The notes under the pieces are model-generated. The model made no database searches, had not been told where the DNA came from, and worked only from the letters and a program-made list of their open reading frames with translations. Positions 1 through 64,000 of a stretch of DNA of 64,000 bases are shown in pieces (the stretch's first letter is position 1; each line of letters begins with the position of its first letter). This DNA comes from Pseudoxanthomonas sp. SL93 (lineage in GTDB: Bacteria > Pseudomonadota > Gammaproteobacteria > Xanthomonadales > Xanthomonadaceae): the NCBI RefSeq assembly GCF_026625825.1, contig NZ_CP113065.1, positions 1,302,001 to 1,366,000 on the forward strand, written 5' to 3'. Position numbers and translations under genes: made by a program.

Positions 1-117
1 GTAGCGCAGCGCCAGTTCGGCGATGTCCCCCATGTCCACGTGGTCGCGGAACTTCACGCCCTTGACCACGCGGCCTTCGCGCACGTCCAGGCAGGGAATG
101 ATGCGGCGGCTCAACAT
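1..117 (-). CDS. hisF: Imidazole glycerol phosphate synthase cyclase subunit, 5' part only
   Basis: This is the first 39 codons of HisF; the rest lies beyond the window edge. HisF is the cyclase half of the HisF-HisH complex, which forms imidazole glycerol phosphate and AICAR from PRFAR and ammonia. The translated start [20 protein letters not shown] is the classical HisF beginning, with the conserved Asp of CLDV in the first beta strand. The ATG overlaps the hisA stop by 7 nt, so it is translationally coupled as the last visible gene of the his operon. Confidence 0.95.
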
Positions 118-848
118 GCCAGCGCCTCGGGGAGTTCGAACCTGCCCTCCAGCAAGGCCCGCCCGAGCACGATGCCGGCGCAGCCGGCGGCACGCGCGCC
201 ACTGACATCGACGACCGCGCTGACGCCACCGGAGGCCTGCACCTCCAGCGATGGCACGGCCTGCCGCAGATGTGCGTACAGGTCCAGGTTCGGCCCGGTC
301 AGCATGCCATCGCGGGCGATGTCGGTGCACAGCAGGTGGCGCAGCCCGCCCTCGGCGTAGCGCGATGCGAGTTCGTCCAGGGTTTCCGATGCGGTCTCCG
401 TCCAGCCATGCACCGGGAGGCGCCAGGCGCCATCGTCGTCCCGGCGCGTGTCCAGCGCGACCGTGATGCGCTCGCTGCCGAATTCCCGCAGCCACGCCAG
501 CACCGTTTCGGGCTGACGCACGGCCAGCGAGCCGACCACGACGCGCTGCGCGCCGGCATCCAGGATGCGCGCGACGTCCTCGCGTTGACGGACGCCTCCC
601 CCAGTCTGCACCTTCAGTGACGTGTGTTGCGCAAGCTCACCCAGCAGCGGTGCGAGGGTGTAGCCGCCCGCACGCGCCGCATCCAGGTCCACAAGGTGCA
701 GCCATTCCGCACCTTGTGAGGCATAGCGCACGGCGACATCGAGTGGCGTGCCTTCGTAGCGCGTTTCGCGGGCGTAATCGCCCTGTGCCAGACGGACCAC
801 GCGGCCTTCGCGCACATCGATGGCGGGATAAATGGTGAATCCGTTCAT
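111..848 (-). CDS. hisA: Phosphoribosylformimino-AICAR ribotide isomerase
   Basis: HisA opens the ribose of ProFAR to give PRFAR, the fourth step of histidine synthesis, in the cytoplasm. The 245-residue product is full length for this (beta/alpha)8 barrel. The catalytic Asp of AIDVREG lies near the N-terminus and the second catalytic Asp in CTDIARDGM in the C-terminal half, matching the two-fold half-barrel symmetry shared with HisF. The start is the ATG giving [11 protein letters not shown], which overlaps the hisH stop by 4 nt (ATGA). Confidence 0.96.
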
Positions 849-1444
849 TGCACACCGTATTTCAGGAAATTCTCCAGCAGGCGCGCGCCGACGTCGGCCG
901 AGCGCTCGGGATGGAACTGCGCGCCGCCCACGTTGCCACGCTGCACGATCGCGGCGAAGGGCACGCCATGCTCGCTGGAGGCCACGCAATCGACCGTGAC
1001 CGGCGCGGCATAGCTGTGGACGAAGTAGGCATGGCGTCCATCGTCGACATCGCGGGTCAACACGCTTTCGCGTTGGCGCACGAGTGTGTTCCACCCCATG
1101 TGGGGCACGCGGATGCCGGGCGTGACGGGCAGTTTGGCCACGCGGCCCGGCACCAGGCCCAGGCAGGGCGTGTCGTCCTCTTCGGAATGTTCGAACAGCA
1201 GCTGCATGCCCACGCAGACACCCAGCAAGGGCTTCTCCAAGGTGCGCAGCACCTCGACCAGCGCCCATTCGCGCAGCCCACCCATCACCTGTGCCGCGGT
1301 GCTGACGCCGGGCAGGATCACCCGGTCCGCCGCGCGGATCGCGTCCGCATCGGTGGTCAGCTCGGGCTCCACGCCCAGGCGGTTGAGCGCATACCGCACC
1401 GAGCCCAGGTTGGCGCCGCCGGCATCGATCATGGCGACGCGCAT
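845..1444 (-). CDS. hisH: Imidazole glycerol phosphate synthase glutaminase subunit
   Basis: HisH is the class I glutamine amidotransferase that hydrolyses glutamine and channels ammonia to HisF. The 199-residue sequence has the nucleophile Cys in [12 protein letters not shown] and the His-Glu pair in FHPERS near the C-terminus, completing the triad. Length is normal. It overlaps hisA by 4 nt and hisB by 1 nt, so HisB, HisH, HisA and HisF are made from one tightly coupled message. Confidence 0.96.
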
Positions 1445-2517
1445 CAGAGCGCACCCTTGGTGGACGGCAGTTCCGCGCCCTCGCGCTTGACGGCCTGCCG
1501 CAAGGCACGCGCCAGCGCCTTGAACGAGGCTTCCACCTTGTGATGGTCGTTGTCGCCCTGCACGCTGAGGTTGAGGTTCAACCCGGAGGCATCGCAGAGC
1601 GAGCGGAAGAAATGCGGCACCAGTTCGGTCGGCAGATCACCGACGCGCTCGCGCCGGAAATCGCCGTTGAAGACGAAGTACGGGCGGCCACTGAAATCCA
1701 GCGCCGCGCTGGCCAGCGTCTCGTCCATCGGCAGCGTGAAGCCGTAGCGACCGATGCCGCGCTTGTCGCCCAGCGCCTCCTTCAGGGCCTGTCCCAACGC
1801 CAAGCCGGTGTCTTCCACCGTGTGGTGTTCGTCGATGTGCAGGTCGCCGTCCGCGCGCACGTCCAGCGCGAAGCCGCCGTGCTTGCCGATCTGCTCCAGC
1901 ATGTGGTCGAAGAACGGAAGACCGGTCTTCGCGACGGGCTCCGCGATGCGGTCGAGATCCACTTCCACGCGGATCCTGGTCTCCTTGGTATTGCGCTGGA
2001 CCACCGCACGACGTGGCGCGTCGGCCAACTCATGTGCAATGCCAGCCCAGTCCCACTCGCCGCCGAACTGCGTCGTCTTCAGCTGAAACCCGCGGATGCG
2101 CAGGTTGTCGGAGAACTCGATGTCCGTCGGCCTGTCGCCCACCATGGCCGAACGCGACCAGTCGATGCTTCGGTCCTGCAGGTAGGGCAGCATCAGGCCG
2201 ATGCCCGGCTTGCGGGTGGGCTTGTTCTCGTGCGGCCAGCTCTCGTCGATCAAGACGTCGCGGAAACGGATGCCCTGGCTTTCGAACACCTGCATCATCA
2301 GCGCCTGCGGCCCGTCGAAACTGGCGCGCGGATACTGCTCGCTGCCCAGGCCGTCCTGGTTGCTGACGATGACGAACTGGTAACCGGCGTCGCGCAGCTT
2401 GAGCAGCGCGGGAATGACACCGGCCACGAAGCGCACCTTCTCGTAGGCATCGATCTGGAAGTCTTCCGGCTCCTCGATCAGGGTACCGTCGCGGTCGATG
2501 AAGAGGATCGCGGTCAT
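1444..2517 (-). CDS. hisB: Bifunctional histidinol-phosphatase / imidazoleglycerol-phosphate dehydratase
   Basis: The 357-residue product is the fused HisB seen in gammaproteobacteria. Residues about 1-165 form a HAD-type histidinol-phosphate phosphatase starting FIDRDGTLI, with the catalytic DxD. Residues about 167-357 form the dehydratase, recognised by the metal-binding stretches [14 protein letters not shown] and [14 protein letters not shown]. It therefore supplies steps six and eight of the pathway. It overlaps hisC by 4 nt. Confidence 0.96.
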
Positions 2518-3662
2518 GGCATGGTTTCCGTGGAACGCACTTCGGGCCGGACAGCGCCAACGGCAGGGGCCAAGGTGCCGTGCGGGACGCTCGAATCCCT
2601 GTTCAGCGCCGACAGCACGCGATCGTTCTGCTCCGGGGACCCGATGGTGATGCGCAGGGCGTCACCGAGTTGCGGCGCGGCGCGCTGGTCACGCACCACC
2701 ACGCCGGCCGCGAGCAGGGCGTGGAAGGCGCCGTCGGCGTTGTCGAATCGCGCCAGCAGGTAATTGCCCTGGGAAGGATAGACGCGACGCACCCCGGGCA
2801 CTCGACCCAAGGCATACAACAGCCGCTCGCGCTCGCGACGCACCATGGCCACCCGCTCCTGCGTCTGCGCGATCGCCGTGTCGGACAATCCCTCCAGTGC
2901 CAGGTCGGCGCAGGGCGTCGGCACCGGATACGGCGCCTGGCACCGCTGCAGCACGGTGATCAGGTCCGCATCGCCGACTACCACCCCGATGCGCGCGGCG
3001 GCCAGCGCGTGCGCTTTCGACAACGTCCGCAGCACGGCGATGTTGGCATGTGCTTCCAGCAGGGTGGCGGCGGATGCTCCGTCGGCGAACTCGCCGTAGG
3101 CCTCGTCCACCACCACCAGCGCGCGACCTTCCAGTGCGCGCGTCAATGCCGCGATGCCCTCCAGCGGAATCGCGGAGCCGGCCGGGTTGGAAGGCGAGCA
3201 CAGGAACACCAGTTTCGCCCCCTGCGCCAGTGCCGCATCGCGGATCGCGTCCAGGTCGGCAGTGAGACCGGCCTCGTCATCCACCAGCGGAATCTCGACG
3301 ATGCGCGCGCCTTGGAGGCGTGCGCAGACCACGTACATGCCGAACACCGGCGGCGTCACCACGATGGCGTCCTGCGCCGGCACGCACAGCGCCCGCACCA
3401 GCAGATCGATGGCTTCATCACTGCCGCGTCCGATGAGCAATTGATCCGGCTTCACGCCATAGAGCTGCGCAAGCCGCGCGCGCAGGGCCGGCGGCTGCGG
3501 ATCCGGATAACGACGGCTGCGCCCCTGGCCATCTGCCGGGTTGGCCCATGCCGACTCGTTGGCGTTCAACCACACGTCGCCTTGCAGGGCTTCACTGCGC
3601 GCCGACCTGTAGCCGGCGAACCCGCGCAGATCGGGACGCACCAGGGAAACGACGTCGTTCAT
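2514..3662 (-). CDS. hisC: Histidinol-phosphate aminotransferase
   Basis: HisC is a PLP-dependent fold-type I aminotransferase converting imidazole acetol phosphate plus glutamate to histidinol phosphate. The 382-residue sequence has the Schiff-base Lys in [14 protein letters not shown], the cofactor-binding Asp-Tyr in VVDEAYGEF, and the phosphate-binding Arg of ARIG. Length is slightly above the usual 350-370 because the C-terminus has a poorly conserved tail after about residue 355. ATGA overlaps occur at both ends. Confidence 0.95.
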
Positions 3663-4972
3663 GCCGCCTCCCTGCCCAGGCGCAGCGCCACCGCATTGGC
3701 GTGGGCATCCAGCCCTTCCGCGCGCGCCAGCGTCAGCGCACAGCCGCCGATGGCATCGATGCCCGCGCGGCTGACCGCCTGCACGCTGACGAAATTCTGG
3801 AAGCTGGACACGCTGACCCCGCTGTAGGCGCGCGCCGCGCCACCGGTGGGAAGCACATGGTTGGTGCCGCTGCAGTAGTCGCCCAGGGCTTCGGGCGTGT
3901 AGTCGCCCAGGAACACCGAACCCGCCACCTCCACGCGGTCCAGCCAGGCGCGCGGATCGCGCAGCGCCAGGATCAGGTGTTCAGGCGCATACCGGTTGCT
4001 GATGGCGAATGCTTCCCGCAGATCCGGCACCCGCACCAGCCGCGAGGCGGACAGTGCGGTACGCGCGATGTCCTCGCGCGACAGCCGCGACAGCTGCGCG
4101 TCGATTTCGATCTGCACGCGGTCGATCAGCGCATCGTCGTCGGACAGCAGCAGGACCTGCGAGTCCGGTCCGTGTTCCGCCTGCGAGAGCAGGTCGGCGG
4201 CGACGAACGCCGCATCGGCACCGGCATCGGCGATCACCAGCACCTCGGACGGCCCGGCCGGCATGTCGATGGCGGCGCCGCCTCCCTGAGCGACCTGCTG
4301 CTTGGCTTCGGTGACATAGCTATTGCCCGGACCGAACAACTTGTCGCACTTGGGCACGCTGCCCGTGCCGTACGCCATCGCGGCGATCGCCTGTGCGCCT
4401 CCCAGCTTGAACACGCGGGTCACGCCGGTCAGCATCGCAGCCACCAGCACCGCCGGGTCCGCGGTGCCGTCCTTGCGCGGCGGCGTGCACAGCACGACTT
4501 CGCGACAGCCTGCCAGCCGGGACGGAATACCCAGCATCAATGCGGTGGACGGCAATGGCGCACTGCCCGCGGGCACATACAGACCGACGCGGGGAATCGG
4601 CCGGATCACGCGCTCGCAGACCACGCCCGGTGCGGTTTCCACCGCATACGGCGTGGCCATGCCGGCACGATGGAAGGCTTCGATGCGGGCAGCCGCCTCT
4701 TCCATCGCGGCCACGAGGTCGGCGGGAACCTGCTCACGGGCAGCCGCGAATTCCTGCGCATCCACTTCCAGCGCCGCGAGGTCAACACCATCGAACCGCG
4801 CCGTGATCTCCCGCAGCGCGTCGTCGCCACGCGCCTGGACATCCGCCAGCAAGGCGGCGACGGAATCGCGCGTGCGCTGGGCGACGATCTGCACGGGACG
4901 CGCGAGCAGCGCCGTTCGGGCGGCTTCGTCCAGCGAGTTCCAGTCGTAACGACGGGTGGAAGGCGTGCTCAT
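3659..4972 (-). CDS. hisD: Histidinol dehydrogenase
   Basis: HisD oxidises histidinol twice with NAD+ to histidine, the last steps of the pathway; it is a zinc enzyme. The 437-residue product carries [12 protein letters not shown], the zinc-ligand region [12 protein letters not shown], and the catalytic Glu-His pair in APEHLIL, all as in the family. The chosen ATG ([14 protein letters not shown]) overlaps the hisG stop by 4 nt. The frame stays open further upstream, but that part lies inside hisG and is not needed. Confidence 0.96.
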
Positions 4973-5883
4973 GCCAGCGACCTCTCGACCGACAGCACCA
5001 TCAGGCCTTGCGCACCCGCACGCTGCAGTTCTTCCAGGCGCTGCCAGGTCACCACGCCGTGGCACATGGCCTGCAGCGACAACGGACCATCACCCTCGCC
5101 GGGCAGGGTCACCAGGGCATCGGCATCGGGCAGCAGGCGCGAGAGCTCCGCCACCGTGTCGCGGTGTGCGCGGAACATCAGCAGCTTGCTGTCCTTGAGC
5201 TTGAGCACCCCATCCAGGCGCCGCAGCAGCATGTCGGCCAGGCCTGCGCGCGCGTCGTCGAACGACTTGGCGGGACCGGCCAGCACCGCTTCGCTGTCCA
5301 GCAGGGTCTGCACCGGCTTCAGCTGGTTGGCGGCCAGCGTGGCACCACTGGAAACCAGGTCGCAGATCAGGTCGGCGGTGCCCAGCTTGGGCGCGATCTC
5401 GACCGAACCGGACAGCTCCACCACCGCCGCGTCGATGCCTTCGGACTGCAGCCACTGGCGCAGGATCGCGGGATAACTGGTGGCGATGCGCAGGCCCTGC
5501 AGTTGCGCCGGACCCGTCCATTCCCAGCTCTCCGGCACGGCCAGCATCAGCCGGCAGGCACCGAATCCCAGCGGGCGCAGTTCGCGGTAGGCCTGCGGCA
5601 ACCCGACCAGGGTGCGTTCACCGGCCTGTTCGTCGAGCTCGTTGCGGCCGACGATGCCGAAGTCGCAGACGCCATCGGCGATGAGGCCGGGAATGTCGTC
5701 GTCGCGCACCAGCAACAGGTCGACGGGGAGGGATTCGCCATAGCAGAAGAGCTTGTCGCGGCTTTCGCGCCAGCTGAGGCCGCAGGCGGCCAGCAGCGCA
5801 CGTGCGGGCTCGGCCAGGCGGCCGCTCTTCTGGATGGCAATGCGCAGACGCTCACGCGTCGCGGAGGCAAGGGGCGGACTCAT
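4969..5883 (-). CDS. hisG: ATP phosphoribosyltransferase, long form
   Basis: HisG commits ATP and PRPP to histidine synthesis. At 304 residues this is the long hexameric form: a catalytic periplasmic-binding-protein fold (about 1-225) followed by the C-terminal regulatory domain (about 226-304) that binds histidine for feedback inhibition, so no HisZ partner is required. It starts at the ATG giving [16 protein letters not shown], 8 nt after the TrpR-like gene stop. Confidence 0.95.
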
Positions 5884-5891
5884 GGGGGGAC

Positions 5892-6218
5892 TCAGTGGGA
5901 TGCGGACGACGAGGCGGCCTGCTGGCTCTGGAACGCCGCGGCGTAACCGCCGGCGCCGCGCTCCAGGGTGCGGGCGACGCGCCCGATGGTGGTGACGCTG
6001 ACCTGGGTCAGGTCGTGGATCTCGCGGTACGGCACACCCTTCAACAGCAGCGGCACGACGCGCCAGCGGTCGGCCATGGCTTCGAGCTCGGCGGGCGTGC
6101 ACAGGTCCTCCAGGAACGCACGCACCGCCCCCGGGGTGTCCAGCGCGGCCAAGGCCTGCGCCAGCGCCGTCAGCGGGGCGGCGTCCTTGGGCTCTTCGAT
6201 GGCGGGCCGGCGCTTCAT
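5892..6218 (-). CDS. TrpR-like (YerC/YecD family) regulator heading the his operon
   Basis: This 108-residue all-helical protein belongs to the TrpR/YerC repressor-like superfamily. The core about 38-95 contains [15 protein letters not shown] followed by a helix-turn-helix reading [19 protein letters not shown]. It is the first gene of the his operon, 8 nt before hisG, and sits directly under a perfect palindrome, so it is most simply an autoregulated histidine repressor. I recall a comparative-genomics name HisR for such genes in this order but cannot check it. Both ends diverge from TrpR. The family is seen in the sequence; histidine as corepressor is inference. Confidence 0.85.
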
Positions 6219-6236
6219 GAGTCGGTGAACATTCCA

Positions 6237-6258
6237 ATGTATTAACGTGTTAATACAT
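6237..6258. promoter_or_regulatory. Perfect palindromic operator for the his operon
   Basis: Two perfect 10-bp arms, ATGTATTAAC and GTTAATACAT, are separated by GT. The site ends 19 bp before the ATG of the TrpR-like gene and stands out as AT-rich in GC-rich surroundings. A weak minus-strand promoter (TTGCAT at 6266-6261, spacer about 17) runs into it, so a bound repressor would block RNA polymerase. It also lies upstream of the divergent diguanylate cyclase gene. Confidence 0.8.
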
Positions 6259-6447
6259 TAATGCAATGCCGCAACATCGTCAACCCGCCTGCCCGCTCCC
6301 GCGGCCTGACTGCGTTGTAAAGGTCAGACCGCAAGGCTGGACGCGTCGCATGGACTGGAGATGCCCCGGACGATGAGTACACTGGCATGGAAGCCGCGCG
6401 AACCGGACCCTCCGTCCGGCGCACGCGACACCCTGGGGGGGACCGGG

Positions 6448-8265
6448 ATGGGCAAGCGGAGCATGGGTTGGGTCTGGTGCTGGCTGGCGATCGTCCTGCT
6501 GGCATCCGCGACATGCCTGGCACAGGGCGTGCCGCCCCTGCAGATCGATGCGGGCGCGACGCATACACCCCTCGGCACCCACACCACCTATCTGCACGAT
6601 GCAGGCGGCATCGCCAACCTGGACCAGGCGCGCCGGGCACTGGCGCAAGGACGTTTCAATCCCCTGCCCGATGGTGATGCCTCCTTCGGCTTCCAGACGG
6701 GCGCATTCTGGTTCCACACCCGCGTCGTCAACCACAACCCGCGTGAGCAACGCTGGCTGCTGGTACAGCAGTACGCACTGAGTGACCGCATCGACGTGTA
6801 CCTCTCTTATCCCGATGGGCGCGAGGTGCATCACGCGGGTGGCGACACTTTCCCGTTCGAGCAGCGCAGCGTGCGCTACCGTCACCCGAACTTCTGGGTG
6901 GACCTGCCCACCGACACGCCGGTGGACATCCTGGTGCGCGTGCAGAGCCAGAGCTCGATGCAGGTGCCGCTGGCGCTCTACACGCCCGCGGCCTTCGCGG
7001 AACTGTCGCGCGATGGGCAACTGGGCATCGGCCTGTACTACGGCATCCTGCTCGCGCTGTTCTTCTACAACCTGGTGCTGTGGCTGGTACTGCGCGACGG
7101 CAGCTACTTCTGGTACCTGTTCCACATCAGCGCCTTCGGGCTGGTGCTGTTCACGCTGAACGGGCTCGGCTTCGAGTACCTGTGGCCGCATTCCACCTGG
7201 CTGGCCGACAAGGCGGTGCCGCTGTCGGTCTGCCTGGCGCAGATCGGCATGCAGCAGTTCGCGCGTACTTTCCTCAACCTGCGCGAGCGCTGGCGGACCG
7301 GCGACCGCATCAGCCGCGGCATCATCGCGTTCTTCGTGCTGCTGGGCATCGCGGCAACCCAGCTGCCGTACCACATCGCCACGCCGATCGCGTCGGCGGC
7401 CGTGTTCCCCAGCATCATCTGGATCGCCGCGGTGACGCTGGTGGTGGTGCGCACCGGCTACCGGCCGGCGAAGGTGTTCCTGCTGGCGTGGGGCATGTTC
7501 CTGCTGGGCACGGCGGTGTTCGTCGCGCTGGCCTTCGGCCTGCTGCCGAAGACCTTCCTGACCGAATACGGCGTGCAGATCGGCTCGGCGCTGGAGATGC
7601 TGCTGCTCTCGGTGGCGCTGGGCTACCGGTACGCCGCGCTGCGCAACGAGAACGAACGCATCGTGCGCGATGCCAAGAACCAGCTGGAACAGAAGGTCGA
7701 ACTTCGCACGTCCGAACTGCGACAGGCGATGACGCAACTGGAGGATGCCCACCAGCGCCTGCACGAGTTCAGCCGCCACGACGGCCTGACCGATCTCTAC
7801 AACCGCACGCATTTCCGCGAAGCCTTCGAACTGCTGCTGTCGCGGGCGCGCAACTCGCGCCAGCCGATCTCGCTGCTGATGATCGACCTGGACCATTTCA
7901 AGCGCATCAACGACACGTACGGCCATCTGGTCGGCGACGATTGCCTGCGCTGGACATCCAACACGATGGCCGAAGTCCTGCAGCCTTACGATGCACTGGT
8001 GGCGCGTTTCGGCGGGGAAGAATTCATCGCCGCCCTGCCCGGCATGGGCCTGGGTCATGCGAGTGCGGTGGCGGAAGAGCTGCGGCAGGCGCTGCGTGCG
8101 AATCCCTGCCGCAGTGGCGACCTGCAGATACCGGTCTCGGCCAGCATCGGCGTGCACTGCGTGGACCTGGAAGCCCGCAACAGCCTGGAATCCGCATTGC
8201 AGGTGGCGGACCAGGCGCTTTATGCCGCCAAGGCCGAAGGCCGCGACTGCGTGCGGACGCTGTGA
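6448..8265 (+). CDS. 7TM sensor diguanylate cyclase, no I-site
   Basis: A signal peptide (MGKRSMGWVWCW... to LAQG) precedes a periplasmic 7TMR-DISM extracellular domain (about 25-180), seven membrane helices (about 185-400), a short coiled coil (about 410-445) and a GGDEF domain. The active motif is GGEEF at about residues 522-526, so c-di-GMP synthesis is expected. The position of the RxxD inhibitory site reads QPYD, so classical product inhibition should be absent. The start at 6448 gives the signal peptide and follows a G-rich ribosome site; an ATG 87 nt upstream is in frame but adds unlikely sequence. The ligand is unknown. Confidence 0.9.
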   Translation: MGKRSMGWVWCWLAIVLLASATCLAQGVPPLQIDAGATHTPLGTHTTYLHDAGGIANLDQARRALAQGRFNPLPDGDASFGFQTGAFWFHTRVVNHNPREQRWLLVQQYALSDRIDVYLSYPDGREVHHAGGDTFPFEQRSVRYRHPNFWVDLPTDTPVDILVRVQSQSSMQVPLALYTPAAFAELSRDGQLGIGLYYGILLALFFYNLVLWLVLRDGSYFWYLFHISAFGLVLFTLNGLGFEYLWPHSTWLADKAVPLSVCLAQIGMQQFARTFLNLRERWRTGDRISRGIIAFFVLLGIAATQLPYHIATPIASAAVFPSIIWIAAVTLVVVRTGYRPAKVFLLAWGMFLLGTAVFVALAFGLLPKTFLTEYGVQIGSALEMLLLSVALGYRYAALRNENERIVRDAKNQLEQKVELRTSELRQAMTQLEDAHQRLHEFSRHDGLTDLYNRTHFREAFELLLSRARNSRQPISLLMIDLDHFKRINDTYGHLVGDDCLRWTSNTMAEVLQPYDALVARFGGEEFIAALPGMGLGHASAVAEELRQALRANPCRSGDLQIPVSASIGVHCVDLEARNSLESALQVADQALYAAKAEGRDCVRTL

Positions 8266-8284
8266 GGCGCTTGCCGCACGCACG

Positions 8285-8404
8285 GTGGGAGCGACGTGAG
8301 TCGCGACAGCTGACGTGAGTAGCGACAGGTAACGCGCCGCGCGAACGTCAGGGTGTGACGTGCACAGCGGCCCCTCATGCAGTCGCGACTCACGTCGCTC
8401 CCAC
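8285..8404. repeat. Inverted pair of 23-bp REP-like elements
   Basis: A 23-bp element at 8285-8307 (begins GTGGGAGCGAC, ends GTCGCGAC) recurs as a perfect inverted copy at 8382-8404, with a degenerate copy (GACGTGAGTAGCGAC) at 8312-8326. It fills the space between two convergent genes, the usual niche of REP/BIME elements. The same family recurs at 41213-41313. Confidence 0.85.
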
Positions 8405-8415
8405 CCGGCATCGGA

Positions 8416-10320
8416 TCAGAGGTTGCGCACCGCGGCCAGGATCTCACCCGACTCCACCAGCCGCACGGCGGCGGCCACTTCGCCATCCATCGCGCGGTCG
8501 CGGTCCAGGAATGGGATCGCCGCGCGGATCACTGCGTGGGCGACCGCCACGGCATGGCCGGGATGGAACTCGTCGGTGGCCGCCAGCGCGGCGCGCAACG
8601 CCTCCACCTCCTCGACGAACACCGCGCGTCCTGCACTCTCGGGCAACGGGCCACCGGCCACCTTGGTCGCCAATCGCTCGGCATCCGCGCGGCGGGCCAG
8701 GTCGCGCGCCGCATTGATCATGTCCCGGCGCAGGTCCAGCGCCTGTGCGGCGGTGTAGAGCTCGAGTGCCAACACCTTGCCCAGGTCCTGCACCATCGCC
8801 AGCACATGGCGGGCCTCGTTCGCGCCCATCGACACATGATCCTCGGCATTCGCGCTCGTCGGTACCGAGAATACGCTGGCGGGGTGCGCACGGCTCGCCA
8901 GGTCGTTGACGATGGCGGCCGCGGTGTACTGCACGATCATGTGGCCCGACTCGGTACCGTCCTCGTTGCCGATCAGGAACGCAGGCAGGCCGTCGTTGGT
9001 GGCGGGATCGACCAGCTTGTTCAGGCGACGCTCGGAGATGGAAGCCAGCGTCGGGATGGCGGCCTTCACGTAGCTCATCGCCAACGCCAGCGGCATGCCG
9101 TGGAAATGGCCGGCGGAAATCACCTGCTCCTCCACGTGCTCGGCCTGCCTGTCCGGGAACACCAGCGGATTGTCGGTCACCGCATTGAGCTCGATTTCCA
9201 GCACCCGCCTGGCCTGGGCCACCGCGTCGCGCACGGCGCCATGCACCTGCGGAATGCACCGCAGCGAATAGCTGTCCTGCGGCTGGTGCTTCTTGCCGCC
9301 ACGGAAAGGCATGAAGCGCCGGTAGAACTTCTCGCGACCATGGCGCTGTTCCGTGGGCACCCATTCCCAACCGATGTCGAAACGCAGCTGCTGCGATTCG
9401 GGCCAGCCCATGTCCGGCACGTTCCAGCTTGACGGCAACCAGGAGCGGAACTTCGGCACCAGGTGGTAGGGAATGTCGGCCAGGGTGGAACCGTCCAGCA
9501 GTTCACGCAGGCGTGCCGCCACGTGCACCTGGCCGGGATGCGGGCGCAGGGCATGCACTTCTTCGGCGAACGCCCCCAGGCGACCGGCGAACGCGTCGAT
9601 GGTCATGGCCGCGGCCAGGTCGGCCGTATCCAGCAGGTTGTCCAGGCGGTAGGTCGCCAGCACGCCCATCGCCAGCATCTGCGCGGTGCCGTTGTTCAGC
9701 GCCAGGCCTTCCTTGTACGACAGCGTGACCGGCGCCAGGCCGGCGCGAGCCAACGCTTCAGCGCCGGGAATGCGCTCGCCCTGGTAGAAGGCTTCGCCAC
9801 CGCCCAGCAGCACGATGGCCAGGTGCGACAACGGTGCGAGATCGCCGGACGCACCCACCGAACCCAGCGACGGCACCACCGGCACGATGCCGGCATTGAG
9901 CATGGCAGCCAGCGCCTGCAGGGTTTCCACGCGGATGCCGGAATGTCCCTTCAGCAGCGTGTTGATGCGGATGCCCAGCATGGCGCGGACGATCTCCGGC
10001 GCCATCGGTTCGCCCACGCACACCGCGTGGGTGACGATCAGGTTGTGCTGCAGTTCTTCGTGCAGCGAACGGCCGGACCTGACGGCATTCGGCAGCTCGT
10101 CGCGCAACGGGTGCGCGCCCAGCAGCTTGTCGGCATTGCTGCCGAAACCGGTGGAAACGCCATAGATCGGCTCCTCGCGGCGCACCTGTTCGGCCAGGAA
10201 GTCGGCCGCGCGCGCGACCGCCTTCAATGCGGTAGCGTCCAGTGCCACGCTGGCACCGAACGCGATCTCAACCAGCCTGTCGCGGGTGAGGGACTGCCCA
10301 TCCAGCAGGATCGGCTTCAT
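8416..10320 (-). CDS. hutH: Histidine ammonia-lyase-like aromatic amino acid lyase with large insertion
   Basis: The MIO cofactor tripeptide Ala-Ser-Gly is at 157-159 (SVGASGDLAPLSH), and the catalytic Tyr is Tyr53 before GVSTGFG. The substrate-selectivity pair is Thr97-His98, close to the Ser-His of histidine lyases rather than the Phe/His-Leu of PAL or TAL. At 634 residues it is about 120 longer than typical HutH. Much of the excess is a tryptophan-rich insertion at about 279-347, before QDSYSLRC. It lies 1 nt after hisS, with no hutU or hutI nearby, so it may not belong to a histidine-degradation pathway. Substrate is inferred; another aromatic amino acid is possible. Confidence 0.8.
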   Translation of the reverse strand: MKPILLDGQSLTRDRLVEIAFGASVALDATALKAVARAADFLAEQVRREEPIYGVSTGFGSNADKLLGAHPLRDELPNAVRSGRSLHEELQHNLIVTHAVCVGEPMAPEIVRAMLGIRINTLLKGHSGIRVETLQALAAMLNAGIVPVVPSLGSVGASGDLAPLSHLAIVLLGGGEAFYQGERIPGAEALARAGLAPVTLSYKEGLALNNGTAQMLAMGVLATYRLDNLLDTADLAAAMTIDAFAGRLGAFAEEVHALRPHPGQVHVAARLRELLDGSTLADIPYHLVPKFRSWLPSSWNVPDMGWPESQQLRFDIGWEWVPTEQRHGREKFYRRFMPFRGGKKHQPQDSYSLRCIPQVHGAVRDAVAQARRVLEIELNAVTDNPLVFPDRQAEHVEEQVISAGHFHGMPLALAMSYVKAAIPTLASISERRLNKLVDPATNDGLPAFLIGNEDGTESGHMIVQYTAAAIVNDLASRAHPASVFSVPTSANAEDHVSMGANEARHVLAMVQDLGKVLALELYTAAQALDLRRDMINAARDLARRADAERLATKVAGGPLPESAGRAVFVEEVEALRAALAATDEFHPGHAVAVAHAVIRAAIPFLDRDRAMDGEVAAAVRLVESGEILAAVRNL

Positions 10321-10321
10321 C

Positions 10322-11719
10322 TCAACGCCCCGCCAACTTGCGCGCCTGCTCCAGCCGGGCCTGTTCAAGCTCGACCTGCAGGCTGCTGGCAAGTTCCTCC
10401 CGCTTCACTTCGAACTGCTGCTCGCGCAGCAGATCCTTCACCGTCACCACATTGCGCGCCAGTTCGTCCTCGCCCGCCAGCACCACGAAGCGGATGCCCG
10501 CGCGCGAGGCGTACTGGAACTGCTTGGCCAGCTTGCGTGATTCCATCTGCACTTCGGTGTTGATGCCGGCAACGCGGAGGCGACGGGCGATGTCGAGCGA
10601 TTCCGCAAGCTGGCTGTCGTCCATCAATGCCACCATCGCCTGCACGCTGCTCTCGTCGACGCCTGCGATGAGGCCGGCCTCGCGCAGCTGCCAGAACAGG
10701 CGGGTCAGCCCGATCGAGATACCCACGCCGGGCAGCTTCGACTTGGTGTAGTGGCTGGCGAGGTCGTCGTAACGGCCACCGGAACAGATCGAACCGATCT
10801 GCTGGTAGTCATCCAGCTGCGTCTCGTAGACCGTGCCGGTGTAGTAATCCAGTCCGCGCGCGATCGAGAAATTGAGGCAGTAGTCGCTTTCCGGCACGCC
10901 CAGCGCATGGACGAGGTGCAGCACCTCGCGCAACTCGGCGATGCCCTGGTTGAAGGTATCGCTGCCCTGCCCCAGGGCATCCAGCCTGGCCAGTGCGTCC
11001 GCATGTCCGGTGGAGCGCACGGCGACGAAGTCGAGGATGCGCTGCACCGCATCGGCCGCCATGCCGAAACCTTCGCCCGTCAGGGTCTCACGCACGTAAT
11101 CCGCGCCGCGCTTGTCCAGCTTGTCCACTTCGCGCAGCACCAGCGCCTGCTGCTCGCTGTCGGTCACGCCCTGCGCCTCGAAGAACCCGCGCATCAGCTT
11201 GCGGTTGTTCAACTGGATGGTGAACGCGCCGATGCCCAGGTCACTGAACACGGCATGGATCACCGCCAGGATCTCGGCGTCGAAACGCACGCCGAGCGCA
11301 TCCTTGCCGATCACATCGATGTCGCACTGGTAGAACTCGCGGAACCGCCCGCGTTGCGCGCGCTCGCCGCGGTACACGCGCTGGATCTGGTAGCGCCGGA
11401 ACGGGAAGGTCAGCTCGTGCTCGTGTTCGGCCACGTAGCGCGCCAGCGGCACGGTCAGGTCGAAGCGCAGCGCGAGTTCCGGCAAGCCTTCGCCCTCCTT
11501 TGCCAGCGCGCCGGTGGACTGCACGAAATACACCTGCCGCTCGGTCTCACCGCCGGACTTGGTAAGCAGCGTTTCCGACAGCTCGAACACCGGTGTTTCC
11601 ACCGGCAGGAAACCGAAGCGCTCGTAGTTGCGGCGAATGGTGTCCAGCATGCGCTGGAAGGCGATCTGCTCGCGCGGAAGCAGTTCCATCACTCCGGGCG
11701 GCGTACGGGGCTTGATCAA
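10322..11719 (-). CDS. hisS: Histidyl-tRNA synthetase
   Basis: This is a class II aminoacyl-tRNA synthetase charging tRNA-His. Motif 2 reads [15 protein letters not shown] ([14 protein letters not shown]), the histidine-specific stretch is [13 protein letters not shown], and an anticodon-binding domain occupies about 370-465. I place the start at the TTG giving MIKPRTPPG (465 residues, the usual length) because GGAG lies 8 nt upstream. An in-frame GTG at 11749 would add 10 residues. It is probably co-transcribed with the lyase gene that follows. Confidence 0.93.
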
Positions 11720-11796
11720 GCGAAAAACTCCAGCGGACGGCAATGACACATTCTAAGTGGGAAGGCCGCGCATCGTCAGGAAAGCGCCCCGCCCTA

Positions 11797-11825
11797 TTGC
11801 CGCCCACGCGGCGACTGCATACAAT
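11797..11825 (+). promoter_or_regulatory. Sigma-70 promoter of tRNA-Pro
   Basis: TTGCCG at 11797-11802 and TACAAT at 11820-11825 are separated by 17 bp. Predicted transcription starts about 11832, just ahead of the mature tRNA 5' end. Confidence 0.7.
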
Positions 11826-11835
11826 GCACGGCTCG

Positions 11836-11913
<78 letters not shown>

Positions 11914-11919
11914 CACATG

Positions 11920-11953
11920 AAACCCGGGAAACGAAATGTTTCCCGGGTTTTTT
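11920..11953 (+). terminator. Intrinsic terminator after tRNA-Pro
   Basis: A 13-bp perfect stem (AAACCCGGGAAAC with GTTTCCCGGGTTT, loop GAAAT) is followed by a T run, immediately downstream of the tRNA. Confidence 0.92.
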
Positions 11954-12087
11954 GTTGTCCGCGTCAGGCGGCCACCCAACATTCGGCGCGCCGTCGCCAG
12001 CGGGCAGCCGATGGCGGCGCACCGGCATGCATGCGCCTTGCCGGAGACTGGCAGCCCAAAAAAGAGTGCTCTCCATCACATAAATAT

Positions 12088-12188
12088 GACGTCGAGCGTC
12101 ACTATTTGACCCCTGGCTGCGCGTGCCAGACCCGCTTCGGAAACATATCGATGTGCAACTCGAGCCTCATTGGCGGACGATATCGATG
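12088..12188. promoter_or_regulatory. Possible activator-binding region upstream of pgaA
   Basis: The roughly 390 bp between tRNA-Pro and pgaA contain no gene I can support. There is a perfect TGACG-N5-CGTCA inverted repeat at 12088-12102 and two direct copies of ATATCGATG at 12145-12153 and 12180-12188. They are followed by a strongly AT-rich stretch at 12200-12240. The spacing, about 120-200 bp upstream of the sigma-54-like element, suits enhancer-binding-protein sites. Function is inferred only. Confidence 0.35.
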
Positions 12189-12275
12189 ATTCCGAGCCAG
12201 TTTCATTCATCTATATTTACAAAAAATTAATATATTGGCGGCATGTTCGCCAGATTGTGAGAGTTGTGTGGGGTT

Positions 12276-12290
12276 TGGCAGGGTTTTTGC
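12276..12290 (+). promoter_or_regulatory. Sigma-54 (RpoN)-like promoter of the pga operon
   Basis: The sequence TGGCAGGGTTTTTGC matches the RpoN -24/-12 consensus TGGCACG-N4-TTGC with a single C-to-G change. The invariant GG and GC have exact spacing. The predicted start at about 12302 lies only 3 nt before the pgaA ATG, so the transcript would be almost leaderless. Confidence 0.55.
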
Positions 12291-12304
12291 TTCAAACGCG
12301 CGGA

Positions 12305-14407
12305 ATGACAACGCTCCCGCGCTCCCCCGCATTGGCAGGAACCTTGAATCTTCCGCTGCTCCCCCTTGCCCTGGCCTGCGCCACGGGCTCCTACCTGTAC
12401 TCCACAAGCACCCACGCGAGCCCCGTCCCGGCAGCTCCCCCCGCTTCGCACCCGCAGGAACTGGACGAAGCGGCGCGCCTGCGCGACCAGCGCCAGTGGC
12501 TGGCGGCGTTGGCCATCTACGAGCGCCGGCTCGCGGACCATCCCGACGACGCGGACGCCTACCGGATGCGCGCCTTGACCCTGGCGGATCTGGGAAGTGC
12601 CGAACGCGCCTGGCAGCTCTACCGCGCGCGTCCGTCGGTATTTTCGGCTGACCAGATCCAGCGCCTTGAAAACGACCGCCTGGCGCGCAGGATCGTGTGG
12701 GGCGGCCTCTACGCGCAGGACACCGCTACGCGGCTGGATGAAATGAAGTACGCCGAGCGACTGATGGCGGAGCACCTGGCCAGCCTGACGCCGGAACAGC
12801 GCGCCGCCGCCCACCGTCCGCGACTGGATTCGCTGGTCATCCTCAACACGCTGGAAAAGCACGACGAGGTCGTGGCGGCGTACCGCTCGTTGCAGGCCGA
12901 TGGCCTGCAGGTGCCCCCCTACGCACTGGCGAAGGTCGGCGACTCGCTGCTGGCCACGCGCCACCCCGAAGAAGCCGCCACCGCACTGGAAACCTCACTC
13001 GCAGCGATGCCGGGCGAGTTCGACATCCAGCTGTTGCTGGCTTACGCCTATCTGGAATCGGAACAGCACGCGCGCGCGCTGGCCACGCTGGATGCGCTGG
13101 TCAAGGCCAACGACCCGTGGCCGCGCGCACCGGGTGCGCGCCGGGGCCACCAGAACTGGCACCGCTTCGACGCGGATACCAACCGCGCCATGATGACCGC
13201 CTACGGCAACCGGTTGCAGGAGGCGCAGACGGCGCTGGAGGCGCTGGCATCCATCTCGCCCAACAACGCGGGGCTGCAGTCGCGCCTGGGCAATGTCTTC
13301 AGCATGCGCGGCTGGACCGCCCGCGCGCTGGAACGCCAGCGCATGGCCATGACGCTCGACCCGCGCAGCACGGAGGCACGTATCGGCGCGACCGAGTCCC
13401 TGCTCGCGCTCGACCGCGTCGGCGAAGCCCGCGTGCTGCACGACGAATTGCTGGAGCAGTTCCCGGGCAACACCCACGTGCAGCGACTGGACCGCTACTG
13501 GGACGCGCACCTGGGATGGCGCGGTCGCGCGTGGGCCGCCGGGGGTCGCAGCGACGCCGAAGGCAGCACATCAACCGCGTCGCCGCTGGGAAACCGCGAT
13601 GGCGAGTACGGGGTCTACGTCGAGAGCCCGATGCTGGCCGACCGCTGGCGCCTGACCGCGCAGGCCAGCGATGGCTGGGCGGATTTCCAGGGCGAACGGG
13701 TGCACGCCCGCTACACCGGCATGGGTCTGCTCTACGCCCATGACCGGCTCTCGCTGGAAGCGCAGGCGTTGCGACCGAATGACCGCTACCTTGATGACAC
13801 AGCCTTCGGGGTGCGTGCCGGGTGGCGCTTCGGGGACACCGTGTCCGCCAGCGCAGGCGCCTTCCACGCCGACCCGGAAGCATCGCTGCAGGCGCGCCGC
13901 AGCGGGGTCGGAGCCGACAGCTGGCAGGCCGGGCTGGTATGGACGCCCTCGGAACAGGGGCAACTCGGCGCACGCTACAAGCACTGGGACTATGACGACG
14001 GCAACGAACGCCAGGAACTGGGCGTGTACGGCCAGCGCAGGTGGATCACGCGACCGCACCTGCTGGTCGACATGATCGGCGATGCGTATGCATCGCGCGG
14101 CAGCCGCGACGACGCCCCCTATTTCAACCCGTCACAGGACCGTGCCTTCAACGGCGGCGTGCGCATCGACCACGTCGCCTGGCGTCGCTACGAACGCCAC
14201 CTGCGGCAGCGGCTCGAACTCACTGCGGGCAGTTATTGGCAGGAAGGCTACGGCAGTGCATGGGTGCCGCGCGCCAGTTACCGGCATGAGTGGAAGCTGG
14301 GCATCGGCCACGTGCTGGACTACGGCATCGCCTGGTCCCGCCCCGTCTACGACGGCCAGCGCGAGCAGCGCGTGGCGCTGGATATCGAATACCGGTGGGG
14401 AGAATGA
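12305..14407 (+). CDS. pgaA: Poly-beta-1,6-GlcNAc export porin PgaA/HmsH
   Basis: PgaA carries deacetylated PNAG across the outer membrane. The product (700 residues from the ATG at 12305) has an N-terminal hydrophobic signal (LNLPLLPLALACATG), a helical TPR superhelix (about 45-400; repeats around AALAIYERRLADHPDDADAYRMRAL and SPNNAGLQSRLGNVF), and a C-terminal beta-barrel (about 420-700). The barrel is rich in alternating aromatic strands and ends in an aromatic-charged tail (DIEYRWGE). It is first in a pgaABCD operon, overlapping pgaB by 4 nt. It is shorter than E. coli PgaA (about 800). The start is uncertain, because no ribosome site is visible and the frame is open upstream. Confidence 0.9.
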   Translation: MTTLPRSPALAGTLNLPLLPLALACATGSYLYSTSTHASPVPAAPPASHPQELDEAARLRDQRQWLAALAIYERRLADHPDDADAYRMRALTLADLGSAERAWQLYRARPSVFSADQIQRLENDRLARRIVWGGLYAQDTATRLDEMKYAERLMAEHLASLTPEQRAAAHRPRLDSLVILNTLEKHDEVVAAYRSLQADGLQVPPYALAKVGDSLLATRHPEEAATALETSLAAMPGEFDIQLLLAYAYLESEQHARALATLDALVKANDPWPRAPGARRGHQNWHRFDADTNRAMMTAYGNRLQEAQTALEALASISPNNAGLQSRLGNVFSMRGWTARALERQRMAMTLDPRSTEARIGATESLLALDRVGEARVLHDELLEQFPGNTHVQRLDRYWDAHLGWRGRAWAAGGRSDAEGSTSTASPLGNRDGEYGVYVESPMLADRWRLTAQASDGWADFQGERVHARYTGMGLLYAHDRLSLEAQALRPNDRYLDDTAFGVRAGWRFGDTVSASAGAFHADPEASLQARRSGVGADSWQAGLVWTPSEQGQLGARYKHWDYDDGNERQELGVYGQRRWITRPHLLVDMIGDAYASRGSRDDAPYFNPSQDRAFNGGVRIDHVAWRRYERHLRQRLELTAGSYWQEGYGSAWVPRASYRHEWKLGIGHVLDYGIAWSRPVYDGQREQRVALDIEYRWGE

Positions 14408-16314
14408 GCATGTCGAAGAATCTTTTTGACGTGATCCTGCGGGCGTGCCTCTCATTGTCCGCCCTGCTGCCTTTCGCGGCACTCGCCGGCGATGCGGTAC
14501 CTGCCACCCGCGCCGTGCAGGTCGCCGGTGACCGCCTGCTCGTGCTCAGCTACCACGACATCCGCGACGATGTGGCCCGCAAGGGCGATCCGGATGGCTA
14601 CGCGGTCAGTACGCAGAACTTCGCCGCGCACCTGGACTGGCTGTCGGGGCATGGCTACCAGCCGGTGAGCCTGGCCGACGTGATGGCGGCCTCGCGCGGC
14701 GAACGCGCGCTGCCGGACAAGGCCGTGCTGCTGACCTTCGACGACGGCCTGCGCAGCGTGTACACGCACGCGTTCCCGCTGCTGCGCGCCTATGGCTATC
14801 CCGCGCTGGTCGCGGTGGTGACCGACTGGGTGGAGCTGCCCGCGGGTCGGCAGGTCGACTACGGCCCGCGCATGTTCACGCATGACGACTTCCTGACGTG
14901 GGCACAACTGCGCGAGATGCAGGCCACCGGGCTGGTCGAAGTCGCTTCGCACAGCCATGACCTGCACCACGGCGTGCAGTCGAACCCGCAGGGCAACATG
15001 ACCCCGGCTGCGATCACCCGCCGCTACGACGCGACGGCACGCCGTTACGAAACCGAAGCGGAGTATCGCGCGCGCATCCGCGCCGACCTGGAAGCCAGCG
15101 CCGACACACTCCAACGCGAACTCGGCGAGCGTCCGCGCGCCATCGTCTGGCCGTATGCGGCGTACAACAGCGTCAGCAACGGCATCGCCGAAACGCTGGG
15201 CATGTCGGTGTCGTTCGACCTCGAGGGACGTGAGCAGAAGGTCGGCCGCGACCTGCACGGGCTGGCACGCCTGCTGCTGAGCAACAACCCGAGCGTCGGC
15301 GACCTGGCCTACGAGCTGCGCCATGACGAGGATGTCGCCGGCGTGCGCGCCATGCAGGTCGATCTGGACTACGTGTACGACGCCGATCCCGCGCAGCTGG
15401 ACCGCAACCTCGATGCGCTGCTGGAGCGGGTCAAGCGCATCGGCCCGACCCATGTGTTCCTGCAGGCCTTTGCCGATCCCGACGGCAACGGTTCCGCTGA
15501 CGCACTGTACTTCCCCAACCGCCACCTGCCGGTGCGCGCGGACCTGTTCAACCGCGTGGCCTGGCAACTGCGCACGCGGGCGGGCGTGAAGGTGCTGGCG
15601 TGGCTGCCGGTGCTGGGCTTCGAACCGCCGGATGCGGCACAGCGCCAGGCGCTGGCCCTGCCGGAGCGCAAGGGCGACATCTTCCGGCTGGATCCCTCCG
15701 ATCCGCGCGCGCGCGCCCTTGTCACCGACATCTACGAAGACCTGGCCATCGCCAGCTACTTCGAGGGCCTGCTGTTCCACGACGATGCCTACCTGCGCGA
15801 CGACGAGCTTCCCCGCGTCGGCAGCGCCGAGGCGCGCGCGCAATTGCTGGTCGACTTCACCCATGGGTTGAAGCGCTCTGCCGAGCGCTGGCGCCCGAAG
15901 CTGCTGACGGTCCGCAACCTATATGCACGTACCGTGCTGGAACCCGAGAGCCAGCAGTGGTTCGGCCAGCGCCTGGACACCTTCCTCACGGCCTACGACT
16001 ACACCGCCCTGATGGCGATGCCGTGGATGGAAGGCGAGCATCGCCGTCCGGAAGCATGGATGCGTGAGCTCGCCGATGCCGTGCGCGCGCACGACCCGGC
16101 GTTCAACAAGACACTGTTCGAACTGCAGACGCGCGACTGGCGCGCGGGCACGCCGATCCCCGGCGACACGCTGCAGGCCCTGGTGCGGCAGTTGCAGGCC
16201 GACGGCGTGCGGCACCTGGGCTGGTACCCGGACGACTTCATCGGCGACCAGCCGCGCCTCCCCGATGTGCGCGGCAGCCTGTCCGCGCGCAACTTCCCGT
16301 ACGAGGAACGGTGA
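14404..16314 (+). CDS. pgaB: PNAG N-deacetylase PgaB/HmsF
   Basis: PgaB partially deacetylates poly-GlcNAc in the periplasm, which is needed for export. The N-terminal polysaccharide-deacetylase (NodB) domain, about 40-280, has the catalytic/metal motif TFDDG at about 111-115 and the metal His pair in ASHSHDLHHG. The C-terminal GHL barrel (about 300-636) is the glycan-binding/hydrolase half, with LDYVYD and LLFHDD. E. coli PgaB is a lipoprotein; here the signal peptide (SALLPFAALAG) has no lipobox Cys, so a soluble periplasmic form is predicted. An ATG 6 nt further on is better spaced from GGGGAG and may be the true start. Confidence 0.93.
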   Translation: MSMSKNLFDVILRACLSLSALLPFAALAGDAVPATRAVQVAGDRLLVLSYHDIRDDVARKGDPDGYAVSTQNFAAHLDWLSGHGYQPVSLADVMAASRGERALPDKAVLLTFDDGLRSVYTHAFPLLRAYGYPALVAVVTDWVELPAGRQVDYGPRMFTHDDFLTWAQLREMQATGLVEVASHSHDLHHGVQSNPQGNMTPAAITRRYDATARRYETEAEYRARIRADLEASADTLQRELGERPRAIVWPYAAYNSVSNGIAETLGMSVSFDLEGREQKVGRDLHGLARLLLSNNPSVGDLAYELRHDEDVAGVRAMQVDLDYVYDADPAQLDRNLDALLERVKRIGPTHVFLQAFADPDGNGSADALYFPNRHLPVRADLFNRVAWQLRTRAGVKVLAWLPVLGFEPPDAAQRQALALPERKGDIFRLDPSDPRARALVTDIYEDLAIASYFEGLLFHDDAYLRDDELPRVGSAEARAQLLVDFTHGLKRSAERWRPKLLTVRNLYARTVLEPESQQWFGQRLDTFLTAYDYTALMAMPWMEGEHRRPEAWMRELADAVRAHDPAFNKTLFELQTRDWRAGTPIPGDTLQALVRQLQADGVRHLGWYPDDFIGDQPRLPDVRGSLSARNFPYEER

Positions 16315-17561
16315 TGGCCCGGCTGCTCGACGCGCTGTTCCAGTTCGCGTTCCTGTACCCCATCGTGATGTCCTTCTTCTGGATGTCCGGTGGGCTGTAC
16401 TACTACTTCCGTCGCGAACGTCACGCGCGTGCGCGCAACGACCCGCCGTCCATGGCGGTGATGCCGTTCGCCACCCTGCTGATCCCGTGCCACAACGAGG
16501 GCGAGAACGTCGATGACACCATCGGCGCGGCGTTGGCGCAGCAGTATCCCGATTTCGAAGTCATCGCCATCAATGACGGCAGCCGGGACGATACCGCCGA
16601 GCGACTGAATGCCCTGGCGGCCATCCACCCGCGCCTGCGCGTGATCCATCTTGACCGCAACCTCGGCAAGGCGAATGCACTGCGCATGGGAGCCCTGGCC
16701 GCGCGCAGCGAATACCTGGTCTGCATCGATGGCGACGCATTGCTGGACGAGTACGCCACGCACTGGATGATCTGGCACCTAACCTCCGGCCCACGCGTGG
16801 GCGCGGTGACCGGCAACCCGCGCATCCGCAACCGCTCCACCCTGCTGGGGCGCCTGCAGGTGGGCGAGTTCTCCTCGATCATCGGCATGATCAAGCGCGC
16901 GCAGCGCGTGTACGGACGCATCTTCACCGTGTCGGGCGTGATCAGCGGCTTCCGCCGCACCGCGCTGCATCGCATCGGGTACTGGGCCGACGACATGGTG
17001 ACCGAGGACATCGACATCAGCTGGCGCCTGCAGCTCGACCACTGGGACATCCGCTACGAGCCCAACGCACTGTGCTTCATCCTGATGCCGGAGACGCTGA
17101 AGGGACTGTGGCGCCAGCGGCTGCGATGGGCGCAGGGCGGCGTCGAGGTACTGATGCGCCACAGCGTGGACATGTTCACCTGGCGCAAGCGGCGCATGTG
17201 GGCGGTGCTGGTCGAGTACCTGCTGAGCGTGGTCTGGGCCTACACCATGCTGCTCATCATGGTGCTCTGGGCGCTGGGCAAGTTCATCACGCTGCCGCCG
17301 GCGCTGTACGTGCACACCCTGCTGCCTTCGTGGCACGGCGTGATCCTTGCGTTGATCTGCATGCTGCAGTTCGCCAGCAGCATCATCATCGACCGGCGCT
17401 ACGAGACGGCCGTGGGACGCAATTACTTCTGGATGATCTGGTACCCGATGGCGTACTGGATGCTGAGCCTGTTCACCACCATGGTGGCCGTGCCGAAGAC
17501 GCTGATGCGTCGCCGTCGCGGTCGCGCCACGTGGGTGAGCCCTGACAGGGGAATACGATGA
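16314..17561 (+). CDS. pgaC: PNAG synthase glycosyltransferase PgaC/HmsR
   Basis: This family 2 processive glycosyltransferase of the inner membrane polymerises UDP-GlcNAc. One or two N-terminal membrane helices (about 5-30) precede a cytosolic GT2 domain with AINDGSRDDT, the metal-binding CIDGDALLD, the acid EDIDISW and the processivity motif QRLRW. Three or more C-terminal helices follow. The ATG at 16314 shares one base with the pgaB stop; a GTG one codon upstream is also possible. In E. coli PgaC-PgaD is allosterically activated by c-di-GMP. Confidence 0.95.
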   Translation: MARLLDALFQFAFLYPIVMSFFWMSGGLYYYFRRERHARARNDPPSMAVMPFATLLIPCHNEGENVDDTIGAALAQQYPDFEVIAINDGSRDDTAERLNALAAIHPRLRVIHLDRNLGKANALRMGALAARSEYLVCIDGDALLDEYATHWMIWHLTSGPRVGAVTGNPRIRNRSTLLGRLQVGEFSSIIGMIKRAQRVYGRIFTVSGVISGFRRTALHRIGYWADDMVTEDIDISWRLQLDHWDIRYEPNALCFILMPETLKGLWRQRLRWAQGGVEVLMRHSVDMFTWRKRRMWAVLVEYLLSVVWAYTMLLIMVLWALGKFITLPPALYVHTLLPSWHGVILALICMLQFASSIIIDRRYETAVGRNYFWMIWYPMAYWMLSLFTTMVAVPKTLMRRRRGRATWVSPDRGIR

Positions 17562-18013
17562 AATTCGATTCGCGCTTGATCCGCAAGCCGATGAAGCAGC
17601 CGCGCCTGCAGCGCGCGGCCTGGGGCTTCGTCACGCTGGGTTTCTGGATGGTCTATGTCTACCTGTGGACGCCACTTGTCACGCTGCTGCTGTGGCTGCT
17701 GGGCATCCGCACGGCATTCTTCGAGCTCTACGTGCGCGAGCACGCCATCGAGCCATTCCTGCTGTTCTCGCTGCCGCTGCTGGCGCTGGCGTGCGCGCTG
17801 CTGCTGATCTCCTGGGCCGAGTACAACCGCCTGCGCTTCAGCCGGGCCGACCGCCGCAGCCAGCCGCGCAGTGCCACCCTGCCCGACGTGGCGGAGGCGC
17901 TGGGTACGCCGCCGGCCGTGGCCCGCGCGCTGGTGCTCGGCAAGGTCACGGTGCTGCACATGGGCGAGGATGCCCGTCCGCACGGATTCACTTCCCTGGC
18001 CGACCCGGCCTGA
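17558..18013 (+). CDS. pgaD: PNAG synthase auxiliary membrane protein PgaD/HmsS
   Basis: A 151-residue protein with two membrane helices (about 22-48 and 65-88) and a polar C-terminal tail, overlapping pgaC by 4 nt. The position, size and the aromatic first helix (FVTLGFWMVYVYLWTPLVT) identify PgaD, the partner that completes the c-di-GMP-binding PgaCD synthase complex in E. coli. It is the last gene of the operon. Confidence 0.88.
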   Translation: MKFDSRLIRKPMKQPRLQRAAWGFVTLGFWMVYVYLWTPLVTLLLWLLGIRTAFFELYVREHAIEPFLLFSLPLLALACALLLISWAEYNRLRFSRADRRSQPRSATLPDVAEALGTPPAVARALVLGKVTVLHMGEDARPHGFTSLADPA

Positions 18014-18020
18014 CCGGCGG

Positions 18021-19280
18021 TCAGAGCAGGTCCGGATGCCGGACCTGCCCCTCGCCTCGCACGACGAAGCGCTCCACCGTCAGCGCTTCCAGCCCCATCG
18101 GGCCGTAGCTGTGCAGGCGGGTGGTCGAGATGCCGATTTCCGCGCCCAGGCCGAGTTCGCCGCCGTCGGAGAATCGGGAGGAGGCGTTGACCATCACCAC
18201 GGCCGACCGCAGCGCGCTGAGGAACCGCTCCGCGTGTTCCGGATCGCGGGTGACGATGACCTCGGTGTGGTCCGACGTGTAGCGGCGCACATGGGCAATG
18301 GCGGCATCGATGTCATCCACCACAGCGATGGCGATCACCAGGTCAAGGAACTCGGCGGCGAAGTCGTCTTCGGTGGCCAGGTCCGCATCGGGCACGAACG
18401 CCTTCCCCGCTTCATCCACCCGCACGCTGACGCCACGCGCGCGCAGCGCCTGCACCGCACGCGGCAGGAATGCCGGGGCGATCTCCCTGTGCACCAGCAG
18501 CGTCTCCAGCGAATTGCAGGCGGATGGACGTGAAACCTTGCCGTCCAGCAGCAGGGCCAGGGCCAGGTCTTCATCCGCGCCGGCGTCCACGTACTGGTGG
18601 CAGACGCCCTTGTAGTGCTTGATGACCGGCACACGTGCGTGTTCGGCGACGAAGCGGATCAGGCCTTCCCCGCCCCGGGGAATGGCCAGGTCAATGATGT
18701 CGGCCAGCTGCAGCAGCGCCAGCACCGTCTCGCGCGACAGGTCGGTGACCAGGGTCAGCGCCGCCGCCGGCAGGCCCGCTTCGCGCAGGGCGCGCTGCAG
18801 GGCGTCGGCGATGGCGGTGTTCGAGTGCAATGCTTCCGAGCCACCGCGCAGGACCACGCCATTGCCGGCCTTGAGGCACAGCGCCGCCGCATCGGCGGTG
18901 ACGTTGGGGCGCGCCTCGTAGATCATCGCGATGACACCCAAGGGCACGCGTACGCGCTGTACGCGGATGCCGTTGGGGCGGACTTCGGTGCGTGTCACCT
19001 GCCCCACCGGGTCAGGCAGGCCGGCGACCTCCCGCACGGCGGATGCGATGCCGTGCAGTCGCCCGGCGTCCAGCTTCAGCCGGTCCAGCATCGCGGCACC
19101 GATGCCCTTGGCGGCAGCGGCCTCCATGTCGCGCGCGTTGGCGGCCAGGATGATCGCCTGGTCCGCCAGCAGCGCATCGGCCATGGCCATCAGCAACGCA
19201 TCCTTCGCCTCGGTGGACAATGCCGCAATGGCGACAGCAGCGTTGCGGCATTGCAGGGCCTGGGTCTTGATGTCGCTCAT
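18021..19280 (-). CDS. proA: Gamma-glutamyl phosphate reductase
   Basis: ProA reduces gamma-glutamyl phosphate with NADPH to glutamate semialdehyde in proline synthesis; it has an aldehyde dehydrogenase fold. The 419-residue product carries the catalytic Cys in [10 protein letters not shown] and the family stretches IYEARPNVT and [13 protein letters not shown] chose the ATG giving [14 protein letters not shown] at 19307, overlapping proB, is in frame but adds nine unconserved residues. It is the final gene of the arg-pro cluster. Confidence 0.95.
18026..18048. terminator. Hairpin at the pgaD/proA convergent ends
   Basis: A perfect 10-bp stem, GCAGGTCCGG with CCGGACCTGC around ATG, lies in the last codons of proA and 13 bp after pgaD. 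It has no T run, so termination is only suggested by the convergent position. Confidence 0.35.
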
Positions 19281-19303
19281 GCGGGCGTCCGTGTCGGGCA
19301 GGT

Positions 19304-20452
19304 TCACAGCAGCACCAGGTCGTCGCGATGCACGACATTCTCGCCGTAGGTGTAGCCGAGTATGCCTTCGATGTCGCGCGAGTGCCGGCGCGCGATGCGA
19401 CGGATGTCGATGGCCGAATACTGGCTGACGCCACGCGCGATGCGCTGGTCGCCTTCGCCCGTGCGAAGCACCACCTCCACCATGTCCCCGCGCCGGAAGT
19501 CGCCTTCCGCGGTGGCCACACCGCCTGGCAGCAGCGAAGCGCCCTTGCCCGTCATCGCGCCGGCGGCGCCGGCATCGACGACGATGGCGCCAGCTTCCAC
19601 CGGCACGTTGCGCAGCCAGTACTTGCGTGCCGCCAACCGGTTCTGCGCGGGTCGGAAGCGGGTGCCCAGCAACTGCCCGCGTGTCAACGCGGCCACGGTG
19701 TCGGCACGCGTCCCGTTGAACAGGAAGGTCTCGATGCCGGCGGCCGCGGCCTTGGCCGCGGCTTCCAGCTTGGTGCGCATGCCGCCCGTGCCGACACCAC
19801 TGCCGGGATCGCCGGCCATCGCGTAGAACTCCGGCGTCAGCGCCTCCACGTCGAGGATCGGGCGTGCCTCGGGATTCACCCGGGGATTGGCGGAATAGAA
19901 ACCGTCGATGTCCGTCGCGATGAACAACGCGTCTGCATCCACCAGCGCGGCCACCACCGCCGCCAGGTTGTCGTTGTCGCCCAGCTTGAGTTCGTCGACC
20001 GACACCGTGTCGTTTTCGTTCACCACCGGCAACGCGCCCAAGGCCAGCAGCTCCTGCAGCGTGGCACGCGCATTGAGGTAGCGGCGACGGTTGCGCAGGT
20101 CATCGTGGGTCAGCAGCACCTGTGCGACCGGGCGTTCGAAGAAGCGCTGCCACAGTGTAATCAGCTGCGCCTGACCCAGGGCCGCAAGCGCCTGGCGCTC
20201 GGCCATCGCCGTGCCGGCCTGCGGCTTGCGGTGCAACAGGCCGCGTCCGGCAGCGACGGCACCCGACGAGACGATGACGACCTCGCGACCGGCGGCGATG
20301 CTGGAGGAAACGAACTGCGCCAGGTTCAAGGCATGGCGGGGACTCAGCCCCTCGCCTTCCGCCGCCAGCAGGCTGCTGCCGACCTTCAGTACCGCGCGCC
20401 GCCAGCTGGGCAGCGATTGTTCGGTGAACGGCGGGGGCGTGGTGGCGGTCAT
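19304..20452 (-). CDS. proB: Glutamate 5-kinase with PUA domain
   Basis: ProB phosphorylates glutamate, the first committed proline step. The amino acid kinase domain (about 18-270) has VLKVGSSLL, the substrate loop [13 protein letters not shown] and [14 protein letters not shown] domain (about 290-382) completes the usual E. coli-type architecture linked to proline feedback. It follows the YciI-like gene by 9 nt and precedes proA by 23 nt. Confidence 0.95.
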
Positions 20453-20461
20453 CGCATCAGC

Positions 20462-20719
20462 TCAACGTGTATTCCATTCGTGGACGGTCAGCTCGGACGT
20501 GCCGGTGATCGCCAGAGGATCCCGTGCGGCGATGGCCTGCGCTTCCGCCAGCGACGCCACGTTGATCAGTACGTAGGCGCCGCCCGACTTGTCGCTGAAG
20601 CCGCCCGTCATCTCCAGTTGGCCCGCTTCGCGCAGCTGCTGCAGGAATTCCAGATGCGGCGCGATGACGCTTTCCTCGAAACGCGCCGTGCGCATCGCCA
20701 ACACCAGATAGCGGGTCAC
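20462..20719 (-). CDS. YciI-like small protein
   Basis: The 85-residue product ([16 protein letters not shown]...HEWNTR) fits the YciI/YCII alpha-beta ferredoxin-like fold, with the family's terminal strand SELTVHEWN. It starts at a GTG that overlaps the argH stop by 4 nt (GTGA), so it is translationally coupled between argH and proB. The usual His/Asp pair of the YciI active site is not clear here. No specific function can be given; a role near arginine or proline synthesis is only contextual. Confidence 0.75.
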
Positions 20720-22008
20720 AGGGCTTCCCATCGGGCAAGCAGTTCGGCCAGGCGCAGGTCGGCCGCGGAACCCGGCGACACCCGCGCCGCCAGGCTGCCC
20801 TCCGGCGTGCGGCCCTGCCCCGCGCTGTCCGCCGATGCCGCGGCGGCCTTGTAGGCCTCGCGGAACGGAACGCCGGCCACCGCCGCCTCCACCGCCACAT
20901 CGGTGGCGTACATGCCCGAATCGATCGCCGCACGCAGGCGGTCTTCGCGCCACTCCAGGTTCGCCAGCAACGCCGGCAGTAGTGCCAGTGCCGGCAAGCC
21001 ACGGCCGAAACCATGGAAGATCGCGCCCTTGCTGGCCTGCAGGTCGCGGTGATAACCGGAAGGCAGCGACAGCAGCTGTTCGATTTCCATGCGCGCCGCG
21101 GCCACGCTGGCGTGGGTGGCGCGCATCAGTTCGATCACGTCCGGGTTGCGCTTGTTCGGCATGATGGAACTGCCGGTGGTGTACTGCGAGGGAAGCGCGA
21201 CAAAGCCGAACTCCGCGCTGGTGAACAGCGACAGGTCCCAGGCGATGCGCCGCAGGTCCAGCGTGGCGGCGCCCAGGGCCTCCAGCGCGGCCATTTCGAA
21301 CTTCCCGCGCGACAGCTGCGCATAGATCGGGCTGACCTGCATGCGTGCGAAGCCCAGTGCTGCCGTGGTGTGTTCGCGGTCCAGCTTCAGGTTGACGCCG
21401 TAACCGGCGGCCGTGCCCAGTGGATTGGCGTCCACCAGCTTCAGCGTGTCGGCAGCACGGGTGGCGTTGTCGATGAAGGCCTCGGCCCACCCCGCCCACC
21501 ACATGCCGGCCGACGACACGACGGCGCGCTGGATGTGCGTGTAGCCGGGGATCGGCAGGTCGCGCTCGGCCTGCGCCCGGTCCAGCGCGACCTTCGCGAT
21601 CTCGCGCGACAGCGTGGCAACGCGCGCCAGCTTCTCCTTCAGCCAGAGGCGCGTCGCCACCAGGATCTGGTCGTTGCGGCTGCGGCCGGTGTGGATCTTT
21701 CGCCCGGCATCGCCCAGTCTTTCGGTCAGGCGGGCTTCGATGGCGGAATGGCCGTCCTCGAAGCGCTCATCCAGCACGAAAGCGCCCGCGCGGAAATCAT
21801 CCGCCAGCAGCGCCAGCTCGCGCTTCAGTCCCGCCAGCTCGTCGCCCGACAGGATGCCGATGCGCTGCAGGCCTTCCGCGTGCGCGGTGCTGGCCTGGAT
21901 GTCGTGCAGGAAGAACTCCCGGTCCAGCAGCACGTCGTCGCCCGCCAGGAACCGCTGGATCTCCGCATCCACCGCCACGCCGGGCTTCTGCCACAACAGG
22001 TCGCTCAT
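20716..22008 (-). CDS. argH: Argininosuccinate lyase
   Basis: ArgH splits argininosuccinate into arginine and fumarate. The 430-residue product has the fumarase/aspartase superfamily signature [12 protein letters not shown] (catalytic Ser loop) and TGRSRNDQI. It is somewhat shorter than the E. coli enzyme (about 457), with a reduced C-terminal domain. The ATG overlaps the argC stop by 4 nt. Confidence 0.95.
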
Positions 22009-22967
22009 GCCGTCGTCTCCTGCGGAATGCTTTCCAGTTCGTCGAATCCGAATGCCAGGTTGAGGTTCTGCATCGCCTGGGTCGCCGCCCCCTTGAGCAG
22101 GTTGTCCAGGGTGGCGACCACGACCAGGCGCTTGCCGCCGGGCGCCAGCGTGAAGCCGCCGATCTCGACATCGTGGCGGCCGGCGATGCGGCTGACCCAC
22201 GGGGCTTCGTCCAGCACATGGACCAACGGCTCGTCCGCATAACATTCACGGTAGAGCGCGCGGATCTCTTCCACCTTGGCCGGCTGCTGCAGCCACAGGT
22301 TGACCGTCATGGTGATGCCGCGGAAATGCGGGGCCACGTGCGGCATGAACTCCACCGGCACGCCCAGCTGGCGGCTGACCTCGCGCTCGTGCATGTGGTC
22401 GGTCAGCGCGTACGGCATCAGGTTGTCGCGCAACAGCTCGGTATTGTTCTTGTCCGACGGCGTGGTGCCCGCGCCGGAGTAGCCGGAGACACCGAAACAT
22501 TGCGGCGGCCCGGCCAGACGGTCCTGCAGCGGCGCGATGGCCAGCTGCATGGCGGTGGCGTAGCAGCCCGGATTGCTGATGCGGGTCTGGCCCGCGTAGT
22601 GCTGCCGGGTCAGCTCCGGCAGGCCGTAGTACCAGCGGTCGTCGAAGCGGTAGTCCGCCGACAGGTCCACGATGACCGTGGCGGGCGTCTGCGCATCGAT
22701 CGCGGCCACCAGTTCGGCCGCCTTGCCGTTGGGCAGCGCCAGGATCACCGCGTCGGCGCCCTTCGCGCCGACCTGTTCATGGCTCAGGTTTTCGTAACGC
22801 AGATCGCCAGCAAAACCGTCGATGTGGTCGCTGACCTTCTGCCCGTCGAGTTCGCGCGAGGACACGAAGGCAAGTTCCAGATGCGGGTGGCGGGCGATCA
22901 GGCGGATCAGCTCCGCGCCGGTGTGGCCGCGTGCGCCGACGATGCCGACGGTCTTGGGGGTGCTCAT
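22005..22967 (-). CDS. argC: N-acetyl-gamma-glutamyl-phosphate reductase
   Basis: ArgC reduces N-acetylglutamyl phosphate with NADPH. The 320-residue protein has a dinucleotide-binding N-terminus ([16 protein letters not shown]) and the catalytic Cys in [13 protein letters not shown], with the conserved His in the HVAPHFRGI segment. ATGA overlaps join it to the GNAT gene upstream and argH downstream. Confidence 0.95.
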
Positions 22968-23584
22968 GGGGATTCCTGTTCGTGCCGGGCGAGCTTCGCC
23001 AGCAGGTTGCGTTTCACCGCCGGCCATTCGCCGTCGATGATCGAGAAGATGACGGTGTCGCGCGGCGAGCCATCGGTGTGGCGCTTGTGGTTGCGGAGCA
23101 CGCCGTCCTGCTTGGCGCCCAGCCGGGCGATCGCCGCACGCGAGCGGTGGTTGAACCAGCTGGTCTCGAAGACCACGCTGATGCAGCCGAGTGTTTCGAA
23201 CGCGTGCGTGAGCAGCATCAACTTGGTTTCGGTATTGATGCCGGTCCGCTGCACGTCCGTCGCATACCAGGTGTATCCGATGCTGAGCCGGGGCACGTCC
23301 GCTTCCAGACCGTAGAACCGGGTACTGCCGACGACGCGGCCACCGGCATCCCGCACCACGAAGGGCAGCACGAGGCCTTCGGCCTGGGTCGCCAGTACGG
23401 AATCGACGTAGCCCAAAACGTCGGCCGCCTTCGGCACCTGCGTGAACCACAGGGCCGCCAGTTCATCGCCCGCCAGCGCGGCACGCAGGCCGTCGACATG
23501 CTCGCGCGACATCGGCTCGAGGCGGGCATGGCGACCCGCCAGGATCGGGACCTGCTGCCAGGCGATGGGGAGGGCGGCGGCCAT
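22964..23584 (-). CDS. GNAT N-acetyltransferase, RimJ/RimL type, inside the arg operon
   Basis: A 206-residue acetyltransferase of the RimJ/RimL subgroup. Its GNAT core has the acceptor strands [18 protein letters not shown] and the acetyl-CoA region around [18 protein letters not shown], but the P-loop is degenerate (Q-R-T-G-I-N rather than QxxGxG/A). It overlaps argC by 4 nt and begins 1 nt after argB ends, so it is co-translated with arginine enzymes. It could act on a pathway amine or be a moonlighting protein acetylase. The substrate is unknown. Confidence 0.82.
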
Positions 23585-23585
23585 G

Positions 23586-24905
23586 TCAGTCCTTCAGCGT
23601 GGGCAGGCGCGTACGGCAGTGCGCGACACAGCGTTCGATGTCGGCGAAATCCTCGATGCCGTACCAGAACACCTTCCACTTCTCCTGCTTGTAGCAGCCG
23701 TCGGATTCGGCGTAATAGAAGATGTTGACCTGGTTGTTGTGGCGCGAGCGCCAGAACAGTTGCGGATTCTCCTCGCGCATCACGTGCCAGACTGCGCGAC
23801 CCAGACCCTCGCCCTGCGCGTCGTCCAGCACGGCGAACTTGTCCAGGTAGGCGAACCCTTCCTCCTGCGTGAGGATCAGCGCGGTGCGGTAGTTCTCGCT
23901 GATGTAGACGCGGTACGGCGTGGTGCGTTCGAAGTAGTCCGGCAGCAGCGTGCGGCCGAAGCTGGATTCGATCAGTGTCTTCAGGCGCGGCAGGTCCACG
24001 CCGGCCCAGCCGCCCTCGAAGCGCAGCACGCGCTCGCCACGGCGCACCAGCGTGCCGGAACCGCGATGGGTGAACAGTTCCTTGGCCAGCTCCGCCGGTT
24101 TGGTGATGGAGACCGAGGAGGTCAGAGGCAGACGGTCCAGCAGATCCTTGATCTGCTCGATCTTCACGCGCATGCCCCCGTTGATCCACGGCTGGGCCAT
24201 CAGTTCGTCGTACTCGGTCGACAGGTTGATCGAATCGAGCACCCGGCCCTCCGCATCCAGCAGGCCGCCGGTGCCGGTGAGGAAGATGATCTTGTAAGGC
24301 TGCAGGACCTGCACCAGCTCGTTGGCGGCGAAGTCGGCGTTGATGTTGAGGATCTGCCCGCCCACGGTTTCGCCCATGCTGGCGATCACCGGGATGGAAC
24401 CCGCCTTCAGGCTGGCCTCGATCGGCGCCTGGTTGATGCGGGTGACATCGCCCACCAGTCCGTAGGTGGCCTGGTCCTTGTACTCGGCCTCGAACACGCC
24501 AGAAACAATCGACGTGGCGCGCGCACCGACCTGCTGCAGCGCTTCCACCAGTGCCAGGTTCTGCTGCAGGAAGACCTTGCGCACGATCGCCAGCACCTCG
24601 GGCGTGGTGACACGCAGGCCATTGACGGTCTGCTTGGTGATGCCGGCAGCATTCATCTCCTCGTCCAGCTGCGGGCCGGCGCCGTGCACGACGATCGGTG
24701 TCAGGCCGACTTCCTGCAGGAACGTCAGCGACGACGTCAGCGCCTCGAGGTCGTCGCGCAGCACGGCGCCGCCGACCTTGACCACGGCGAAGCGCTTGGC
24801 ATCCAGCTGCGAGAAACGCTTGACGTACTGCGAGATCTCCTTCGCGCTGGCCATGCTGGACAGCAGGCGGATGATGGTCTGGCGGGTTTGTTTGTTCGAT
24901 TCCAT
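23586..24905 (-). CDS. argB: Bifunctional N-acetylglutamate synthase-kinase (NAGS-K)
   Basis: The N-terminal amino acid kinase domain (about 1-280: [32 protein letters not shown]) is fused to a C-terminal acetyltransferase domain (about 290-439: [24 protein letters not shown]). This is the NAGS-K enzyme of Xanthomonas, related to vertebrate NAGS, which catalyses the first two arginine steps. I use the ATG giving [11 protein letters not shown]; an upstream ATG would start within the REP-like hairpin. Confidence 0.94.
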
Positions 24906-24920
24906 GTCTTCTTGCTTTTC

Positions 24921-24983
24921 GTCGGGTGGGCCCTGGCCCACCACATCATGGGATGCGCACGGCGGGCCTGGGCCCGCCCTGCG
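24921..24983. repeat. REP-like hairpin doublet between argE' and argB
   Basis: Two perfect 8-bp stems lie in the 81-bp gap: GGTGGGCC/GGCCCACC (24925-24942) and GGCGGGCC/GGCCCGCC (24961-24978). Each hairpin is flanked outward by GTCG in inverted orientation (24921 and 24983), the layout of GTAG/REP-type doublets. It could modulate mRNA stability inside the operon. Confidence 0.7.
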
Positions 24984-24986
24984 ACA

Positions 24987-26075
24987 CTACTGGAGAATCC
25001 TTGCCACGCTATCCGCATACCGTTGCAGCTGTTCAAGCGCGACCCACTCGTCGGCGGTATGCGCCTGGGCGATGTCGCCGGGGCCGTAGACAAACGCGGT
25101 CAGGCCAGCGGCCGAGAACAGCGAGGCCTCCGTCCAGAAATCCACCGCATTGCCGATCGGCAGGCCCAGATCGTCGGCCAGGTCACGTGCGGCAAGCCGG
25201 CGCTCTTCGGCGCGCGCGACGTCGCCCGACGGCAACGATGGACCGCGGAAGGTCTCTTCGTATTCGGCCAGCGCCTCGGCATTGGCGAAGCTGCGGAAGG
25301 TCGCATGCAACCCGTCCATGTCCTGCGACGGCAGCGGCCGGAAACCGAAACGGACTTCGGCGCTGGGCGCGATCATGTTGGCCTTGATGCCGCCTTCGAC
25401 CCGGCCGATGTTGAAGCGCAGGCCGGTCAGCCCGCCAAAACGCAGGTGGTGCTGGGTCTGCACGAAATCCAGCGCCGTGGTACCCCAACGCATGGCGTTG
25501 TGCAGGGCGCTGAGCGAAAGCGCGTTCTCTGCGGAAGCATGCCCGGCCTGTCCCTTGAACGCCATGCGGACGGCACTGATGCCGCGATGCGCCAGCACGG
25601 CCTCGCAGCGCGTCGGCTCAGCGATGATCGCCTCGCCGAAGCCATGGTCGCGCGCCAGGAAGGCGGCGATGCAGCGCGCATCGTTCGCTTCCTCGTCGGT
25701 CGTGAACAGGAAGGCTGCGTCGCCCTGGGTCACCTGCGCCGCGGCAACAAGTGCCGCAGCCGCACCCTTGATGTCGCAGGCGCCCAGGCCGATGGCGCGG
25801 TCGCCTTCGATGCGCAGCACATGCGGGCTCGCACTCCACGCGGGCGAGGACGGCACCGTGTCCAGGTGCACGTTGAACACGCGCTTCGGCTGTCCGCGCA
25901 CCGCAAAGAACGACACCGCGCCGGCACCGTGATCGGTCACCTCGATGCGGAAGCCGGGCAGTTGCGCGCGCAGGTAGTCGAAGATCCCGTCCGTGCCGAT
26001 GTCGCGCGGCGGATTGCGGGTATCGAACGACACCAGCGCTTCGAGGTGTTTGAGCGTGGTCGCGAGCAAGGTCAT
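24987..26075 (-). CDS. argE: N-acetyl-L-citrulline deacetylase (ArgE')
   Basis: This M20-family zinc deacetylase of 362 residues has the metal His-Asp in FNVHLDTVPSSP, the bridging Asp in GLGACDIKGAA and the catalytic Glu pair in TDEEANDAR. Its position beside acetylornithine carbamoyltransferase identifies it as the acetylcitrulline enzyme of the Xanthomonas-type pathway rather than E. coli acetylornithinase. It overlaps the preceding GNAT gene by 4 nt. Confidence 0.9.
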   Translation of the reverse strand: MTLLATTLKHLEALVSFDTRNPPRDIGTDGIFDYLRAQLPGFRIEVTDHGAGAVSFFAVRGQPKRVFNVHLDTVPSSPAWSASPHVLRIEGDRAIGLGACDIKGAAAALVAAAQVTQGDAAFLFTTDEEANDARCIAAFLARDHGFGEAIIAEPTRCEAVLAHRGISAVRMAFKGQAGHASAENALSLSALHNAMRWGTTALDFVQTQHHLRFGGLTGLRFNIGRVEGGIKANMIAPSAEVRFGFRPLPSQDMDGLHATFRSFANAEALAEYEETFRGPSLPSGDVARAEERRLAARDLADDLGLPIGNAVDFWTEASLFSAAGLTAFVYGPGDIAQAHTADEWVALEQLQRYADSVARILQ

Positions 26076-26512
26076 GCGGTTATGGTCTCGGCGTAGATGT
26101 CCGGCTTGGACACTTCCATCAGCGTCTGCGGCCTGGCCGGCGTGGCGAAGCCGTACTGCGTGTAAAGCCCGTGCGCATCGGACGTGGCCAGCATGAAACG
26201 GCGCAGCCCCTGCAACTGCGGGTGCGCCATCACCTCGGCGACCAGGGCCTTGCTGTAGCCACGGCCGCGGTGCTCAGGCAACACGAACACGTCGGCCAGG
26301 TAGGCGAACGTCGCGAAGTCGGAAACGACCCGCGCGAACGCCACCTGCCCTGCGCCGTCAACGTAGGCGCCGAAGCACAGCGAGCCCGCGACCGCGCGCA
26401 CCACCGTGTCCTCCGGGATACCCTGGCTCCAGTAAGCCTGGGTCGAAAGGAAACGGTGGATCAGCGGCAGGTCCAGCTCCGCCTTGTCCGTGCTGATGCG
26501 CAGGGCACTCAT
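26072..26512 (-). CDS. GNAT acetyltransferase between argG and argE'
   Basis: A 146-residue GNAT-fold protein with a clear acetyl-CoA-binding segment LPEHRGRGYSKALVAEV and the final strand region GLYTQYGFATPARP. It begins 13 nt after argG and overlaps argE' by 4 nt, making it the second acetyltransferase embedded in the arginine operon. Its substrate is not known; the genomic position hints at arginine-pathway metabolites. Confidence 0.85.
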   Translation of the reverse strand: MSALRISTDKAELDLPLIHRFLSTQAYWSQGIPEDTVVRAVAGSLCFGAYVDGAGQVAFARVVSDFATFAYLADVFVLPEHRGRGYSKALVAEVMAHPQLQGLRRFMLATSDAHGLYTQYGFATPARPQTLMEVSKPDIYAETITA

Positions 26513-26525
26513 CGGGACGCTGCGA

Positions 26526-27767
26526 TCAGCGGTTGATCTCGGCCCAGAGGGTCGAGCTCATGCCGAACAGCTTGATGAAGCCTTCGGCCTCTTCGACACC
26601 CCAGTCCGCCGACTGCGCGTAGGTCGCACCCTTGGCGTTGAGGATGTGCGGGGACTTCACCGCCACCGCATCGACGCGGCCACCGCGGGTCTCCAACACC
26701 ACCTCGCCGTTGACCGTGGCCTGCGAGGACTGCAGGAACGCCTCCAGATCGGCCTTCAGCGGGTCGTGGTAGAAGCCTTCGTACACCAGCTCGACCCACT
26801 TGCGCGCGATCTCGGGCTTGAAGCGGTTCTGCTGCTTGGTCAGCACGGTCTCTTCCAGCGCGCGGTGCGCGGCCAGCAGTGAGATCAGGCCCGGGGCCTC
26901 GTAGACGATGCGGCCCTTGAGCCCGATCACAGTGTCGCCGGTGTATACGCCGCGACCCACGCCGTAAGGCGCGAACAGCGCGTTCAACTTTGCCAGCAGC
27001 GCGGCGCCCGCGACGGGCTGGCCATCCAGGCTGACCGCTTCGCCGTTCTTGAAACCGACCGCGACGCGCAGTGGTTCCACCGGCCATTCGGCGCGCGGCG
27101 CGCACCAGCCGCGGGCGCCCTCACCGGGGGCCTCCCACTTGTCGATCTCGCCGCCGGACATGGTCAGGCCCAGCAGGTTCTCGTTGATGGTGTAGCTCTT
27201 CTGCTTGGCGCGCACGCCGAAGCCGCGCTCTTCCAGGTAGGCCTGTTCGTAGGCGCGGGTCTGGGTGTGTTCCTTCTGGATCTCGCGGATCGGCGCCACG
27301 ATGCGGTAGTCGCCACTGGCCTTCACGGCGAGGTCGAAGCGCACCTGGTCGTTGCCCATGCCGGTGCAGCCGTGTGCGATCGCGTTCGTGCCCAGCTCGG
27401 CCGCGCGCTTCAGCGCGGCGTCGACGATCAGGTAGCGGTCGGACACCAGCAGTGGATACTGGCCCTGGTAGCCCTCGCCCGCCCACACGAACGGCTTGAC
27501 GAAGCCCTCCCAGATCGCGGGGCCGCCATCGACGGTGACGTGGCTGGCGACGCCGAGGTCGGCGGCGCGCTGTTCGATGTAGGCGCGCTCTTCGGCATCC
27601 ACGCCGCCGGTGTCGGCGAATACGGTGTGCACGTTCCAGCCGCGCTCCTTCAGGTAGGGCACGCAGAAACTGGTGTCGAGGCCGCCGGAGAAGGCGAGGA
27701 CGATGTCCTTGGAGCCGTGATTGGTGATTGGTGTGTCGTGATTCGAAGAAGCGGGCTGGTGCGACAT
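26526..27767 (-). CDS. argG: Argininosuccinate synthase with repeat-derived N-terminus
   Basis: ArgG joins citrulline and aspartate using ATP. The PP-loop [13 protein letters not shown] begins at about residue 21, with [10 protein letters not shown] and [12 protein letters not shown] further on; total 413 residues. Relatives as I remember them begin within a few residues of this motif. Here an extra N-terminal segment of about 17 residues ([14 protein letters not shown]) is encoded by four heptanucleotide repeats. The ATG at 27767 is the only good start before the PP-loop. It follows argF' by 73 bp. Confidence 0.94.
27717..27744. repeat. Heptanucleotide repeat in the argG 5' coding region
   Basis: Four consecutive 7-mers on the + strand, GTGATTG, GTGATTG, GTGTGTC and GTGATTC, lie between the argG start codon and its catalytic core. 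Seven is not a multiple of three, so gain or loss of one unit would shift the frame. Confidence 0.75.
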
Positions 27768-27823
27768 GCGTGGATACTCGGCAAGTGGGGGATCAGGAAC
27801 GAGGTGATCGGCTTTTGCAGTTT

Positions 27824-27851
27824 TCAACACCAATGACGAATCACGAATCAT
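27824..27851. repeat. Inverted heptanucleotide repeat at the argF' 3' end
   Basis: Four 7-mers read on the + strand as TCAACAC, CAATGAC, GAATCAC and GAATCAT. They are the reverse-complement type of the array at 27717-27744. The last argF' codons and stop lie inside this array. Confidence 0.65.
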
Positions 27852-28854
27852 GGCCGCCCACCAGGGCGGCCATGATCGCCTTCTGCACATGCAGGCGGTT
27901 CTCGGCTTCGTCGATGGCGATGCACTGCGGCGAATCCATCACGCCGTCGGTAGCCTTCACGTTGCGGCGCAACGGCAGGCAATGGCTGAAGACACCGTTG
28001 TTGGTGAGCGCCATCTTGGCTTCGTCGACGATGAAATGCTTGTACTGGTCGCGGATGGGCTTCTCGGGCTCCCAGTTGCCGAAGAACGGCAACGCACCCC
28101 AGCTCTTGGCGTAGACCACGTCGGCGCCACGGTAGGCACTGTCGATGTCATGGCTGACGCGCAGCGAGCCGCCGCTTTCGGCCACGTTCCGCTCGGCCCA
28201 GCCCATGTAGCGCTCGTCCAGCACGTAGTCCGGCGTCGGGCACAGCAGGGTCACGTCCATGCCCAGCCGCGTGGCGATGGTCAGCGCCGAGTTGGCCACC
28301 GCGGTGTTCAGCGGCTTGGGGTGGTAGGTCCAGGTGAGCACGTACTTCTTGCCGCGCAGGTCGGAGGTGCCGAAGTGTTCCTGCAGCGCCAGCGCATGGG
28401 CCAGCTCCTGGCAGGGATGGGTGATCGTCTCCATGTTGATCACCGGCACCGGCGAGTACTTGGCGAAGGACTTCAGCACGATGTCTTCGCGGTCGTAGGC
28501 CCAGTCGACGAACTTCGGGAACGCGCGCACGCCGATCAGGTCGACGTAGCGGCCCAGCACCTTGGCCACCTCGGCGATGTGTTCCTCGGTGTCGCCGTCC
28601 ATCACCGTGCCCAGGTTGAACTCGATGGGCCATGCGTCCTTGCCAGGCTGCAGCACCACGGCATGGCCACCCAGCTGGAACGCGCCCAGCTCGAAGCTGG
28701 TGCGGGTGCGCATGGACGGGTTGAAGAACACCAGTGCGATCGACTTGCCCTTCAATGCATCGCCCAGCTTGTGCTGTTTGTACAGCGCGGCCTGCGTCAG
28801 CAGTGCGTCCAGCTCGGCGCGGCTCCAGTCCTGCGTGTTCAAGAAGTGCTTCAT
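27841..28854 (-). CDS. argF': N-acetylornithine carbamoyltransferase (AOTCase)
   Basis: This 337-residue carbamoyltransferase has the carbamoyl-phosphate loop [25 protein letters not shown] and [14 protein letters not shown]. The segment [12 protein letters not shown] and the proline-containing loop are the features I associate with Xanthomonas AOTCase, which uses acetylornithine and not ornithine. It is first in the arg cluster, downstream of a leader with terminator. The start is the ATG giving [10 protein letters not shown] (a TTG precedes it). The last codons lie in heptamer repeats. Confidence 0.93.
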
Positions 28855-28902
28855 CAAGGCATCCTGGTTTCGGGTGTGGGCGAAATCGGTGGGACAGAAA
28901 CG

Positions 28903-28927
28903 AAAAAACCCAGCCTCTGGCTGGGTT
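28903..28927 (-). terminator. Intrinsic terminator in the argF' leader
   Basis: A perfect 9-bp stem, AACCCAGCC and GGCTGGGTT around loop AGA, ends in six T on the minus strand. It lies upstream of argF' and about 190 nt after the previous minus-strand gene. Confidence 0.88.
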
Positions 28928-28962
28928 CCGGTTGGACAGGCGAAAACGTCCGGGTACCCAGC
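28903..28962 (-). promoter_or_regulatory. Candidate arginine transcription attenuator
   Basis: Reading the minus strand, GCTGGGT (28962-28956) overlaps the stop codon of a small Arg-containing ORF. It can pair 7/7 with ACCCAGC (28925-28919), with further CC/GG pairs, forming an antiterminator. The same ACCCAGC is the 5' arm of the terminator at 28927-28903. Ribosome stalling at Arg codons would leave the first segment free; a ribosome at the stop would cover it and allow termination. argF' starts 48 nt beyond. Sequence complementarity is seen; the mechanism is inference by analogy with trp and his leaders. Confidence 0.65.
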
Positions 28963-29054
28963 TAGATGCAGGATTCCGGTCGACGCGCACGCGAGGTCAT
29001 GCCCGAGGCCTGGCGGGCCGCGCTGTCAGCATGGGCGTGTGCGTTCATCTTCAT
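28962..29054 (-). CDS. Putative Arg-containing leader peptide
   Basis: A 30-codon minus-strand ORF ends MTSRARRPESCI then TAG, with four Arg codons, three of them (CGT, CGT, CGA) within four codons near the end. In-frame ATGs at 29072, 29054, 29048 and 29000 make the start uncertain. The 12-codon form from 29000 is typical leader size. Ribosome sites are weak (AGG about 11 nt before 29000). A weak promoter (TTGCGC 29091-29086, GAGCAT 29068-29063) could start near 29056. It is supported mainly by its fit to the terminator and antiterminator. Confidence 0.5.
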   Translation of the reverse strand: MKMNAHAHADSAARQASGMTSRARRPESCI

Positions 29055-29113
29055 GGGCGCGAATGCTCGCATGTGCTGCGCCGCAGCGCAAGGCTTGTGC
29101 GGGCCTGTGCGGC

Positions 29114-29623
29114 TCACGGGTTGCTGGCCGCCTGCTGGGACGGGGCGACATAGGGCATCACCGACACGCGGATGCGCAGCCGGTTGCCCGGATCCTCGGC
29201 CAGCCGGGAGCGGTACTTCACGCCCTTGTAGATGTAGTCCACGTCATAGGCGATGGGGCGCTGGAACTCCCGTTCCACCGGCACCAGGCGGCAGTTGATC
29301 TTCATGGTGGGTGCCGCGGCGACGGCCTTGGCCGGCGGCTCCGGCTCGTCGCGGGTGAACACGCTGCGGACCGAATCCAGCATCTTCGACCAGCGGCTTT
29401 CCTCTTCCGGCGTGGTTTCGGGCGGGCGCGGCATGGGCACCTCGTCGCACTTCTGCTCGGTGCGGCTGGCGCGCAACGTCTGGTAGACGGGCTCCACGCC
29501 CAGCACCTGCGCATAGTCCAGGCGGACGTTCTCGGCCTGCACCACGCGTTCCTGCGACCACACCGGCATGGCGGGTATCCACAGCAGGACGAGCAGGACG
29601 AGGGAGGAGCGCAAGCGGTGCAT
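29114..29623 (-). CDS. Secreted protein resembling YcfJ-like envelope proteins
   Basis: A 169-residue protein with a signal peptide (about 1-23, ending VWSQ). The start of the mature part (YAQVLGVEPVYQTLRA...C) and the C-terminal strand region (YDVDYIYKGVKYRSRLAEDPGNRLRIRVSV) resemble the ends of YcfJ-type glycine-zipper proteins. The glycine-zipper membrane segment that normally separates them is missing and replaced by a Pro/Glu-rich linker. It probably acts in the periplasm. Function unknown. Confidence 0.75.
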   Translation of the reverse strand: MHRLRSSLVLLVLLWIPAMPVWSQERVVQAENVRLDYAQVLGVEPVYQTLRASRTEQKCDEVPMPRPPETTPEEESRWSKMLDSVRSVFTRDEPEPPAKAVAAAPTMKINCRLVPVEREFQRPIAYDVDYIYKGVKYRSRLAEDPGNRLRIRVSVMPYVAPSQQAASNP

Positions 29624-29765
29624 GTGGCCTGATAGTGGTATCCCGGTGTCACAGTGTAGGCGGCGCGCCTTGAGTGGGGCTGAACACCGGGCGGCGATCA
29701 CGTGGAGGGTCGGCCCTGTGCCCGTTGACCGCAGACGGTAGAATTGCCCGGCTCTCCCCTGCCCC

Positions 29766-31145
29766 ATGCCCATGACCCTGCGCCTGCACAACAACCTCAC
29801 CCGCCGAGTCGAGGCGTTCGAACCGCTTGGCCCCGCGCCCACCCTGTATGTGTGCGGGCCTACCGTCTACAACTACGTCCACATCGGCAATGCTCGCGGC
29901 CCGGTGGTGTTCGGTGTGCTGGCCGCGCTGTTGCGCCGTCGCTACGGACAGTTGCGCTATGCCCGCAACATCACCGACGTGGACGACAAGATCAACGCCG
30001 CGGCCAAGGAACTGGGCGTGGCGATCTCGGCCATCACCGACCGCTATGCCGACGCCTACCGGCAGGACATGGCAGGGCTTGGGGTCACCGGGGAGTTCGC
30101 TCCGGACATCGAACCCGCCGCCACGGCGCACATCCCGCAGATCGTCGCGATGATCGAGCGGCTGATCGAAGCCGGCCATGCCTACGCGGCCGAGGGGCAT
30201 GTGCTGTTCGCGGTCAATACCTTCGCCGACTACGGCAAGCTCTCGCGCCGCGACCCCGACGAGATGCTGGCCGGCGCACGCGTGGAGGTGGCGCCGTACA
30301 AGCGCGATCCAGGCGACTTCGTGCTGTGGAAGCCCTCCACGCCCGACCTGCCGGGCTGGGACTCGCCCTGGGGCACGGGCCGCCCCGGCTGGCATATCGA
30401 ATGCTCGGCGATGGCGGCCGCCCACCTGGGCGAGACCATCGACATCCATGCCGGCGGCGTGGACCTGCAGTTCCCGCACCACGAAAACGAGGTGGCGCAG
30501 AGCGAATGCGCGCATGGCGGCCGTACCTTCGCCCGTTTCTGGCTGCACAACGGCATGCTCAACTTCGGCGGCGCCAAGATGAGCAAGTCGCTGGGCAACA
30601 TCGAGAAGGTCCACGACCTGCTGCAGCAGCATCCGCCGGAAGCCCTGCGTTATGCCTTGCTGTCCGCCCACTACCGGCAGCCGCTGGACTGGTCGGAAGC
30701 CCTGGTGGAACAGGCGAAGAACACGCTGGATCGCCTTTACGGCACCCTGCGTGACCTGGCCGACGTCTCGGCCACGCCGGTAACGCCCGGCGTGATCGAG
30801 GAAGCGCTGGACGACGATCTCAACACGCCGCAGGCGCTGGCCGAGATCGCCCGGATCGCGGCGGAAGCACGCAAGGCCACCACCGCTGACGCGCGCCAGC
30901 GCCTGAAGTCCGAACTGCTGGGTGCCGGCGTTGTCCTCGGCCTGCTGCAGCAGGAACCGGCCGCCTGGTTCGGGCGTGGCGCCTCGAACGACGACGATGC
31001 GCGCATCCAGTCGCTGATCGACGAACGTGCGGCTGCGAAGACGGCCCGCGATTTCGCGCGTTCCGATGCCATCCGCGATCAGCTGGCGGCCGAGGGCATC
31101 CTGCTGGAAGACACGCCGCAAGGCGTACGCTGGAAGCGGGCCTGA
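29766..31145 (+). CDS. cysS: Cysteinyl-tRNA synthetase
   Basis: This class I synthetase charges tRNA-Cys. The 459-residue protein has the zinc Cys in YVCGPTVYN, the HIGH-type motif HIGNARG, the zinc ligands in ECSAMAAAH and [13 protein letters not shown], and the KMSKS motif [10 protein letters not shown], with the helical anticodon domain beyond. An ATG two codons downstream (MTLRLHN) is an equally good start. A TAGAAT -10-like box at 29739-29744 lies upstream, without a well-placed -35. Confidence 0.96.
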
Positions 31146-31191
31146 TCCATCCCCATCAGGGAGCTGGCGACGCCACGCTCCTGGAATCCCC

Positions 31192-31632
31192 ATGACCGAC
31201 ACGATTTTCCCGCTGGAACCCACCCCCGCCGAGGCGCAAGCCGCCATCAAGGAGGAATTCGCCTTCTTCGGCGACTGGTCAGAGCGTTACCAGTACCTGA
31301 TCGACCTGGGCCGCAAGCTGCCTGCCTTCCCGGAGGAATGGAAGCGGGAGGAACACCGCCTGCTGGGTTGCCAGTCGATGGTCTGGATCGTGCCGCAGGG
31401 CAATGCGCAGAAGCTCGATTTCCATGCCGTCAGTGATTCGGCCATCGTCTCGGGACTGATCTTCCTAGCCCTGCGCGTGTATTCCGGCCGTTCCGCAGAG
31501 GAAATCCTGGCCGCCACGCCGGACTACATCGCCGATATCGGCCTGGCCAAGCACCTGTCGCCCACGCGCAGCAACGGTCTGGCCTCGCTGTTGGCCTTCA
31601 TCCGCGAGACGGCCGCGAACGCTGCCCGGTGA
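31192..31632 (+). CDS. sufE: Cysteine desulfuration protein SufE
   Basis: SufE takes sulfane sulfur from a cysteine desulfurase (SufS) and passes it to the Fe-S scaffold. The 146-residue product has the acceptor Cys in LLGCQSMVWIV and the C-terminal helix pair IGLAKHLSPTRSNGL. The start is the ATG giving MTDTIFPLEP, 46 nt after cysS. It shares its stop base with the MFS gene start. No suf operon is present here. Confidence 0.92.
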   Translation: MTDTIFPLEPTPAEAQAAIKEEFAFFGDWSERYQYLIDLGRKLPAFPEEWKREEHRLLGCQSMVWIVPQGNAQKLDFHAVSDSAIVSGLIFLALRVYSGRSAEEILAATPDYIADIGLAKHLSPTRSNGLASLLAFIRETAANAAR

Positions 31633-32870
31633 TGGCCGACGCACCCCCGTCCGCCCTCTCGCTGCTGCGCAACCGCGAGTTCGCGGCGGTCCTGTCGTAC
31701 CGCATCCTGGCGTTGCTGTCGTACCAGATCGTCGCGGTGACCGTCGGCTGGCATGTCTACGAGCTGACCCGGGATCCGTTCTCGCTGGGCCTGGTCGGCC
31801 TGGCCGAGGTGCTGCCGTTCTTCTGCGTGGCGCCGTTCGCCGGCTACCTGGTCGACCACCTGCCCCGCCGGAAGCTCGGCATGGCGGCCTGCGCGGCATT
31901 GGCCACCACGGCGCTGATCCTGGTGGCCGTGGCCGCCGGCGCATTGCCGTTCAAAGGCACGTGGCCGATCTATGCGGCGATCGCGCTGACGGGCATGGCG
32001 CGTTCCTTCCTGAGCCCCGTCTACAACGCCCTGTTCGCGCGTGCGTTGCGGCGCGAGGATTTCGTGCGTGGCGCGGGGCTGGGCAGCGTGATCTTCCAGG
32101 CGGCACTGGTCACCGGTCCGGCGCTGGGCGGCCTGCTGGTCGGGTTTGGCGGCAAGGCACTCTCGTATGGCCTGGCCGCGTTTTTTGCGCTGCTGGCGGG
32201 GATCGTGCTGGCACGGCTGCGCGTGACGGAACCGGGACCTCCCGCGGTGAGCCTGCCGATCTTCGCCAGCATCGCGCAGGGCGCGCGCTTCGTGCTGGGC
32301 AACCAGATCATGCTGGGCGCGATGGCGCTGGACATGTTCTCGGTACTGCTGGGTGGCGTGGTGGCCATGTTACCGGCCTTCATCCACGACATCCTCCACT
32401 ACGGGCCGGAAGGCCTGGGCATCCTGCGCGCGGCACCGGCGATGGGCTCCATCTGCGTCGGCGTGTGGCTGGCCAGGCGGCCCCTGCAGGAGCATGCCGG
32501 TCGCGTGCTGTTCTTCGCCGTCGCCGGATTCGGCCTCTGCGTCATCGCCTTCGGCCTGTCGCGGAATTTCTGGCTGTCGGCACTGATCCTGCTGGCCTAC
32601 GGCATGTGCGACGGGGTTTCGGTCGTGGTGCGGTCCACCATCCTGCAACTGGCCACGCCGGACGACATGCGCGGCCGCGTGTCATCGATCAACGGCATCT
32701 TCGTCAGTTCGTCGAACGAACTGGGGGCGTTCTACGCCGGCACGATGGCCCGGCTGCTGGGGCTGGTACCGGCGGTGATCGTGGGCGGCTTCGCCATCCT
32801 GTCGGTGGCGGGGTTCACCGCGTGGAAAGCGCCGCGGCTGCGGCGGCTGGACCTGCGCGACCTGCAGTAG
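31632..32870 (+). CDS. MFS exporter, EntS-like
   Basis: A 412-residue major facilitator with about 12 predicted helices. The loop GYLVDHLPRRKLGM after helix 2 is the MFS motif A region. The fold resembles the enterobactin-exporter/MDR subgroup (MFS_3). The ATG shares one base with the sufE stop, with a GTG one codon earlier. It ends before a bidirectional terminator. The substrate cannot be told from the sequence. Confidence 0.85.
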   Translation: MADAPPSALSLLRNREFAAVLSYRILALLSYQIVAVTVGWHVYELTRDPFSLGLVGLAEVLPFFCVAPFAGYLVDHLPRRKLGMAACAALATTALILVAVAAGALPFKGTWPIYAAIALTGMARSFLSPVYNALFARALRREDFVRGAGLGSVIFQAALVTGPALGGLLVGFGGKALSYGLAAFFALLAGIVLARLRVTEPGPPAVSLPIFASIAQGARFVLGNQIMLGAMALDMFSVLLGGVVAMLPAFIHDILHYGPEGLGILRAAPAMGSICVGVWLARRPLQEHAGRVLFFAVAGFGLCVIAFGLSRNFWLSALILLAYGMCDGVSVVVRSTILQLATPDDMRGRVSSINGIFVSSSNELGAFYAGTMARLLGLVPAVIVGGFAILSVAGFTAWKAPRLRRLDLRDLQ

Positions 32871-32931
32871 CGGAAGCAGCCGAGGCCCATCCGCCCGGCG
32901 CGGAGATCATTGCCCCCTGATCTCCGGCCCG

Positions 32932-32961
32932 AAAAAAAAACCCCGCCGGAGCGGGGTTTTT
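32932..32961. terminator. Bidirectional terminator between the MFS gene and dksA
   Basis: The stem AAAACCCCGC / GCGGGGTTTT around CGGA has an A run on the left and a T run on the right, so it serves both the + strand MFS gene and the minus-strand dksA. Confidence 0.9.
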
Positions 32962-32981
32962 CATGAGGCTGGATGCTGGAA

Positions 32982-34100
32982 TCAATCGCCCTGCTGCTTC
33001 TGCAGGTGTTCCCAGCGCTCCTGGGCATCGATGGTGCGTTCGGCGGTCAGGCGCGCTTCCAGGCGGTCCAGGCCGATTTCCTCACCGGTGTCGACGCAGT
33101 AGCCGTAGTCGCCGGCATCCAGGCGCTTGAGCGTGCTGTCGATCTTGCCGATCAGCTTGCGGTAGCGGTCGCGGGTACGCAGTTCCAGCGAGTTCTCGGT
33201 TTCGCGGGTGGCACGCTCGGCCTCGTCGCCGATGTCACGCACTTCGTCCTTGAGGTTCTCGATGGTCTGCTTGGATTCTTCCACCAGGTCGGCGCGCCAG
33301 TCCAGCAGGCGCTTGCGGAAGTACTCGAGCTGCAGGGGGCTCATGTACTCCTCATCCGGCGCGGGCTTGTACCCCTGCGGGATGATCGGACGACCCGTGG
33401 CTTCATCGGTCTTGTAGGGCACTTCTTTCACCTTGCCGCGCACGACCGGCGCCGCGGGACGCGCGGCCACGGCGACGGCCACCTTTCCGACGGGTCGGGG
33501 AGTGATGGCGGGACGGGTGGTCACGGGGGCTTCGGCGGAGGAAGAGGCTTTGGCGGTTTTCGTATTGGGTTTGGGGGGCACAGGCTTCGGGGGGGACGGA
33601 ACCTTGGCAGCGGGCACGGGCGCCGCTGCAGCCTTGGGGGCTGCGGGAGGCGCGACGGGCTTGGTCGCGGCCGGGGCTGGGGCGGATTTCGCCGGAACCG
33701 GCTTCGGGGCCGGCTTCGGAACGGGTTTGGGAGCGGGTTTCGCGACCGGCTTGGTCACCGGCTTGGCGGGCGCCGCCTTCTTGGCGGGCACCTTGGCCGG
33801 TGCCTTGCTGGCCGGCGTGGATGCTGGCTTCTTGGCCGCTGCCGCCTTTGCCACCTTGGCGACCGCCTTCTTGGCCGGCACGGCCTTCTTCGCCACCGGC
33901 TTGGCAGCCGGCTTCTTCGCCGGAGCGGCCTTCTTGGCGACGGGCTTCTTGGCAGCAGGCTTGGGCGCCGCTTTCTTGGCCACCGGCTTGGGGGCCGGCT
34001 TCTTGGCGACAGCCTTCTTCACGACAGGCTTCTTGGCGACGGTCTGAGCGGGTTTCTTGGCGGCCTTGGCGGCCTTCTTAGCAGGTTTCTTTGCAGCCAC
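32982..34100 (-). CDS. dksA: DksA-family RNA polymerase regulator with histone-like Lys/Ala/Pro tail
   Basis: The C-terminal 140 residues are DksA: a coiled coil with the functional tip DxxDxA (DIGDEA) and a vestigial zinc region. Only the first of the four usual cysteines remains (Cys335, then Thr338, Thr356, Ala359), so zinc binding is unlikely. The N-terminal 200-plus residues are low-complexity [11 protein letters not shown] repeats like histone H1 or AlgP. The GTG at 34100 has AAGGAAG 8 nt upstream. The ATG at 34130 would fall about 8 nt after the predicted transcription start, so I prefer the GTG. Tail length may vary between strains. Confidence 0.9.
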
Positions 34101-34144
34101 GAACAGCGCTTCCTTGTTCTTCCCGAGCATCGGGAAAGCGCGCT

Positions 34145-34173
34145 TTTATAGCCTACCCGGCGGGCAGCGGCAA
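34145..34173 (-). promoter_or_regulatory. Sigma-70 promoter of dksA
   Basis: Minus-strand TTGCCG (34173-34168), a 17-bp spacer and TATAAA (34150-34145). The start is expected near 34138, which decides in favour of the GTG start of dksA. Confidence 0.75.
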
Positions 34174-34195
34174 CCCGACGGGGTATCATCGGTAC

Positions 34196-34450
34196 ATGTT
34201 CAGCCGCCTGCTCATCCTCCTGCTGAAGGGCTACAAGCGCTTCATCAGCCAGCTGCTGGGGCCCCGCTGCCGTTTCGTGCCGTCCTGTTCGGAATACGCG
34301 ATGGAGGCCATCGGCCGGTTCGGCCCGATGAAAGGGGGCTGGCTGGCGATCCGCAGGATAGGCCGCTGCCATCCGCTGCACCCGGGCGGCCATGACCCCG
34401 TCCCGGCCCGCGCCACCCCTACCCCCGCCCAACCTCCAGGAACCCACTGA
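34196..34450 (+). CDS. yidD: Membrane protein insertion efficiency factor YidD
   Basis: An 84-residue amphipathic protein with the YidD signature: an N-terminal helix ([21 protein letters not shown]), then [17 protein letters not shown] with the conserved Cys pair, and [19 protein letters not shown]. It aids YidC-dependent membrane insertion. The gene is short, close to the dksA promoter, and its stop overlaps the pyrC start. It is away from rpmH-rnpA-yidC, its common location. Confidence 0.9.
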
Positions 34451-35796
34451 TGCCCGCCACCGTCATCGTCAACGCCCGCCTGGTCAACGAAGGCCGCGTC
34501 ACCGAGGGTGACCTGCGCATCGAGAACGGCCGCATCTCGCGCATCGCCGCGGAAATCCGCCCGCAGGGCGACGAGGCCGTGATCGATGCCGCCGGTCGCT
34601 GGTTGCTGCCGGGGATGATCGACGACCAGGTGCATTTCCGCGAACCCGGCATGCCGCACAAGGGCGACATGGCCACCGAATCGGCCGCGGCCGTCGCGGG
34701 CGGGCTGACCACCTTCATGGACATGCCCAACACCAGTCCGCCGACGCTGGACGCGGCCGCGCTGGAAGACAAGTACCAGCGCGCCAAGGGCCGCGCCTGG
34801 GGCAACTACGGCTTCTACATGGGCGCCAGCAACGACAACCTGGAGGCGATCCGCACGCTGGACCCGAAGACCGCCCCGGGCATCAAGGTGTTCATGGGCG
34901 CCTCCACCGGCAACATGCTGGTCGACAACCCGGACACGCTGGACGCGATCTTCCGCGAAGCGCCCACGCCGATCATCACCCACTGCGAAGACACCCCGAC
35001 CATCGATGCCAACCTGGCGGCGTTCCAGGCCAGGTACGGCGATGCGCTCAGTGCCGAGCACCACCCGGACATCCGCAGCCGCGAGGCCTGCATCAAGTCC
35101 ACCCGCCTGGCGATGTCGCTGGCGCGCAAGCACGGCACCCGCCTGCACGTGCTGCACATCTCCACCGCAGACGAGCTGGCGCTGTTCACGCCGGGGCCCC
35201 TCGTGCATGCGGATGGCGCGCGCAAGCGCATCACCGCCGAGACCTGCATCCACTTCCTGCGCTTCGACCGCGCGGACTACGCGGCGCTGGGCAACCTGAT
35301 CAAGTGCAACCCTGCCATCAAGGATGCCAGCGACCGCGAAGCACTGATCAAGGCACTGGTGGACGACGTGATCGACGTGCTGGCCACCGACCATGCGCCG
35401 CATACGCTGGAAGAAAAAGAGAAGCCGTACGTGCAAGCCCCGTCCGGCCTGCCGCTGGTGCAGTACGCGCTGGTCGCCGCGCTGGAGCTGGTGCACGAGA
35501 AGCGCATGGACATCGCGCGGGTGGTGCAGAAGTTCGCGCACGCCCCTGCGCAGCTGTTCGACGTCAAGGAGCGCGGCTACCTGCGCGAAGGCTACTTCGC
35601 CGATCTCGTGCTGATCGACGACGAGCCCTTCACCGTGAAGCGCGAAGACGTGCTGTCCAAGGTGGGCTGGTCGCCGTTCGAGGGCCGCACGTTCCGCTCG
35701 CGCATCGGCGCCACCTGGGTCAACGGCCGCATGGTCTGGAACGGCGAACACCTGGTCGGCACGCCCAACGGCCAGCGCCTGGAATTCGCACGTTGA
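34450..35796 (+). CDS. pyrC: Dihydroorotase, PyrC/multifunctional-complex type
   Basis: This amidohydrolase closes carbamoyl-aspartate to dihydroorotate in pyrimidine synthesis. The 448-residue barrel has metal motif DDQVHFREPG, a Lys in KVFMGASTGNM at the usual bridging position, HCED, HVLHIST and the catalytic Asp in LATDHAPHT, giving a complete metal site. It resembles the long dihydroorotase/hydantoinase-like type rather than the 350-residue E. coli PyrC. It is coupled to yidD by a 1-nt overlap. Confidence 0.92.
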   Translation: MPATVIVNARLVNEGRVTEGDLRIENGRISRIAAEIRPQGDEAVIDAAGRWLLPGMIDDQVHFREPGMPHKGDMATESAAAVAGGLTTFMDMPNTSPPTLDAAALEDKYQRAKGRAWGNYGFYMGASNDNLEAIRTLDPKTAPGIKVFMGASTGNMLVDNPDTLDAIFREAPTPIITHCEDTPTIDANLAAFQARYGDALSAEHHPDIRSREACIKSTRLAMSLARKHGTRLHVLHISTADELALFTPGPLVHADGARKRITAETCIHFLRFDRADYAALGNLIKCNPAIKDASDREALIKALVDDVIDVLATDHAPHTLEEKEKPYVQAPSGLPLVQYALVAALELVHEKRMDIARVVQKFAHAPAQLFDVKERGYLREGYFADLVLIDDEPFTVKREDVLSKVGWSPFEGRTFRSRIGATWVNGRMVWNGEHLVGTPNGQRLEFAR

Positions 35797-36641
35797 AGGT
35801 GATGGTGGCGGCCCTGCTGGCGGCCGTGTGCGTGGGCTGGATACCGTTGCTTTCCGCGCAGGAATCCGCGCCATCGTCCGTCGCGCCGGAAGAGCGCGTG
35901 TTTCCGGCCAGCGTCTCGCAGGGCGCACTGGTGTTCGGCAAGGTGCCGTCCGGCAGCGCAGTGCGCTACGGCGAGCGCCAGCTGCGCACGACGGCCTATG
36001 GCACCGTGGCGTTCGGCGTGGGCCGCGACGAACAGGGTCCATTGACCCTCACCGTGACCACGCCATCCGGGCGCAGCGAGGCGGTCACCATCACCGTGAC
36101 CGCACGCGACTGGCCGGTGGAGCACGTCAATGGCGTGCCGCCCAAGACCGTCGATCCGCCGCCGGACATCGCCGAGCGCATCAAGCGCGAGCAGGCACAG
36201 GTGACGGCCGCGCGCGTGCGCGACGATGACCGCAGCGATTTCGCGCTGCCCTTCCAGTGGCCGGTGCAGGGACGCATCAGCGGACGTTTCGGCAACGCCC
36301 GCGTCTACAACGGCCAGCCTGGCGCGGGTCACTCCGGCATGGATATTGCCGCCCCCAACGGCACGCCTGTGAAGGCGCCCACCGGTGGCGTGGTGACCTT
36401 CGCCGCACCCGACTTCTACCTTACCGGCGGTACGCTGCTGCTGGACCATGGCCATGGCATCAGCTCCAACTTCCTGCACCTGTCCCGCATCGACGTGAAG
36501 GTGGGTGATCGGGTGGAGCCTGGCCAGGTGATCGGCGCCGTCGGTGCGACAGGGCGCGCCACCGGACCGCACCTGCATTGGGGAATGAACTGGTTCGACG
36601 TGCGCATCGACCCGCTGCTGGTGCTCGAACGCGGCAAGTAA
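35793..36641 (+). CDS. M23 (LytM) family endopeptidase
   Basis: A secreted zinc peptidase of the cell wall, 282 residues from a TTG start that overlaps pyrC by 4 nt and has GGAA 8 nt upstream. The TTG start also supplies a Lys for the signal peptide (ending LLSAQ); an ATG at 35802 is the alternative. The M23 domain (about 170-275) has HSGMDIAAPNGTPV and HLHWGM, so the zinc and catalytic residues are intact. A beta-rich region (about 40-115) may be an N-terminal adaptor. Confidence 0.9.
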   Translation: MKVMVAALLAAVCVGWIPLLSAQESAPSSVAPEERVFPASVSQGALVFGKVPSGSAVRYGERQLRTTAYGTVAFGVGRDEQGPLTLTVTTPSGRSEAVTITVTARDWPVEHVNGVPPKTVDPPPDIAERIKREQAQVTAARVRDDDRSDFALPFQWPVQGRISGRFGNARVYNGQPGAGHSGMDIAAPNGTPVKAPTGGVVTFAAPDFYLTGGTLLLDHGHGISSNFLHLSRIDVKVGDRVEPGQVIGAVGATGRATGPHLHWGMNWFDVRIDPLLVLERGK

Positions 36642-36747
36642 GCGCCCATGCCTTGCCGCACGGGCGACAGCCTCAGCCGCCGCCCGGCGCCACGCCCGCG
36701 CTGGTTTACCGCTCCGCGCTGCCGTCAGCGGGCATTTCTGTCCACGG

Positions 36748-37638
36748 CTACTTGAGCTTCCCCAGGAACCGGCTGGCGATGCTGTCCGCAAGATCACGCG
36801 GGCGCACGAGTTTTGGATTGGGTCGCGGCGGCGTCCATGCTTCGGCCTTCAATGCGTTGGGCGCGTCGGCGACGTCCGCGTCCACGCCGAGCTGCGCTCT
36901 CAAGGCAGCGATGGCGTCGTCGAGCACCTGCTCATCCGCATCGAGGTCGACCGCCTCGCCAAGCTGTTCGCCCGCTTCGAAGGCCTTGTTGTCATGCGCC
37001 TTGAAGCCAAGGATTTCCCTCACTTCTTTCTGGAGTCCTGCGTAATCGATCTCCGGGAAAGGCAGGTCGCTGGGCTCGCCCATCGCGATGGGGCGGGCGA
37101 GTCGGCCGGGCGGGCTGACATCGCAATCGGCAAAGCTGCGGTAGGCGAATTCGCTGCACATCATCTTGCCCGGGTCCTGGCGGATGGCGTGCTCGGTGGC
37201 CTGGTGGATCACCCACCGCAGCCACGCAGGGAGATGCTGCGGCTTGCCACGCAATGCCACCAGAAAGCCCACCATCACCAGTTCATCCTGCGCGAATACC
37301 GTACCCAGCAGCGAGCGTGCGTGTCGCAGTACGGCCGCGCGGTCTTCGCCGGACAACGGCGAGCCGTCCGCCGCGAGCGAACGGTAGGCATCCACAAGGA
37401 CCACGGGTCCGTTTTCGGCCAGCCGCTTCGACAGCGGGCTCTCTGCGGCAACGGGACGGATGGCTTCGATCAGCATTCCGTTCTCGGACACCATCGACAC
37501 GTGGCTGTAACGGCTGTCGCCGAACCAGGCGATCAGTTTGGAGAGCTCGCTCTTGCCCAGCATCAACAGCAGATCGCCCACTTGCAGTTGATCCAGCGGG
37601 AAACCCACGGCGGTCGGTGGTGCCTGTTCCTGGTTCAC
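36748..37638 (-). CDS. Permuted papain-fold hydrolase (YiiX/YaeF-like)
   Basis: A 296-residue cytoplasmic-looking protein. QVGDLLLMLGKSELSKLI, with SHVSMVSENGMLIEA, is the permuted NlpC/P60 arrangement of YaeF/YiiX, with the His early and the Cys late (KMMCSEFAYRSF). The C-terminal 80 residues are acidic and poorly conserved. Its stop is immediately followed on the other side by a diguanylate cyclase gene on the same strand, so they may be co-transcribed. Substrate unknown: peptide, amide or acyl ester. Confidence 0.75.
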   Translation of the reverse strand: MNQEQAPPTAVGFPLDQLQVGDLLLMLGKSELSKLIAWFGDSRYSHVSMVSENGMLIEAIRPVAAESPLSKRLAENGPVVLVDAYRSLAADGSPLSGEDRAAVLRHARSLLGTVFAQDELVMVGFLVALRGKPQHLPAWLRWVIHQATEHAIRQDPGKMMCSEFAYRSFADCDVSPPGRLARPIAMGEPSDLPFPEIDYAGLQKEVREILGFKAHDNKAFEAGEQLGEAVDLDADEQVLDDAIAALRAQLGVDADVADAPNALKAEAWTPPRPNPKLVRPRDLADSIASRFLGKLK

Positions 37639-39315
37639 TCACGCATCTCCTGTCTGAGGGAAAAGGTTGCCGGTCACACGGTCCCGACCGGCAGATTTGC
37701 TTGAATACAGCGCGGTATCCACGCGCTCCAGCAAGCGTTCGAACGTCTCGCCCGTGCCGAGCTGGGCGACACCCAGGCTGAGACTGGCGTCGATGACCCG
37801 GCCGTCGATGCTCAAGGGCCGGTTGTTGACCGCAGCACGGAGATGTTCGGCTACCGTCAGCGCGTCGGCCAACTCGGTGCCTGGCAGGATCACGAGCATC
37901 TCGTCGCCGCCGTAACGGCCCAGGAAGTCATCTTTGCGGAGCTTTCCGCGCGTGCGCACCGCGATCAGGCGCAGGCTCTGATCACCGACCAGGTGGCCAT
38001 GCTCGTCATTGATCCGCTTGAAATGGTCGATGTCGAAGAACACCACCGACAGCGGCAGCCGCTGCGCATGCGCAAGCTGCACTTCGCGCTGCAGCTGTTC
38101 GATGATCGCGGTGCGCGACAACACTCCCGTCAACGTGTCCTGCGCGGCCTGCCTGCTGGCGCGGTCGCGGTCGCGCCGCAGCTGCTGCATCTTGTCCGCC
38201 AGGCCGACGGTCAGTACCAGGCCGGCCAACGCAAACCCCAGCGGGAAGGCGTGGACAAGCCACGGCGGCCCTACCCACCAACCCAACAGCTCGCCCACCC
38301 GCCCTGCTGTCAGCAGCATCATGGGCAGCCAGGACAGCAGCAGGAAGAACGCCTGCCGCTCGTTTCGCAACGTGCCGAGCACGGAGGCCAACAGCACGGT
38401 AAGGGTTGCCACCAGTAGCACCACGTTGCCCACGCGTGGAATCACCGTGTCCGTGCTGAACAGCGAGGCCAGCAGCAGTACCCCAAGCAGGGCGTTGCAG
38501 GTGCGGAGCACGCGCTTCAACAGCGGGCGCTTCCGCGAGAGCTCCAGGTAGAAGCCCAGGAACGTGTTGCTCGCGATCACCGCCAGCATGCCGGCAACCC
38601 GCGCCATGCGTGGATCGTCACCCAGCGCGTGGCCCAGGATTTCGATGCTGCGCAGCTCGCCCCCCGCCAGCGAGAGGAAAAGGGCTTGTGACAGCAGCGT
38701 CAGCGCGAGAAACCCGTAGCTGCGTTCACCCAGCCCTACCCAGAAGCCCAGTGCCAGTACCGCCAGCACTCCCATCGCGGTGAGCACCATCACGCGCCAG
38801 GCCACGTGTTCCAGATCCTGGCGGTGCACCCCATGCAGGGGCTGGATGGACACCGGCATCGGCGTGCCGCCCACCGATGCCACGCGCAGATACACCGGCT
38901 GGCCCGCACGCAGGCCACCAGGCAGGGCAAATACCAGTGCACGTGCCGAGAAGGCCATGTCGGCGTGTTCGCCGAACAGGGAGCGCGTCATCGGCGGAGC
39001 TCCGGGAACCCACAGCGTCATGGTGTTCTGGTACGGCGCCTGCACCACGAGGTGCGGCTGCAGGCTGGCAGGCACGTCAACATCGCTGACTACCCGCCAC
39101 CACCGCGGTGCGGAATCCTGCTGGAAGATCACGCCCGCCTGCGGCGAGGGCGTGAAGTCGGCATCCCGTTGGCCGGACACGACATGCTCCGCCGGCGCGT
39201 CGTCGGCGAGCCGGGACAATGAAAGCGTCTGTGCAGTCGCGGGCAAAGCCCACCAGATCAGGCAGAGCCAGACAGGCCACCACCTGGCCCGGCGCCGTGG
39301 ATTCCCCATATCCAT
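37639..39315 (-). CDS. Membrane diguanylate cyclase with I-site
   Basis: 558 residues: a signal peptide (about 1-29), a periplasmic 7TMR-DISM-like domain, seven or so membrane helices (about 175-385), then GGDEF. The active motif is GGDEM (about 469-473), with Phe replaced by Met. RKDD at about 460-463 is a complete RxxD inhibitory site, unlike the other cyclase in the window. It ends 1 nt before the papain-fold gene starts. Likely active, but the GGDEM variant should be tested. Confidence 0.88.
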   Translation of the reverse strand: MDMGNPRRRARWWPVWLCLIWWALPATAQTLSLSRLADDAPAEHVVSGQRDADFTPSPQAGVIFQQDSAPRWWRVVSDVDVPASLQPHLVVQAPYQNTMTLWVPGAPPMTRSLFGEHADMAFSARALVFALPGGLRAGQPVYLRVASVGGTPMPVSIQPLHGVHRQDLEHVAWRVMVLTAMGVLAVLALGFWVGLGERSYGFLALTLLSQALFLSLAGGELRSIEILGHALGDDPRMARVAGMLAVIASNTFLGFYLELSRKRPLLKRVLRTCNALLGVLLLASLFSTDTVIPRVGNVVLLVATLTVLLASVLGTLRNERQAFFLLLSWLPMMLLTAGRVGELLGWWVGPPWLVHAFPLGFALAGLVLTVGLADKMQQLRRDRDRASRQAAQDTLTGVLSRTAIIEQLQREVQLAHAQRLPLSVVFFDIDHFKRINDEHGHLVGDQSLRLIAVRTRGKLRKDDFLGRYGGDEMLVILPGTELADALTVAEHLRAAVNNRPLSIDGRVIDASLSLGVAQLGTGETFERLLERVDTALYSSKSAGRDRVTGNLFPQTGDA

Positions 39316-39438
39316 TCCGCCGTCCGGTCAGCGCCTGAGCATAACGGATGCCAGGGGAAATGTGAGAACGGTGTCTCGCCCCGGCGGCGGGCAATGCAGA
39401 CAGCGCGGGGTAGCCCCTCGAGGGCCGGCCGCGATCGA

Positions 39439-40377
39439 TCAGTCGTTGCTGCCGCTCACGCGAGCCACCGCGTCGTGCGGGTGCAGGCTTTCGTAGTGGG
39501 CGACGGTGGCGTCGTAGCGGGCGATGCGGGCATCACCGGCGAGCACGGAAGCCACGCGACGGGCGGCGTCCTCGCAGAACATCAGGTTTTCCGCATTGAG
39601 GCGGGCGAAGGCCTGTTCGTCCACGCGCTTGACGGCCGTCTGCACCGGGGTGGCGAGCGCGGCTTCCAGGGCATCGATCAGCGGGACCAACGGCAGTTCG
39701 TCGAACTGCGGACGAAGCTCGACGCGCACCGATGCGCGGCTGCGCTGCGCATGGGGAGTGGCGGCCAGGCCGCGCTCGGAGGCGAGCCAGTCGTGCACCA
39801 CGTTCACGGACAGCGGATGCGCGGCGGCGAAATCCTCGGCGAAGCGTTCGGCATTGGCCTGCCGCGACAGCGCGGCCGACGCCGGGCAGGTGCTGGAGTA
39901 CTCCACGGCGAACGACAGCGCCAACTGCAGATGGCCGTCGACCAGCGTGGCGTCGATCTCGACGGGGTACCGCTTCCAGCCGGCGTAGTCGCTTTCCAGC
40001 GCCTTCCGCTGCAGCAGCGCTTCATAACGGATCTTCAGGCGCGCCTGCGTGGCCAGGCCGGCCTGCGAGGCGACGCTGTCCTGCAGCAGGTGCCGAAGGC
40101 CTGCGGGCGTGATGGCTTCGCGCGCCAGCCCGTCCTGCAACTGCAGGTACAGGCGCGACATGTGGATGCCGCGTGCATCGGCATTGGCCAGGTTCACCGA
40201 CAGATCGATGCTGGCCGCCACCTGCAACTGCCCGCCCTGCCCATCGGTGATGCGGACCGGCAATGCGATGTTCTCCATGCCCACCCAGTCCAGTGGACGC
40301 GCCAGGGGCACGCGCTGGTGGGCGACATCGGGGAGGTCGGCGCGGGGCGCCTGGGGAAGCGAGGAAGACATCGTCAT
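39439..40377 (-). CDS. folE2: GTP cyclohydrolase FolE2
   Basis: FolE2 (type IB) makes dihydroneopterin triphosphate for folate and can use metals other than zinc, unlike FolE. The 312-residue product has the active-site Cys in YSSTCPASAAL and conserved ENLMFCEDAARR. It begins at the ATG giving MTMSSSLPQAP; a second ATG lies two codons in. An isolated gene; no Zur-like site was recognised. Confidence 0.92.
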   Translation of the reverse strand: MTMSSSLPQAPRADLPDVAHQRVPLARPLDWVGMENIALPVRITDGQGGQLQVAASIDLSVNLANADARGIHMSRLYLQLQDGLAREAITPAGLRHLLQDSVASQAGLATQARLKIRYEALLQRKALESDYAGWKRYPVEIDATLVDGHLQLALSFAVEYSSTCPASAALSRQANAERFAEDFAAAHPLSVNVVHDWLASERGLAATPHAQRSRASVRVELRPQFDELPLVPLIDALEAALATPVQTAVKRVDEQAFARLNAENLMFCEDAARRVASVLAGDARIARYDATVAHYESLHPHDAVARVSGSND

Positions 40378-40484
40378 GCACGGGGGGAGTGGATGGTGTG
40401 CATTGTACGCCCTGCCCCGAATCACCAGATGAAACAGTCCGTTACGTCGGTTTGCGGCTACTATCGCAGCGATCCACGGCGCCT

Positions 40485-41201
40485 TCAGTCGCCGCGTGCG
40501 GCGCGCCATCCGGTGAACAGCAGGGCTGCCTGCGACGGCAGCGTGGAGGGTTCGCCCGCCTTGATGAAGCGGGCGAGCCGCGCCTGTGCGTACGCGCCGA
40601 CGATGCGCCGCTCGCGTGCGCCCTGACGCGGACTGCCCCATCGTTGCTGCAGCATGCGGCCCCAGTGGCGGAGCAGCGCGTGTTCGCCCTGCCCCGCCTG
40701 CTGTGCAACGGCGACCGGTGCCACGGCGGGGCCGACATCGGCCAGCCGCCCCGCCAGCATCTGCGCGGCGATCGCCTGCGCCGGTACCGGGCGCCCCAAT
40801 ACGACAGCCTCGACGGCCGCCACGGCATCGGCGTGGGTGGCAAGGGCCGCGAACGCGGCCTCCGCATCCGCCGCCTGTGCACGTGCGGCCGGCAGGATGG
40901 GCAACGCGTCCGCCAGGCGCGTCCATGGCGCACGTACCGGTTCCAGCGTCCTTCCCAGCGGATGGCGCGAACGCTGGTTTGCCCACCCACGCAATTCCTC
41001 GCTCCACCACGCCAGTTTGGCGTCGGCAGGCAACGGATCACCGGCGATGTTCAGTGCGTCCTCGAACTCCTGCAGCAGCGCGAACCACGCCACCGCCCGC
41101 TCACGACGCTCGACCGGCACGAAGATCTCGGCCACCGACCACTCCGGCCAGCGGGCACGCCATTTTTCCAGGAAGCTGTCGAGGGCGGGGGAATCGGACA
41201 T
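40485..41201 (-). CDS. Squalene/phytoene synthase-like protein, degenerate
   Basis: A 238-residue helical protein with the family's beginning (FALLQEFEDAL...) and the AKLAWWSEELRGW stretch typical of squalene/phytoene synthases. The expected DxxxD substrate motifs are missing: the first reads QEFED, and the second cannot be found. Length is also below the usual 280-350. It may be a non-catalytic paralogue or a membrane-associated adaptor. Convergent/adjacent to gph across an intergenic REP. Confidence 0.65.
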   Translation of the reverse strand: MSDSPALDSFLEKWRARWPEWSVAEIFVPVERRERAVAWFALLQEFEDALNIAGDPLPADAKLAWWSEELRGWANQRSRHPLGRTLEPVRAPWTRLADALPILPAARAQAADAEAAFAALATHADAVAAVEAVVLGRPVPAQAIAAQMLAGRLADVGPAVAPVAVAQQAGQGEHALLRHWGRMLQQRWGSPRQGARERRIVGAYAQARLARFIKAGEPSTLPSQAALLFTGWRAARGD

Positions 41202-41212
41202 GGGGTTCGGCG

Positions 41213-41313
41213 GTGGGAGCGACGTCAGTCGCGACGGTGATGCAGGGAAAAGTTTCGCGATGGCATCGTGCTACACGACGCCTCCCGCCGTTCGCGACTT
41301 ACGTCGCGCCCAC
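41213..41313. repeat. REP-like inverted pair overlapping the gph 3' end
   Basis: The first copy, 41213-41235, begins GTGGGAGCGAC and matches the 8285 family with one change. An inverted copy lies at 41290-41313. The second copy contains the last codons and the stop of the phosphatase gene. Confidence 0.8.
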
Positions 41314-41994
41314 GGGGCGTTGGACCACGGGCCACGCCGCCGGCTCGATCAGTATCTCAGGAAGCTCGACCATGACATCCGCCTGCCACTGCGCGGGCTC
41401 TTCATGCGCCTGCCGATAGCCCCACAACGCCGCGATTGACGACATGCCGGCGGCACGCGCCGACTGGATGTCGCGCTCGTCATCGCCGACGTACACGCAC
41501 GCCGCGATGTCGATGCCGATGCGTTCGGCGGCCACCTGCAACGGCAAGGGATGCGGCTTCTTCTCGGCCAGCGTGTCGCCGCCGATCAGCACCGCGCAGC
41601 GCGTCTGCCATTGCAGTTGCGGCAGGATGTCACGCGCCAGGTATTCGGGCTTGTTGGTGACGATGCCCCACACGCTGCCGGCCCGCTCGAGTGCAGCCAG
41701 CATGTCCGCCACGCCGTCGAACAGCACGCTGTGGCGACCCAGTTCCTCCTGATAGACCGCCAGGAACTCCGGCACCATCGCTTCGCGTGGTTCCTGCGCG
41801 ATGTCGGGAAACGCAGCGGCCAGCATGGCGCGCGCGCCCTTGGACACGTGCGGGCGCAGGGCCTCCAGCGTCATCGCGCCGATGCCGCGTGATGCGCGCA
41901 TCCGGTTGGCCGTGGCCAGCATGTCCGGCGCGCTGTCCAGCAGCGTGCCATCCAGGTCGAACAGCGCCGCGCGCGGGAATGCCGCCGCGCTCAT
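41299..41994 (-). CDS. mupP: HAD phosphatase, phosphoglycolate/MurNAc-6-P type
   Basis: A 231-residue HAD-IA hydrolase with DLDGTLLDS, the VTNKPEY motif II and Lys region (AEKKPHPLP), and [11 protein letters not shown]. The gene overlaps ubiG by 4 nt, and mtaD is next, the same neighbourhood as Pseudomonas mupP, whose product removes phosphate from MurNAc-6-P in peptidoglycan recycling. Gph (phosphoglycolate phosphatase) is the alternative. The last residues VGAT are encoded by a REP-like repeat. Confidence 0.85.
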
Positions 41995-42710
41995 GCCTTC
42001 ACCGCGCTGGCGAGGTAGTTGACGTCGGTGCGCGACGACAGCCGCGCCCGGTGGCGCCACGGCTCGTATGCCAGACCCGTCACGTCCTCCAGCTGGAATC
42101 CCGCCTCGCGCAGCCAGCCGGCCAGTTCGGAGGGGCGGATGAATTCCTGGTAGTGGTGCGTGCCCTTGGGCAGCAGGCGCGCGATGTATTCCGCGCCGAC
42201 GATGGCCAGTGCGAAGGCGGCCGGTGTGCGGTTCAGCGTGGACAGGAAAAGCCGGCCACCGGGTTTCAGCAGCGTGTGGCAGGCACGGATGATGGAAGCC
42301 GGATCCGGCACGTGCTCCAGCATTTCCATGCAGGTGACCACGTCGAAACTGCCAGGACGCTCTTCTGCCAGCGATTCGACGGAACGCAGCTGGTAGTCCA
42401 CCTGCACGCCCGACTCCAGCTTGTGCAGGCGGGCGATCTTGACCAGTTCGGGGGCCAGGTCGATGGCGGTGACCTGCGCACCTTCGCGCGCCAGCGCCTC
42501 GCTCAGCAACCCACCACCACAGCCCACATCCAGCGCGGCAACGCCGGACAGGCGGGCACGATCGCGCACGTACTGCAGTCGCACGGGATTGAGCGCATGC
42601 AGCGCCTTCTGCGGGCCATCGGTATCCCACCAGCGATGGGCGAGCGAACCGAACTTGTCGAGTTCTTCCTGGCGGAAGTTGCCTTCGTCGGGCGAGGTCG
42701 TGGTCGTCAT
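41991..42710 (-). CDS. ubiG: Ubiquinone biosynthesis O-methyltransferase
   Basis: UbiG methylates two hydroxyl groups on the ubiquinone ring with SAM. The 239-residue protein has the SAM motif [16 protein letters not shown], then [17 protein letters not shown] and [13 protein letters not shown], with [11 protein letters not shown] near the C-terminus. Its start is near the UbiG N-terminus ([14 protein letters not shown]). It is followed by the phosphatase gene with a 4-nt overlap. Confidence 0.95.
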
Positions 42711-42817
42711 GCCGCTATTGTAGGGCGACGCCGGCTTTACCGTCCTTCACCCGGGGTCTGTTTCCGGCAGTCCACGCCTCGCGGCGCGGCGCGAGACGGT
42801 GCAGAGGCCCGCAGACG

Positions 42818-44158
42818 TCAGGACAAGCGGATGCCGGCGATCCGTTCGCGCCACTGCCGTGCATTGGCGAGGACGCCCGCCATGTCGATGCCGACCAGTT
42901 CGCGCTGCGCCAGCTTCGGCTGTCCGGCGATCCACACGTCGGTGACCTGCTGGCGGCCGGTGGCGTAGATCAGCTGCGAGATCACGTGGTGCAGCGGCTG
43001 GGTTTCCAGCGCCGACAGGTCAACGCAGGCCAGGTCGGCCTGCTTGCCCGGCTCGATGGAGCCGACCAGATGGTCGAACCCGATCGCCTTGGCGCCGCCC
43101 AGCGTGGCCGCCCGCAGCGCGGTGGCGGCGTCGAAGCCGGCCGCGTCCTGCGCCACCGCCTTGGCGAGCAGGGCCGCGGTGCGGGTTTCGCTGAACATGT
43201 CCAGGTCGTTGTTGCTGGCGCAGCCGTCCGTACCGATGGCCACGTTCACCCCTGCGCGCTCCAGCGCGCAGGCGGGGCAGAAGCCCGATGCCAGTTTCAG
43301 GTTCGACTCCGGGCAATGCACCACGCTGACGCCGCGCTCGGCGCACAGGTGGATCTCGGCGTCGGTCAGCTGGGTCATGTGCACCGCGATCAGGCGGTCG
43401 TTGAACAGACCCAGCCGGTCGAGCCGCGCGATGGGGCGCTGGCCGTACTGTTCCTGCGACTGCTGCACTTCCTGCGCGGTCTCGTGCAGGTGCAGGTGCA
43501 CCGGCAGGTCCAACTGGTCGGCCAGCATGCGGACGCGCTCGAAATTGGCATCGTTGACCGTGTACGGCGCATGCGGGGCGAAAGCGGTCGCGATGAGCGC
43601 GTCATCGCGCCACTGGTCGTGCACTTCGCCCGCGCGTTCGAAATACTCGTCGTCGCTCTTGGCCCACGCGGTTGGGAAATCGATCACCGGCAGGCCCACG
43701 CGCGCGCGGAAGCCGTGGCGCTTGTAGGTGGCGGCCTGCACGTCCGGGAAGAAGTAGTTCTCGTTGACGCAGGTGGTGCCCCCGCGCAGCATCTCGGCGA
43801 TGGCCAAGCTGATGCCGTCGGCGACGAAATCCGGCGAGATCACCGCCGCTTCGATCGGCCAGATGTGCTGCTGCAGCCACACCTTCAACGGCAGGTCGTC
43901 GGCGACACCGCGCAGCAGCGTCATCGGGTTGTGGGTATGCGTGTTGACCAGCCCCGGGATCAGCGCCGCCTCGGGGCGGGAGACCACCTGGCGGGGCTGG
44001 AAGCGCGCGCGCGCTTCGCCGATGGGCAGCACCGCGACGATCCGGCCGTCGCGGACGGCGACGGCATGGTCTTCCAGCACCACCCCGTGCGGCACCACCG
44101 GCACCACGAAGCCGGCTTCGATCAACAGGTCGCAGGCGTCAAGGGTGCGGTCGCTCAT
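42818..44158 (-). CDS. mtaD: TRZ/ATZ-family amidohydrolase, likely MTA/SAH deaminase
   Basis: A 446-residue amidohydrolase with metal motifs NTHTHNPMTLLRG, HLHLHETAQE, and the catalytic HMTQL and GTDGCASNNDLD, as in methylthioadenosine/S-adenosylhomocysteine deaminases (the MtaD group, related to 8-oxoguanine deaminase). It sits next to ubiG and the phosphatase, as in Pseudomonas. SAM-derived by-products from methylation could be its substrate. Substrate is inferred. Confidence 0.85.
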   Translation of the reverse strand: MSDRTLDACDLLIEAGFVVPVVPHGVVLEDHAVAVRDGRIVAVLPIGEARARFQPRQVVSRPEAALIPGLVNTHTHNPMTLLRGVADDLPLKVWLQQHIWPIEAAVISPDFVADGISLAIAEMLRGGTTCVNENYFFPDVQAATYKRHGFRARVGLPVIDFPTAWAKSDDEYFERAGEVHDQWRDDALIATAFAPHAPYTVNDANFERVRMLADQLDLPVHLHLHETAQEVQQSQEQYGQRPIARLDRLGLFNDRLIAVHMTQLTDAEIHLCAERGVSVVHCPESNLKLASGFCPACALERAGVNVAIGTDGCASNNDLDMFSETRTAALLAKAVAQDAAGFDAATALRAATLGGAKAIGFDHLVGSIEPGKQADLACVDLSALETQPLHHVISQLIYATGRQQVTDVWIAGQPKLAQRELVGIDMAGVLANARQWRERIAGIRLS

Positions 44159-44170
44159 GGTGCCTCGTGG

Positions 44171-44380
44171 TCAGAAACCCAGGGTATACGTCAGTCCGAT
44201 GGCGCCGGCGCCGAACAGCAGCCAGCACAGCAGCATCAGGGCCAGCGCGCGGCCGTAGCCCAGCCGCGGCACGCTGGGAAAGAGCCGCGGCAGGGTCAGG
44301 TTCCAGCAGATCATCACGCCCAGGCCGGCGATCAGTACGCCGACAGCCCAGACGCCAAGATAAAGCGCAAGCTGTTCCAT
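44171..44380 (-). CDS. Small two-helix membrane protein after efp
   Basis: A 69-residue protein with two hydrophobic segments (about 4-28 and 44-66) separated by a short Pro/Arg loop. The ATG overlaps the efp stop by 1 nt (TGATG), indicating coupled translation. No family recognised; function unknown. Confidence 0.7.
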   Translation of the reverse strand: MEQLALYLGVWAVGVLIAGLGVMICWNLTLPRLFPSVPRLGYGRALALMLLCWLLFGAGAIGLTYTLGF

Positions 44381-44946
44381 CACTTCACGCGGCTGACGTA
44401 TTCGCCGGTACGGGTGTCGACCTTGATGATTTCTTCCTGGCCGACGAACAGCGGCACGCGCACGACCGCGCCCGTTTCCAGCGTGGCCGGCTTGCCACCG
44501 GTGCCGGCGGTATCGCCCTTGACGCCCGGGTCGGTCTCGGTGATCTGAAGCTCGACGAAGTTCGGCGGCGTCACCTGGATCGGGTTGCCGTTCCACAGCG
44601 TGACCACGCAGTCTTCCTCGCCCTTCAGCCACTTCTCGGCGCCGCCCATGCCGGCCTTGTCGGCTTGCACCTGCTCGAAGGTTTCCTGCTGCATGAAGTG
44701 CCAGTACTCGCCATCCGTGTACAGGTACTGCATGTCGGTATCCACCACGTCCGCGGCCTCGACCGAGTCGGTGCTCTTCATGGTGATTTCCTGCACGCGG
44801 CCGCTCTTGATCAGGCGGTACTTCACGCGGGTGAAGGCCTGGCCCTTGCCGGGCTTGACGTACTCGGTGTCGCTGATGATTGCCGGTTCGTTGTTGATCA
44901 GGATCTTCATCCCGTTCTTGACGTCGTTCATGCCGTAACTGGCCAT
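44380..44946 (-). CDS. efp: Translation elongation factor P
   Basis: EF-P relieves ribosome stalling at polyproline. The 188-residue protein has the three-beta-barrel layout with the modification loop [12 protein letters not shown]. Its Lys is the expected site for beta-lysylation by EpmA and EpmB. It starts at the ATG giving [12 protein letters not shown]. It is divergent from epmB, leaving about 100 bp for both promoters. Confidence 0.96.
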
Positions 44947-45010
44947 GCTGGAACTCCTGGGGTGTGGCGAACCCGCCGCACAGGGCGGCCGGCCGGTTAG
45001 AATTGGGGAC

Positions 45011-45038
45011 CCCGCCGCGACCGGCGGGTGTTTGTTTT
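45011..45038 (+). promoter_or_regulatory. Hairpin plus T-rich tail in the epmB 5' region
   Basis: A perfect 7-bp stem CCCGCCG/CGGCGGG with loop CGAC is followed by TGTTTGTTTT. A TAGAAT -10-like box at 44998-45003 would place it at the 5' end of the epmB mRNA. It may be an attenuator-like element or a stabilising hairpin. The role is unproven. Confidence 0.35.
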
Positions 45039-45048
45039 CTGGCCCGAC

Positions 45049-46068
45049 ATGATAACCGCTGCCCCCAGCCCCCGACAGCCTGCCCCCCTGACGCCGCCCC
45101 GGTGGCAGCAGGCGTGGCGCGATGCCGTGCGCGATCCGCGCGAGCTGCTGGCGCTGCTGGGGCTGGAGGCACTGGCCGGACGCATTTCCGACGAGGCCGC
45201 CGCCCAGTTCCCGCTGCGGGTACCGCGGGGTTTCGTCGCCCGCATGCGGCACGGCGATGCCGCCGACCCATTACTGCGCCAGGTACTGCCGCTGGACGAT
45301 GAAATGCGCCCGGTTCCCGGCTTTGGCCTGGACGCGGTGGGCGACGCAGCGGCAAAGAAGGCCACCGGCGTCATCCAGAAATACCAGGGCCGCGCGCTGC
45401 TGGTGGCCACCGGCAGTTGTGCGGTGAACTGCCGCTACTGCTTCCGCCGCCACTTCCCGTATGCCGAGGAAACCGCCGCGCGCGATGGCTGGCGCGACGC
45501 CGTTGCGCTGATCCGCGCCGACTCCGGCATCGACGAGGTGCTGCTGTCCGGCGGTGATCCGCTGTCGCTGGCCACGCCCAAGCTGGCCGAACTGACCGAT
45601 GCGCTGGCCGGCATCCCGCACCTCAGGCGCCTGCGCATCCACAGCCGGCTGCCGGTGGTGCTGCCGGAGCGGATCGACGACGGGCTGCTGGCCTGGCTGT
45701 CCTCGCTGCCGTGGCCGGTTGCGCTGGTCATCCACGCCAACCACGCCAACGAGTTCGATGCCGGCGTCGATGCCGCCCTTGCCCGCCTGCGCCAGGCTGG
45801 CGTGCACCTGCTCAACCAGGCCGTGCTGCTGCGCGGCGTCAACGACAGCGTGGACGCGCTGGCGGCGCTGAGCGAGCGCTGCTTCGCCGCCGGCGTGCTG
45901 CCGTACTACCTGCATCAGCTGGACCGCGTGGCCGGCGTGGCGCATTTCGAAGTGGACGACGACCGCGCCCGCGACCTGCACGCCGCGCTGGCGGCCCGCC
46001 TGTCCGGCTACCTGGTGCCGCGGCTGGTCCGCGAGGTCCAGGGCGACACCGGCAAGCGCCCCCTGTAA
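45049..46068 (+). CDS. epmB: EF-P (R)-beta-lysylation protein EpmB
   Basis: EpmB is a radical-SAM lysine 2,3-aminomutase-like enzyme that makes the beta-lysine for EF-P. The iron-sulfur motif CAVNCRYC (CxxxCxxC) is at about residue 123-130, followed by [15 protein letters not shown] is the SAM-binding region, and the C-terminal beta/alpha barrel includes [12 protein letters not shown] start at ATG 45049 ([11 protein letters not shown]); an upstream ATG at 45028 would add seven residues. Its partner efp is next door. Confidence 0.92.
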
Positions 46069-46121
46069 CCGGGCGCTTGCCGCCACGCGCGGGACTTTCC
46101 TGCGCTTCTGCGACCGCCGCA

Positions 46122-46152
46122 TTGGACGCTTCACGTCCCTTTCGTGTATTAA
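46122..46152 (+). promoter_or_regulatory. Possible promoter of fimX
   Basis: TTGGAC at 46122-46127 and TATTAA at 46147-46152 are spaced by 19 bp, about 27 bp before the fimX ATG. Spacing is long, so confidence is modest. Confidence 0.4.
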
Positions 46153-46178
46153 ACGCGCTCCCCAGGCGGACACGTTGC

Positions 46179-48254
46179 ATGCAGATCGGCAAAGACACCA
46201 CGCTACGACTGACCCTGGTTGACGACAGTGGCGAGGATGCGGAAGCCGTCGTCAGCGCCTTGCGCAACAGCGGCATCGCGGTCCGCCCGCTGCGCCCGCT
46301 GGACCCCGCCGAACTGCAGCAGATGGTCGCCGGCCAGCCGATGGACCTGGTCCTGGCGTCGCGCGCGGCCAAGGGCATCCCGCTGGCCTCTGTGCTGTCG
46401 CAGGTGGACGCCAGCGGCAAGGACATCCCGGTGATCGTGCTGGCCGATGCCGTGACCGAGGCCGACCTGCTGGCCGACCAGGCCGCCGGCGCCCGCGCGG
46501 TCGCCCTGCGCGGCAAGTTCGACCACCTGCTGGCCGTGCTTCGCCGCGAATGGTCCGACCTGGACGCGCGCCGCTCGCAGCGCCGCCTGGAAGGCCAGCT
46601 GCGCGAAACCGAGCGTCGATGCGACGCGCTGATCTCGTCCTCGCGCGACCCCATCGCCTACATCCACGAAGGCATGCACATCCGGGCCAACGACGCCTAC
46701 CTTGAGATGTTCGGCTTCGAATCCTTCGAGGACGTGGAAGGCCTGTCGCTGCTGGACCTGATCGGCCCGCAGTACGTCAACGACTTCAAGGCCCTGCTGA
46801 AGAAGCTCAGCAAGGGCGAACCGCCGCCGCCGCGCTTCGAACTGGAAGCGCGCAGCATGGACGGCGACAGTTTCCCCGCCACGCTCGAGTTCGCCACCGC
46901 CACCTACGAAGGCGAGGCCTGCGTGCAGGTGGTGTTCCGCCGCCGCGAGGAGTTCGACCCCGAGCTGGCGCGCGAAGTGGAAGACCTGCGCCAGCGCGAC
47001 ATGGTCACTGGCCTGATGAACCGCCCCACGTTCCTGCGCGAACTGGAAACCGCGGTGGCGCAGGTCGCCCGGGGCGAAGACCAGTTCGCCCTGCTGCTGA
47101 TCGAACCGGACCACTACCAGCGCCTGCTGCAGGACATCGGCATCGACTCGGCCGACGCCCTGGTGGCGGCACTGGCGGCACGCCTGTCGGAAAAACTGGA
47201 AGGCGCCACCACCGCCGCGCGTTTCGGCGAGCGCACCTTCGCCGTGCTGCTGCAGGGCAACCATGCGCACACGGCGGCCCTGGCCGAGAAACTGCGTGCC
47301 TCGTTCGCTTCCCACGTGTTCAACGTCGGCGAGCGCTCGGCGTCGGTGACGGCCAGCATCGGCGGCGTGCAGATCGGCGAGAAGATCGCCAGCGTCGGCC
47401 AGGTGCTGACGCGCGCCACGGATACCCTGCAGACCGCCACCAACCTGGGCGGCAACCGGTTCGAGATCTTCGACCCCGGCGCGGTCGACCGCGCCGAGGA
47501 AGAGCGCGTGCAGAGCTGGATCACCCGCCTGAAGGAAGCACTGGGCGATGGCAGTTTCCGCCTGCACTACCAGCCCGTGGTCAGCCTGCAGGGCGAGCCC
47601 GGCGAAGTGTACGAAGCACTGCTGCGCCTGGAATCCAACGGCGAACTGGTCGCGCCGCAGTCGTTCATCGGCATCGCCGAGGAACACGGCCTGCTGGACG
47701 CGATCGACCGCTGGGTGGTGAACCGCGCCATCGAAGTGCTCGCCGAACGCAAGCGCGCCGGTCACGACACGCGGCTGGTGGTGAAGGTCAGCCCGGCCTC
47801 GTTTGCCGACAACCGCCTGCTGCAGCTGATCGCGCAGCAGCTGGCGGCGCTGGACGTACCCGGCGAGCGCCTGTGGCTGCAGACGCCGGAGGCCAAGGTG
47901 TTCACCCACCTGCGGCAGGCGCAGGCCTTCCAGTCCGGCGCGGCCAAGCTCGGCTGCCGGGTAGGCCTGGAGCACTTCGGTGCGGGCCTGGACTCGTTCC
48001 AGCTGCTGTCGCACTTCGAACCGACCTTCCTCAAGATCGACCGCGTCTTCAGCGAGGAACTGGGCAAGACCCCGGAACACCAGCAGAAGATCCGCGAGAT
48101 CACCGAACGCGCGCAGGCGCTGGGCATCATGACGGTGGCCGAACACGTGCAGGACGCGGCGACCATGGCGTTCCTGTTCACCTCCGGCGTGGACTACGTG
48201 GAAGGCAACTTCCTGGCTGCGCCCGGCCCGGCGATGAGCTACGACTTCAGCTGA
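46179..48254 (+). CDS. fimX: FimX-type c-di-GMP receptor (REC-PAS-GGDEF-EAL)
   Basis: 691 residues: an atypical receiver domain (about 1-125), PAS (about 150-265), degenerate GGDEF (the motif reads FGERTF, so no cyclase activity) and EAL (about 440-691). The EAL domain keeps YEALLRL, but its other metal motif reads EHFGAGLDS instead of DDFG, so hydrolysis is doubtful and it is more likely a c-di-GMP sensor. In Xanthomonas and Pseudomonas FimX acts with PilZ and PilB on type IV pili. Assignment rests on domain order and length. Confidence 0.85.
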   Translation: MQIGKDTTLRLTLVDDSGEDAEAVVSALRNSGIAVRPLRPLDPAELQQMVAGQPMDLVLASRAAKGIPLASVLSQVDASGKDIPVIVLADAVTEADLLADQAAGARAVALRGKFDHLLAVLRREWSDLDARRSQRRLEGQLRETERRCDALISSSRDPIAYIHEGMHIRANDAYLEMFGFESFEDVEGLSLLDLIGPQYVNDFKALLKKLSKGEPPPPRFELEARSMDGDSFPATLEFATATYEGEACVQVVFRRREEFDPELAREVEDLRQRDMVTGLMNRPTFLRELETAVAQVARGEDQFALLLIEPDHYQRLLQDIGIDSADALVAALAARLSEKLEGATTAARFGERTFAVLLQGNHAHTAALAEKLRASFASHVFNVGERSASVTASIGGVQIGEKIASVGQVLTRATDTLQTATNLGGNRFEIFDPGAVDRAEEERVQSWITRLKEALGDGSFRLHYQPVVSLQGEPGEVYEALLRLESNGELVAPQSFIGIAEEHGLLDAIDRWVVNRAIEVLAERKRAGHDTRLVVKVSPASFADNRLLQLIAQQLAALDVPGERLWLQTPEAKVFTHLRQAQAFQSGAAKLGCRVGLEHFGAGLDSFQLLSHFEPTFLKIDRVFSEELGKTPEHQQKIREITERAQALGIMTVAEHVQDAATMAFLFTSGVDYVEGNFLAAPGPAMSYDFS

Positions 48255-48265
48255 TCCGGCTGCTC

Positions 48266-48320
48266 CCTCCCCTCGCCTGCAGGGGAGGAAACAAGAAACC
48301 CGCCGGAAGGCGGGTTTCTC
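48266..48320. terminator. Tandem hairpins between fimX and htpX
   Basis: An 8-bp stem CCTCCCCT/AGGGGAGG (48266-48288) is followed by a 10-bp stem GAAACCCGCC/GGCGGGTTTC (48295-48318) with short T/A flanks on both sides. Convergent genes at each side suggest a bidirectional terminator. Confidence 0.75.
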
Positions 48321-48350
48321 GTTCAAGACGGTTGGTTCGCATGGTAGCGC

Positions 48351-49232
48351 TCAGGCAAACGTGCCCTGCTGCGCGCGCAGCGTGGCGATGCGTTCTTCCA
48401 GCGGCGGATGGCTCAGGAACAGCTTCTTCAGGCCATGGCCGATGCCGCCGGCGATGCCGAAGGCTTCCACCTGCGCCGGCAGCGTGCTCGGGCGATGCTG
48501 CTGCGACAGGCGCTCCAGCGCGGCGATCATCTTCTGCCGGCCCGCCAGCGTGGCGCCACCATGGTCGGCGCGGAACTCGCGACGGCGCGAGAACCACATC
48601 GCGATCATCGTGGCGAACAGGCCGAACACCAGTTCCAGCACCATCACGATGATGTAGTAGGCGAAACCACGGCCCTCGCCTTCGCGATTGCCGGACAGGA
48701 AACCGTCCACGATGCCGCCGACCACGCGGGCCAGCACGATGACGAAGGTGTTCAGCACGCCCTGCAGCAGCGCCATGGTGACCATGTCGCCGTTGGCGAC
48801 GTGACTGACCTCGTGGGCCAGCACGGCCTCGGCCTCGTCCTGGTTCATCGCACGCAGCAGGCCGGTGGACACCGCCACCAGCGCATTGTTGCGGTTGGCG
48901 CCGGTGGCGAAGGCGTTGATCTCCGGGGCGTCGTAGATGGCGACCTCCGGCATGCCGATGCCGGCCGCCTGCGCCTGCCGCTGCACGGTGGCCACCAGCC
49001 ATCGTTCGGCGTCATTGCGCGGCTGGGTGATGACCTGCGCGCCGGTCGCGCGCTTGGCCATCCACTTGGACGTCAGCAGGGAAATCAGCGAGCCACCGAA
49101 GCCGAACACGGCCGCCATCACCAGCAGGCCGCCCATCTGGCTGGAATTGACGCCAAGCAACGACATGACGATACCCGCCAGCACCATCACGGCCAGGTTG
49201 GTGGCGAGGAACAGGGCGATGCGAGTGAACAC
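48351..49232 (-). CDS. htpX: Membrane protease HtpX
   Basis: HtpX is an inner-membrane M48B zinc protease that clears misfolded membrane proteins. Two N-terminal helices (about 5-25, 32-52) and two central helices (about 155-175, 192-212) surround the [10 protein letters not shown] zinc site at about 140. The 293 residues fit the family. No CpxR-like site was recognised upstream. Confidence 0.95.
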
Positions 49233-49344
49233 GGGGATTCTCCGACGAACATTGGGGGAAGGACGTTGCAGCAGAACTGCGGTTGCGGCCGCTAGAATTC
49301 AAGGCGATCGCTGACCTGCATTCAGCTTCCCCCTTTGCTGACGA

Positions 49345-50256
49345 ATGACCGGACCCGTCCCCTACCGCGGCCGCTTTGCGCCCTCACCCACCGGACGCCT
49401 GCATTTCGGCTCGCTGGTGGCGGCGCTGGGCAGCTGGCTGCTGGCGCGGCATCACCGCGGCGAGTGGCTGGTGCGGGTGGAAGACCTCGATCCGCCACGC
49501 GAAGTGGCGGGCGCCGCGCACGCGCAACTGGAAACCCTGGGCGCATTCGGCATGGTCTCCGATGGCCCGGTGCTGTGGCAGAGCCGGCGGCACGCGGCCT
49601 ACCAGCAGGCCGTGGACCAGCTGCTCGACGGCGGCGCCGCGTTCTTCTGCCGCTGCAGCCGTTCCGACCTGGCGGCCGTGGACGGCATCCATCGGCGCTG
49701 CGTCGCCTCCGACAGCCGCCGCCTGCCCGCCATCCGGCTGCGGGTGGACGACGCGGCGCAGGTCGCGTTCGACGATGGCCTGCAAGGCCGCATCGTGCAG
49801 GACGTCGCCCGCGAGGTGGGCGATGTGGTGCTCCGCCGCGCGGATGGCTACTGGGCCTATCAGCTGGCCGTGGTGGTCGATGACCATGCGCAGGGCATCA
49901 CCGACGTCGTGCGCGGCGCCGACCTGCTGGACTCCACGCCCCGGCAGATCCTGCTGCAGCAGGCACTCGGCCTGCCGACGCCCCGCTACCTGCACCTGCC
50001 GCTGATCGTGGATGCGCAGGGACAGAAACTGTCCAAGTCGATGGCCGCGCTGCCGGTCGACGACGATGCGCCGCTGTCCGCGCTGGCCGCGGCCTGGCAG
50101 GTGTTGGGACAGCGGCCCGGGGCGGTCGCCGGCCTCTCTTCCGTGTCGGGCTGGATGGCCGCCGCTTCGGCGAATTTCCAGCCGGAAACCCTGCCCAAAG
50201 TGACTTCCACGACTTTCGCTGCATTGCACAACACCGCTGTCGCACGCGCTGTCTAG
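49345..50256 (+). CDS. gluQ: Glutamyl-Q tRNA(Asp) synthetase
   Basis: GluQ-RS attaches glutamate to the queuosine of tRNA-Asp. The 303-residue truncated GluRS relative has [16 protein letters not shown] (HIGH-type), a partial zinc site with FFCRCSR and RRCVA, and the KLSKS variant of KMSKS. No anticodon-binding domain, as expected. It is divergent from htpX. A TAGAAT -10-like box lies at 49293-49298. Confidence 0.93.
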
Positions 50257-50301
50257 AATCGGTTGGCCGTCGGCTTGGGCGGTATCCGGAGAATCATTGA
50301 C

Positions 50302-51042
50302 ATGACATCGCGCGTCGTCCTGGTCACCGGTGGCACCGGGGGTATCGGTACCGCCATCTGCAAGAAGCTGGCGGACATGGGCCACAAGGTCGCCACCAAT
50401 TACCGCAACGAAGAAAAGGCCCGTGCCTGGCAGGCGCAGATGAAGACCGACGGCTACGACATCGCACTGGTCAAGGGCGACGTGACCTCGCCCGACGAAG
50501 CCGACGCCATGGTGAAGGAAGTCGAACGCACCCTGGGCCCGGTCGAAGTGCTGATCAACAACGCCGGCATCACGCGCGACGGCACCTTCCACAAGATGAG
50601 CGCCACGCAGTGGGGCGACGTCATCAACACCAACCTCAACTCGGTGTTCAACGTCACCCGCCCCGTCATCGACGGCATGCGCGAGCGCAAGTGGGGCCGC
50701 ATCATCCAGATCAGTTCGATCAACGGCCTGAAGGGCCAGTACGGCCAGGCCAACTACGCCGCCGCCAAGGCCGGCATGCACGGCTTCACGATTTCGCTGG
50801 CGCGCGAGAACGCCAAGCTCGGCATCACCGTCAACACGGTCTCGCCCGGATACGTGGCCACCGACATGGTGATGGCGGTGCCGGAGGAAGTGCGCGCCAA
50901 GATCGCCGCCGACATCCCCACCGGCCGCCTGGGCAAGCCGGAAGAGATCGCCTACGCCGTCGCCTTCCTGGTCGACGAGCAGGCCGCGTGGATCACCGGG
51001 TCCAACCTGGACATCAACGGCGGCCACCACATGGGCTGGTAA
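50302..51042 (+). CDS. phaB: Acetoacetyl-CoA reductase PhaB
   Basis: An SDR of 246 residues with TGGTGGIGTAI, NNAGITRDGTFHKM, the catalytic Ser-Tyr-Lys (ISSINGLKGQYGQANYAAAKAG) and PhaB-specific TNLNSVFNVTR. It makes 3-hydroxybutyryl-CoA from acetoacetyl-CoA for polyhydroxyalkanoate synthesis or related acyl-CoA chemistry. The start at 50302 follows a GGAGAA ribosome site. It precedes phaR and a second reductase; no synthase gene is in view. Confidence 0.93.
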   Translation: MTSRVVLVTGGTGGIGTAICKKLADMGHKVATNYRNEEKARAWQAQMKTDGYDIALVKGDVTSPDEADAMVKEVERTLGPVEVLINNAGITRDGTFHKMSATQWGDVINTNLNSVFNVTRPVIDGMRERKWGRIIQISSINGLKGQYGQANYAAAKAGMHGFTISLARENAKLGITVNTVSPGYVATDMVMAVPEEVRAKIAADIPTGRLGKPEEIAYAVAFLVDEQAAWITGSNLDINGGHHMGW

Positions 51043-51234
51043 AGCCATCCCGACGCGAGATGGAGTGACGGCAAGCCCCGCTTCCCGTCGCTCACATTCC
51101 AGCTCGCTGGCGTGCCTGCCCCACACTGCAACACCTGTCCTGCTTCCTGAACAGGGAGCCCCTGCCGTCCGCCAGTTGCAAGGGCTGTTGCGCTGCGTCA
51201 TGCTGGCCCAATACGTGTTTAGAGTGAATGCTCA

Positions 51235-51738
51235 ATGGCTGCGATCCGCATCATCAAGAAGTACCCCAACCGCCGTCTCTACGACACGGAGATCTCCAGC
51301 TACATCACCATTGAAGACGTCCGCCAGCTGATCGTCGACGGCGAGGATTTCGAGGTACGCGACGCCAAGAGCGGCGACGACCTGACCCGCACCGTACTGC
51401 TGCAGATCATCAGCGAACAGGAACAGGACGGCGAACCCGTGCTGTCCACGCAGCTGCTCAGCCAGATCATCCGTTTCTACGGCGACTCGCTGCAGGGCTT
51501 CATGGGCAATTACCTCGAGCGCAGCATGCAGCTGTTCATGGAGCAGCAGCAGCAGTTCCGCAGCCAGATGGGCAGCCTGCTGGGCCAGACCCCGTGGACC
51601 ATGATGAACCAGCTGACCGAGCGCAACATGGAGCTGTGGCAGGAATTCCAGCGCAACCTGACCGGTGGCATGGGCCGCCCCACCACGGTCAAGCCCAAGG
51701 AAACCCCGCGCGAAACGCCGAAGACGCGCGCGCGCTGA
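51235..51738 (+). CDS. phaR: Polyhydroxyalkanoate repressor PhaR
   Basis: PhaR binds DNA and PHA granules and controls phasin. The N-terminal PHB/PHA accumulation domain (about 1-70: IKKYPNRRLYDTEISSYITIEDVRQLI) is intact; the C-terminus is a Gln/Met-rich helix and a Lys/Arg tail. The 192 bp before it hold several TGC-rich steps (51180-51213: TTGCAAGGGCTGTTGCGCTGC), similar to the sites known for PhaR, so self-regulation is plausible. Confidence 0.93.
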   Translation: MAAIRIIKKYPNRRLYDTEISSYITIEDVRQLIVDGEDFEVRDAKSGDDLTRTVLLQIISEQEQDGEPVLSTQLLSQIIRFYGDSLQGFMGNYLERSMQLFMEQQQQFRSQMGSLLGQTPWTMMNQLTERNMELWQEFQRNLTGGMGRPTTVKPKETPRETPKTRAR

Positions 51739-51758
51739 ACCCTCTCGTAGTGAAACCC

Positions 51759-51789
51759 GGCCCGCGCCCCGTAGCGCGGGCCTTTTTTT
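51759..51789 (+). terminator. Intrinsic terminator after phaR
   Basis: A 9-bp stem GGCCCGCGC/GCGCGGGCC with loop CCCGTA and seven T, 20 bp after phaR. Confidence 0.93.
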
Positions 51790-51829
51790 GACCCGCGTTC
51801 CGGCGCGCGAAGCAGCAAGGGATTCCCAC

Positions 51830-52570
51830 ATGACACAACGCATTGCCGTGGTGACCGGCGGACTGGGCGGGCTGGGCACGGAGATCTGCAAGGCCCTGGC
51901 CCTCGGCGGCCGCCGCGTCATCGCCGCCGACCTGCCGCCCAGCGCGGAACGCCTGGCCGCGTTCCAGCAGCACACCGATGGCCTGGACGTGCATTTCGCC
52001 GCCGCCGACGTCGGCGACTTCGACGCCTGCGCCGCGCTCGTGCAGGCGGTGCACGACCAGCACGGCGCCGTGGACATCCTGGTCAACAACGCCGGCATCA
52101 CCCGCGACGCCACGCTGCGCAAGATGGAAAAAGCGCAGTGGGACGCGGTGCTGGGGGTGAACCTGGACAGCGTGTTCAACCTCTGCCGCCACGTGGTGGA
52201 CGGCATGCAGGCGCGCGGCTTCGGGCGCGTGGTGAACATCAGTTCGGTCAGCGGCCAGACCGGCAACTTCGGCCAGACCAACTACGCCGCGGCCAAGGCC
52301 GGCCTGCACGGCTTCACCATGGCGCTGGCGCGGGAAGTGGCCAGCAAGGGCGTCACCGTCAACAGCGTCTCGCCCGGCTACGTGGAAACCCCGATGACCC
52401 AGGCCATGCCCAGCGACGTGCGCGCGCGCACCGTCGCCTCGGTGCCGGTGGGCCGCATCGGCCAGCCCGGCGACATCGCCCGCGCGGTGGCCTTCCTGTC
52501 CGCGGACGATGCCGGCTACATCACCGGCGCCAACCTGCCGGTCAATGGCGGGCTGTTCATGAGCTTCTGA
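51830..52570 (+). CDS. Second PhaB-like 3-ketoacyl-CoA reductase
   Basis: Another 246-residue SDR closely similar to the first phaB: TGGLGGLGTEI, NNAGITRDATLRKM, SSVSGQTGNFGQTNYAAAKAG, PVNGGLFMSF. It lies after the phaR terminator, so it needs its own promoter in the 40 bp before the ATG. The two reductases may prefer different acyl lengths or cofactor. It looks like an ancient duplication, as the N-terminal third differs most. Confidence 0.9.
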   Translation: MTQRIAVVTGGLGGLGTEICKALALGGRRVIAADLPPSAERLAAFQQHTDGLDVHFAAADVGDFDACAALVQAVHDQHGAVDILVNNAGITRDATLRKMEKAQWDAVLGVNLDSVFNLCRHVVDGMQARGFGRVVNISSVSGQTGNFGQTNYAAAKAGLHGFTMALAREVASKGVTVNSVSPGYVETPMTQAMPSDVRARTVASVPVGRIGQPGDIARAVAFLSADDAGYITGANLPVNGGLFMSF

Positions 52571-52636
52571 CCGGGCGGCGTGTCCGCCCTGCTTCCACCC
52601 ACGCGAATCCGTACGCAATCTCCCCGAGGAATCACC

Positions 52637-52807
52637 ATGAAACTGACCCCTCCCACCTTCGGCGTCTGGCTCATCGCCCTGCTGCTGGGCAGCGGCGGCA
52701 TCGCCGCGAAGTTCGGCTACGTGCCGGTGCTGGCCCCGCACGCGTTCTGGCTGGTGGTGGCCGGGTTCGTGCTGCTGATCGCGGCGACGGTCTTCAGCAA
52801 ACTCTGA
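52637..52807 (+). CDS. 56-residue small membrane protein
   Basis: A short ORF with GAGGA 7 nt before the ATG and two hydrophobic segments (about 10-24 and 34-54), ending FSKL. Codon use matches neighbours. Related short proteins occur in Xanthomonadaceae as I recall, but no function is known. Confidence 0.65.
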   Translation: MKLTPPTFGVWLIALLLGSGGIAAKFGYVPVLAPHAFWLVVAGFVLLIAATVFSKL

Positions 52808-52885
52808 GACCCCTGCGCTTGTCCGTGCGTGGCCAAGGCGATAACGTCGCCGGGCCACGCCACGTGGCGCGCCGGAGGGCAACGC

Positions 52886-53176
52886 ATGCGCGGTTCCCGT
52901 TCGTTCGTTCTTCTGCTGATCGTGGTCCTGCCGGGTCTGGGGGGTTGCACCACGTCCGCTTCCGCGAGGCATGACGGCCCGCGCTGCGTGGAGGTAGGCT
53001 GCACCGAGAAGATCCCGCTCGCTGCCGCAGGCCCCGGCTCCAGCGTGGTGCTCGTCCAGTGCGAGGGGACCGTGCGGACGACGCGCCGTTACCAGCTCGA
53101 CGCAGGTCGATGGACACTGCAGATGTACGAAACTGGCGCTTCCGAGCACTGCCCGACACCGGCGTCGGCGCGCTGA
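52886..53176 (+). CDS. Small lipoprotein
   Basis: A 96-residue product with a lipoprotein signal: MRGSRSFVLLLIVVLPGLGGC, lipobox LGGC with Cys21. The mature part has three further cysteines (RCVEVGC...C...C), which could form disulphides. It starts at the ATG 52886 after GGAGGG; a GTG/ATG further upstream is in frame but dilutes the signal peptide. Function unknown. Confidence 0.65.
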   Translation: MRGSRSFVLLLIVVLPGLGGCTTSASARHDGPRCVEVGCTEKIPLAAAGPGSSVVLVQCEGTVRTTRRYQLDAGRWTLQMYETGASEHCPTPASAR

Positions 53177-53203
53177 CCGGCCGCCGGCCTTCGGGAGACC
53201 GTC

Positions 53204-53416
53204 ATGGAGCTGGTTGCCTATCTGGTGAGCGCCCTGTGGGATGCGCCGCGGCTGGTCGTGCCACCCCTGCTCGGCATCGGCGCCGGCATTGCCCTTTATT
53301 TCATGACCGGCAGGGAGCCCTCGTCCGCCGCGATGGCCCTCGGCTGCATCCTGCTCGGCCTGGTTATCGGCTTCGTGCTGGAATACCTGCGCGAACCGCC
53401 GCGCGATACGGACTGA
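53204..53416 (+). CDS. 70-residue membrane protein
   Basis: Two membrane segments (about 14-34 and 42-60) with a short cytoplasmic charged tail (YLREPPRDTD). It follows the lipoprotein gene by 27 bp, and its tail lies 3 bp from the convergent gene end. No family recognised; a small envelope protein is the best description. Confidence 0.6.
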   Translation: MELVAYLVSALWDAPRLVVPPLLGIGAGIALYFMTGREPSSAAMALGCILLGLVIGFVLEYLREPPRDTD

Positions 53417-53419
53417 CCA

Positions 53420-53863
53420 CTACTCCATCTCGAAACGCTCGAACGCGATCTCCAGCGTTTCGAACAGCGTCTCCGCCACCGCCGCATCCATCGGCGAGGT
53501 GCGATATGCCGCCGGACGCGCCCGCAGGAAGCGCCAGCGCAGCACCGCACTGCCCTGCTCGTCCAGCAGCGTCACGCTGATGTCGCGTCGCGCATCCCCG
53601 CCGTCGCGCGCTTCGCTCCACCACTGGTACCACGACAGCGAACCGGTCACGCCACGGCGCAGCACCAGATCGTCGTAGTGCGTCAGCGTCGAAAGCTTCA
53701 TCGATTCGCTGGCCTTGTCGTTGCCGTTGCGGTACTCGTTGAGCTGCAGGCGCGCCTCGGGGAACACCACCTCGGCTACCCCACTGCCGGGGCCGTCGTC
53801 ACCCGTGCCGAGGTCGACGAGGAAGTTCATGCCGGGATAGGGACGTTCGCGCAGCTGGGCCAT
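53420..53863 (-). CDS. Orphan gp19-like contractile tail-tube protein
   Basis: 147 residues of the T4 gp19/eCIS tube family: NFLVDLG, then YRNGNDKASESMKLSTLTHYDDLVLRRGVTGSLSWYQWW and ISVTLLDEQGSAVLRWRFLRARPAAYR..., ending EIAFERFEME. These are the hallmarks of the inner tube of contractile injection systems. No sheath, baseplate or ATPase gene is in the window, so it is isolated. It may be a remnant, or part of a dispersed system, or have been adapted to another role. Confidence 0.7.
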   Translation of the reverse strand: MAQLRERPYPGMNFLVDLGTGDDGPGSGVAEVVFPEARLQLNEYRNGNDKASESMKLSTLTHYDDLVLRRGVTGSLSWYQWWSEARDGGDARRDISVTLLDEQGSAVLRWRFLRARPAAYRTSPMDAAVAETLFETLEIAFERFEME

Positions 53864-54011
53864 GGCAGGGTCCGTGTGGGAAGGGAATCAAGGCAGCGGA
53901 TGCCGCCGATTTCCTCTTCCAACGCTCGCCGGGGTCATTGGCGGTCAGCGGACAGGCATCCGGCTGCAATGACGGCGCTGCAACACCCTGCCGCAGGGCG
54001 CAGATACCCTT

Positions 54012-54292
54012 CGATGGCTTTCGCAATGCCATCCCATCGCACTCCGAGAGCCATCTGCAAGGCTCAATGTGAGAAGTGCGGCGATCTGAACCCCATCGAT
54101 GGGTTTCCGAATGCCATCCCATGGCTTTCCGAAAGCGATCTGCCAGGCTCAGTGTGAGAAGCACGGGGCTTGGAGCCCCATCAATGGGTTTCCGAATGCC
54201 ATCCGCTCGCCTTCCGGAAGCCATCTGCAAGGCTCGATGTGAGAAGCACGGCACCGGGGAGCCCCATCGATGGCATTCGGAATGCCATCCGC
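54012..54292. repeat. 85-bp tandem repeat, 3.3 units, each with two palindromes
   Basis: Units begin at 54012, 54097, 54182 and 54268 (85, 85, 86 bp, then partial). The unit has one palindrome of GATGG...CCATC type (perfect GATGGCATTC-G-GAATGCCATC in the last copy) and a second around CTTTCCGAAAG or CTTCCGGAAG, then a conserved GGCTC(A/G)RTGTGAGAAG block. The 540-bp gap 53864-54403 holds only this array and the REP below. The period is not divisible by three and the frames over it are all discordant, so it is non-coding. Confidence 0.85.
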
Positions 54293-54356
54293 GCCGCGCC
54301 GTGCAGCGTCGCATCGCGCCGGCAAGCAAGACGCACCGGGAGGCATCCCACCCGTG

Positions 54357-54393
54357 CAGCCCCGGGTGCGGCTTGCGGCCTTACCCGGGCTAC
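54357..54393 (-). repeat. GTAG-type REP hairpin
   Basis: Read on the minus strand it starts GTAGCCCGGGTAAG and ends CACCCGGGGC, with a CCCGGGT/ACCCGGG stem. The GTAG head is the style of Stenotrophomonas/Xanthomonas REPs. It lies just past the end of the VOC gene. Confidence 0.75.
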
Positions 54394-54403
54394 GGGGACG
54401 CTG

Positions 54404-54757
54404 TCACGGCGTTGAGGACGCCTGCCCGATCCACAAGCGGTTGCCGTCCGGATCATCGATACGGAACTCGCGCATGCCGTAGAACGTGGTGTCCAGGTCG
54501 GGCGCGTCCAGGCCGTTCGCACGCGCCCGTGCATGGAAGGCCTCGAGGTCGTCGGGGTACAGGTACAGCACCGCGACACGCGGCGCATCGCTGGCCGCGT
54601 TGATCGACTGGTCCAGCATCACCCGGCAGTCACCCCAGCGCAGCTTCGCCCAGCCCCAGTCGTCGCGCCTGTCTTCCACCGCGAAGCCCAGCTGTTCGTA
54701 GAACGCGATCGCCCGCGGCAGGTGGCGGACGGGTTGCATGGGGATGATGTGGGACAT
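54404..54757 (-). CDS. VOC (glyoxalase/bleomycin-resistance) family protein
   Basis: A 117-residue vicinal-oxygen-chelate fold protein with two beta-alpha-beta-beta-beta units: MQPVRHLPRAIAFYEQLGFAVEDR and FRIDDPDGNRLWIGQ, the latter with the usual DPDGN turn. The start at 54757 gives MSHIIPMQPV, 30-odd residues shorter than the open frame. A metal site is not obvious (first His not at the usual place), so function may be binding, not catalysis. Confidence 0.8.
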   Translation of the reverse strand: MSHIIPMQPVRHLPRAIAFYEQLGFAVEDRRDDWGWAKLRWGDCRVMLDQSINAASDAPRVAVLYLYPDDLEAFHARARANGLDAPDLDTTFYGMREFRIDDPDGNRLWIGQASSTP

Positions 54758-54922
54758 GGACAACGACTCCGGGATGCGGCGGTGATCGTGCGAGGGAGAT
54801 CTCGGCACGAAAGGAAAGTGTCTCCTACGAGTTTGCGATCATCTTCCAAAGGCACCTGGCGCCAACCAGGCCGCATAGCGAAGCGGCATCGTTGAATCGT
54901 TCACGGCCACCCGCCCGCGCGC

Positions 54923-55459
54923 TCAGCGCGCACCGGCCCGCTTGCGCAGATGCTCCGCCAGTCCGCCCAGCTGTTGTCCCTGCACCTTGTCCACGACCGG
55001 TGCGAATTTGCCCAGATCGTCCGGCGTGTAACCGCCGGCGCGGTACCACAGGGTGATGCGGGTGCCGTTGTTCTCTTCGACGAAGCGCCATTCCAGCGCA
55101 CCATCCAGGCCCATGCCCTGCAGCGGGCCCAGGCCACCGGTCATGCGCAGCAGTTTGCCGGGGTCCACGAAGGTCACCGTCATGTGCCAGGCCTGCTGCG
55201 CGCCGTTGATCTCGCAGAAGCAGCCGCCGGCCTTGTCGCTGATGGAAAGCTTCGAGGCATCGCCCCACCAGCTGTGGTCGGCGGGCCACCACTGGCCCAC
55301 GTCCTTCACCAGCGAGGCGTAGGCGGTCTGCGCGTCCACCGGCACCCATTGCGTATTCTCCAGGGTGAAGCCGTTGGGCTTCATGTCCTTGATCTCGGCC
55401 TGCGCGTGCGGCGCCAGCGCCATCGCGATGACCAGCAGGGGCAGGACCAGCGCCTTCAT
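54923..55459 (-). CDS. Periplasmic SRPBCC-fold protein
   Basis: A 178-residue protein with a signal peptide (ALVLPLLVIAMALAPHAQA) and a START/SRPBCC (polyketide-cyclase-like) fold, by the pattern YASLVKDVGQWWPADHSWWGDASKL and later LEWRFVEENNGTRITLWYRAGG. It overlaps the M48 protease gene by 4 nt and is probably co-expressed. A hydrophobic ligand is suggested by the fold, but none known. Confidence 0.72.
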   Translation of the reverse strand: MKALVLPLLVIAMALAPHAQAEIKDMKPNGFTLENTQWVPVDAQTAYASLVKDVGQWWPADHSWWGDASKLSISDKAGGCFCEINGAQQAWHMTVTFVDPGKLLRMTGGLGPLQGMGLDGALEWRFVEENNGTRITLWYRAGGYTPDDLGKFAPVVDKVQGQQLGGLAEHLRKRAGAR

Positions 55460-56367
55460 GGCGCACCCGGCTCGGTGCAGAACTTCTGGCGGTACGCCAT
55501 CGCCTTGGGCATCAGCGCGGTCAGGTTCTGGATGCGGGTGCCCGGATTGGGATGCGTGGAAGAGAATTCCGGCGGTGCCTGCCCGCCGCTGGCTTCGCCC
55601 ATGCGCTGCCACAGCGGCACGGCTTCCTGCGGATTGAAGCAGGCGGCCGCCGCCAGCATCAGGCCGACTTCATCGGCCTGCGTCTCGTGCGAACGCGCGT
55701 ACGGCAGCAGGTAGCCGTAACCCATCGCGGCCATCACCATCTGTTGCTGCTGCGGGTCCATGCCGCTCATCGCGCCGGCCATCTGGCCGATCTGGGTGAG
55801 CTTCTGCTGCGACATGCGCTGCGCGCCATGGCGCAGCAATGCGTGGGCGATCTCGTGCCCCATCACCACCGCCACCGCATCGGCGTTCTGCGCGACCGGG
55901 ATCAGGCCGGTGTAGACGGCCATCTTGCCGCCCGGCAGGCAGAAGGCGTTGGCCTGGTCGGACTGGATGACGTTGACGTCCCAGTCGAAGGACTTCCAGT
56001 GGCCGCTGGGCTGCAGGCCGTGCTCGGCGGCGATCTCGGCTTCCACCACGCCGATCTTGTTGATCAGCCGCTGGGCGATGCCGCGCACCTGCTGCGCGAT
56101 CTGCGAGTTGGGGTCCACCGGCTGTTCCTGCGACAGGATTTCCTGGTAGGCCTGCAGGCCGAGGGCTTTTTCTTCCTCCACCCCGATGGAGCCGTCGATC
56201 AGCACCTTCTCGCCGGTGTAGGGGTCCTCCACGCGGTTGGAAAACCAGTAGAACGCCGCGTAGCCGGCAAAGCCGAGCAGGATCAGCCAGCGCACATTGC
56301 CGAACAGGCCACGCCGCTGCCCACCCTGCTGCCCGTAACCGGACCGTCCATAAGGATCTTGCCTCAT
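55456..56367 (-). CDS. M48 family membrane-anchored metallopeptidase
   Basis: A 303-residue zinc peptidase with one N-terminal membrane helix (about 24-42), the HEIAHALLRHGAQR zinc motif near residue 175, and the third ligand in SHETQADEVG. It resembles the periplasmic LoiP/BepA-like M48C group in layout but is anchored, not a lipoprotein. I use ATG 56367; GTG 56370 precedes. It sits between an FGE-domain lipoprotein and an SRPBCC protein. Confidence 0.85.
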   Translation of the reverse strand: MRQDPYGRSGYGQQGGQRRGLFGNVRWLILLGFAGYAAFYWFSNRVEDPYTGEKVLIDGSIGVEEEKALGLQAYQEILSQEQPVDPNSQIAQQVRGIAQRLINKIGVVEAEIAAEHGLQPSGHWKSFDWDVNVIQSDQANAFCLPGGKMAVYTGLIPVAQNADAVAVVMGHEIAHALLRHGAQRMSQQKLTQIGQMAGAMSGMDPQQQQMVMAAMGYGYLLPYARSHETQADEVGLMLAAAACFNPQEAVPLWQRMGEASGGQAPPEFSSTHPNPGTRIQNLTALMPKAMAYRQKFCTEPGAP

Positions 56368-56384
56368 CACCCTCTCCCTGGCGG

Positions 56385-58250
56385 CTAGATGCCGCGAACG
56401 ACGCGGAAACCCACCCGCGCATTAGTCATATCCGAATCCGAGGACGAACGCCACGCCGCGCGCGCATGCGCCGGCGAACTGGCCCAGGAACCGCCGCGGA
56501 CCACGCGCGAGCGGCAGCCGGGATTGAACCACGCCGCGCCGTCGGCCGGCGCGCGCCGGTAGCTGGCGTGCCAGCAGTCGGCGACCCACTCGCTGGTGTT
56601 GCCGCCCAGGTCCTTCAGGCCCCAGGCGTTGGCGCGGAAACGGCCGACCGGCGCCGGCCCCCAGTAGCCGTCGCCGTAACCGGTGAAGGCGTTGTTCCAG
56701 TGCCGCCCGCCGGGCGAGGTGTCGTTGCCGCCGGTGAGGTTGCCGAAGCCGCGCGGCGGCTGTGCGTTGCCCCACGGGTAGCGGCCCTGCTGGCCGGCAC
56801 GCAGGGCATATTCGTACTCGGCCTCGCTGGGCAGGCGGTAGCTGTGCCCGGTCTGCCCGGCCAGCCATTCGGCGTAGGCTTCCGCGTCGTAGACGCTGAC
56901 GTGCAACACCGGCATGTCGTCGCTGGCCGGCTCGCCGGCGTAGTCCGACCGCCAGTCCACGCCGCTGCGCCGCACGAAGTTGCCGCTGCGCTCGTCATAG
57001 ACGATGGAGTGCCCGCGGCGCGTGGCGCGGGGTCGGTACTGGGTGGCTTCCACGAAGCGGCGGAACTCGCCCACCGTCACCGCATGGCGCGACATGGCGA
57101 AGCCGCGGTCGAAGCGGACGTAGTGCGCGGGTTTTTCGGCATCGGCGGCCTCCGGTTCGTCGTCGGCGGCGCCCATGCGGAAACCGCCATGCGGCACCAC
57201 CACCATCTCCGGCCCGCGGCCACCGTGGTACAGCGCATCGGTGAACGCCTGGCCCGGGCGGAACAGACCGTAGTGGGTGGCCAGGTCGATGCGCTGGCGG
57301 AAATCCGCCGCCACGCGATTACCCGGTTCGGCGATGCGCAGCACTTCGGCCAGCTTGCCGCGCGCGTCCTTCAGGCCCGCTGCCGTGGTGACGTCGCGCA
57401 GGCCGCTGTCGCGCAGTTCGACGATGCGCGCAAGACGGATGGCCTCGACGCGCTGCCGCGCATCGGCCACCGTATCGGCGTCTTCGCGCACCTTCGCCGC
57501 ATGGCCCAGCCAGCGACGTGCGGTGTCGAAATCGCTGGCCAGCGCCGCGTCTTCCGCGCGCCGGATCATCGCGCTTTCCACCGCGGCCACGCCTTGCCGT
57601 GCGCGGGGCTGTCCCGCTTTCCATTTCAGCACTTCACGGAACCCGGCGAGCGCACCACCGCCGTTTTCGCCCAGCCTGCCTTCGCGCAGGGCGCGCTCGC
57701 TGGCCAGGTTCAGCCGCGTGAGCTGCTCAACCTCGTCCACCCGCGCAAGATAGGCTTCCACCGCCTCGTCATCGGGCGACACGGTCCGCGCGACCGCGGC
57801 GATCTGGCGGGCACGGCGCAGCGATTCGGTGCGGTCTTCCGCCACCGCCAGTGCCTGCGCGCCCTGCGCCAGCAAGCGGTCCAGGCTGCGCTCCAGGCCC
57901 GCCTTTGCGCGGGCCTCGTCCGGCACCTGCCGCAACACGGCCAGGTAGAGCGGGATGGCATCGCCGGGAGTGTCGAACAGGCGCCCGTCGCGGAGGGCCT
58001 GGTCGGCGCGGCGCAGCGTGGCGGCGGTGGGCTCGTCCGCCAGGTCGACGGCGGGCGGCTGCCAGGTGAGTTCCTCGATACGGCTGTCGTCGCCACTGAC
58101 GGTCACGCTGGGCATGCGTGCCGGCCCGTCGGGCGTGCTGTCGTCCGTGGTCGGCGCGGCGTCGCGCGAACAGGCGCACAGCAGCAGCGAGGACAGCACC
58201 AGCATGTTGAGGATCGCGCGCAAACAACCTCCGTGCGTCGGGCGGGCCAT
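56385..58250 (-). CDS. Lipoprotein with helical repeats and an FGE/SUMF1 domain
   Basis: 621 residues: a lipoprotein signal (MLVLSSLLLCACS, lipobox-like LCAC), a long alpha-helical region with TPR-like pattern (about 60-350), then a formylglycine-generating-enzyme-like domain (about 370-621: FRMGAADDEPEAADAEKPAH, LPSEAEYEYALRAG, NTSEWVADCW, VRGGSW). The paired catalytic Cys of true FGE are not in position, so it is probably a binding or structural variant. An in-frame TTG at 58223, after GGAGG, gives a more compact signal peptide. Confidence 0.78.
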   Translation of the reverse strand: MARPTHGGCLRAILNMLVLSSLLLCACSRDAAPTTDDSTPDGPARMPSVTVSGDDSRIEELTWQPPAVDLADEPTAATLRRADQALRDGRLFDTPGDAIPLYLAVLRQVPDEARAKAGLERSLDRLLAQGAQALAVAEDRTESLRRARQIAAVARTVSPDDEAVEAYLARVDEVEQLTRLNLASERALREGRLGENGGGALAGFREVLKWKAGQPRARQGVAAVESAMIRRAEDAALASDFDTARRWLGHAAKVREDADTVADARQRVEAIRLARIVELRDSGLRDVTTAAGLKDARGKLAEVLRIAEPGNRVAADFRQRIDLATHYGLFRPGQAFTDALYHGGRGPEMVVVPHGGFRMGAADDEPEAADAEKPAHYVRFDRGFAMSRHAVTVGEFRRFVEATQYRPRATRRGHSIVYDERSGNFVRRSGVDWRSDYAGEPASDDMPVLHVSVYDAEAYAEWLAGQTGHSYRLPSEAEYEYALRAGQQGRYPWGNAQPPRGFGNLTGGNDTSPGGRHWNNAFTGYGDGYWGPAPVGRFRANAWGLKDLGGNTSEWVADCWHASYRRAPADGAAWFNPGCRSRVVRGGSWASSPAHARAAWRSSSDSDMTNARVGFRVVRGI

Positions 58251-58340
58251 CGCCCGACCTGAACGGACAAAGTGGCCCGGCCGTGCGACGTTAGGCTATT
58301 GTCCCCTGCCTGAGCAAACGACGCACCTCGCGGAGATTTC

Positions 58341-59450
58341 GTGCCCCACTGGATAGACAACCCCACCGTGCTGGACGCGTACCTGCAGTCCCGCCCGGCC
58401 CGCATCGGCCTGGATACCGAATTCGTCCGCGAACGCACGTACTGGCCGCAGCTCGCACTGGTGCAGATCGCGGTGAACGACGAAGTGCTGCTGGTGGATC
58501 CGCTGGCGCCCGGCATGGCCGATGCCCTGCGGCCCTGGCTGACCGACACCAGCATCACCAAGGTCATGCACAGCGCCAGTGAAGACCTGGTGGCGTTCAA
58601 GTTCACCTGCGGCGTGCTGCCCACGCCGTTGTTCGACACGCAGATCGCCGCCGCCCTGGCCGGCGTGGCCGCGGGCATCGGCTATCAGAAACTGGTCGAA
58701 CGCATCACCGGCGTCACCCTGCCAAAGGGCGAGACGCGCTCGGACTGGCTGCGCCGGCCGTTGAGCGAGTCGCAACTGCACTATGCCGCCGACGACGTGC
58801 GCTACCTGTTCGCCGTGCACGACGCGCTGGAGGCCCAGCTTCGCGACACCGGACGCCTGCAATGGCTGCAGGACGACTGCGCGCGCTTTGTCGAACTGGC
58901 TGCGCAGGACGACCTGGAACGCTGGCCGCACCTGTCCATGCGCAGCGCGCAGTTCCTCGACGCGGGCGCGCAACGCCGGCTGGTCCGCCTGCTGCGCTGG
59001 CGCGACGTGCAGGCACGCAGCAGCGACAAGCCGCGCAGCTGGATCCTGGACAACGAACTGGCGGTGGGACTGGCGCGCAATCCGCCCGAGGATCGCGCCG
59101 CGCTGCAGAAGGTGTTCGACGCGCAACCCAAGGCGCCGCGCAAGCTGGCCGATGCCGTCTGGACGGCGCTCACCACACCCTTGGCTGACGAAGACGACAC
59201 GCCACTGGCCCGCAATGCCAGCGACGGCGACAAGGCGGCGCTGAAGCGCTTGCAGGATGCGGTGTCCCAGCGCAGTGCCGACCTTGGCCTGCCCGATGGC
59301 GTGCTGGCGTCGCGCCGGTACCTGGAAGCGCTGCTGGAATCCGGCGATTGGCCCGCGGCGCTTTCCGGCTGGCGCCGGGCCGAACTGGAGCCCGTGCTGG
59401 CGCCGTTGCTGAACCCGGCAGGCTTGGCATCGCCCACGCCTGCGGGCTAG
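58341..59450 (+). CDS. rnd: Ribonuclease D
   Basis: A 3'-5' exonuclease for tRNA maturation. The 369-residue protein has the DEDD site ([34 protein letters not shown]) and an HRDC domain at about 205-285. The GTG start has CGGAGA upstream. The C-terminal part beyond 290 is less conserved. Its stop codon is part of the -10 box of the tRNA-Ala promoter. Confidence 0.94.
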
Positions 59451-59453
59451 AAT
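59424..59453 (+). promoter_or_regulatory. tRNA-Ala promoter inside the rnd 3' end
   Basis: TTGGCA at 59424-59429 and TAGAAT at 59448-59453 with 18 bp between. The TAG of rnd's stop is the first half of the -10 box. Transcription would start near 59460. Confidence 0.65.
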
Positions 59454-59468
59454 CGCCGCGTCCATACC

Positions 59469-59544
<76 letters not shown>

Positions 59545-59552
59545 AACATCAG

Positions 59553-59581
59553 AAAGGCCAGGCGAAAGCCTGGCCTTTTTT
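59553..59581 (+). terminator. Intrinsic terminator of tRNA-Ala
   Basis: Stem AAGGCCAGGC/GCCTGGCCTT, GAAA tetraloop, six T in the tail. Confidence 0.94.
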
Positions 59582-59612
59582 GTTGCCCGCGGTCCGCCGC
59601 CGGTACGGACAA

Positions 59613-59646
59613 AGAAAAGGCCCGCCGGCAGTACGCCGACGGGCCC
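59613..59646 (-). terminator. Intrinsic terminator of the TonB receptor gene
   Basis: Read on the minus strand, a GGCCCGTCGGC-type stem pairs with GCCGGCGGGCC (one G-U), then TTTTCTTT, 22 bp past the receptor stop. Confidence 0.85.
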
Positions 59647-59667
59647 GATCAAGTCCCGGGAGGAGGA

Positions 59668-62415
59668 TCAGAACTTGTAGTTCACGCCCAGCAGGTAGGT
59701 ACGACCCCACTCGATGTATTCCAGCGGACGGTCCTTCGTGCCGGCATAGGTCTGGTAAGCCTCATCGGTGAGGTTGCTCACCTGGAACAGGATGCTCAGC
59801 CCACCCAGTGCATGGCCGTCGGCGAACGAGTAGCTCACCTGCGCATCGGTGATGTCCTCGCCGACCACGTAGCGCAGCGTACGGTCGCCGTCGAAGTTGC
59901 CGATCTCACCGATGAAGTCCGAACGCTTGCGCTGGCTGACGCGCGCTTCGAATCCGTTGCGTTCGTAGTACGCGGTCAGGTTGTACACGCGCTCGGACAG
60001 GCCGGGCAGCATGATGTTCTCCGTACCCACGCTGTTCGTCGCGCCGGGGGGCGGCGGGATGGTGATGTCGCTGTCGTTGAAGCCGGCGCTGGCGATGACG
60101 CCGAAGCCCGCCAGCGTTTCGCTGAACAGGTCGAACGGAATCGACGCCGTCAGTTCCAGGCCTTTCAGCGTGCCACCCTCGCCGTTGTATGGCGACGTGA
60201 AACGACCGGTGGTCTGGGTCGGCGGCTCGCCCGGACCCGGCACGTAGTCCACCAGGAAATCGGTGAAGTCGTAGCCATCGCGCGACTCGGTGAAGATGTA
60301 GGTGCGCAGGTCCTTGTAGAAGAAGGCGGCCGAGATGTACGCCTTGGTGCCGAAGTACTTCTCGTACGACAGGTCGAAGGCATACGCACGCCACGGATCC
60401 AGTTCCGGGTTGCCGCCGCTGCCGCCGGGTTCACCGGTGGCGGTGTTGACGCCGAACTCCAGCGAGGCACGCAGCTCATCCACGCGGGGACGGGCCACCT
60501 GCTCGGCCAGGCCGACGCGCAGCGTCTGGTCGGCAGGCAGCGAGAATGCCAGGTTCAGGCTCGGCAGCACATCGGTGTAGGTCTTGCCGCGTTCGATCGG
60601 CTGCACTTCACTGCCGGCCGGCTGCGTGCTGTCCCAGTAGCGCGAGCTGGACGACTGGTCCACATGCTGGACCTGCACGCCGATATTGCCGCGCACCGGC
60701 ACCGAACCCCATTCCGTGTCGATGTTGGCGCGCACGAAGCCGGTGGTGATTTCTTCGTTGACGTCCCACGCCTTCGGAATCAGGTACGACAGGTTGTCGA
60801 CCGGATTGAAGGTCATGTAACGCGCGACAGCGGCCGGCACGTTCCAGGACGGGATGTAGCCGACGCCGGCAAAGTTCAGGTCGACCAGTCCGTACTGCAG
60901 GTCGGAACCGATCGGCGTGACACCCTGCGGGCCCAGGTTGATGTTGCCTTCCGGCTGGCGCTTCAGCTTGTGGCGGTCGGCGTAGTTGACGCCCACGTCG
61001 AAGTCGGCGAACCAGCCCAGCATTTCCGGCGCCGGCAGCGTGGCGGCCAGCTTGAAGGCCTTCAGTTCGTCTTCGACCTTGGGGGTCTTGCCGTAGCCCG
61101 AGCCATAGATGGTGTTGGCCAGGTACAGCGATTCGGGATTGGAATAGTCGAAGCCCGGATTCAGCTGCGAGAAGCCGCCGCTGCGGAAGGCCAGCGCCAC
61201 CGAATCCAGTTGCGGCGCGGGCAGCAGCTGGGTGTTGTTCTCCAGGTTGATCTCGTCGCGCTTGGTCTTGGACCAGCTGAGGTCGGCGACGATCCTGGCC
61301 TGGCCCACGTTGAACTCGTTGTTCCAGCCGAACGCGTTGATCTCGTCTTCGCGGTAGTTGTACATGCCGCGCACCAGCGGGTACACGTTGTTGGCGGTGC
61401 CGCCGGTGAACGTGTTGTTGCCGTTGATGACGGGGTTGGTGACGTTCAGGCGGCCATAGCCACCGTTGTAGTCACCGATGTGCACTTCGAACTGGTTGGC
61501 CGTGTTGACCTGCTCGGCCTCGGAGTAGAACAGGTCCAGCGTGCTGGTCCAGGCATTGGACGGCCGGAACTGCAGGGTCGCCATCACGCCGTCGCGCTTG
61601 GTTTCGCCGGTGCGGCGCAGGGCCTTGATGCCGTCGGAGTAGAACGTGCCCGCGGGCACGCCGGGACGCCAGCCGTCACCGATGGCCTGCCACGGCTCGT
61701 AAAGGCCCACCTGGTTTTCCTGGATGGGCGTGGTGGAGTGCGAGTAGCCGATCGAGAAGCCGAAGGTGCGGGCTTCGTTCTGGGTGATATAGCTGGCGTT
61801 GATGCGTTCGCCATAGGCGGAGGCATCGGCGGCCGCGCCGAGGGAGTTGCGCTGGCCACGGAAGCCGATGGCACCCACCGGCGCGTCGAAGCTCAGCGGA
61901 CGCACGGTCTGCATGTCCACCGTGCCCGACAGGCCCTGGCCGACCAGGCTGGCATCGGGCGTCTTGTACACGGTCACGCCGCTCACCAGCTCCGACGGAT
62001 ACTGGTCGAACTCGACGCTGCGGTTGTCGCCGGTGCTGACCATCTCGCGGCCGTTCAACAGCGTGGTGGAGAAGTCGGGGGACAGGCCGCGCACGCTGAT
62101 GACCTGCGCGCGACCGGCGACGCGCTGCGCCGCCAGGCCCGGCAGGCGGGCCAGCGATTCGGCGATGCTGACGTCCGGCAGCTTGCCGATGTCTTCCGCC
62201 GAGATCGCCTCGACGATGGAGGTGGAATCACGCTTGACCGAGATGGCGCTCTCGATGCCGCGGCGGATGCCGGTCACCACGACGGTGTCCAGCTCGGTGG
62301 CATCCTGCGTCTGTGCCGGTGCCGGTTCGGCCGTCTGGGCCTGCACGCCGGTCGCGGTCAGCGTCATGGCAGACGCCAGCGCCGCGCTCAGCATATTGCG
62401 CTTGAGTTGCAACAT
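59668..62415 (-). CDS. TonB-dependent receptor, Xanthomonas-Caulobacter type
   Basis: 915 residues with a signal peptide (ending TGVQAQ), a plug domain (about 45-175: LDTVVVTGIRRGIESAISVKR, then ADQ-type DIGKLPDVSIAESLARLPGL) and a 22-strand barrel ending YLLGVNYKF. The plug signature belongs to the Xanthomonas-Caulobacter subfamily (TIGR01782), whose members often import plant or oligosaccharide-derived compounds. The start follows GGAGAGGGG. Two esterase genes next door suggest an ester or glycoside ligand, but a siderophore is not excluded. Confidence 0.93.
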   Translation of the reverse strand: MLQLKRNMLSAALASAMTLTATGVQAQTAEPAPAQTQDATELDTVVVTGIRRGIESAISVKRDSTSIVEAISAEDIGKLPDVSIAESLARLPGLAAQRVAGRAQVISVRGLSPDFSTTLLNGREMVSTGDNRSVEFDQYPSELVSGVTVYKTPDASLVGQGLSGTVDMQTVRPLSFDAPVGAIGFRGQRNSLGAAADASAYGERINASYITQNEARTFGFSIGYSHSTTPIQENQVGLYEPWQAIGDGWRPGVPAGTFYSDGIKALRRTGETKRDGVMATLQFRPSNAWTSTLDLFYSEAEQVNTANQFEVHIGDYNGGYGRLNVTNPVINGNNTFTGGTANNVYPLVRGMYNYREDEINAFGWNNEFNVGQARIVADLSWSKTKRDEINLENNTQLLPAPQLDSVALAFRSGGFSQLNPGFDYSNPESLYLANTIYGSGYGKTPKVEDELKAFKLAATLPAPEMLGWFADFDVGVNYADRHKLKRQPEGNINLGPQGVTPIGSDLQYGLVDLNFAGVGYIPSWNVPAAVARYMTFNPVDNLSYLIPKAWDVNEEITTGFVRANIDTEWGSVPVRGNIGVQVQHVDQSSSSRYWDSTQPAGSEVQPIERGKTYTDVLPSLNLAFSLPADQTLRVGLAEQVARPRVDELRASLEFGVNTATGEPGGSGGNPELDPWRAYAFDLSYEKYFGTKAYISAAFFYKDLRTYIFTESRDGYDFTDFLVDYVPGPGEPPTQTTGRFTSPYNGEGGTLKGLELTASIPFDLFSETLAGFGVIASAGFNDSDITIPPPPGATNSVGTENIMLPGLSERVYNLTAYYERNGFEARVSQRKRSDFIGEIGNFDGDRTLRYVVGEDITDAQVSYSFADGHALGGLSILFQVSNLTDEAYQTYAGTKDRPLEYIEWGRTYLLGVNYKF

Positions 62416-62552
62416 ATTCCCCTCTCCAAGGACGTTGTGTGCGGTGATCCGGGTGCGTCGCAGGATGCGATCGCCCGGGTCTGCTACGCCGGGGCGATGG
62501 GCCCCGGAACGTGCGGCAATGGTAGTCGCGGCCGCAGCTGCACAAATTCCCC

Positions 62553-62566
62553 TGCATACGTATTCA
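62553..62566. promoter_or_regulatory. Possible LacI-type operator upstream of the TonB receptor
   Basis: TGCATACGTATTCA is a 14-bp near palindrome with a central CG and one mismatched pair. It sits 138 bp before the receptor ATG in the 237-bp gap; TTGCAAAA to its side may be a -35. Family assignment is speculative. Confidence 0.35.
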
Positions 62567-62652
62567 TCAGGTTTTGCAAGGCTTTGCGTAACACCCGTTC
62601 CATACGGAAACCTGCCCGATGGCGCGCGGGTACCGGGTGTGTCCGTGCGCAT

Positions 62653-63558
62653 TCAGGGTGAAAGCAGGAACACCAGCGGCACCTCGATGCGTTCCCGCCA
62701 CGCCGCCTCGTTGTGTTCGGCGCCGGTGTATCGGCGCGTGATCCAGTCCTTGCCCGCGCGGTAACCCTTCGCCTGCATCAGCGGATCGACGCGTTGCTGG
62801 TAAGGCTCATAGGACGCGTCGATCGTGGCGGTGCCGTAGTCGAAGTACCAGCGGAGCGTTCCCGCCTGCGGCAGGTGCGCGGCCAGGTAATCCACGACGA
62901 TGCCCTGCCCGGCCGGCCAGTGGGTCGACACACAGCCTGCGCGGCCGAAGATGTTCGGGTGTTCCGTCACGGCATAGGCCGAGATCAGCCCACCCAGGCT
63001 GGACCCCATCACCGCCGTGTCTTCCGGTCCGGTCAACGTGCGGTAGTGCGTATCCACGAACGGCTTGAGTTCTTCCACGAGGAATCGCAGGTACGCGTCG
63101 GATGAAAGATCGACGACCGGAAACGGCGGATCGCCGATGTTCGGCGTGAACGACGCCGCGGTGATGGGCTTGCGGGGCATGTACTCCTGCAGACGCCGCG
63201 GTGTGTTCCAGACAGCCACCACGATGGCTTCGCGCACTTGGCCAGTTGAGACCAGCCGCGTCATCGCCTCGTCCACAGCCCAGTCGATGCCGGTGTAGGA
63301 CGTGGCGGGGTCGAAGACGTTCTGGCCGTCGTGCATGTACAGCACCGGGTAGCGCTGGTGATCGGATGAGGCGTAGCCGGGCGGAAGCCAGACATCGACA
63401 TTCCGCGCCGGTACGTGGCCCGACGGAAAATCCCCATGCCGCTCCACGTGGCCGGTAATCCCATCGCCCGTCACGCGCTGCGGCGCGTCCCGCGCGAAGG
63501 CCGACACCGCCAGCCACATCATCAGCGCAGCGATCAACCCGACGTATCTGTTATGCAT
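62653..63558 (-). CDS. Secreted esterase (PF00756-like)
   Basis: A 301-residue secreted alpha/beta hydrolase. A signal peptide (ending AFARDA) precedes the NVDVWLPPGY and YPVLYMHDGQNVFDP strands; the nucleophile is Ser in MGSSLGGLIS, with a plausible Asp and the His in GAEHNEAAWRER. The family includes feruloyl, S-formylglutathione and enterobactin esterases. The start is the ATG giving MHNRYVGLIAAL. It lies just beyond the TonB receptor, in the same direction. Confidence 0.85.
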   Translation of the reverse strand: MHNRYVGLIAALMMWLAVSAFARDAPQRVTGDGITGHVERHGDFPSGHVPARNVDVWLPPGYASSDHQRYPVLYMHDGQNVFDPATSYTGIDWAVDEAMTRLVSTGQVREAIVVAVWNTPRRLQEYMPRKPITAASFTPNIGDPPFPVVDLSSDAYLRFLVEELKPFVDTHYRTLTGPEDTAVMGSSLGGLISAYAVTEHPNIFGRAGCVSTHWPAGQGIVVDYLAAHLPQAGTLRWYFDYGTATIDASYEPYQQRVDPLMQAKGYRAGKDWITRRYTGAEHNEAAWRERIEVPLVFLLSP

Positions 63559-63568
63559 GTCAACCTCA

Positions 63569-64000
63569 TCAGTGCGTGCGTCGCACGCCGTAGGCCCATT
63601 CAAGAAATAGAGGAAACATCCGTCGCCATGCAGCCTGCTCGTGCCGGCCACCGTCCAGGTGCCAGAGAACCACGTCGGCGGATGTGGCTGTCGGATCCAC
63701 GGGATCCACCTCCACCACGAATCCGCGCTGGGCCAGGCCCGGCTGCACCCGCCGGTCACCATCGCGGTAACCAAGGACGAGGTCGCGCACATCGTCCATC
63801 GCGTCGTTCACGCCGTCGGCATCGCGGTCATCGGTTTCTTCCTGGGTGCCAACCGAAAACCACCAGCGCGTGCCGCGGGGTGCCGGCGTCGATGCGACCC
63901 GCTGCTGGGCAAGACGCGATGATTGAGGGGAACCGGCATCGGCGGGCAACCAGAATGACGGCGAGAATGCGCCCACGGTGCCGAACACGTCGGGATACTG
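63569..64000 (-). CDS. Second esterase, C-terminal part, cut by window end
   Basis: 144 codons are visible, without a start. FGTVGAFSPSFWLPAD is the post-nucleophile part of the same esterase family, followed by WFSVGTQEETDDRDADGVNDAMDD and a C-terminal HLDGGRHEQAAWRRMFP with the His. Its stop is 10 nt before the next esterase start; the two look like a tandem pair. The nucleophile region lies outside the window. Confidence 0.75.
   Translation of the reverse strand, partial: QYPDVFGTVGAFSPSFWLPADAGSPQSSRLAQQRVASTPAPRGTRWWFSVGTQEETDDRDADGVNDAMDDVRDLVLGYRDGDRRVQPGLAQRGFVVEVDPVDPTATSADVVLWHLDGGRHEQAAWRRMFPLFLEWAYGVRRTH

Follow-up and report, generated by a model that had tools for sequence, protein, structure and literature searches.

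Conserved arginine-codon leader ahead of the argF' cluster in Pseudoxanthomonas and its relatives: a probable near-leaderless attenuator

Organization of the leader and the arg cluster

The window, i.e. the whole stretch of DNA analysed, comprises 64,000 nt of Pseudoxanthomonas sp. SL93 (NZ_CP113065.1, positions 1,302,001–1,366,000) and contains an arginine biosynthetic cluster preceded by a short leader, both on the minus strand (Table 1). The argF' gene has its closest named relative in Pseudoxanthomonas mexicana (98%), and two GNAT acetyltransferase genes (22964–23584 and 26072–26512) sit inside the cluster. The leader ORF, translated from ATG 29054, encodes the 30 aa peptide MKMNAHAHADSAARQASGMTSRARRPESCI and ends ATG ACC TCG CGT GCG CGT CGA CCG GAA TCC TGC ATC TAG; it is followed by the segment GCTGGGT, an intrinsic terminator and argF', with 48 nt between the end of the T run and the argF' ATG (28854). 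An earlier note on this DNA had described a minus-strand ORF ending M-T-S-R-A-R-R-P-E-S-C-I-stop, with GCTGGGT placed on its stop codon, complementary to the terminator 5' arm and 48 nt before argF', and these elements are present as described and in that order. The several possible ATGs that it had named as a weak point can now be narrowed to a likely start at 29054.

Table 1. Predicted features of the leader locus and the arg cluster in the window
Feature	Position	Strand	Remarks
Promoter -35, TTGCGC	29091–29086	-	Layout common to 174/193 distinct leaders
Promoter spacer		-	17 nt, ends in TGC; between -35 and -10
Promoter -10, GAGCAT	29068–29063	-	Whole promoter 29063–29091
Leader ORF, 30 aa, ATG 29054	28962–29054	-	Homologous ORF in 198/198 distinct argF' upstreams
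Leader stop codon, TAG	28964–28962	-	Read from sequence
Control codons CGT GCG CGT CGA (R-A-R-R)	28980–28991	-	Three Arg in 184/184 cores (anchored on SRARR)
Antiterminator 5' arm, GCTGGGT	28956–28962	-	Begins on last base of TAG; GCTGGG-like element in 192/198
Intrinsic terminator, AACCCAGCC-AGA-GGCTGGGTT plus T run	28903–28927	-	5' arm also pairs in antiterminator
Rfam RF02242 (Xoo5) match	28933–29056	-	60 bits; stops just short of terminator
argF', N-acetylornithine carbamoyltransferase	27841–28854	-	NF003384, E 1e-192; first gene after leader
Remaining arg cluster	20716–27713	-	argG, GNAT, argE-type deacetylase, argB-type kinase, GNAT, by profile matches
argC- and argH-like ORFs	within 20716–27713	-	Judged by eye from translation

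The terminator is the single terminator-like site in 28600–29800 (0.5 expected). There are ten such sites in the whole window, seven with a short ORF ahead, and four of these seven, the leader included, reach three Arg in six codons, such that the window-wide control is not discriminating. The 221-nt region is no more stable than its shuffles (z 0.23, one single-sequence fold), the leader peptides match no NCBIfam or Pfam family, and a search for a second copy in the genome gave one perfect match and eight places with one or two mismatches (reversed control pattern: 4). The leader is thus unexceptional in the window by itself, and the case rests on conservation.

Conservation within the window's family and f12

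Upstream regions were compared in two families of the order, f1 (the window's) and f12, where the argF' start could be placed at 206 of 207 loci. Their upstream regions come to 198 distinct ones, 152 of them picked by argF' alone. The leader ORF is present in every one of the 198 and S-R-A-R-R can be read in each; the leader is also found at 80/80 named loci from Xanthomonas, Stenotrophomonas, Pseudoxanthomonas, Luteimonas, Lysobacter and others. A GCTGGG-like element lies 14–21 nt past the third Arg codon in 192/198 leaders (17 or 18 nt in 175) and is missing by the pattern used in the other six, and a terminator is found in 198/198 by a permissive rule, with one locus (L177) doubtful. The Arg codons, the stop-proximal element and the terminator are thus all kept in relatives, as the earlier note's reading implied.

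The peptide is conserved well beyond the Arg codons. In the 184 distinct cores, which were anchored on SRARR, Arg stands at all three positions (184/184), in part as a consequence of this anchoring. Around M-T-S-R-A-R-R, from codon -4 to codon +5, first and second codon positions are almost without diversity; x(-3) is the exception, joined to a slight degree by G(-2). No amino acid change occurs at A(-4) or at M, S and R-A-R-R, and G and T are almost as constant. Third positions vary (0.33–0.62) at A(-4), x(-3) and G(-2) and at T, R1, A and R2, but hardly at S and R3, and the contrast between fixed first and second and free third positions points to selection on the amino acids. Selection on the codons themselves can also be seen within the core: the third core Arg codon is CGA in 181/184, with CGA making up 1.4% of the 209 Arg codons in the window's genes (kinship ignored), and CGG accounts for 2/552 core Arg codons as against 56/122 at the upstream Arg(-6) (kinship again ignored).

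Two individual loci are of note. L227, from the window's genus (genome G035) and outside the 198, reads ASGTTSRTRRPEPLN with S-R-T-R-R; its core Met and Ala are changed and all three Arg are kept, making it a natural codon-versus-peptide variant. The leader also turns up, together with an argF' locus of Xanthomonadaceae type, in a record titled Bacillus subtilis SK7B5 (L293), likely a contaminated assembly.

Promoter, pairing and geometry

The earlier note had counted a weak Shine-Dalgarno (SD) sequence and a weak promoter among its weak points. The SD is indeed weak, and a strict sigma-70 scan finds no promoter at the locus; comparison of leaders alone nevertheless brings out TTGCGC-N17-GAGCAT. 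The corresponding pattern (TTGY-N16-18-xAxxxT ahead of the leader ATG) is found in 174/193 distinct leaders, as against 0.2% in shuffles, and among the 174 the spacer is 17 nt in 164, TG precedes the -10 in 161, and the -10 ends 8–10 nt before the ATG in 131. Of the 19 misses, 15 belong to the 16 f12 loci (L192–L207), in which there are several upstream ATGs. The position of the promoter outside f12 means that the leader ORF usually starts a few nucleotides from the predicted RNA 5' end, which in the window is 29056, ~2 nt before the ATG; the sole mapped end is that obtained by RACE (rapid amplification of cDNA ends) in X. oryzae for the RNA Xoo5 (see below). The leader ORF is thus probably nearly leaderless, with which a weak SD is consistent. 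The earlier note's reading would not hold if transcription started downstream of 28962, and both the promoter upstream of the leader and the RACE end place the start ahead of that position.

The terminator 5' arm can pair either with its 3' arm or with the GCTGGGT element, so that the two structures are mutually exclusive. An exact complement to the 5' arm of at least 7 nt is present in 124/198 leaders, compared to 2.9% in shuffles, and a standard pair is kept at the variable third base in 183/190 (U-A 143, C-G 23, U-G 17); the remaining seven have a C-A mismatch that breaks the antiterminator. The C-G version occurs mostly in f12 and is weak as independent covariation. In f1 alignments the outer 7-bp helix alone is conserved and the inner antiterminator is variable, and in the window's genus the stop is shifted and GCTGGG has ceased to encode Ala-Gly, yet its bases remain, which argues that the element is kept as RNA. 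The pairing that the earlier note had proposed is accordingly conserved.

The geometry was computed for 191 leaders (seven left out) under an assumed cover of 15 nt downstream of the first P-site base. With the first or the third Arg codon in the A site the element is fully free in 191/191, and with the ribosome at the stop codon it is covered in 191/191. The mean fraction of the terminator 5' arm paired upstream before the 3' arm exists is 0.74 with the ribosome at the third Arg and 0.35 at the stop, and in the window's own leader it is 0.80 versus 0.08. A 1:2 protector stem was not identified in one single-sequence fold.

Identity with the catalogued RNA Xoo5

The leader matches the Rfam family RF02242 (Xoo5): the covariance model scores 60 bits on 29056–28933, above the gathering cut-off of 50. 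At E ≤ 0.001 the model matches in 162/397 genomes of the order, 84 of them over the cut-off, and in none of 14 control genomes; three genomes (G171, G241 and G309) have two matches apiece. All 30 of the best Rfam Xoo5 matches that were fetched lie directly upstream of argF'. The model is narrower than the leader, since unmatched genomes (e.g. G089 and G302) still have the ORF.

Xoo5 was found in Xanthomonas oryzae pv. oryzae, where the accessible parts of the report give 124 nt by RACE and cloning and Northern bands of ~130 and ~100 nt. Its downstream gene is PXO_00353, which a different table of that paper lists as N-acetylornithine carbamoyltransferase (PMC3039613). The 124-position model starts two bases before the leader AUG, and if, as we infer from the equal length of 124, model position 1 is the RACE end, the RACE end 2 nt before the AUG makes the leader nearly leaderless. 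The cloned 3' end (position 124) falls just before the hairpin, and both this end and the Northern sizes, as given in those parts of the report, are shorter than the ~155 nt predicted for a terminated leader. Xoo5 is thus the same RNA as this leader, filed as a small RNA gene, and a leader ORF or attenuator is not mentioned for it in the available text of that paper (PMC3039613). A table there also lists argininosuccinate synthase and N-acetylornithine carbamoyltransferase as both lowered in a mutant of a different small RNA, sRNA-Xoo1 (PMC3039613). Under the attenuator reading the catalogued small RNA Xoo5 is explained as an arg leader.

Other families of the order

In four further families (f4, f6, f7 and f9; 65 loci taken from 71 places found) the leader peptides differ (e.g. 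MTAHVHFQTQLQALGSHAALRRRRRSSQRRAG, MKPGFTCRMFEQRREPRRTRLHSRAG and MNVSARRTVVRVLRRELPRRRRCAQPGWTET). Arg runs are kept (RRRRR, RRLRRP, RREPRR), as are a C(T/C)GGGT element and, in range at 49/65 loci, a terminator that is mostly CCCAGC...GCTGGG. An ATG-initiated ORF with at least three Arg in six codons precedes the terminator in 42 of these 49 (20% in shuffles), or 43 with a GTG-start ORF at L332, and at least four Arg in six codons are found in 33 of 45 scored ORFs (two repeats) compared to 2.5% of nucleotide-shuffled ORFs, these counts being for the Arg-richest ORF of each locus, a choice that favours the attenuator reading. CGA makes up 83/255 Arg codons in these leaders but 8.9% of the 1467 in their argF' frames (Fisher p 6e-21). 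A similar promoter pattern is present in 31/42 loci (3.5% in shuffles), mostly 6–7 nt before the ATG.

Of the 16 loci with no terminator in range, one is an f7 locus and the other 15 come from f9, for which 30 loci (L341–L370) were fetched; the best ORFs of the 16 have 0–2 Arg in 12 and three Arg in 4. Five further f9 loci have a terminator-like match and no Arg leader; f9 loci of this kind include L354, L361 and L365, and others of the family have both terminator and Arg leader. With half of the f9 loci lacking the terminator and five more the Arg leader, the switch is dispensable in that family.

Twenty further loci comprise seven of the GMTSRARR type (including GTTSRTRR at L227), eight of the Arg-run type and five with no visible leader. 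A strict 21-nt pattern, blind to other peptides, was found in 5/369 genomes of the class, all of them Xanthomonadales.

ArgR and other arginine control

No match to the single ArgR profile used (PF01316) was found in 149 genomes of the window's family, where other regulators may operate. Among 299 genomes drawn from the order there are eight matches, all in family f11, so that the eight include no f9 genome. The f11 carbamoyltransferase is only 40–42% identical, and no leader is present at the two f11 upstreams inspected (G046 and G055); in these two genomes an ArgR gene lies 1.2 kb from the diverged carbamoyltransferase gene (L216 and L223).

The carA gene was found in 24/25 genomes (25 loci), with a hairpin-plus-T candidate at eight, an ORF with at least three Arg in six codons at seven and both at four (L381, L384, L386 and L393). 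An argF'-like layout is seen, by eye, at none of the 25, and the window's own carA has neither the hairpin-plus-T nor the Arg ORF. Six loci (L381, L384, L386, L387, L392 and L393) share a GCCGC-GTYC-GCGGT hairpin followed by TTCTTG, 54–63 nt before carA. In the accessible parts of the respective papers, X. citri carAB is reported to be repressed by arginine (PMC4619228), and a leader peptide with pyrimidine attenuation is stated for P. aeruginosa carA (PMC4997734). An Rfam scan of 28850–29150 up to E 1 yields Xoo5 and no T-box.

Proposed mechanism and alternatives

Conservation, pairing and computed geometry support the earlier note's reading of the locus, and very probably the argF' cluster is preceded by an arginine-specific, ribosome-mediated transcription attenuator. 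The failure to detect ArgR in the family is also in favour of this reading; against it stand the conserved non-Arg residues in the window's clade, the broken antiterminator of 7/190 leaders, the six leaders missing the element, the shortness of Xoo5 and the f9 loci that lack terminator or Arg leader. From these comparisons we infer translation of the leader, its response to arginine and the direction of the switch. Transcription would start ~2 nt before the leader AUG, and a ribosome would load at the 5' end and trail the RNA polymerase. With enough charged tRNA-Arg the ribosome would pass R-A-R-R and reach the stop codon, where its footprint would cover GCTGGGT, allowing the terminator to form and a leader RNA of ~155 nt to be released. 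With arginine short, the ribosome would stall on CGY-GCN-CGY-CGA and leave GCTGGGT free to pair with the terminator 5' arm once this is made, such that the polymerase would continue into argF' and the later genes.

The frozen peptide of the window's clade could alternatively be a nascent-peptide sensor, A-x-G-M-T-S-R-A-R-R in the exit tunnel responding to free arginine and arresting the ribosome without tRNA starvation. The invariance of A(-4), M, S, R, A, R and R, the near invariance of G and T and the mostly free third positions in the 184 cores speak for such a sensor, but f4, f6, f7 and f9 keep only the Arg runs, and a ribosome held at R-A-R-R when arginine is abundant would leave the antiterminator free and turn biosynthesis on, so that we regard it as unlikely. 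Arrest peptides of the SpeFL type act at the stop codon. The fixed motif-to-stop distance of that type is not seen here: the third Arg codon is 12, 15, 21, 24, 27 and 48 nt from the stop in 5, 33, 11, 144, 4 and 1 of the 198 leaders, and six different distances make a fixed arrest at the stop unlikely. It is more doubtful still that Xoo5 works chiefly in trans, as a small RNA or through its peptide, with attenuation secondary. The short RNA on Northern blots (PMC3039613, accessible parts), the precedent of rnTrpL and peTrpL in Sinorhizobium meliloti (PMC7298713, likewise) and conservation at the peptide level are in its favour; the best Rfam matches fetched, however, all sit at argF', and it is the Arg runs, the element and the terminator that are kept across families. 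A role in trans and attenuation could coexist.

That the hairpin terminates the upstream gene, with a spurious ORF and an argF' promoter further downstream, has very little to recommend it. A same-strand ORF does end at 29114, but the promoter and the RACE end fall downstream of that gene and ahead of the hairpin, the ORF shows coding selection, and in 11 of the 49 other-family loci the stem ends 19–21 nt before argF', leaving no room for another promoter. An untranslated antiterminator operated by a protein or ligand (T-box or riboswitch) is equally hard to credit; nothing was found in its support, Rfam giving Xoo5 only at this place, and both the codon pattern, fixed at first and second positions and free at third ones, and the variable inner antiterminator in f1 are against it.

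Relation to known attenuators

The trp, his, leu, thr and phe attenuators of proteobacteria have a leader ORF in which codons for the amino acid of the pathway stand in tandem, a stop codon near the antiterminator and an intrinsic terminator. The argF' leader shares this layout, with its tandem Arg codons, the stop at the antiterminator arm and the terminator before the first gene, and the Arg-rich leader ORF (198/198, and 42/49 elsewhere) and terminator (198/198, and 49/65 elsewhere) are found throughout or in most loci. It differs in the amino acid, in an ORF that is probably nearly leaderless, in having no clear 1:2 protector and, in one clade, in a peptide conserved beyond the control codons. 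The available portion of PMC1262725 lists histidine, threonine and phenylalanine under attenuators and arginine under T-boxes.

An arginine biosynthetic attenuator with an intrinsic terminator is not among the literature matches listed, which are to openly licensed papers, and the nearest is orf34 of Salmonella speF, where two Arg codons sense arginine through ribosome position (PMC6386406, in part). The likeness lies in consecutive Arg codons and a conserved peptide, with pausing at low arginine turning the gene on and arrival at the stop turning it off; orf34 differs in acting through RNase G decay and Rho, in controlling an ornithine decarboxylase gene and in having a Shine-Dalgarno sequence on the ORF. 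According to the same sections of PMC6386406, exchanging the orf34 Arg codons for rare CGA or frequent CGC leaves regulation unchanged, such that the fixed CGA here need not be required, and the orf34 peptide expressed in trans has no effect. The Salmonella his leader is de-attenuated by Arg-Arg pairs with CGA, and in that organism the same tRNAs read CGU, CGC and CGA (PMC4046918, in part). In the S. meliloti trpL leader, as far as the available text goes, the RNA begins at the leader ATG, close to what is predicted here, and the terminated leader is a small RNA; it differs in its tryptophan codons and in the trans roles demonstrated for rnTrpL and peTrpL (PMC7298713). To judge by a title in the references of PMC4046766, the Corynebacterium glutamicum ilvBNC attenuator leader peptide also lacks a ribosome-binding site; it has branched-chain codons and belongs to the Actinobacteria. 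Ribosome-mediated attenuation, leaderless attenuators and the sensing of arginine through leader codons (speF, with another output) are thus already known.

Significance

The catalogued RNA, the probably near-leaderless ORF, the failure to detect ArgR in the family and the conservation of the peptide beyond its Arg codons were all absent from the earlier note. Plain attenuation would need the control codons alone, and A-x-G-M-T-S, which is frozen in one clade and absent in the other families, is left unexplained by it; the nascent peptide may have an added role in the window's clade. As a tentative proposal, with somewhat worse than even prospects, the near-leaderless attenuator may be the main arginine sensor of the window's family and its closest relatives, in which ArgR is not detected, with starvation at CGY-GCN-CGY-CGA joined either by a co-selected A-x-G-M-T-S-R-A-R-R chain that would set the dwell on a slow CGA or by a second job in trans for the leader peptide or RNA. 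Since the Arg codons are kept while the surrounding peptide is either free or frozen, codon and peptide sensing should be separable by experiment. If the attenuator reading is true, an arginine biosynthetic cluster would join those under classical leader-peptide attenuation, and there would be a concrete, testable answer to how arginine control is achieved in bacteria without a detectable ArgR.
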